Shown piece after piece: positions 1-24,625 of a DNA stretch of 24,625 bases. The notes under the pieces were generated by a model that was not told the DNA's origin, did not search any database, and saw only the letters and a program-made list of their open reading frames with translations. Both the position numbers and the translations under genes were made by a program. Every line of letters starts with the position of its first letter. Positions within the stretch are counted from its first letter, which is position 1. Source of the stretch: a virus; the IMG/VR virus record IMGVR_UViG_3300032736_000130, positions 1 through 24,625 of that record; one strand, 5' to 3'.

Positions 1-75
1 ACCAAGACCACCACCAAGACCCCCGCCGAACTCCTCGCCGCCGTGTGCGCGGCCCTCGGAGTGAACAACCAATGA
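1..75 (+). CDS. 3' end of an upstream gene, product unknown (partial)
   Basis: Frame 1 is open from the left edge and stops at TGA 73-75. The 24 visible codons read as a Thr/Lys-rich stretch followed by an Ala/Leu helix. The stop overlaps the ATG of the next gene (ATGA at 72-75), the coupling style used throughout this window, which supports it as a real gene end. Too little is present to assign a function. Confidence 0.55.
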   Translation, partial: TKTTTKTPAELLAAVCAALGVNNQ

Positions 76-329
76 GCGACTTCAGCATCTACATGGAGAA
101 ACAGGAGATCACGCTCCGCTGGAAGGCAGAGGTCGAGAACGCTGCCGCAAGGTGCGAACTCGCCCAGCGCGATGAACGCGCCGCCATGATCATCTCGCAG
201 CATGATCCGGTCGAATCGCTTGGGCTTGACCGGGAGCGGCTGCGGCTCGTGCTGCGCTTCCTCGCGCATGGGGACAAGGCGCGACTGGAGCGCGAACACC
301 ACGAACTGAAGGTGATGGAGGCCAACTAG
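72..329 (+). CDS. small hypothetical phage protein, helical and charged
   Basis: An 85-residue protein. I chose ATG 72 over the in-frame ATG at 45 because 72 overlaps the preceding stop as ATGA and has a GGAG about 9 bases upstream (59-62). The sequence is rich in Glu, Arg and Ala and is predicted by eye to be almost entirely alpha-helical (residues 5-55, then an ERLRLVLRFL helix and a Glu/His-rich tail). No signal peptide, membrane segment or recognised motif is seen. The last 13 codons and stop form the first copy of a 41-bp tandem duplication whose second copy supplies the ribosome binding site of the next gene. Function not recognised. Confidence 0.6.
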   Translation: MSDFSIYMEKQEITLRWKAEVENAAARCELAQRDERAAMIISQHDPVESLGLDRERLRLVLRFLAHGDKARLEREHHELKVMEAN

Positions 330-366
330 AGCGCGAACACCACGGACTGAAGGTGACGGAGGCCAC
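289..366 (+). repeat. 41-bp tandem duplication (two copies, about 92% identical over 38 bases)
   Basis: Copy 1 (289-326) and copy 2 (330-366, offset 41) match with three substitutions over about 38 bases. Copy 1 encodes the C-terminus of the gene at 72-329. Copy 2 is intergenic and carries the GGAGG at about 358-362 that serves the ATG at 370. Confidence 0.85.
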
Positions 367-369
367 CGC

Positions 370-825
370 ATGAAACTGACCTGCTCAATCTGCCGCCAGG
401 ACTACGCGCACGGTGCCGGAGCCATGGCGCATCATTGTCCGAATGTCCAAATGAGTGAACATACCCAACCCAAGACCCCCGCCCAATCCCCGACGCTGCC
501 GGACGAGGTGGAGCAAGCCTTCGAGGACGCGAACGAGGCGTGGGACAGGGCCCGCCTCCGCATCGGTCGTAACGAGAATCCGTCGCTGACGATCCGCGCC
601 CACATCACCGCCCAAGCCGCCGAGATCGAGCGGCTGCGGGGGGAGGTGGCCGAGGCCCCCCGCCGAGGCCAGATCGTGGCGCTGGAGTGGGTGCTGAGGA
701 TGGACGAGAAGGCGCGCGGCGGACTCGGCAACAAGGGGTCATGGCGCAAGATGGCCGCAGCCGAACTCTCCCGCCTGCGCTCGGAACCCGCGCCCCCCGT
801 CTACGGCGAAGACCTCGAGGATTGA
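370..825 (+). CDS. hypothetical protein with N-terminal CxxC...HHC finger-like motif
   Basis: A 151-residue protein starting at ATG 370 behind a strong GGAGG. Residues 1-25 hold C5-x2-C8 and H21/H22/C23, a spacing that could bind one zinc ion; this is only a motif reading. A polar linker follows from residue 28, where an in-frame ATG (451) could be an alternative start without a good ribosome binding site. Residues 45-135 are charged and helical, with AEIERLR-type heptads (around 76-85) that could form a coiled coil. I recognise no family. It precedes the fibre cassette and is separated from it by 63 bases holding a possible promoter. Confidence 0.6.
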   Translation: MKLTCSICRQDYAHGAGAMAHHCPNVQMSEHTQPKTPAQSPTLPDEVEQAFEDANEAWDRARLRIGRNENPSLTIRAHITAQAAEIERLRGEVAEAPRRGQIVALEWVLRMDEKARGGLGNKGSWRKMAAAELSRLRSEPAPPVYGEDLED

Positions 826-876
826 ACAGTCGCACTTGCGACAATAGCGCGCTCGCATCGGGGCGGGATTCCGCGC

Positions 877-882
877 TAGACT
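877..882 (+). promoter_or_regulatory. -10-like TAGACT six bases before the ATG at 889
   Basis: TAGACT (877-882) lies six bases from ATG 889, and no Shine-Dalgarno sequence is obvious in the gap CGGGGC. The same hexamer sits at similar distances before other first-of-unit genes (24256, and 22543 with a longer gap). No convincing -35 was found. The spacing would give a leaderless or near-leaderless transcript. Confidence 0.4.
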
Positions 883-888
883 CGGGGC

Positions 889-1383
889 ATGGCCCTCCAA
901 GTCTACAACCCAAGTCACCCGGACAAGGACGCCGAGGGGTGGGTACTTCTCACCGCCGACGCTGCGATCCCGACTGGTATCGGCCCTCGCATCGTCAAGT
1001 TCCGCGACCCTGCAGTCGCCATTACAGGGGTGACACCGAACGGGGTCGCCGAGTCGGGCGTGATCTCCCTGCCTGGTTCCCCGCACGGAGCCGCGCTGGC
1101 TCACCAAGCCCTCGTGGGCGTCGTCGCCGCTGACGGCACGATCACCGCGCTCACCGGCGAAATGGCCTGGTATCCGTGGTCGGACGAAGAGACGCCGACC
1201 GCCGACGCGCCGGTCCCGGCGACCAGCAGCACGTCCGGCCTTCAGTGGGGGACGATCATCGGCGGTGTCAGCACGTTCGCGTCCTTCGTGGGTGGCATCC
1301 CCCAGTCGTTTTTCTTCTCCATGAGCGGGATCGCGGGTACGGCAACCGAACTCGAGCTCCGGGTCGAGGTTCACCTGTTCTAG
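889..1383 (+). CDS. beta-rich hypothetical virion protein in the fibre cassette
   Basis: A 164-residue protein with no charged helical regions. It alternates Gly/Thr/Ser/Val in short strands, as in small decoration or fibre-base proteins. There is a Pro/Thr/Ser linker (about 105-118) between an N-terminal half (1-104) and a C-terminal strand-rich half (119-164) ending in ELRVEVHLF. There is no signal peptide or transmembrane segment. It is first in the cassette 889-3782 and is followed by a fibre-like protein (gap 17 bases), so a role in a virion appendage is inferred from context only. Translation probably starts at ATG 889 next to the TAGACT element. Confidence 0.6.
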   Translation: MALQVYNPSHPDKDAEGWVLLTADAAIPTGIGPRIVKFRDPAVAITGVTPNGVAESGVISLPGSPHGAALAHQALVGVVAADGTITALTGEMAWYPWSDEETPTADAPVPATSSTSGLQWGTIIGGVSTFASFVGGIPQSFFFSMSGIAGTATELELRVEVHLF

Positions 1384-1400
1384 ACGTTAAGGATTGACCA

Positions 1401-2096
1401 ATGGTTGAAAAACTCATCTCTGACCTCACCGCGCTCGGCGCGACCCCGGCTGCGGGCGACTTCGTTGAGATCGAGACGGTCGCGGGGGCCTCTAAGAAGG
1501 TCACCTACGCCGAACTCGTCACGACCGAGAACCTCGACGCCCTCGACGCGCTTACCGCCGTCGCCGTGGGCGACAAGGTGATCGTGCGCGATGTGAGCGA
1601 CACAACGGACGGCGTGACCGGTACCGATAAGGAGGTGACTGTGAGTAACCTCAAGGGTGCCTACCGAGTCTACAAGACCTCCGATGAGTCGCGCGCCTCT
1701 GACACAACCTTGGCAGCCGATTCCCAGTTGACGGTCGCGTTAGCCACTACGACTACCTATTCTGTTCGGGGGGTGGTTATGACCCAGTTGGCCGACGCCA
1801 CCCCTGACCTCAAGTATGGGTTGATTTACTCCGGCACTACCACCGGCAGTGTTACGACCTTCGTGTCGAAGAACCCCTGCAACAACACGACGCAGACCAC
1901 GAAGATGCAGAATTCGTTCCTCACCTCGGACACGCTGCTTTCGAGTGTGGCTGGCGATGGGCGCCTGTTTTTTGAGGTGACCTTCACTACCTCGTCTACG
2001 GGGAACTTTTATCTCGCTTGGGCGCAGCAAACTTCGGATGTCAACACCACAACCATCCTCAAGGGTTCGTGGATCGAATACTCAGTAGTCCAATAG
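1401..2096 (+). CDS. fibre-like protein: phage anchor domain plus exchanged C-terminal domain
   Basis: A 231-residue protein with AAGGA seven bases before ATG 1401. Residues 4-90 match the pattern of phage fibre N-termini: ISDLTAL, then GDFVEIE, then KKVTYAEL, then VGDKVIVRDVSDTTDG and VSNL. Residues about 92-231 are a Thr/Ser-rich beta domain with no coiled coil, likely the distal receptor-facing or oligomerisation domain. The DNA is noticeably less GC-rich from about 1625 onward (about 57% against 67% in hand-counted 60-base lines), so the C-terminal domain looks like a recently exchanged module. It sits before the portal, so it could be a head or neck fibre rather than a tail fibre. Confidence 0.65.
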   Translation: MVEKLISDLTALGATPAAGDFVEIETVAGASKKVTYAELVTTENLDALDALTAVAVGDKVIVRDVSDTTDGVTGTDKEVTVSNLKGAYRVYKTSDESRASDTTLAADSQLTVALATTTTYSVRGVVMTQLADATPDLKYGLIYSGTTTGSVTTFVSKNPCNNTTQTTKMQNSFLTSDTLLSSVAGDGRLFFEVTFTTSSTGNFYLAWAQQTSDVNTTTILKGSWIEYSVVQ

Positions 2097-2099
2097 AGT

Positions 2100-3782
2100 G
2101 TGGGCTACAAGGTCCGCATCGGCTCTTCCGGGGCAGTCCGCAGCACGAGCAGCGGGGCGGTCGCCTCGGCCACGCGGCCCCAGGAGGCGGTTAAATCGAG
2201 CCTCGTCGGTACGAACATCCTTGCGATAGACTACTTCGGGCCTGTGATTCCATTCGTTGACCTGATGAGGGGCGCGTCGGTTTGGGTGAACACACAGACC
2301 TTCGATGATGCCGAAACAATCACGGCGGACGCGAACGGTTATGTGACGGCCCTCGGCGGGGGTCAGCGGGTCGTCTCCTACATCTGCTCGGCCAACGCCA
2401 ACGATATCGCAGATGGGACGATCTTCGTCTACTACACAGGCGACGGGGCATCTTATGGGAGTGGTAACGACTGGTGGTTCGACGCGCAGGGCGGCTCAAT
2501 CGCGGTCACCTCCCACGATACCGATAACAAGATTCTGGAACTGGATGTCACTTTCGGGCAGGACAGCGGCCAGTACCTCCTCCTCTACATCAACGGCATC
2601 GGCGCGGGCGGCTATCTCTCACAGATCGCCATTGTCCCGTCCGGTGTGCAGACGGAGTACCTGGCGGGTGAGACTTTCCACCCGACTTTCCTAGAGGGTA
2701 AGTACCCGTTCAAGTGCCTCCGCCTGATGAACTGGACGCAGATAAACAACTCAACGCAGAACACCTGGGCGAGTCGGATGCCTGCCACTTATCGTTGCTA
2801 CGGCGGCTCCTCGTGGGCAAACGCGACGGCCAACGCGCCTGCGCAAATGGTTCCCTACGAGGTGCAGATTGAACTGTGTAATAAAGTTCGTGCGGATGGT
2901 TGGTTCCATGTGCCGCACCTTGCGGGTACTGCCTGGTGGTCGGCGCTGGCGACGCTGATTCACACCAACTTGGACACGAACCTGCATTGTTACATCGAGC
3001 GGTCGAATGAGTTGTGGAACAACACCTTCGACCAGGTGGATGATGACCACGACGCAGGGCAGACCGCATATCCCGGCGAGCCGAATATCTACTATCGCGG
3101 GTACTACTACTCGGCCAATCAGGCGCGTCTTATGTTCGACGACTTTGAGGCCGTCTGGACGGGGGCGGACGCTGCGCGCCTTCACCGCGTGTTCGCGTGG
3201 CAGACCAATACATCCACCGTGTCGAACAATATTGTGGAGTGGGAGAGCCTGGAGGACCAGTTAGACCATTGGTCAATCGCCCCCTACGCCGCAGGGCAGT
3301 CAGGCGGATCGGCCAGTAAACTCGGGACGAATCCGCAGGCGCAGACCACGCCCGTCTCGCCGCACACGGTCATTACCCAGAGTATGACCACGGACGATGT
3401 GTTTGTGGCACTCGAACTCGACCTGACCACGAATGTCGTCGGCAACGCGACCACGATTGCGGCCATGGCCGTGAAGGGGATTACCTGTATCTGTTATGAG
3501 GCCGGGCAGCATCTCGTCGGTGTTAGTGGGGTGGAGAACGACACCGTGATTACGGCCCTGTTCACGGCAGTCAATCGGGACGAGCGTATGGAGCAGTGGG
3601 AGTATGACTACCTGACTGCCCTCAAGGACGATGAGGGCTATATCCTCGTCATGCTTTTCATCGACTACTACCGACCGAGCAAGTACGGCAACTGGGGACT
3701 CAAGGAGTACCAGGGCCAGGACGCCGCAGATGCGCCCAAGTGGCGCGGCTGCCGCCGATTCATCCAGGACAACGCCGAGTAA
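2100..3782 (+). CDS. glycosidase-like (clan GH-A type) virion-associated protein with N-terminal octapeptide repeats
   Basis: A 560-residue protein with a GTG start three bases after the previous stop. Residues 5-20 are two octapeptide repeats (VRIGSSGA, VRSTSSGA). From about residue 40 it resembles bacterial secreted proteins with a TIM-barrel glycosidase fold: an IDYFGPVIPFVDL opening, a beta-sandwich-like insert, RLMNWTQIN (about 204-212), PHLAG, and ERSNELWNNTF, where N303-E304 match the clan GH-A acid/base pair. A later YEAGQHLVG has E467 as nucleophile candidate. There is no signal peptide. In a phage structural operon a depolymerase or polysaccharide-binding spike is the natural inference, but activity is unproven and a purely binding role is possible. 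DNA composition is less GC-rich than the head genes. Confidence 0.65.
   Translation: MGYKVRIGSSGAVRSTSSGAVASATRPQEAVKSSLVGTNILAIDYFGPVIPFVDLMRGASVWVNTQTFDDAETITADANGYVTALGGGQRVVSYICSANANDIADGTIFVYYTGDGASYGSGNDWWFDAQGGSIAVTSHDTDNKILELDVTFGQDSGQYLLLYINGIGAGGYLSQIAIVPSGVQTEYLAGETFHPTFLEGKYPFKCLRLMNWTQINNSTQNTWASRMPATYRCYGGSSWANATANAPAQMVPYEVQIELCNKVRADGWFHVPHLAGTAWWSALATLIHTNLDTNLHCYIERSNELWNNTFDQVDDDHDAGQTAYPGEPNIYYRGYYYSANQARLMFDDFEAVWTGADAARLHRVFAWQTNTSTVSNNIVEWESLEDQLDHWSIAPYAAGQSGGSASKLGTNPQAQTTPVSPHTVITQSMTTDDVFVALELDLTTNVVGNATTIAAMAVKGITCICYEAGQHLVGVSGVENDTVITALFTAVNRDERMEQWEYDYLTALKDDEGYILVMLFIDYYRPSKYGNWGLKEYQGQDAADAPKWRGCRRFIQDNAE
2112..2159 (+). repeat. two 24-bp repeats encoding VRIGSSGA and VRSTSSGA
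   Basis: Tandem 24-bp units (2112-2135 and 2136-2159) encode an eight-residue pattern x-R-[IS]-[GT]-S-x-G-x. The same pattern opens the two small ORFs just downstream (3782 and 3889). Confidence 0.7.
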
Positions 3783-3889
3783 TGTCACACAGCCGAATCA
3801 CCTCAGACGGGAGCAAGCGGACCGACTCCGGCGGCTTCTTCCGCGTCACCTCACTCGTGCACCTAGGGATCGACGCACACACACCCTAA
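3782..3889 (+). CDS. tiny ORF with octapeptide repeats (35 residues)
   Basis: ATG 3782 overlaps the stop of the glycosidase-like gene (TAATG) and the ORF stops at TAA 3887-3889, which again overlaps the next ATG. The product begins SRITSDGS, KRTDSGGF, FRVTS: three degenerate copies of the octapeptide repeat shared with its neighbours. The last 12 residues are unrelated. The double stop-start overlap and shared repeat argue that it is translated, but it could also be a decayed duplicate of the next gene. Function unknown. Confidence 0.5.
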   Translation: MSHSRITSDGSKRTDSGGFFRVTSLVHLGIDAHTP

Positions 3890-4053
3890 TGGCACACACT
3901 CGCATCACATCGGATGGCAGCACCCGTATCACGTCGAGCGGTGCCACGCGCATCGTTTCGGGCGGCACTCCGCATACCAGCGGGTCTTGGCGGCGTCGGC
4001 GGGCGGCCGCGGTGTCACTAAGTAGCTGGCGGCGCTGGGCGGTCCGACGGTGA
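3889..4053 (+). CDS. small ORF with three octapeptide repeats and Arg/Trp-rich tail (54 residues)
   Basis: ATG 3889 overlaps the previous stop (TAATG). Residues 4-27 are three regular repeats (TRITSDGS, TRITSSGA, TRIVSGGT). Residues 33-54 are very basic with a repeated S-W-R-R pattern. The repeat is the one seen at the N-terminus of the 560-residue protein. A reading frame open in this frame from 3631 was rejected as the start because it lies inside the upstream gene. The basic tail could touch nucleic acid or lipid, but this is a guess. It is separated from the portal gene by 17 bases containing a -10-like element. Confidence 0.5.
   Translation: MAHTRITSDGSTRITSSGATRIVSGGTPHTSGSWRRRRAAAVSLSSWRRWAVRR
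3898..3969 (+). repeat. three tandem 24-bp units encoding TRITSxGx octapeptides
   Basis: Units at 3898-3921, 3922-3945 and 3946-3969 encode TRITSDGS, TRITSSGA and TRIVSGGT. The regular eight-residue period with Gly at position 7 suggests a short beta-structured or filamentous segment. Confidence 0.75.
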
Positions 4054-4058
4054 TAACC

Positions 4059-4064
4059 TAGGAT
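4059..4064 (+). promoter_or_regulatory. -10-like TAGGAT six bases before the portal start
   Basis: TAGGAT (4059-4064) is followed by six bases and ATG 4071. The AGGA inside it could alternatively act as a Shine-Dalgarno sequence with eight-base spacing, so this site may be a ribosome binding site instead of, or as well as, a promoter. Confidence 0.3.
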
Positions 4065-4070
4065 GCTGCG

Positions 4071-5387
4071 ATGAGCCAATCCCTCCGGGTCCGCAACCAG
4101 TCCACGCAGCTCTACACGCGCGCGCTCTCGGCGGCGTGGCGGAACGGCATCCAGCTGCACGATCCGAGCCTCTGGCTCTTCCGCGACCCCGAGGCCGAAG
4201 AGAAGATGCTTCGCGACGCCGATATCCGGCACGCGGTCGGCTATCGGCGGCACCTGATCGCAGGTAAGGACTGGACGCTCAACCCGCGCGACGACACCAG
4301 CCCCCGCGCGTCCATCGCTTGCCACGTCGGCACCGCGCTCCTCAAGGAGATCGAGGGCTTCACCCAAGCCCGGATGAACCTCGCGCGGGCGTTCTTCTCC
4401 GGCTCCCGGTTCGCACGCATCCACGGCAAGACGCAAACCCTAGACCTCGGTGACGGCAAGAAGCGCACCTGGTGGTTTCCCGTCCGGCTCGAGGACTGCG
4501 ACAAGCGTATGTATCGGATCGTGCCTCACAACGAGGACGGCGATCTCACCGCCCATTGGGAGCGGTGGAACGTCGGCAAGGCGGAGTACGAAGTCGAGAC
4601 CAAATGGGACGCTGCGCACACGATCAAGCACGTCTACCAGGACGATGAAGCCAGCCTCGGTCACGGCTCCGCGCTGCGCGAAGCCCTCGGCTGGTGGTGG
4701 TACGCCAAGGAGCACGTCTTCCAAGAGTCGCTGTCGGCGGTCGAAAAGTACGCGCAAGGCGTTCTCACTGCGAAGGTGGACGGCGCGCGCGATGCCGCGA
4801 CGGGTCTGCCGAATAGCGAAGTCATTTCTGCATGGGTATCCGTGCTGGAAGACCTGCGCGCGCGGCACGTCCTGGTGTTTGACAAGAGCGACGAAGTCGA
4901 GATCCTTCCGGGCGGCGGTGACGGGTGGCAAATGCTTGAGCAGATCCGCGCCGAACTCCGCGCGACGATCTACACGCTCGTCATCGGCGCGAACCTCACC
5001 ACGTCGGCCACCGAAGGGGGAAGTTACGCGCTGGCTGAGATCCAGGAGAACAGCACCGAGGCGCTGATCCAGTTCGACCGCGAGACGCTCCAGGAGACCC
5101 TCACAAAGAGCCTGCTCGGTTGCGTGTGGTATCGGAACTATGCGAACCTCGTCGAGCTAGGCATCGAAAAGGAAATGCCGTTCTTCAGCGTCGCGCAAGA
5201 GAAGCGCCAAGACCCGACCGAGCGCGCGGCGGTCGCAGCTTCGCTCTCCAATATGGGCGTCGATCTCTCGCTCGCCGAGTTGCTGGAGCAGACGGGCTTT
5301 TCGATCCCTGAGGACGGGGAACCGATCATCAAGGGGGGCTCGGCGATGCCCGCCGCGCCCATGCCCGGGCTGCCTTTCAAGAAATAG
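4071..5387 (+). CDS. portal protein, Mu gp29-like (DUF935 family)
   Basis: A 438-residue protein. The portal forms the dodecameric ring at the capsid vertex through which DNA is packaged and to which the neck attaches. Evidence: its size is close to the family norm; the N-terminal helical region has ML-x-D-A-D-I-R-H-A-V followed by KDWTLNP (about 45-73), the family's usual opening; the central domain has FQESLSAVEKYAQG; LTTSATEGGSYALAEI (around 309-324) is the conserved stem/clip motif; and the C-terminus has SLAELLEQTGFSIPEDGEP, the usual 'gl-ip-eegE' ending. It is followed after three bases by the MuF-like gene, the expected order. The terminase large subunit that normally precedes the portal is not in the window; the fibre cassette occupies that place. 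Confidence 0.88.
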   Translation: MSQSLRVRNQSTQLYTRALSAAWRNGIQLHDPSLWLFRDPEAEEKMLRDADIRHAVGYRRHLIAGKDWTLNPRDDTSPRASIACHVGTALLKEIEGFTQARMNLARAFFSGSRFARIHGKTQTLDLGDGKKRTWWFPVRLEDCDKRMYRIVPHNEDGDLTAHWERWNVGKAEYEVETKWDAAHTIKHVYQDDEASLGHGSALREALGWWWYAKEHVFQESLSAVEKYAQGVLTAKVDGARDAATGLPNSEVISAWVSVLEDLRARHVLVFDKSDEVEILPGGGDGWQMLEQIRAELRATIYTLVIGANLTTSATEGGSYALAEIQENSTEALIQFDRETLQETLTKSLLGCVWYRNYANLVELGIEKEMPFFSVAQEKRQDPTERAAVAASLSNMGVDLSLAELLEQTGFSIPEDGEPIIKGGSAMPAAPMPGLPFKK

Positions 5388-5390
5388 GCT

Positions 5391-6329
5391 ATGGCCCAGT
5401 TCGACATCACCGCGATTCTGGAGGACACGAATACGCGCCTTGCCGGTGAGTACGTCGAAGCCTTCCGGGAGTACCTAGTCGCCGTCGTGCTCAAGAACGC
5501 GCCGCAGACGCGCGCCGCGCGCCTGCGCCTCGAGGAAGTCGTGCGTGAGTCGATGGGCCGCGCCGAAGTGCTGGGCGCACTCTCGACGCTGCGTAAGGCT
5601 GCCGGTGTCCTGGCGTCCGACGCGGCATTTACCGCCGACAGAAGCCGTCTGATCTCCTTCGCCGACACCGCAGCGACGAAGATCCTGTCTCGAGTGACTT
5701 TTATCGAGGCGCTGGAAGACTTGCAGGACCGCGTCCCGGTCACGCTCCGAAACTCCGTCGAGCGGGTGTCCAGCCGGATCGCCGAACTCTATTCTGAGGA
5801 TCGCGGGATCATCGCCTTTGCGAAGTCTGCCGAGGCTGCCGTGACCCAGCGCGCGCACGAGCTCATCACGTCCGCCGTGCGCCGGGGCATCCCCGAGCAG
5901 CAGATTGGGAAGTCGATCGCGTTCAGCGTCAACAAGATCCGCGAAGAAACCGAAGCCTGGACCGAGGGCTACGCGCGGATGGCCTTCCGCACCAACCTCA
6001 ACGACGCGGTGACGAAGGGCAGGATGCGCATGGCGCAAGATCCCGACGTCAAGATCGCCACCCCAGCCTTGCGCTTCACCGCCGTCGGGGACAGCGACAC
6101 CCGCTCCAATCACCAGGCGGCGGACGGTGTCATTCTGTCCGTGGACAATCCGGCGTGGGTGTATCTGCGCTCGCCGCTCGGCTACGGCTGCCGGTGCGAA
6201 CTGGACCTCATGTCTCGCCCCGAACTGCGCCGGATGGGGCGTCTCGACTCTGCCGGCAAGGTCATCGAGTCCAAGATTCCTTTCAACGCCAAGCCGGACG
6301 ACGGCTTCCGGCCAGGGGGCGGCCCATGA
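5391..6329 (+). CDS. minor head protein, Mu gpF / SPP1 gp7-like head morphogenesis protein
   Basis: A 312-residue protein directly behind the portal. The N-terminal half is helical (residues 1-190). The C-terminal half carries the MuF signature: an F-R-T-N-L-N-D-A helix (about 200-207), DSDTRSNHQAADG (about 232-244), PAWVYLRSPLGYGCRCEL with the paired cysteines, and a short tail with PFNAKPDDGFR. MuF proteins bind portal and packaged DNA and are injected or retained in the head of many phages. No toxin domain is fused to the C-terminus. Its stop overlaps the next ATG (ATGA at 6326-6329). Confidence 0.88.
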   Translation: MAQFDITAILEDTNTRLAGEYVEAFREYLVAVVLKNAPQTRAARLRLEEVVRESMGRAEVLGALSTLRKAAGVLASDAAFTADRSRLISFADTAATKILSRVTFIEALEDLQDRVPVTLRNSVERVSSRIAELYSEDRGIIAFAKSAEAAVTQRAHELITSAVRRGIPEQQIGKSIAFSVNKIREETEAWTEGYARMAFRTNLNDAVTKGRMRMAQDPDVKIATPALRFTAVGDSDTRSNHQAADGVILSVDNPAWVYLRSPLGYGCRCELDLMSRPELRRMGRLDSAGKVIESKIPFNAKPDDGFRPGGGP

Positions 6330-6541
6330 CGCGGCGGCGCTGGGAAGAAGTGCGCCAAGACTTCCGGGCGGTAGTCTTTCGGGACGGTGCCGATGTGGTC
6401 GCGCGCCGAATCCCCGCACACCGAGCTACGGTTTTCCGTCTCGTCAAAGGGGGGAGCCGTAAACCCATCGGGGTGCTCTTCGCTGCCATCGAGAGGGTAG
6501 TCGCAGAAGCGACGAAACCGGAGGGTAAGGTACCGGGGTAA
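6326..6541 (+). CDS. small helix-turn-helix DNA-binding protein embedded in the head operon
   Basis: A 71-residue protein with ATG 6326 overlapping the MuF stop, and its own TAA overlapping the next ATG (TAATG at 6539-6543). Residues 22-60 read like a Cro/XRE-type helix-turn-helix: DVVARRI, PAHRATVFRLVKG as the turn plus recognition helix, then IGVLFAAIERVVAEA. The N-terminus is basic (MTRRRW). It is clearly in the operon by coupling, but a DNA-binding protein between minor head and protease genes is unusual. It could be a late regulator or a packaging accessory. The assignment rests on pattern only. Confidence 0.6.
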   Translation: MTRRRWEEVRQDFRAVVFRDGADVVARRIPAHRATVFRLVKGGSRKPIGVLFAAIERVVAEATKPEGKVPG

Positions 6542-7932
6542 TGGATTCGCCTGCGGCCACGCACCGAGCACCTGGATTCAAGGTCACCAAGACCGACGAC
6601 AAGACGATCTTCCATCGGGTGCCGATCTTCGCCGAGTGCGCACGCGGTGATGCGGTATTCAACGCTGAGTGGATTGCGCAAGCCGTCGCGTCGGCGAAGC
6701 AACAGGAGCGCGACGGGTATTTCCCCCCGCTTCACACGCGCCACCACGAACCCGCGACCGATGTCACAGACGCGGTGCGCGCAGCGGGATACTTCCGCAT
6801 CCTCGACGCGGGGCCGCTCACGATGCAAGGCCGACGCGTCACGGCGATCTACGCCGATCTGATCGTCACCGATCCGTTCTTGGCCGGTGAGATCGAGCGC
6901 GCGCGCTACCCGTACCGCTCGGTCGAAATCTTCAACACCGAAGGCCCGCCGAACATCGACAGTCTGGCGCTGCTCGACCACGAAGCGCCGTACCTCCGGC
7001 TCCCGATGTTGTCCGCAGGTGACGTTGAAGACCGCCGCACGGAACCCGGAGTAGTCGCAGATGCGACAAGTTTCTCACTTAACTACTCTCGCAACGCGAA
7101 TGATTCCGTGCTAGGGTTCGCACGTCGCGGCAAGAAAGCCGTTCTCCTGTTCCGTTTCTCAGACGACGAAGCCATGACCAAAACCGACACCGAAAAGGCC
7201 AAAGAAGCGGCTGCGGAAGCTGCGCGTGTCCAACTCGCCGCCGAGAAGGAAGGCGAGAAGGACGACGAGAAGTCCGAAGACATGGAAGGCGAAGGTGGTC
7301 TCGATGTGGCCGCAGTCGTCAAGGCCATCGAGAGCGGTGAGATCAGCGTTGCCGACATGGATGCGATTCTCGCGGCGATCCAGGCGCAAGGCTCAGCCGC
7401 TGCGCCGGACGAAGACGACGCCGCGCCCGCGCCGACTCCCGGCGCAGAGATCATGAAGAGCAAAGCCGTCACCACGAACTTCGCCCGTCTCTCGGGTGAG
7501 AACGAAGCGCTCAAGGCGCGACTCGATGCGCGCGATGCGCAGGACAAGCGCAACGCCGATGTGAAGGTTGCGATGAAGCGTCTCGAAGGCCGTCCGCTCG
7601 GTGCCGACCTGGAGACGCGTCTGACGAACTTCCACCAGAAATGCGGCGGCAACGCCGAACTCTTCAAGGAGTACGTCGACACGATGGCGCGCACCATCGG
7701 CGATGCGCCCGATTCGGGCGACGCCGGAGCGCGGTTCTCGGGTCAACCGAAGACACCGAAAGCTGCCATGGCCTTCCAGAACCTCGGCGGTGAAGCCGTG
7801 GACAAGGCGGCGGCTTTCTGCCGCGAGTACGAGCAGATCAAAAAAGGATCTGGGATGCGCGCATCTTGCGAGACGTACGTCAAAGTCAACATGAAGAAGC
7901 TCGGCTACGAGCTCGAGGAAGTCGCCGCCTAG
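6541..7932 (+). CDS. head maturation protease-scaffold fusion, Mu gpI-like
   Basis: A 463-residue protein starting at TAATG. Residues 1-165 form the protease-like part: IFHRVPIF, GYFPPLHTRHH (about 60-70), GYFRIL, IYADLIVTDPFL, then RYPYRSVEI with S127 as a candidate catalytic serine, followed by SLALLDHEAPYLRLPML with H147. Related prohead proteases have this 'S-x-E ... aLl ... P' layout, but the catalytic set here is inferred. Residues 212-310 are acidic, Ala/Glu/Lys-rich and low complexity, as in scaffolding domains. Residues 320-350 form a coiled coil, and the rest is a helical domain. Position before decoration and capsid genes fits. An internal ATG at 7174 could yield a separate scaffold. 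Confidence 0.75.
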   Translation: MDSPAATHRAPGFKVTKTDDKTIFHRVPIFAECARGDAVFNAEWIAQAVASAKQQERDGYFPPLHTRHHEPATDVTDAVRAAGYFRILDAGPLTMQGRRVTAIYADLIVTDPFLAGEIERARYPYRSVEIFNTEGPPNIDSLALLDHEAPYLRLPMLSAGDVEDRRTEPGVVADATSFSLNYSRNANDSVLGFARRGKKAVLLFRFSDDEAMTKTDTEKAKEAAAEAARVQLAAEKEGEKDDEKSEDMEGEGGLDVAAVVKAIESGEISVADMDAILAAIQAQGSAAAPDEDDAAPAPTPGAEIMKSKAVTTNFARLSGENEALKARLDARDAQDKRNADVKVAMKRLEGRPLGADLETRLTNFHQKCGGNAELFKEYVDTMARTIGDAPDSGDAGARFSGQPKTPKAAMAFQNLGGEAVDKAAAFCREYEQIKKGSGMRASCETYVKVNMKKLGYELEEVAA

Positions 7933-7947
7933 CGGCAGGAGAACATC

Positions 7948-8436
7948 ATGGCCGACCGCACAGTCAACACCATCTACGAGACGAAGGGCAGCGACCGCCT
8001 TCGCGTCCCGATCGCCACCACCGTCGCGCTCCCGATCGGAACGCTCGTCCAAGAGGAAGGCGGATTCGCTAACCACTACGACGGCACCAATACCTTCCTG
8101 GGTATCGTCGTCGGCGGGGAGAACCTCGTCGACGGCATCCCGACCGGAGACACTGCGCTCACCCCTGACCCCGCCGTCTTCATCGACACCAGCGGTGTCA
8201 CCGTCGTTGGCATCCCGGTCGCGGGCGCGTCGGCGGTCACCGTCATCGGTGAGTTCGTCTACTGCAACGACTCCGACCTCGCCAACGCCACCGTCACGCA
8301 GCCCACCACCGATTATCCGATCGGTTTCATCGTCGGCTGGCGCTCTGCCTCCGATGTTGACGTGAAGCTGTTCAGCATGGCTGAGCACCTGATCGGCACC
8401 ACCGCCGCCGCCACTCTCGGCACGGACTGGGTCTAA
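7948..8436 (+). CDS. capsid decoration / stabilisation protein
   Basis: A 162-residue protein with AGGAGA just upstream of ATG 7948. It is almost purely beta-structured and rich in Gly, Thr and Val, with few charged residues. After the Arg-Val-Pro region it shows a 'LPIGTLVQEEGG...FLGIVVGG' pattern, repeated later as 'VVGIPVAGASAVTVIGEFVYCND...YPIGFIVGWRS'. This is the style of small head decoration proteins (gpD or DUF2190-like) that sit on the capsid. It lies immediately before the major capsid gene (14-base gap), the normal position. Family identity is not proven. Confidence 0.65.
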   Translation: MADRTVNTIYETKGSDRLRVPIATTVALPIGTLVQEEGGFANHYDGTNTFLGIVVGGENLVDGIPTGDTALTPDPAVFIDTSGVTVVGIPVAGASAVTVIGEFVYCNDSDLANATVTQPTTDYPIGFIVGWRSASDVDVKLFSMAEHLIGTTAAATLGTDWV

Positions 8437-8450
8437 AGGAGATCTGAACC

Positions 8451-9434
8451 ATGAGAACCAACGCATCGCAAGTTCTTGCCAACGGTCTCCGAACCGAGTT
8501 CTGGGACACCTACGCGGGAGTCAAAAACCGCCTCGCGGATTCCCGCCTCGCGCAGGTCATGGACCTGAGCGTCGGGGCTACCAACCGCGAGCACGACTTC
8601 GCCTACTTCCAGTCGGCTCCCCACTTCGATCTCTGGCGGCGCGGCGATGAAATCGCGTCGAAAGGAATGGGCTCGGTCAGCTTCAACGTCCCCGTCTACG
8701 AATGGGGCCGTCGAGTGCCGTGGCTCAAGTGGGATCGTGACGACGATCAGACCGGTTCCCTCATGGACGTGGCGCGTCAAGCCGGACAGTCGGCAGCGCT
8801 GCTCCCCGAGCGGTTCTTCTTCGATCTGATCCAGAACGCCACCAGCCTCCTCCCCGCCGTTCCCACGGCTCCGGATGGTGCGGCGATGTTCGCCACCACC
8901 GCCGGGGGTGCTGCGCGTTTCGGCGCGACCAACGGCAACCTGCTGACGGGGTCCGGCGTAACCGCCGCGACCATCCTCACGGACTTCTACAACGCCATCG
9001 AGCAGTTCATGACCTTCCAGGACACCGAGGGGCAGCCGCTCCTGGGTGACTCGGTCATGGACCAACCGTTCGTCCTGATCCACCCGGTCGGGATCACGGA
9101 GGCGATGGAGACCGCGTTCCGCCAGAAGCAACAGCTCGGCGACGGGACTGCGGGCGGTGCCAAGTCTAACCTCGTGGCGGACACGGCCAAGCGTGTCACG
9201 CTCTGGCCGAGCCCGCGTCTCACCGACGCGAACGACTGGTATCTCTTCCTCGGCAGCCCTCCGAAGTCGCCGACGTTCTTCCTCGACCGCGAAGGCGTGC
9301 AAGAGGAAACCGCGCTCATGGAGGACAACAACTCCGACATGGTGCGTCGAACGGCTGAGGAGTCGATTCAATGGTGGAGCCGTTCCGGTGCCGGAATCGC
9401 CCTGCCCTACGGAGCGATCAAGACGACCAACTAG
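8451..9434 (+). CDS. major capsid protein, Mu gpT-like
   Basis: A 327-residue protein with a strong AAAGGAG ribosome binding site before ATG 8451, as expected for the most abundant virion protein. Features matching the gpT/HK97-fold capsid group: an N-terminal arm ANGLRTEFWDTYAGV; SVSFNVPVYEWGRRVPW followed by DDDQTG (about 80-105), the conserved region; QSAALLPERFFFDLI spine-like helix; a Gly/Ala-rich variable loop (about 145-170); a helix ILTDFYNAIEQF; PFVLIHPV; DWYLFLG; and a C-terminal strand pair ending GAGIALPYGAIK. No separate cleavage site was identified. An intrinsic terminator follows at 9462-9497. Confidence 0.85.
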   Translation: MRTNASQVLANGLRTEFWDTYAGVKNRLADSRLAQVMDLSVGATNREHDFAYFQSAPHFDLWRRGDEIASKGMGSVSFNVPVYEWGRRVPWLKWDRDDDQTGSLMDVARQAGQSAALLPERFFFDLIQNATSLLPAVPTAPDGAAMFATTAGGAARFGATNGNLLTGSGVTAATILTDFYNAIEQFMTFQDTEGQPLLGDSVMDQPFVLIHPVGITEAMETAFRQKQQLGDGTAGGAKSNLVADTAKRVTLWPSPRLTDANDWYLFLGSPPKSPTFFLDREGVQEETALMEDNNSDMVRRTAEESIQWWSRSGAGIALPYGAIKTTN

Positions 9435-9461
9435 CCTCCCGCTAGGCTTGGCCTACGAGTC

Positions 9462-9497
9462 AAAGGCCGCTGGCTCCTTCGAGGCGGCGGCCTTTTT
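9462..9497 (+). terminator. intrinsic terminator after the major capsid gene
   Basis: A perfect nine-base stem AAAGGCCGC (9462-9470) pairs with GCGGCCTTT (9487-9495). The loop can form a small inner CTC/GAG pairing, and a run of five T follows (9493-9497), then a C/T-rich stretch. Its position right after the capsid gene would separate head genes from the downstream unit. Confidence 0.85.
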
Positions 9498-9535
9498 CTC
9501 TTTCACCATCAACCCATGAGGCCCGCGCGAGCGGC

Positions 9536-9541
9536 CATAAC
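9536..9541 (+). promoter_or_regulatory. -10-like CATAAC six bases before ATG 9548
   Basis: CATAAC (9536-9541) matches TATAAT at four of six bases and is six bases from ATG 9548, the same spacing as the TAGACT and TAGGAT elements. There is no Shine-Dalgarno in between and no clear -35. Because a terminator lies just upstream, some promoter is expected here. Confidence 0.35.
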
Positions 9542-9547
9542 CTCCAG

Positions 9548-10141
9548 ATGACCACGAAAAATCTCAGCAAGACCACCAAGGTTGCCGCCGCAAGGCTCGC
9601 GCCCGACTTCAACAACCTCCCCGGTGAGACGCACACCAGCGAGCACACGTTCTGGCTCGGTATCACCGCCGACTGCCCGCGTGGACAGATCGACGTTGCC
9701 GGTCTGCACTTCCCGAAGAGTGAAGAGAAGATCGTCATCAACGACGCGGGGAAGCAAGTCCGCGTCCCCGTCTTCGGTTCGATCAACGCGAAGGTCACGA
9801 AGTTCCACTTCGAAGAACTGGTCAAAGTCCTTCCACGCCTTGTCATCCGCCCGAGCAAGTCGATCCTCCAGGACGCCAGCGGGCAGAACACCGGCGACCC
9901 GGTGCAGCGCGTCAAGGGGCGGCTCATCAAGATCCCCGACGCGAAGATGATCGCGGGCTACGCCGAGCACGGGCGTAAACTCGAACCCTACATCCAGCAG
10001 CCGGGTGACCGTCCGGCGACTGAGTTCATGTACTTCATCCACGCGCCCAAAGGGGTGCGCGGCACGGAGTACCAACCGATCGCCGAGACGGGTCTTGAGT
10101 GGCCCGAAGAAATCAAAGCGATCGAAGACCTGTTGAGTTAA
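9548..10141 (+). CDS. hypothetical accessory protein between capsid and head-tail genes
   Basis: A 197-residue soluble protein without signal peptide or membrane segment. The first 30 residues are polar and Lys/Thr-rich. The core is mixed alpha/beta with FWLGI, GQIDVAGLHFP, KIVIND, FHFEELVKVLPRLVIRP and a Pro-rich middle, ending with an acidic helix EWPEEIKAIEDLLS. It is the first gene after the terminator at 9462-9497 and is followed four bases later by the carbohydrate-binding-like protein. I do not recognise the family; a head completion or decoration role is only suggested by position. Confidence 0.65.
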   Translation: MTTKNLSKTTKVAAARLAPDFNNLPGETHTSEHTFWLGITADCPRGQIDVAGLHFPKSEEKIVINDAGKQVRVPVFGSINAKVTKFHFEELVKVLPRLVIRPSKSILQDASGQNTGDPVQRVKGRLIKIPDAKMIAGYAEHGRKLEPYIQQPGDRPATEFMYFIHAPKGVRGTEYQPIAETGLEWPEEIKAIEDLLS

Positions 10142-10145
10142 ACCC

Positions 10146-11507
10146 ATGCCGACCGAAGCCGAGATACAAACGCAATGGAAGAACGCAATTAACGTTCTTG
10201 AGAAGACGCGCGTCTACGCGGACGGCAGCCTTGCCAACGCGGGCGGATACATCGACGTGCTGGTGCAGAGCTTCGAGGGGGAACACATCCCGATATCCGG
10301 CGCGGCCTTCGTGTCGCGGATGAGGGCGCTGCTCTCGGGCGCGGTGGATGGTTCTCAAGCGCTCGCGATCATGGAACCTGTGCTCTATGAGTACGCGTCC
10401 ATCCTGCGCGCAAGCGGGACGCTCGGCTTCGGTTCTGGTTTCCAGACTTCGCGCGACCTGTTCGCGGCGCTCTACCAATGGCTGCACGACAATACCGGGT
10501 CGGTGAAAACGCGCGCGATCACCTACACGGCGGTCTCGGCGAGCGGTTCCAACGTCGGCAACGCGGGGGTCAAACGCCTCACGGCGGACCGTTTCGGCTA
10601 CAACCTGGAAGCCTGCACGGTCGAAAAGAAGATGCTCAAGTGCATCAGCGACCAGAACAGCGGCTCCCAGAAATGGGCCGAAGTGCTGGAGATCGCGGGG
10701 TCGGCGGCGAGCTTCGACGGCCTCCTGCGGGGGAGCAACGGGAGCGGCGATGCGGCGCGCGCCATCCTCCGGGCGAAACACGCAGGCTCCGGTGCAGGTG
10801 GATCGCTGCTCAACAACTCGAGCTTCTCGGACTTCACTTCGACCGCGACCAGCGAGAAGTTCAAGGGCTGGGTCGAGACGCTGACCGGTGCCGCCGCCAT
10901 CGGCGACGTGACGCAAGACACGACGAACTACTACCGCTCGCACCCGAACGCGAGCACCAACGCATCGCTCAAGATTGCGATGGACAACGCGGGCGACTCG
11001 GTGACGGTCAAGCAAACGCTGAACGATATGCGGATCTCACGTCTCGATCCCAACACGCCTTACTTCCTGCGCGTCATGTGGAACCGCTCGATCGGCTCCG
11101 GGGCTGGTGGCACGGTGTCGCTCAAACTCGGCGGCAATACGACCGTCACGACGACGATTGCCGCGTTGAGCGGGTGGCAGGAACTCATCATCCCTTTCAC
11201 CAAAACCTGTTGGCTTGAGGAGTTCGGTCAAGACGCCTTCGACATCGAAATCGCGTGGTCTGGCGGCACGTCGGGCTACGTCATCTTCGATGATGCGATC
11301 TTCTGCCCGTGGGACTTGGTGGACGGAACCTACTGGCTCGTTCACCAGAACGCCGCCACGCCCGCCGCGAACCTCGTCGAGGACGAATACTACGCCGTGG
11401 ACTCCGGCGGTGCGCCTGGAACGGGCATCCTCCAATACTGGTGTTGGGTCGCGGGACTCGGCTATCTGCCGTCAGACGCCTCCCCCACCATCGCCGACCC
11501 CTCCTAG
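10146..11507 (+). CDS. virion protein with helical N-terminus and carbohydrate-binding-like beta-sandwich
   Basis: A 453-residue protein. Residues 1-215 are mostly helical, with conserved-looking EPVLYEYASIL and RDLFAALYQWLHDN segments. Residues about 221-396 look like a CBM4/9-type jelly roll: LLNNSSFSDF opening, a KGWVE strand, YRSHPNAS, SLKIAM, DSVTVKQTL, YFLRVMW, GGTVSLKL, GWQELIIPF, FDIEIAW, GYVIFDDAIF. This is the usual order for that fold (opening 'l-N-ss-F', closing 'v-D-D-i-f'). The last 55 residues form a small Trp/Tyr-rich domain. Likely displayed on the virion to bind glycans, but that is inference. No ribosome binding site is obvious, so coupling to the gene four bases upstream is likely. 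Confidence 0.6.
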   Translation: MPTEAEIQTQWKNAINVLEKTRVYADGSLANAGGYIDVLVQSFEGEHIPISGAAFVSRMRALLSGAVDGSQALAIMEPVLYEYASILRASGTLGFGSGFQTSRDLFAALYQWLHDNTGSVKTRAITYTAVSASGSNVGNAGVKRLTADRFGYNLEACTVEKKMLKCISDQNSGSQKWAEVLEIAGSAASFDGLLRGSNGSGDAARAILRAKHAGSGAGGSLLNNSSFSDFTSTATSEKFKGWVETLTGAAAIGDVTQDTTNYYRSHPNASTNASLKIAMDNAGDSVTVKQTLNDMRISRLDPNTPYFLRVMWNRSIGSGAGGTVSLKLGGNTTVTTTIAALSGWQELIIPFTKTCWLEEFGQDAFDIEIAWSGGTSGYVIFDDAIFCPWDLVDGTYWLVHQNAATPAANLVEDEYYAVDSGGAPGTGILQYWCWVAGLGYLPSDASPTIADPS

Positions 11508-11510
11508 CCC

Positions 11511-11990
11511 GTGACCGCCACCACCGACCTCTGGGCCTCCGTCGTCGCCAACTACGAAAGCGAAGGGATTGTCAATCTCACCAACCCGCGAGACAACAAC
11601 GCGACGACGGTAGCCACGACTTACGGCGAGAGCGCGGCGCAGGAAGTCATCGACCTCTTCCCGCTCTACGGTCAGGTGGACTACGATGAACTCGACTCGC
11701 AGCACGTCGCGGTCGGGCGAAGGGCCACGATCGCGGTGCTCTACTCGCGTGGCGGCACCGCGTCCACGATCGCGGAAGTCGAGTGGAAAGAAGTCTTTGG
11801 CGACGAAGGGATCATGTCGAAGCTCAAGCGCACCAGCGCCCGAGCGCGGCAAGGCCCGTCGTCGAACTCCGGGGTGAGTCAGCGGAGCGAGTTGACCAGC
11901 GACGGGCAGAAGGTTCGCGGGTGGTCGGATCCCGACGCGCTCCCCGGTGGCCGTCGTTATATGCCGCGCCGCGTGATCGCGGAGGATTAA
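11511..11990 (+). CDS. head-tail joining protein, possibly Mu gp36-like (DUF1320)
   Basis: A 159-residue protein with a GTG start three bases after the previous stop. The N-terminal ~110 residues are helical: DLWASVVANYESEGIVNLTN, SAAQEVIDLFPLYGQ, AVGRRATIAVLYSRGG, AEVEWKEVFGDEGIMSKLKRT. This matches the pattern of small head completion proteins (a compact helical bundle, periodic 'A..vi..yl....Y' helices). The C-terminal 45 residues are a Ser/Arg/Gly-rich flexible tail. It lies immediately before a gpG-like gene, as in Mu-type head modules, which supports a role in closing the head or joining the tail. Confidence 0.55.
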   Translation: MTATTDLWASVVANYESEGIVNLTNPRDNNATTVATTYGESAAQEVIDLFPLYGQVDYDELDSQHVAVGRRATIAVLYSRGGTASTIAEVEWKEVFGDEGIMSKLKRTSARARQGPSSNSGVSQRSELTSDGQKVRGWSDPDALPGGRRYMPRRVIAED

Positions 11991-11994
11991 CGCC

Positions 11995-12579
11995 GTGACC
12001 AAGGCGACCTTCGACAAGGGCGCGAAGATGGAGCGGTGGGAGAAGAATCTCGACAACCCGCGCGGCGCGCTCAAACAGATCGGTGCGCTCGTCACCGCCG
12101 AATCGCAACGCTCGTTCCGCGAGCAACAGCACGGGCGCGACAAGTGGGAGCCGCGCTCCGACGTGAACGTGTTCGGCATCATCGCGGACTTCGCCAAAGG
12201 TGGCAAGCCGCCTGCGCGCCGCTTCGAGCGTCGCCCCGCGCTCCGCGACACCGGGCGGCTTTCCGCGTCGATCGCCTTCAAGGTGCAAGGCACCAAGGCC
12301 GTGGAGATCGGGACGAACCTCCCCTACGCCGGGGTGCATCAATACGGCGGCACGACGGAGAGCGAGACGATCACGGCGAGCGTCCAGAAAGCGCTCTGGA
12401 AGTGGCTCAAGCCGAAGGATAAAGGACTCAAGGCGCGCCTAGGATGGCTGCTCAACAAGAAGTATCGTGGGGAAACGCTCAAGGGCGAAGTCCCCGCGCG
12501 CCCGTTCGTCGGGATCACCGACGACACCCGAGAAGACATCCACGAAGTCATCGGTGTGGAAATCATGGAGGTGCACTAG
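11995..12579 (+). CDS. Mu gpG-like virion morphogenesis / tail completion protein
   Basis: A 194-residue protein with GTG start 11995 four bases after a stop and GGAGG upstream (11981-11985). It shows the order of motifs seen in the gpG / phage virion morphogenesis family: N-terminal helix ALKQIGALVTAESQRSF; RDKWEPRS; RRPALRDTGRLSASIAF, where L-x-D/T-G-x-L-x-x-S is the family hallmark; AVEIGTNLPYAGVHQYGG; and C-terminal PARPFVGIT followed by a helix with acidic residues. In Mu this protein is required for virion maturation at the head-tail stage. An insertion of about 35 basic residues (about 125-160) lies between the YAGVHQYGG and ARPFVGIT motifs. Confidence 0.8.
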   Translation: MTKATFDKGAKMERWEKNLDNPRGALKQIGALVTAESQRSFREQQHGRDKWEPRSDVNVFGIIADFAKGGKPPARRFERRPALRDTGRLSASIAFKVQGTKAVEIGTNLPYAGVHQYGGTTESETITASVQKALWKWLKPKDKGLKARLGWLLNKKYRGETLKGEVPARPFVGITDDTREDIHEVIGVEIMEVH

Positions 12580-13143
12580 TTGACCACGTTCAAGAGTTCG
12601 TCCCGCGTCATCCGCGCCCCCGGCACGGTCATCGTCTCGCCGTCGAGCCTGACGGCGGGCGCGGATGGCACCTACGGCGGCAGCATCATCGGCACGACTC
12701 GGGCGGTGGCGCTGGTCCCGTTGGGCCGCCCCTACGCCGTGGAGTGCGAAGGCTTGGGCGAGTACTCCGACGTGCTGGAAGGGAATCGGCGCTACGTCGT
12801 GAACTTCTTCCTGCGCGGCTGGGACAAGGCCGCCGTTGCGAACTTGCTTTCGGGCGGCTACGCCGAAGGCTCGGTGTCGAAAAACGCCGTGTGGACGGCA
12901 CCCGGCACGAAGACGCCGGGCGAGAGTGCCATCGCGCGCTCCGCCGTCTGGCTCCTGGTGCCGGACGACACGAACGCACACCCGGTTCTCATCATCCGGC
13001 GCGGCATCCCCGACTTCGCGGACGGGGCCGAAATGGCCTTCCAGCGCGGCGAAGAACTGGGCATCAACGTCACCCTTGAGTGCCTGCGTAATGCCACCGG
13101 GCAGACCCTCGACCTCGGACACTTGGACGATCTGACGCTATGA
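12580..13143 (+). CDS. probable major tail tube protein
   Basis: A 187-residue protein with a TTG start behind GGAGG (about 12567-12571, inside the upstream gene), an unusual start but the ribosome binding site and spacing fit. It is a beta-rich protein with VIVSPSSL, an ALVPLGRPYAVE strand, EYSDVLEGNRRYVVNFFLRGWDK (tube-like strand and loop), a Gly/Ser loop around residues 90-115, and two further strand pairs. Size and position after the gpG-like gene and before the assembly genes fit a tail tube subunit. No sheath gene is present, so a non-contractile tail is inferred. Identity is by context and fold pattern. Confidence 0.55.
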   Translation: MTTFKSSSRVIRAPGTVIVSPSSLTAGADGTYGGSIIGTTRAVALVPLGRPYAVECEGLGEYSDVLEGNRRYVVNFFLRGWDKAAVANLLSGGYAEGSVSKNAVWTAPGTKTPGESAIARSAVWLLVPDDTNAHPVLIIRRGIPDFADGAEMAFQRGEELGINVTLECLRNATGQTLDLGHLDDLTL

Positions 13144-13604
13144 ACCTCTGGCCCTTCCGCCGCTCCGCCCCGCGCCCCGAAGTCGTGCTCGATGACGAAG
13201 CGCTCGACCGCGCCATTCGCGCGGGAGTGCAGTTCCCGCTCGACTGGTTCCTCCAGCAGCCCCCTGAGATCCAGGAGACCATCGCCGCTCGGCGCGATCT
13301 CTGGCTCGAGGATCTGGCCCTCACGCTAGGCTACACGACGCTCGACCCGGTGCGCATGGGACTCGCGCGCGCCGTGCAGGACGGCGACGAAGACGCCGAG
13401 GCCGCCCTGGTCGAACTCAACGCCCGGACCATCGCCGAGCAGATGGGCCGTCAGGCTGCCCGTAACGGCGCAGGGGAGGCTCAGCCACCCCCCGCTCTGA
13501 CGATGGCTGGGATCGGCAAGCGCCGCTCAGACGCCGCCGCTAAGCGGGAGGCGGCGCGCAGGAAGGGCGCGCTCTTCGGGGCGGCGGAGGGGAAGGCCTC
13601 GTGA
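13140..13604 (+). CDS. possible tail assembly chaperone
   Basis: A 154-residue protein coupled by ATGA overlap (13140-13143) to the putative tail tube. It opens with a Pro/Arg segment (MNLWPFRRSAPRPEVV). Residues 17-100 form a helical core with FPLDWFLQQPPEIQETI and helices over the next 60 residues. The C-terminus (about 122-154) is Arg/Lys/Ala-rich. Small helical proteins at this place, between tail tube and tape measure, are usually chaperones; these commonly use a programmed frameshift, but I found no slippery heptamer. An unrelated tail accessory role remains possible. Confidence 0.4.
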   Translation: MNLWPFRRSAPRPEVVLDDEALDRAIRAGVQFPLDWFLQQPPEIQETIAARRDLWLEDLALTLGYTTLDPVRMGLARAVQDGDEDAEAALVELNARTIAEQMGRQAARNGAGEAQPPPALTMAGIGKRRSDAAAKREAARRKGALFGAAEGKAS

Positions 13605-14389
13605 ACGCGCGTCAGATGGCTCAGCAGATCCGGCACGTCATCTCGACGGCGGTATGGCCCGAGAGTCCTGGAGAACTCGTGTTCGGCGATCGACTGGCCT
13701 TCGTCATGGCGGGGCTGCCGGAGGAAGACGAACTCCCCGGTGCCTTTCCGTTCGTCTTGGTCAACATCGGCGGCGGCACCGCCGATCCAGATGAGCCGGA
13801 TCTGATCGAGCAGACCTTCGACGTGCTCACCGTGGCCGACGTGCCGGGGGGCCGCATGGGCGAGCAAGCTCTGATCGGCGGTGCCAAGAGCGGCCTCGGG
13901 ACTAGCGCCAACCGGGGCGTTCTGGAACTGAATGACCGGGTGCGCACCGTGCTCAAGGATCTGCGCGGCGTGGACGGTGCCTCCCTGCTGCTCTACGCCA
14001 CAGCCGTAGGCTCCCCGGTGCGCCTCGGGCGTGGTCGGCATCTCGCCATCGGGGAATCGACGTTCACCGGCTGGTGCACCGCCGCGCCGTCCTACACGCC
14101 GCCTTCGCGGCTCGCCAAGTCAGGTTCGAACTGGACGTGGACGGGCGCGGCTTGCGCGGCCCGCTTCGATTTCATCCGCTACCGGCTCGGTTACGTTGCC
14201 GGGTCCGCGCCCGCGCAGACCCCCGCCGATCTAGACGTGGTGGTCTACACGGGAACTAGCCCGCTGACGACGGTCGCGCCCGTCTCGGGCAAGGCGTACT
14301 CCGTCTTCGCGGACTACGGTTCGCGCGGCGGCACCGCCGTTGAGGGGTCGAGCGATGGGCGAGAAGTGGGGGCTTTCCTGACAACGTGA
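13601..14389 (+). CDS. tail terminator-like protein with beta-rich C-terminal extension
   Basis: A 262-residue protein coupled by GTGA overlap at 13601-13604. Residues 1-135 resemble tail terminator/completion proteins: N-terminal helix QMAQQIRHVISTAVW, then VFGDRLAFVMAGLP, FPFVLVNIGGG, FDVLTVADVPGGRMGE, and a helix NRGVLELNDRVRTVLKDL. The family builds a ring closing the tail where it meets the head. Typical members are about 130-170 residues, so the C-terminal 100 residues (SLLLYATAVGSPVRL onward) are an extension with Gly/Ser/Thr-rich strands. The last 50 residues could be an Ig-like or fibronectin-like domain on the virion surface. Function is inferred from pattern and position. Confidence 0.5.
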   Translation: MNARQMAQQIRHVISTAVWPESPGELVFGDRLAFVMAGLPEEDELPGAFPFVLVNIGGGTADPDEPDLIEQTFDVLTVADVPGGRMGEQALIGGAKSGLGTSANRGVLELNDRVRTVLKDLRGVDGASLLLYATAVGSPVRLGRGRHLAIGESTFTGWCTAAPSYTPPSRLAKSGSNWTWTGAACAARFDFIRYRLGYVAGSAPAQTPADLDVVVYTGTSPLTTVAPVSGKAYSVFADYGSRGGTAVEGSSDGREVGAFLTT

Positions 14390-15081
14390 GCATCAACCGC
14401 GACAGCATGGTTATCACGCCGAGGATCAATCCTCGTGAGAGTGGGCCGCGCCGTCGCGCCAAGGAAGCCCGCAAAACAGAACGTGCGCAGGGTGAGCACA
14501 AGTCTCTCCTGCGCTACCTGCGCGAAGCCCGAAAAATGCAAACTCTCCGGGCGGCGCGGGCATCCTCCGCAGGGCGGCAAGCCGTCTCTGCGGGTAGCCG
14601 GGTGGCCACTAAAATGGGCGTGAAGGCAGGCTCTCGGGCGGCGGGTCAGATCGGCATTGCGCTGCTCTTCATGGACGCCATCGACGTTATCGGCTCCACC
14701 GTGCGCCGTGCCGAGCAAGGCGTCTCTGGACGGCTGCTCGAAGCGATGGACCAGGACGGCATCTACGGGAACCTGGATGAGATCGCTACCGGTGCCGCTC
14801 GAGGCCGCGCAAGCATCGAAGGCAACGAAGACCTGCTCAAGATCATCGGGAGGCAAGGCCGCGTCAACGCCCAGATTGGGCGGATTGGTGCCTACTTCCG
14901 CGAGCGCGAGACCGCGCGCGCCATCGGCTCAGACCTGATCGAACGCGAGCCGGGATTCGACCACCTGGAAAGCATCTCCGATAAGGTCATTGCGGGGTAC
15001 AAAAGCACCGTGAAGGGCGCGGCGGATCGGGGCATCAACGCCCTCCGCTCCTTCTACGGCAAGGGGGCGATCCAGCGGTGA
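14386..15081 (+). CDS. short tape-measure-region protein 1, basic N-terminus and hydrophobic segment
   Basis: A 231-residue protein coupled by GTGA overlap (14386-14389). Residues 1-80 are strongly basic and helical, with KEARKTERAQGEHKSLL. A Gly/Ala-rich hydrophobic segment at about 82-105 (AGQIGIALLFMDAIDVIGS) could cross a membrane. Residues 142-231 are helical and may be a distant relative of the C-terminal part of the two following proteins: an I-I-G-R-Q-G motif at the place of V-G-R in the others, then a helix, then P-G-F. A hydrophobic segment is common in tape measure proteins, which take part in DNA passage through the inner membrane. No enzyme motif is seen. Confidence 0.5.
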   Translation: MSINRDSMVITPRINPRESGPRRRAKEARKTERAQGEHKSLLRYLREARKMQTLRAARASSAGRQAVSAGSRVATKMGVKAGSRAAGQIGIALLFMDAIDVIGSTVRRAEQGVSGRLLEAMDQDGIYGNLDEIATGAARGRASIEGNEDLLKIIGRQGRVNAQIGRIGAYFRERETARAIGSDLIEREPGFDHLESISDKVIAGYKSTVKGAADRGINALRSFYGKGAIQR

Positions 15082-15626
15082 GCCAAGAAGCCAAGATCAA
15101 GGTCGAACTTGATACCGAACCGGCGCGTGCTGAACTGCGCAAGCTCGTCAAGGAGGGGGAAGCTGCGGCTGAGCGCATACGCGATTCTCTGGGCGGGGGT
15201 GGGCTGGGTGATGCCGCAATAAAAGGGGGCGTCGCGGGTACGGCCTTCGGCCTGGCGCAGAAGGCGGCGTCCCGTATCGGAGGCTTCATACCGGACGCCA
15301 TCAGTGAAGGCACCGTAGGCGTCCGCTCCTACTTCGACTCAGCCTTCGGCGGACCGGAAGCGCGCGCGGCGCGCGGCGCGCGGGAGCAGACCAAGGACTC
15401 CTTCGCGGAGATCGTCGGGCGCATGAAGAATCCGTCGATCACGCCGGAGATCCGCAACTACTACAACAACGTCAAGGATCTCCGGGAAATCACCGAGCGC
15501 GGCGGCTCGGCCATCGACCAGGCACTCGGTGGCGACTACCTCAAGGACGCCATGGAAACCGTGCTCGGTGCCGTTTCGTCCGGCTTTGATCGGATCGTGG
15601 AAGCGCTACCCATCGGAGGGAAATGA
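15078..15626 (+). CDS. short tape-measure-region protein 2 (paralogue of the next gene)
   Basis: A 182-residue protein coupled by GTGA (15078-15081). It begins IKVELDTEPARAELRKLVKE, the 'v-l-d-...-a...l..l' start typical of tape measure proteins. A Gly/Ala-rich segment (38-72) with AGTAFGLAQKAAS may contact membrane. From A101 the motif AREQTK-x-x-F-x-x-x-VGR, followed by an I-R-N-Y-Y-N-N-V helix and a C-terminal SGFDRIVE, matches the next protein almost position by position. At the DNA level, 15378-15395 and 15926-15943 differ at one base of 18. The pair therefore arose by duplication. It is far too short for a normal tape measure. Confidence 0.55.
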   Translation: MSQEAKIKVELDTEPARAELRKLVKEGEAAAERIRDSLGGGGLGDAAIKGGVAGTAFGLAQKAASRIGGFIPDAISEGTVGVRSYFDSAFGGPEARAARGAREQTKDSFAEIVGRMKNPSITPEIRNYYNNVKDLREITERGGSAIDQALGGDYLKDAMETVLGAVSSGFDRIVEALPIGGK

Positions 15627-16216
15627 GCGGTTCCACTCGCATACCGGTAAGCCTGGACGTGGGTAAAGCGACGGCCAAACTCGCGCAACTCCACCAGGAG
15701 AAAAAGAAGGCTAAGAAAAAGGTCTCGTTTTCTGCACGGCGTTCGTCTCAGATGGCTCTTCGCGCCTTCTCTTTCGTCGGTGCCGGATCGATCGCCATGA
15801 GTTTCCAGAGCACCGAACCGTCGGGGAACGTCAGCATCTTCGGTGAGGCGTTGACACCGCTCTACGCTCTTGTGCAGCAGACAGCCGACCGCGCGCTCGG
15901 CCAGTCCGCAGCTGCGCACCGCTCCGCGCGCGAGCAGACCAAGGCCGCCTTCGCCCTCTACGTCGGGCGCACCGGCGATATGGCCGGGATGCGGGACTTC
16001 TACAACACCGTCGCCAAGATCCAATCCGACGTAGAAAGCGGGCGCAACATCCTGCGGCGCGACCCGCGATTCATCGGTCCCGGTTTCAAGGAAGTCACCG
16101 AGGCCAGCGTGGCCGGTCACGTCAAACTCTTCCTGGAGAACCTGCACGCGTCGAACGCGATGCGGATTCTCATGAGCGGCTTCGATTACGTCGTCGAGGG
16201 AATCAAAGCCGACTAG
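15623..16216 (+). CDS. short tape-measure-region protein 3 (paralogue of the previous gene)
   Basis: A 197-residue protein coupled by ATGA (15623-15626) and preceded by GGAGGG. It opens with RIPVSLDVGKATAKLAQLHQ, again the tape-measure-like N-terminus, then a very basic KKKAKKK stretch (about 27-33). A Ser/Ala segment (46-62) with FVGAGSIAM is moderately hydrophobic. AREQTK at 102-107, VGR, MRDFYNTV and SGFDYVVE align with the previous protein. The C-terminal half is a helical bundle. With the two upstream genes it fills the space between tail terminator and hub genes, normally occupied by one long tape measure gene. Confidence 0.55.
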   Translation: MSGSTRIPVSLDVGKATAKLAQLHQEKKKAKKKVSFSARRSSQMALRAFSFVGAGSIAMSFQSTEPSGNVSIFGEALTPLYALVQQTADRALGQSAAAHRSAREQTKAAFALYVGRTGDMAGMRDFYNTVAKIQSDVESGRNILRRDPRFIGPGFKEVTEASVAGHVKLFLENLHASNAMRILMSGFDYVVEGIKAD

Positions 16217-16221
16217 ATGCC

Positions 16222-17637
16222 ATGGCCGTCAACAACCCCTTCACGATCACCTACAACAGCACCGCGATTGGTGGGAGTTCCGACACCTACCAACTGCTCG
16301 GCCCCTACGTCATCGACAAGAGCTACCGTGGGCTGCGCGTCTCCTTTGACGTGCTGGTGGTGGCATCGAGCGCGGCCACGCTGCGCAGCCTGAGCGACAC
16401 GCTGGAAACGAAGTTCCGCGAGCGCGACAAGAACCTTGAGATCAACGTCGGCTCGACGGTCTGGACCTGGACCCACGGGACGCACTACTTCAACTCCGCC
16501 GCGTCCATCGCCAAGAGCGGTGACAGCGAGACCGACCGGGGATTCTCGCGCGCCTACACGATCGTCATCGAGGCCGAACTGCCGAGCGACGAATCCGGAT
16601 CTAACGGCCTCCTGGAGATCCGCACCAACGTCGGCTTCGAGCCGAGCCGTCAGAAAAGCGTCACCGTCGAAGGGATCTACACCGCGACCGCGAGCGCCGA
16701 TTCGGAGGCCAACTACCTCACCAACGCGGACACCTACATCGACGCGCTGCTCACGGCCATCGACGGGGCGGCGACGTGGGAGCTTGTCACCGAGGACTAC
16801 GACTTCGACCGCAACACCTCCAACACACGGTTCCAGCGCCAGTACGTCGAACTCCTGTTCGACCAGAGCCAAGGCGCGCTCAACGATACGAGCATCCGCG
16901 ACCACCGGGTGATCTTCACCGACCTTTCTCAGCACCCGGCGGACTCGCGCGAGAGCATCCACCGCCTGCGGCGCGTGGTGGGGAGTTATGACTGCGCGCT
17001 CGACATCGGCCAGACCACCGACCTGCAAGCTGCGTTCAATGACCTTGTGCGCCCGCACATCCTCCAGACCTTCCAAGACGCGTTTAGCCCGGTGGTGTTC
17101 TGTCTGGAAGATCGGCGGATCTCCTACGACGAAACGACGAAGCGGATGTCTGTCTCCTTGCAGTTCCTCTACCAGAAAGACGGCGGGGAAGCCGTGGTCG
17201 AAATCACGCAGAGCGTGGCCTTCCGCGAACTGCGGAACATCGACTACACGCCGGTCCACAGCCGCGACTCCGAATCCTCTTTCTACGCGGATCCAGGCTG
17301 GTCCACCATCGAGCGGGTCTGGACGCGCACGGTGGTTGTGCTCGGCAACGAGCGCCCCCAGCGGCGCATCAGCGGGAGCCCGAGCTACGGGGATGCCGGA
17401 GACTTCGGGGAGATCGGCGGCCAGCGCCTCGAAGGCCGCCAGCAAATCAATCTCTCGGGCTGGAACGTTATTAGCAACGTCAGCCAAGTTCAGGAACAAT
17501 GGATCGGTGACCCGACCGATGATGACCAGATGAAACTCACCGCGCTCACCGAGACCGTGGTCGAGCGTTGGAATGATCTGCCGGGACGCGGCACCGCGTC
17601 GGGTGGGCCGATCACGCCCGGAGCGGGGCCGCGCTAG
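16222..17637 (+). CDS. distal tail / baseplate structural protein
   Basis: A 471-residue protein, ATG 16222 five bases after the previous stop. The N-terminal 160 residues form a beta-rich domain with one helix (AATLRSLSDTLETKFRERDK) and a WTWTHGTHYF strand, the layout of tube-like domains. A second domain at about 185-345 is similar in plan (VELLFDQS, a long helix from IHRLRRVV, LVRPHILQTFQDAF, VVFCLEDRRISYD, MSVSLQFLYQKDGG), suggesting an internal duplication of a tube fold as in distal tail proteins. The C-terminal 120 residues are Gly/Ser-rich and end in a Pro/Gly tail. It precedes the hub-like gene (TAGTG overlap), consistent with the tail tip. Confidence 0.5.
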   Translation: MAVNNPFTITYNSTAIGGSSDTYQLLGPYVIDKSYRGLRVSFDVLVVASSAATLRSLSDTLETKFRERDKNLEINVGSTVWTWTHGTHYFNSAASIAKSGDSETDRGFSRAYTIVIEAELPSDESGSNGLLEIRTNVGFEPSRQKSVTVEGIYTATASADSEANYLTNADTYIDALLTAIDGAATWELVTEDYDFDRNTSNTRFQRQYVELLFDQSQGALNDTSIRDHRVIFTDLSQHPADSRESIHRLRRVVGSYDCALDIGQTTDLQAAFNDLVRPHILQTFQDAFSPVVFCLEDRRISYDETTKRMSVSLQFLYQKDGGEAVVEITQSVAFRELRNIDYTPVHSRDSESSFYADPGWSTIERVWTRTVVVLGNERPQRRISGSPSYGDAGDFGEIGGQRLEGRQQINLSGWNVISNVSQVQEQWIGDPTDDDQMKLTALTETVVERWNDLPGRGTASGGPITPGAGPR

Positions 17638-19886
17638 TGGCTACCGGGCGCAAGCCGCGCATCGCCTACGCAGGCATCGAACTTGCCGCCTCGAGCGCGG
17701 TGGCGTGGCGCTTCACCACCGGCACCCGACCCTTCACGGCCACTTTCTCGGTCTACTACAAAGACTGGGATTCCCAACTGCGTCAGAAGATCGGCCACAC
17801 CAGCAACCTCTCGATCACCGACGCGCGCGGAAAGACGCTCGACATTCAAAGGTTGACGCTGCTCCACGAGGTGCCGAGCGGCGCGCCCAATCTCCGTAGT
17901 TTCGTCCTGGCAGACTTGCGCTGGCGGTGGCAATACCCGCTGATCTCCCGCGACTACAACGTGCCGAAGAAGACCGGCGATCGCACCGCGCAAGTCAATA
18001 CCCCGTTCCCCGGCTTCGTCACGACGGACGAATACGACTACAAAGGGTTCTCGCTCAAGGAAGGGAAGCGGGTCTGGACGGCGCGCGCGGCGCTCGAAGA
18101 CGTGCTCGGCCAACTCAAGCGGGAGGGGTTCAGTTTCGACTACTCCGTTGATAGTTTCCCGATTGATGAAGGGTCGGGCGCGCAGCGCGCCTTCACGATG
18201 CAGAACGTTGTGCTGCGCGACCAGGGCGACGTAGCCCTTTCGCGGATTCTCGCGTACATCCCTGGCGCGGAGATCTGGGTCGACGCTTCCGGCACCGTCC
18301 GCATCATCAACGGGGCGGACCTTTCAGCGGCAGAGTCCTACTTCCGCAGTCTCCCCGGTGCCACTTGGGACGGCGAGCGCGCCGTGATCGTGGACCGCAA
18401 GGCGATCCGCCCGCGCAAAGTCACCGTCCACTATCAGCGGGAAGTCGAAATCATCCTGGAATACTCGGATGCGTTCAGCGGCACCGTGGCGCGACCGGCG
18501 AAGAACCGGCCCTACATCGAGAACGTCATTCAGACCGTGGACGATTCCACGACGGTCACCGAGTTCGACCCGGTCACCGGCCAGACGGTCACCAAGGCCA
18601 ATCTACCTCCCGGCACCTGGGTCGAGTTCCGCGCGTGGCTGGCGGCGATGGACGAAGACCGCCCGCCGAACTCTTTCCCGTGGAACTTCGACACAATCAA
18701 GACGTTCTGGGTAGTAGGTGAACTCGACGGCGCGCTCGGTGGTGGTGGTCTCGACCTGGACGAAAGCGCGAACATCTCGATGCGGATCCAGGCGATCAAG
18801 CAGCACTTCCGCCAGAGCTTCCGCATCAACAGGCTGCTCATGGACAGAACGAGGGATATCCAGAACGTCTCGGCCATGCTGCTCGACCCGTACACCGGGA
18901 CGCGGGGGCCGTCGCGCGTCTGGGGCCAAGCGACGATCATCCCGACCAAGAAGGGGGAAATGATGACGCTCCGAAAGGATCCCAATAACGCCTTCCTCTA
19001 TCGCAACGTGGACTATTTCGCGCCGACGCAGAACGAGTTTCTGGGGCGCACGGTGCAAGCCCCGCACGGCCCGACGAAGGTCAACATCCTGGACCGCGAT
19101 CTGGGAATCTTCCGGCTTGACTGGATTCTTTCACCCTACGGCACCGATGAGAGTTTCGTTCCGTGCATGCTCCAAGATGAGCAAGGGCGTTCCAACGTGC
19201 CGCGCCGCGATCTCTCACGGCAAGATGATGACCCGATGGGTGTGGGGTTTAAGGTCGAGAGCGGGAGCAACTCCATCTTCTTGGCTGGATCGCTCAGTTA
19301 CCGGGTGCTGCTGACCTTCATCCCCGGCGCGCCGAACAACAAACGCGCCTTCCATCCGATCGAACTCACCGCTTCCGACGTGGAAGCCTTCGTCGAGGGC
19401 GACTGGCGGATCGGCTCCGGGTTCGGCCCCGATCTGGAAGTCTTCATCCCGCCCTCTGAGGCAACCGCGCGCTTCGCGTGGCAGTCCGACATCGCCGCTG
19501 GCACGTCGGTCGGCAACCTCTTCGGTCTCAACGAGGAAGACCCGCTCGAAGGCGGGATCAACGGCACCGAGATTCCCGGCTATGTGCTCACCAACGGAGA
19601 GCGGGAACTGGCATCCCACTCGCGCGCGGTGGCGTCAGAAGTCTACGCGAGCTTCGCGGACAGCCTTCAGGGGCGCGTGGCGACGATCGTGCCGGAGGAA
19701 GGTGTGAAGATTGCCGGCAACATGAGCGGCGTCACCGTGCAGGCTGCCGCTGCCCCTTCGGGTAAAGTGTCCGCGATGCACGATTTCCCCGGCGTCCAGA
19801 AACCCATCTCGCGCCTTGCGCTGATGAGTGAGAGCGCGCGGCAAGTCGTGCTCGGCATCGTGCGATTCTCCGGAGGGGATTCGTAG
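17637..19886 (+). CDS. tail hub / baseplate-like protein
   Basis: A 749-residue protein with GTG start overlapping the previous stop (TAGTG). It is rich in beta structure with several helices. Residues 155-245 (RAALEDVLGQLKREGFSF, then QNVVLRDQGDVALSRILAYIPGAEIWVDASGTVRII) match the usual hub pattern in which a helical segment is followed by 'lI.y.pgaeiw.d..G.v.i'. Upstream parts include a strand-rich domain with SLKEGKRVWTARA. The middle carries a WVEFRAWLAAMDED region and a Gly/Leu loop GALGGGGLDLDE. The C-terminal 250 residues are a further beta domain. The protein is likely the scaffold to which the fibre encoded next is attached; no lysozyme or peptidase motif is visible. Confidence 0.55.
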   Translation: MATGRKPRIAYAGIELAASSAVAWRFTTGTRPFTATFSVYYKDWDSQLRQKIGHTSNLSITDARGKTLDIQRLTLLHEVPSGAPNLRSFVLADLRWRWQYPLISRDYNVPKKTGDRTAQVNTPFPGFVTTDEYDYKGFSLKEGKRVWTARAALEDVLGQLKREGFSFDYSVDSFPIDEGSGAQRAFTMQNVVLRDQGDVALSRILAYIPGAEIWVDASGTVRIINGADLSAAESYFRSLPGATWDGERAVIVDRKAIRPRKVTVHYQREVEIILEYSDAFSGTVARPAKNRPYIENVIQTVDDSTTVTEFDPVTGQTVTKANLPPGTWVEFRAWLAAMDEDRPPNSFPWNFDTIKTFWVVGELDGALGGGGLDLDESANISMRIQAIKQHFRQSFRINRLLMDRTRDIQNVSAMLLDPYTGTRGPSRVWGQATIIPTKKGEMMTLRKDPNNAFLYRNVDYFAPTQNEFLGRTVQAPHGPTKVNILDRDLGIFRLDWILSPYGTDESFVPCMLQDEQGRSNVPRRDLSRQDDDPMGVGFKVESGSNSIFLAGSLSYRVLLTFIPGAPNNKRAFHPIELTASDVEAFVEGDWRIGSGFGPDLEVFIPPSEATARFAWQSDIAAGTSVGNLFGLNEEDPLEGGINGTEIPGYVLTNGERELASHSRAVASEVYASFADSLQGRVATIVPEEGVKIAGNMSGVTVQAAAAPSGKVSAMHDFPGVQKPISRLALMSESARQVVLGIVRFSGGDS

Positions 19887-19887
19887 G

Positions 19888-22536
19888 GTGCCTAGCGGCT
19901 TCACCGACTGGGCGGACCTCGGCGTCTTCCCCGCGCAGGACGTGGAGGAAGGTGTCCCGATCGGGATGCGGATGGCGCTGGTCGCTGGCCGGGTGCTCAC
20001 GCGGCCCGACCCGAGCAAGGGCGGTGCCGCGTCGGTCACCGAGTACGCGCGCGAGCACGGGCTAGGCACCCTCGGCGACGTGCATCCGTGGTTCTTCTGG
20101 CAGACCAAGGAGCGCGAGAAGCGAGCGATGGGCTCCTGGGCGCAGATGTGGGGCGCGATCGTCACCGACTCCGCGAGTTCCTACTACGGCGGGTCGGCGG
20201 GAGTGCAGCCGCTCACGCGTGACGAAGGCGATCACCAGACGAACGATCCGCGCTACCGCGTGGTGCAGCCTGCGTGGTCGCGCGCGCTGCCGTGGCAGCC
20301 CGAGGGGATGCTCGCGATCGTGGCACCTTCCACGAGCGAGACGGAACCCGGCTCCACCATGCTTTCCGCCGACCGTCGCCTCGTCGCGGCGAACGTTGGA
20401 GGGCCGGGGCAGTGCGGCACAACCGTCGTGGACTTGCAGCCGGAAGGCGAACTCTGCATGGACGGCAGTATCAACCCCGGCCAGTACGGGCGTCACGCTC
20501 GCCTCCAGGCCATCTTCCGCGTGATCGCGCTCCCCGGCATGGGAATCGGTGGAAGGTCGAACCTCAACAGCATCGCGCTCAACTACGGCTATTCCCAGCA
20601 GGACGGCATCGTCGGCCTCGGGATGATCTACGGCCCCGCGCTGGGCGGCGGCGGCGGGGGGAGCGGTGGGCCGATCACCGAGGGCGGCAACAGCCGCACG
20701 GGGCCGATCACGGAGGGGGGCAACAGCAACCCCCACCTCTCGACAGGCGACACCAACCCATACCGCTCGGGCAACCTCGGCGGGTACTCCGCTCCCTCAG
20801 GGCCGGGAAGCCCCGGCGAGCCTGCCGGACGCGGGGGCGGCGGCTTCGCTGGCCCGGGTGGTGGAGCGTTCGGTGACAGCGGCGGGGAAGGGCCGAACGC
20901 GAGCGATGCCACCGCCGTTGAAGGGTTCGGGAAGTTCGCTTCTGCGGCTCGCGGCGGTCACGCGATCGGCTTCATGTCGGCGGCGGTGAGCGGCCCGATC
21001 ATGTTCGGCTGCACGCGGCACGTCGTCGGCACCGATCGCGACGGGCATCTGATGACGCCCGCGCACATCACGACGAACACCCTGGTCTTCGACTCGCCCG
21101 ACCGGGATGGCCCGTTCCTCTTCGAAGGTGAGTTCCCGCGTGCGTCGGTGGCGCAAGTGCCGAACCTCGTGCATCTGTCGTGGGATAAGAACACCGACCA
21201 CTCCTTCATCGGCGGCACCCGCCCCGGAAAATGGCGCTGGTGGACGACAGTGCCCTACGTCGAGTCCGATTCCAAGCCTACCGGCCCCGGCACGGGAACG
21301 ACTCCTAGCTCACCGAGTACGCCGAGCACGCCCGGTGCGCCGGGGCGTCCCAGCACTCCCGGTTCTCCAGGGCGTCCCAGCACACCGGGGGCTCCCGGTG
21401 CACCTGGATCGCCGACTCAACCACCAGGGCCGGGGAGACCGTGGACGCCCGGTGGTGGCACTTGGCCGCTACCCCCCGGCGCACCAGGGACGTATGGCCC
21501 GGGGCCGCACTTCGGCTCGCCGCCCTCCACGCCCTCGGTGCCGGGGCTACCTTCGACACCCCCCACGCCGACGCGACCGCCGACGCAACCGAAGCCGCGC
21601 GGCAAGCCGAGAGGCCCGGTGACGGGGGAACCCGCGAAGCCTTCCGCACCGCTTGCGCCGTCCGAAATGCCCTGGCTGAACGACTACACCACGTCGCCGG
21701 GAAGCCAACTGAACTCCGGGAGGGGCAACAACTTCCGCTACTTCGATCTCGAAGACGCGGCGGACGAGATCCAGGATCTCGGCGGCCCTGCCGGAGTCAT
21801 CACCAAGGTCGGCGGCTCGGCGCGCGGGCGCGACGTCGGGCTCTACGGGATCTTCCATCCGTTCAACAACAGCTTCGCGGCGCTCGCCTTCCGGCCTCAA
21901 CTATGGATCAAGGGTGCGCCGAACTTCGAGCACAACCCGCTGCTCTCCGCCGACGTGCTGAGAAGGGAGGAACGCTCACGGCCCTCGACGATCACGGTTC
22001 GCGCATGGGGCGCACAGAGCAACAGCGGCGATTGGGACTACATCGAGCCCCCGGTGTCGTCACGCGCGCGCGGAGGCACCGTCAACGGCGGCCTGCTCTT
22101 CGCGCCGTCTGAGTTCGAAATGGAAGACTATCTCGGCATCAACAGCGATGCCGATACGGATAGCCCGCTTGCGACCACCTACGCCATGTTCGCGCCGGGG
22201 GTCGCGGTGGCTTTCGGCAAGCCGACCGTGAGCGGGGTGCCTTCGGATATGTCGAAGGTGATCCACCAGGACACCGCGTCCGGCGAGCTCCTCATCTCCG
22301 AGCTCAACGCGAGCGGAGTCGCCACCAACATCGCCAAGTTCTCCCAGGATACCGCCGACGACCCGGCGCTGCCCTACGCCGAGTTTGAGGGTACTCGCGG
22401 GGTCAAGATCCCGTCCGGCACCACTACGCAGCGCCCGTCAGCCCCAGTGAACGGCGATCTCCGCGTCAACACCACAAGCGACGAACTCGAATACTACTCA
22501 GGTGGCTCTTGGCGCACCTTGTCCGGCGCTATCTAA
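19888..22536 (+). CDS. long tail fibre with collagen-like segment
   Basis: An 882-residue protein. I chose GTG 19888, after GGAGGGG (about 19872-19878) and overlapping no gene, over an upstream in-frame ATG at 19828 that lies inside the hub gene. Residues 1-250 form the tail-attachment domain. A Gly-rich linker follows with an 11-residue tandem repeat (GPITEGGNS twice) and poly-Gly. Then a beta domain (about 350-460) and a collagen-like stretch 474-521 made of 16 triplets ending in Pro (GAP, GRP, STP, GSP). A Pro-rich stretch continues to about 600. The C-terminal domain ends GTTTQRPSAPVNGDLR, then EYYSGGSW, the usual ending of phage fibre tips. The Pro-Gly segment is a plausible substrate for the oxygenase at 24269. 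Confidence 0.75.
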   Translation: MPSGFTDWADLGVFPAQDVEEGVPIGMRMALVAGRVLTRPDPSKGGAASVTEYAREHGLGTLGDVHPWFFWQTKEREKRAMGSWAQMWGAIVTDSASSYYGGSAGVQPLTRDEGDHQTNDPRYRVVQPAWSRALPWQPEGMLAIVAPSTSETEPGSTMLSADRRLVAANVGGPGQCGTTVVDLQPEGELCMDGSINPGQYGRHARLQAIFRVIALPGMGIGGRSNLNSIALNYGYSQQDGIVGLGMIYGPALGGGGGGSGGPITEGGNSRTGPITEGGNSNPHLSTGDTNPYRSGNLGGYSAPSGPGSPGEPAGRGGGGFAGPGGGAFGDSGGEGPNASDATAVEGFGKFASAARGGHAIGFMSAAVSGPIMFGCTRHVVGTDRDGHLMTPAHITTNTLVFDSPDRDGPFLFEGEFPRASVAQVPNLVHLSWDKNTDHSFIGGTRPGKWRWWTTVPYVESDSKPTGPGTGTTPSSPSTPSTPGAPGRPSTPGSPGRPSTPGAPGAPGSPTQPPGPGRPWTPGGGTWPLPPGAPGTYGPGPHFGSPPSTPSVPGLPSTPPTPTRPPTQPKPRGKPRGPVTGEPAKPSAPLAPSEMPWLNDYTTSPGSQLNSGRGNNFRYFDLEDAADEIQDLGGPAGVITKVGGSARGRDVGLYGIFHPFNNSFAALAFRPQLWIKGAPNFEHNPLLSADVLRREERSRPSTITVRAWGAQSNSGDWDYIEPPVSSRARGGTVNGGLLFAPSEFEMEDYLGINSDADTDSPLATTYAMFAPGVAVAFGKPTVSGVPSDMSKVIHQDTASGELLISELNASGVATNIAKFSQDTADDPALPYAEFEGTRGVKIPSGTTTQRPSAPVNGDLRVNTTSDELEYYSGGSWRTLSGAI
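20668..20727 (+). repeat. two 33-bp direct repeats encoding GPITEGGNS-x-x
   Basis: 27-base cores at 20668-20694 and 20701-20727 are nearly identical and offset by 33 bases, so the linker repeats in steps of 11 residues. It lies in the Gly-rich linker of the fibre. Confidence 0.8.
21307..21450 (+). repeat. collagen-like (X-X-Pro) coding repeat
   Basis: Codons 474-521 of the fibre form 16 consecutive triplets ending in Pro, many starting with Gly (GAP, GRP, GSP), so X-Pro-Gly occurs repeatedly. At DNA level a 14-base unit GGGCGTCCCAGCAC occurs at 21343-21356 and 21370-21383, 27 bases apart. Confidence 0.8.
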
Positions 22537-22548
22537 CCACCGTAGACT
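22519..22548 (+). promoter_or_regulatory. promoter candidate TTGTCC-18-TAGACT
   Basis: TTGTCC (22519-22524) is separated by 18 bases from TAGACT (22543-22548), ten bases before ATG 22559. It is the only TAGACT site in the window with a recognisable -35. It would drive the lysis genes. Confidence 0.5.
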
Positions 22549-22558
22549 GAATGCGCAC

Positions 22559-22804
22559 ATGGCTGAAGCCCCTACCGATACGAACTCCGACGACGTCACC
22601 GAACTCGTTGACGCCGACCGCGCGTCCCGAGACGACGCCCGAGCGCGCGCGAGCGCGTGTTCCGCTGAGATCCACGCCGCGCTCCAGCGGCACCGCTGCC
22701 GCATCCTGCCGCGAATCGACCCAGCGAACATCGAGTTCGTCGGCGCTGCCGGTGACAAGGTGATGATCGCGGCTACCTACTGGATTGCTCCTCTAGCCCC
22801 CTGA
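22559..22804 (+). CDS. small hypothetical protein at the start of the lysis cassette
   Basis: An 81-residue soluble protein. ATG 22559 was chosen because it follows the TAGACT element and leaves the frame clear of the fibre stop. An in-frame start farther upstream would lie inside the fibre gene. Residues 1-45 are acidic and helical (TDTNSDDVTELVDADRAS, then RARASACSAEIHAALQRHR). The C-terminus is a short strand-rich part ending in Trp and Pro. No membrane segment is visible. A similar small acidic helical protein is often found next to holin genes, but I do not recognise a family. Confidence 0.55.
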   Translation: MAEAPTDTNSDDVTELVDADRASRDDARARASACSAEIHAALQRHRCRILPRIDPANIEFVGAAGDKVMIAATYWIAPLAP

Positions 22805-22810
22805 GCACAG

Positions 22811-23023
22811 ATGCCCGAGTCGCAAACACTACAGATCGAGAAGTTCGAGAAGATCATCCAGGCCGTCACGGTGGCGCTGCTGCTTTTCTGCATCTTCTTC
22901 CTCACCAGGGCGCTCAACCAACTGGATGTCATCAGCATCCAGGTGGCCCACAACACCACCAGCGTCGCCGTCCTGACGGAGCGCGTGGAGGTCTTGAGGC
23001 AACAATCCCAGAAAAACCCTTGA
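22811..23023 (+). CDS. small membrane protein, holin candidate
   Basis: A 70-residue protein starting six bases after the previous stop. Residues 1-14 are polar; residues 15-34 (QAVTVALLLFCIFFLTRAL) form one strongly hydrophobic transmembrane helix, followed by an amphipathic, coiled-coil-like tail (LTERVEVLRQQ). One membrane helix and a polar tail after the fibre gene fit a single-span holin or a membrane-anchored lysis accessory. Distinguishing these needs structural or functional evidence. The gene lies between a helical protein and a second membrane protein, in keeping with a lysis cassette. Confidence 0.5.
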   Translation: MPESQTLQIEKFEKIIQAVTVALLLFCIFFLTRALNQLDVISIQVAHNTTSVAVLTERVEVLRQQSQKNP

Positions 23024-23040
23024 AAAATACGGGCGGAAAA

Positions 23041-23051
23041 GTGAGTCTCAC
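23041..23051. repeat. 11-base perfect inverted repeat GTGAGTCTCAC
   Basis: GTGAG-T-CTCAC lies 15 bases before ATG 23066 in a 42-base gap. It could be an operator half-pair or a short hairpin; too short for a terminator. Confidence 0.35.
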
Positions 23052-23065
23052 GCATCTAGTTATCT

Positions 23066-23338
23066 ATGAAATCCGCTGCCACCGCCGCCGTCCTGCTGAT
23101 GGCGGCCCTCACTTGCGCGATGACCTGGCGCATGGGGGAATATCTCACCAATCTCAGTCACCAAATGGAGAATGAAACGATCATGGCACAATCCCACGAA
23201 ACTTCCTGGCAAGACGCTGAAGGACTGACCCACAAGGTCACGACTCCGCTCAACGCGGGCAAATCCGACGACGAATGGGCCGATCGACACGCCGCTTCCG
23301 TCGCCGCTCTCAAGAACATCTTCCCGCCCGCCGCATGA
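23066..23338 (+). CDS. small membrane-anchored phage protein (lysis cassette)
   Basis: A 90-residue protein with an N-terminal hydrophobic segment (residues 5-20, AATAAVLLMAALTCAM) that could be a signal anchor. The remainder is polar: W-x-D-A-E-G-L-T-H-K-V-T-T, GKSDDEWADRHAASVAAL, ending FPPA. The pattern 'W-D-x-x-G-x-x-H-x-V-x-T ... W-x-x-R-H ... FPP' recurs in small phage proteins of unassigned function, as I recall it. Membrane location and neighbours suggest a role in lysis such as an inner-membrane spanin partner, but there is no coiled coil of spanin length. No ribosome binding site is clear. Confidence 0.55.
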   Translation: MKSAATAAVLLMAALTCAMTWRMGEYLTNLSHQMENETIMAQSHETSWQDAEGLTHKVTTPLNAGKSDDEWADRHAASVAALKNIFPPAA

Positions 23339-23472
23339 CCATCTTCACCCTCATCTTCACCTTCCTGTTCGGCGGCTTCGACATGAGCCTCCGACAGCAC
23401 CCCGACGCCTCGGATCACAGCGGAGGCGGCGCGCGAGCAGGGGACCAAGGCTTCGACTACACGCACAACTAG
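23335..23472 (+). CDS. very small membrane protein (45 residues)
   Basis: ATG 23335 overlaps the previous stop (ATGA 23335-23338). An in-frame ATG at 23275 lies inside the preceding gene and is rejected. Residues 2-13 (TIFTLIFTFLFG) are hydrophobic and short; the remaining part is Gly/Ser/His/Asp-rich and polar. The coupling supports translation. Too small for assignment; it may be a holin or antiholin-like peptide. Confidence 0.45.
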   Translation: MTIFTLIFTFLFGGFDMSLRQHPDASDHSGGGARAGDQGFDYTHN

Positions 23473-23475
23473 CGC

Positions 23476-23742
23476 ATGAGGATCCTCCTATGCGTTCTGC
23501 TCTGCTCCTCCTGCTCGCTGTTCCGCTCGGAGGCTGCGCCTTCTTCGGATCCCTCGTCCACGGTGGCACCGTCGCTACCGGCGCAGCAGCAGGAGCGGCC
23601 ATCGGGGGGGTCCCCGGTGCTGCCATCGGCAGCATCGTCGGCTTCTACGGGGGCGACTTGGCAGCAGAGCAAGTATCCGGCACCCGTTCCGTGCGAGTCG
23701 GCCCCAATGGGAAAGTCTCATCCCCGGCAGGCAGCGGCCTGA
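23476..23742 (+). CDS. overlapping Pro/Ser-rich lipoprotein ORF, possible Rz1-like outer-membrane spanin
   Basis: An 88-residue ORF that starts 14 bases before the next gene and lies in its +1 frame. It begins with a short hydrophobic segment ending LLCSSC (Cys at residue 13), which resembles a lipobox, and the rest is Pro/Ser/Gln-rich without predicted helix. Rz1-type outer-membrane spanins have exactly this form and are usually embedded in the +1 frame of their partner. There is no ribosome binding site, and the Leu/Cys run could arise from CTC/CTG codons of the overlapped frame. Speculative. Confidence 0.3.
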   Translation: MRILLCVLLCSSCSLFRSEAAPSSDPSSTVAPSLPAQQQERPSGGSPVLPSAASSASTGATWQQSKYPAPVPCESAPMGKSHPRQAAA

Positions 23743-23996
23743 CCGGGGCAATCACTCAAGCCTCAGGGATCAACAGCATGAATGGAATACTCTGGATCAT
23801 CGCCATCCTCGCCTTCCTCCACTTCGGTGGATTGGCGTGGCTCCGCAAACAGATCTCCGATCGTGAGAAGTCCGCAGCGGACACGGACGGTGATCGCATC
23901 GCGCACAAGGCGCGCACCGCCGCGCTCGAGGCCGACAACGCCCGGATGCGGAAAGAACTGGACGAACTCTGGGATCGAGTGCCGCCGAAAGGCTAG
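23490..23996 (+). CDS. lipoprotein with glycine-zipper, membrane helix and coiled coil (spanin-like)
   Basis: A 168-residue protein. ATG 23490 has GAGGA at 23478-23482, seven bases upstream. A signal sequence with lipobox (LLLLLAVPLGGC, Cys16) suggests lipid attachment. Residues 28-55 are a Gly/Ala zipper (GAAAGAAIGGVPGAAIGSIVGF). Residues about 98-118 form a transmembrane helix (NGILWIIAILAFLHFGGLAW). The last 45 residues are a coiled coil (ALEADNARMRKELDEL). Lipoprotein plus later membrane helix resembles single-gene spanins that tie outer to inner membrane, although the coiled coil follows the helix. The order differs from known types, so it is a candidate only. Confidence 0.6.
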   Translation: MRSALLLLLAVPLGGCAFFGSLVHGGTVATGAAAGAAIGGVPGAAIGSIVGFYGGDLAAEQVSGTRSVRVGPNGKVSSPAGSGLTGAITQASGINSMNGILWIIAILAFLHFGGLAWLRKQISDREKSAADTDGDRIAHKARTAALEADNARMRKELDELWDRVPPKG

Positions 23997-24086
23997 ACTC
24001 GACTGCGGGGACGGGCAGCGCAGCCCTGACCCAAGGGGAAAGTGAAACGAAGGTGAGCCGTTGACCGAGAGGTCAGCGGCTCTTTT
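23994..24086 (+). ncRNA. candidate short RNA between TAGACT and the terminator
   Basis: TAGACT (23994-23999, its TAG being the stop of the preceding gene) is followed by about 80 G-rich bases with a GGGC/GCCC hairpin (about 24013-24026) and the strong terminator. No ATG follows at the usual spacing, so a short non-coding transcript is possible. The element may also be coincidental. Confidence 0.2.
24055..24086 (+). terminator. strong intrinsic terminator closing the late operon
   Basis: GAGCCGTTGACC (24055-24066) pairs with GGTCAGCGGCTC (24071-24082) through 11 Watson-Crick pairs and one G-T pair, loop GAGA, followed by TTTT and C/T residues (24082-24086). Confidence 0.9.
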
Positions 24087-24094
24087 CTGTATAC

Positions 24095-24126
24095 GAAAAA
24101 GGCGAGACGGATTGCTCCGTCCCGCC
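24095..24126 (-). terminator. intrinsic terminator for a minus-strand transcript
   Basis: GGCGAGACGGA (24101-24111) and TCCGTCCCGCC (24116-24126) pair at 10 of 11 positions with a four-base loop. On the minus strand a run of five T follows (complement of 24096-24100). It implies that something is transcribed leftward from beyond 24126. Confidence 0.7.
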
Positions 24127-24139
24127 TAGATTGGTCAAG

Positions 24140-24155
24140 CCTAGATCACTCTAGG
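24140..24155. repeat. inverted repeat CCTAGA-TCAC-TCTAGG and CTAG cluster
   Basis: A perfect six-base inverted repeat with TCAC loop (24140-24155). GCCTAGAT occurs twice as a direct repeat (24124-24131 and 24139-24146). CTAG, usually rare in bacteria, occurs about six times between 24124 and 24263, suggesting a protein binding region. Confidence 0.5.
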
Positions 24156-24207
24156 CAGCCATCTTCAATCCGTTGTTATTGGCAGTCTTGTTTTTCAGGC
24201 TAACCAC
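24151..24207 (-). other. short minus-strand reading frame ending in an ssrA-tag-like sequence
   Basis: Read leftward, the frame is open from after a TAG at 24232-24234 and ends at TAG 24151-24153. From GTG 24207 it encodes 18 residues; the last ten read ANNNGLKMAA, in the style of tmRNA tags (Ala at resume codon, ending in -AA). A terminator in the same direction follows at 24095-24126. I could not find the tRNA-like ends of a tmRNA (no GGTTCGA-type T arm, no 5' GGGG...TTCGAC). It may be a real small peptide, a degenerate tmRNA part, or chance. Confidence 0.3.
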
Positions 24208-24255
24208 CCAACGATTACGCTCCCACGCACTCTACTCACTAGCGTAACACGCGTC

Positions 24256-24261
24256 TAGACT
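24256..24261 (+). promoter_or_regulatory. -10-like TAGACT seven bases before ATG 24269
   Basis: TAGACT (24256-24261) lies within the palindrome GTCTAGAC (24253-24260) and is seven bases from ATG 24269, with no Shine-Dalgarno between. The preceding terminator means that the oxygenase gene needs its own promoter. No good -35 was found. Confidence 0.4.
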
Positions 24262-24268
24262 AGGCCGC

Positions 24269-24625
24269 ATGGAGCCCGCCGAAGACTCTCCCGCGCTGGC
24301 GGAACGCTACCGCGCCGCACGCTACACGACGTTCGACAACGTGATGCCCGCCGAGTGGATCGGCGCGGCGGGGGAATGGCTCCACTCCCAGCGCGGCCTC
24401 TTCACGCGCGGCGGTGACGACGGGCGCGGGCATTTCAACTTCGAGTTGCCCGACGTCGACGATCTCTATGCGCCGATCGGCGCGCTCAAGGCCGCGATCG
24501 CTTCCCACATCAGCGATGCCGTCAAGCAGATCGGCACCGCCGACTTCGACCTCGGGGGTCTCGACTGCCACGCCGCGCTCTACCACCACGGCGGTCACTA
24601 CGCATGGCACACCGACGCGCCGCTC
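24269..24625 (+). CDS. 2-oxoglutarate/Fe(II) oxygenase, prolyl 4-hydroxylase-like (partial, 3' end beyond window)
   Basis: 119 codons are present and the frame runs off the right edge. The N-terminal half is a helical region with an RGHFNFELPD strand (about 53-62) and a helix from PIGALKAAIASHI. The C-terminal part has YHHGGHYAWHTDA (about 105-117), where H114 and D116 form the H-x-D half of the Fe(II)-binding triad; the distal His and the 2-oxoglutarate-binding Arg would lie outside the window. These enzymes hydroxylate Pro or Lys in proteins, or other substrates. The gene follows a terminator and has its own putative promoter. The nearby fibre with X-Pro-Gly repeats is a plausible but unproven substrate. 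Confidence 0.75.
   Translation, partial: MEPAEDSPALAERYRAARYTTFDNVMPAEWIGAAGEWLHSQRGLFTRGGDDGRGHFNFELPDVDDLYAPIGALKAAIASHISDAVKQIGTADFDLGGLDCHAALYHHGGHYAWHTDAPL

Follow-up and report, generated by a model that had tools for sequence, protein, structure and literature searches.

Among the accessory genes of aquatic phages, oxygenases that depend on 2-oxoglutarate (2OG) and Fe(II) are some of the more common. Some members of this superfamily hydroxylate proline, and among these the collagen-type prolyl 4-hydroxylases (P4Hs) have a Lys at the site of the 2OG C-5 carboxylate. Collagen itself requires Gly at every third position. Tail fibres with long (Gly-X-Y)n stretches are described from phages, e.g. 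from E. coli O157 prophages; the known phage collagens are triple-helical, and no hydroxylation has been reported for them (PMC3368898, PMC8968730). Viral P4H genes have been tied to collagen tail fibres speculatively, their role being one that "remains cryptic" (PMC9301287), and the literature searched did not describe prolyl hydroxylation of a phage fibre. In bacteria, the P. putida prolyl hydroxylase PPHD hydroxylates EF-Tu (PMC7864055).

The DNA analysed here (the window) is a single linear viral-metagenome record of 24,625 bases and a fragment of a phage genome. A first-pass annotation had read from it a collagen-like fibre with a prolyl-hydroxylase-like gene nearby, and had suggested that the enzyme matures the fibre. 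Our analysis retains the enzyme and rejects the collagen.

Results

Late gene cluster of the window

The gene content of the window is that of the structural region of a tailed phage. A Mu-type portal (PF06074), a Mu F-like protein (PF04233) and a Mu gpT-like capsid protein (PF25209) are followed by tail genes, a 749-residue tail protein, a fibre-like ORF, small ORFs, a hairpin and the oxygenase. Its group consists of uncultured tailed phages whose portal and capsid genes are Mu-like.

17637..19886, plus strand: conserved 749-aa tail protein that precedes the fibre, present in 31 related loci and used as phylogenetic marker (tree)
19888..22536, plus strand: tail-fibre-like protein (ORF), with homologues in 12 of 30 portal-related contigs
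22562..22804, plus strand: short conserved ORF of 80 aa, located between the fibre and oxygenase genes, from comparison of relatives
24055..24086, plus strand: terminator-like hairpin (24055-24082; 12 bp stem, fold -30.1 kcal/mol, z -3.56) plus T run

A counterpart of the 80-aa ORF lies directly before the oxygenase in several relatives, and the ORF is kept in oxygenase-free relatives too. The hairpin follows the final late-cluster gene and, in the window phage, separates this cluster from the oxygenase. An alpha/beta hydrolase is the next gene in two contigs, which suggests an accessory region at the late-cluster end.

Identity of the oxygenase

24269..24625, plus strand: 2OG-Fe(II) oxygenase, N-terminal 119 aa, ending at the contig end after HxD (from homologues)
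24608..24616, plus strand: HxD (H114, D116), the first two iron ligands, invariant in the homologue alignment

The hydroxylase pattern that had been noticed in this gene is real: YHHGGHYAWHTDA forms residues 105-117 of the oxygenase ORF (DNA 24581-24619). Searched alone, the window fragment gave no match in Pfam and a weak one in PHROG (2OG-oxygenase phrog_61, E 0.049), and direct searches with it found no relative in viral_contigs, reference phages or PDB. No contig in viral_contigs overlaps the window end (exact pattern), and the identical-portal contig L002 stops short of the oxygenase. Relatives of the enzyme were reached via relatives of the portal gene, which led to related contigs, and then by further searches. 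Oxygenase homologues were found in ten related contigs (G005, G019, G028, G030, G031, G033, G035, G037, G047 and G052); nine are full-length and that of G035 is the 3' part only. The best identities of the window copy, 57-59%, are to the full-length homologues L067, L068, L069 and L070. All five homologues that were tested pass PF13640 with 41-59 bits (cut-off 27), those with a complete HxD...H...R scoring 52-59 bits. The profile search proposed in the first-pass annotation succeeded with full-length homologues and failed with the fragment itself. Loss of the distal His or of the 2OG-binding Arg had been named as evidence against the suggested arrangement; both residues are present in all full-length homologues (H175 and R191 of the L067 protein), the window copy ending before either. 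The Arg sits in GRW(A)xGWxHG, which aligns in a sequence profile with RLSISGWFHG of OGFOD1 and places Arg191 on Arg230, the residue that binds the 2OG C-5 carboxylate in OGFOD1 (PMC4396695). By this alignment Arg191 would be the residue of the homologues at the C-5 carboxylate site. Two scans of bacterial genomes detected no relative of the oxygenase subfamily.

Structure prediction, which had likewise been proposed, was carried out on the L067 homologue (contig G005, L067:2482-3096; 59% identical to the window copy). The AlphaFold2 model from 12 aligned sequences (mean pLDDT 87) replaced an earlier one from 8 close sequences (pLDDT 66). It is a prolyl-hydroxylase-type double-stranded beta-helix. 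Its best match is P. putida PPHD (Z 19.3), and other prolyl hydroxylases come next, namely Trichoplax PHD and human PHD2 (Z 18.7-18.9), OGFOD1 (Z 17.9) and Tpa1 (Z 17.7); PiuC likewise reaches Z 17.7. With PPHD (4j25/4iw3), PHD2/EGLN and OGFOD1/Tpa1 the phage protein would share the fold over 165-172 residues (Z 17.7-19.3) as well as HxD...H and the aligned 2OG Arg; it differs from them in being phage-encoded and only about 17-21% identical. The collagen-type P4H of chlorovirus PBCV-1 (5c5t) is also viral and has the same fold (Z 17.1), but its structural and sequence matches rank below PPHD/PHD2 and its virus infects eukaryotes. The gap between Z 19.3 and Z 17.1 is small, and this small lead counts somewhat against the interpretation preferred below. 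The 2OG-Fe(II) oxygenases of cyanophages and other marine phages (phrog_61) share with the window subfamily the Pfam family, a PHROG match that is weak yet significant (E down to 3e-13) and a place among late or accessory genes of phages. They differ in identity (26-38%), in neighbourhood and in their HxD...H...GtR, which lacks the 10-residue insert of the window subfamily.

Since its homologues complete HxD...H...R, pass PF13640 where tested and in one case model as a prolyl-hydroxylase-type double-stranded beta-helix, the assignment is right: judged from sequence and model, the gene at 24269 is a 2OG-Fe(II) oxygenase of the prolyl-hydroxylase fold group, and presumably a catalytically active one. 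The predicted fold points to the prolyl-hydroxylase type but cannot name the substrate.

Fibre and linker

21268..21693, plus strand: Pro-rich linker of the fibre, 32% Pro, at the same position in all full-length homologues
21298..21450, plus strand: 17 consecutive triplets ending in Pro (XXP), Gly first in 8 (shuffle test)

The fibre ORF opens with a GTG at 19828. Its likely start is the GTG at 19888, right behind the upstream stop at 19884-19886, as judged by homologues that begin with MSSGFTDW at the equivalent position. The protein consists of an N domain, a Gly-rich linker, a middle domain, the Pro-rich linker, a C domain and a tip, the latter matching PHROG families of which one is virion structural. 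Its location behind tail genes, its modular build, the variable linker and the conserved tip all fit a phage tail fibre.

The XXP run (residues 491-541 of the ORF read from 19828) reads TTP SSP STP STP GAP GRP STP GSP GRP STP GAP GAP GSP TQP PGP GRP WTP. It had been counted as 16 triplets (21307-21450), one fewer than its full length, and is by no means random: shuffling the 142-residue region 5000 times never gave this length (maximum 10). The X-Pro-Gly motifs that had been pointed out are also a true enrichment, the region holding 15 Pro-Gly pairs against a shuffle mean of 7.6 (4 of 5000 shuffles reached this number). Consecutive XXP triplets, however, must not be equated with collagen. Gly-X-Y triplets follow one another at most 3 times in the linker, which shuffled sequence matches readily (mean 2.5; 3 or more in 2038 of 5000), and Ser or Thr often takes Gly's place in the nine triplets that Gly does not lead. 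The window fibre, on this fragmentary contig, thus contains no collagen-like stretch and lacks the long (Gly-X-Y)n by which collagen is recognised. What it has in common with the collagen-like tail fibres of phages is a linker inside a tail-fibre-like protein; theirs carries long (Gly-X-Y)n, whereas the window fibre has no such run above 3. By its sequence the region is a Pro/Gly/Ser/Thr linker that joins conserved domains. Its conformation is probably extended and polyproline-II-like, and a role as spacer would be expected because its sequence changes fast while position and composition persist.

Co-occurrence of enzyme and fibre

The two genes had been described as about 3 kb apart. They are indeed near each other, the distance being 1.7 kb from the fibre stop (22536) to the oxygenase ATG (24269) and 2.8 kb if measured from where the XXP run ends. 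Related contigs that cover both genes always have the oxygenase downstream of the fibre, at a distance of 1 to 2.5 kb. This constant place would also suit a dedicated fibre-modifying enzyme and is to that extent a point against our preferred interpretation. Oxygenase and tail protein diverge in step (rho 0.85, a value reached by 1 of 5000 permutations), and the enzyme is therefore a long-standing resident. The tail-protein tree lends no support to the enzyme having been acquired just once, but its backbone is poorly resolved.

The question whether related phages keep both genes has a divided answer: they do wherever contigs cover both, but apparently complete relatives have the fibre without the oxygenase. 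Four long contigs with equally Pro-rich fibre linkers, G023 (49.3 kb), G026 (43.1 kb), G027 (49.6 kb) and G043 (46.4 kb), gave no oxygenase with the oxygenase profile, PF13640, PF13661 or phrog_61. Direct end repeats are present in G026 (127 bp), G043 (75 bp) and G023 (43 bp, 98%); G026 and G043 are apparently complete genomes and G023 is probably complete. Absence in metagenomic contigs depends on profile detection. In the control, PF13640 and the subfamily profile detected all of the enzyme-bearing records searched with these profiles, and the absence rests mainly on these two because phrog_61 and PF13661 missed some.

Linkers could be delimited in 13 relatives, eight with and five without the enzyme. 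All 13 have a Pro-rich region (20-34% Pro) between the same two conserved domains. Linkers with and without enzyme do not differ in median Pro (25% versus 28%), in Pro-Gly per 100 linker residues (7.4 versus 8.0) or in Gly-X-Y run (4 versus 4), and the expectation that enzyme-bearing phages have more collagen-like linkers, or linkers richer in Pro or Pro-Gly, is rejected at this sample size (n=8, 5). The number of linkers compared is small, which weighs against our preferred interpretation. Longer XXP runs in enzyme-bearing phages were likewise rejected (p 0.30). Gly-X-Y runs are 2 to 6 triplets long in 12 of the 13 relatives; the remaining one, L084 on the enzyme-bearing contig G035, has 10 uninterrupted triplets on a (Gly-Pro-Pro) repeat.

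More divergent oxygenases occur away from the fibre. One, the second oxygenase of G037, lies just upstream of the terminase and another, in G004, between terminase and portal; superfamily relatives stand in varied contexts in 354 reference phage records, many without this fibre. A link between enzyme and fibre is not needed, since apparently complete relatives keep the Pro-rich fibre without a detectable oxygenase and divergent oxygenases lie elsewhere. Of the suggested maturation there remains the joint presence of both genes in contigs covering both; the collagen nature of the fibre falls away, and no linker feature tracks the enzyme. A partnership of enzyme and fibre is possible but unproven, because the fibre stretch is a linker and not collagen and because close relatives keep this linker without the enzyme.

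Discussion

The explanation we prefer, with a probability of roughly 60%, is that the PPHD/PHD2/OGFOD1-like oxygenase has long been passed on vertically in the group, as an accessory gene placed where the late gene cluster ends. Its substrate would most likely be a protein that is produced or needed late in infection, with Pro a plausible target residue. Going by PPHD, which acts on EF-Tu, a translation factor or another protein of the host may serve as first guess for the target. The fibre would be a non-collagen protein in which an extended, probably polyproline-II-like Pro-rich stretch joins folded domains, a linker that serves related phages even where they lack the enzyme.

An unlikely alternative is that the enzyme hydroxylates prolines of the fibre's own non-collagen linker, which would stiffen it or create a decoration site, and that enzyme-free relatives simply do without. 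Such a modification has some chance because certain viral prolyl hydroxylases reportedly act on non-collagen Pro-rich repeats; a chlorovirus P4H is reported by Eriksson (1999) to act on viral Pro-rich repeats. The constant location of the enzyme gene behind that of the fibre, a Pro-Gly content about twice that expected by chance, the long XXP runs of the window's closest relatives (17, 20, 9 and 9), the (Gly-Pro-Pro) repeat of enzyme-bearing G035 and the published speculation on viral P4H genes are all consistent with it. It is opposed by the apparently complete genomes that have equal linkers and lack the enzyme, and by an XXP run length that is not significantly associated with enzyme presence, L086 and L100 bearing the enzyme yet showing no XXP excess. 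Somewhat more doubtful is the stricter version in which a dedicated, late-expressed prolyl hydroxylase modifies the polyproline-II-type linker of its own fibre; this would be the first such self-modification of a phage, with a genuine (Gly-Pro-Pro)n as its target in G035. Whether phages hydroxylate their own fibres, a suggestion of long standing, can now be tested directly, because there is a defined subfamily inherited with tail genes, with some members of the phage group lacking it and one relative carrying a (Gly-Pro-Pro)n fibre segment.

Slightly less probable again is a substrate other than protein: DNA, a nucleotide or a small metabolite, the enzyme then serving repair, base modification or amino-acid hydroxylation. 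The first-pass annotation had noted that cyanophage-type oxygenases have other proposed roles: cyanophage relatives of the superfamily adjoin helicase or UvsX/UvsY genes, and a role in DNA repair has been proposed (PMC2984593). Annotation of a reference phage also places a superfamily relative beside uvsW, and the 2OG oxygenases of the group include free-proline hydroxylases and PiuC. The window gene, in contrast, lies in the late structural region and not among replication genes, and the best matches of the predicted structure are protein prolyl hydroxylases.

A collagen-like triple-helical fibre matured by the phage's own collagen prolyl hydroxylase is very unlikely and, for the window fibre, refuted as far as can be read from its residues: an enzyme of the right fold group does adjoin a Pro/Gly-rich fibre and one relative has a true (GPP)n stretch, but the short Gly-X-Y runs of the window linker and of 12 of the 13 homologues compared, and triple-helical phage collagens without reported hydroxylation, stand against it. 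A Pro-rich protein adjoining a distant oxygenase (L118, L119) was considered as a marked pair and set aside; relatives of this Pro-rich protein are found in T7-like cyanophages.

Oxygenase and fibre homologues in related phages

The proposal of the first-pass annotation, a collagen-like fibre matured by the phage's own prolyl hydroxylase, is best tested at locus L084 of the related contig G035, since this contig holds the 3' part of the oxygenase gene together with a fibre homologue whose (Gly-Pro-Pro)n segment runs through 10 Gly-X-Y triplets without interruption.

L084 (G035), 13575-13658: fibre homologue with (Gly-Pro-Pro)n segment
L067, 3121-4017: alpha/beta hydrolase (PF00326), immediately 3' of oxygenase
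L070, 10677-11573: the same
L118, 730-1215: Pro-rich protein, immediately after distant phage 2OG oxygenase
L119, 8470-8928: the same
L108 (contig G037), 5451-6212: divergent 2OG oxygenase adjoining terminase
L004 (contig G004), 5747-6451: the same

The hydrolase occupies this position in two relatives and is absent from it in the others. The protein of L118 and L119 comprises 150 residues, is strongly Pro-rich (MDLGAPPVLPVLRLPEAPQLP...) and is also carried by T7-like cyanophages. Contig G037 contains two oxygenase genes.

Other features of the window

24151-24198, minus strand: ssrA/tmRNA-tag-like reading in the AT-rich gap preceding the oxygenase
24127-24100, minus strand: terminator-like site, which together with a hairpin comes after this reading
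2100-3782: gene for a 560-residue protein, 5' of the portal gene

The minus-strand reading of 24151-24198 (AAAAACAAGACT GCC AAT AAC AAC GGA TTG AAG ATG GCT GCC TAG) translates to ANNNGLKMAA*, resembling an ssrA/tmRNA tag. The Rfam permuted tmRNA model scored 11.6 bits against the window (E 0.044), far under the gathering score; no tRNA-like part was found, nor any copy of the reading in the other loci and viral contigs searched. The 560-residue protein had no match in a Pfam search and, judged by eye, looks like a putative glycoside-hydrolase-type virion protein.
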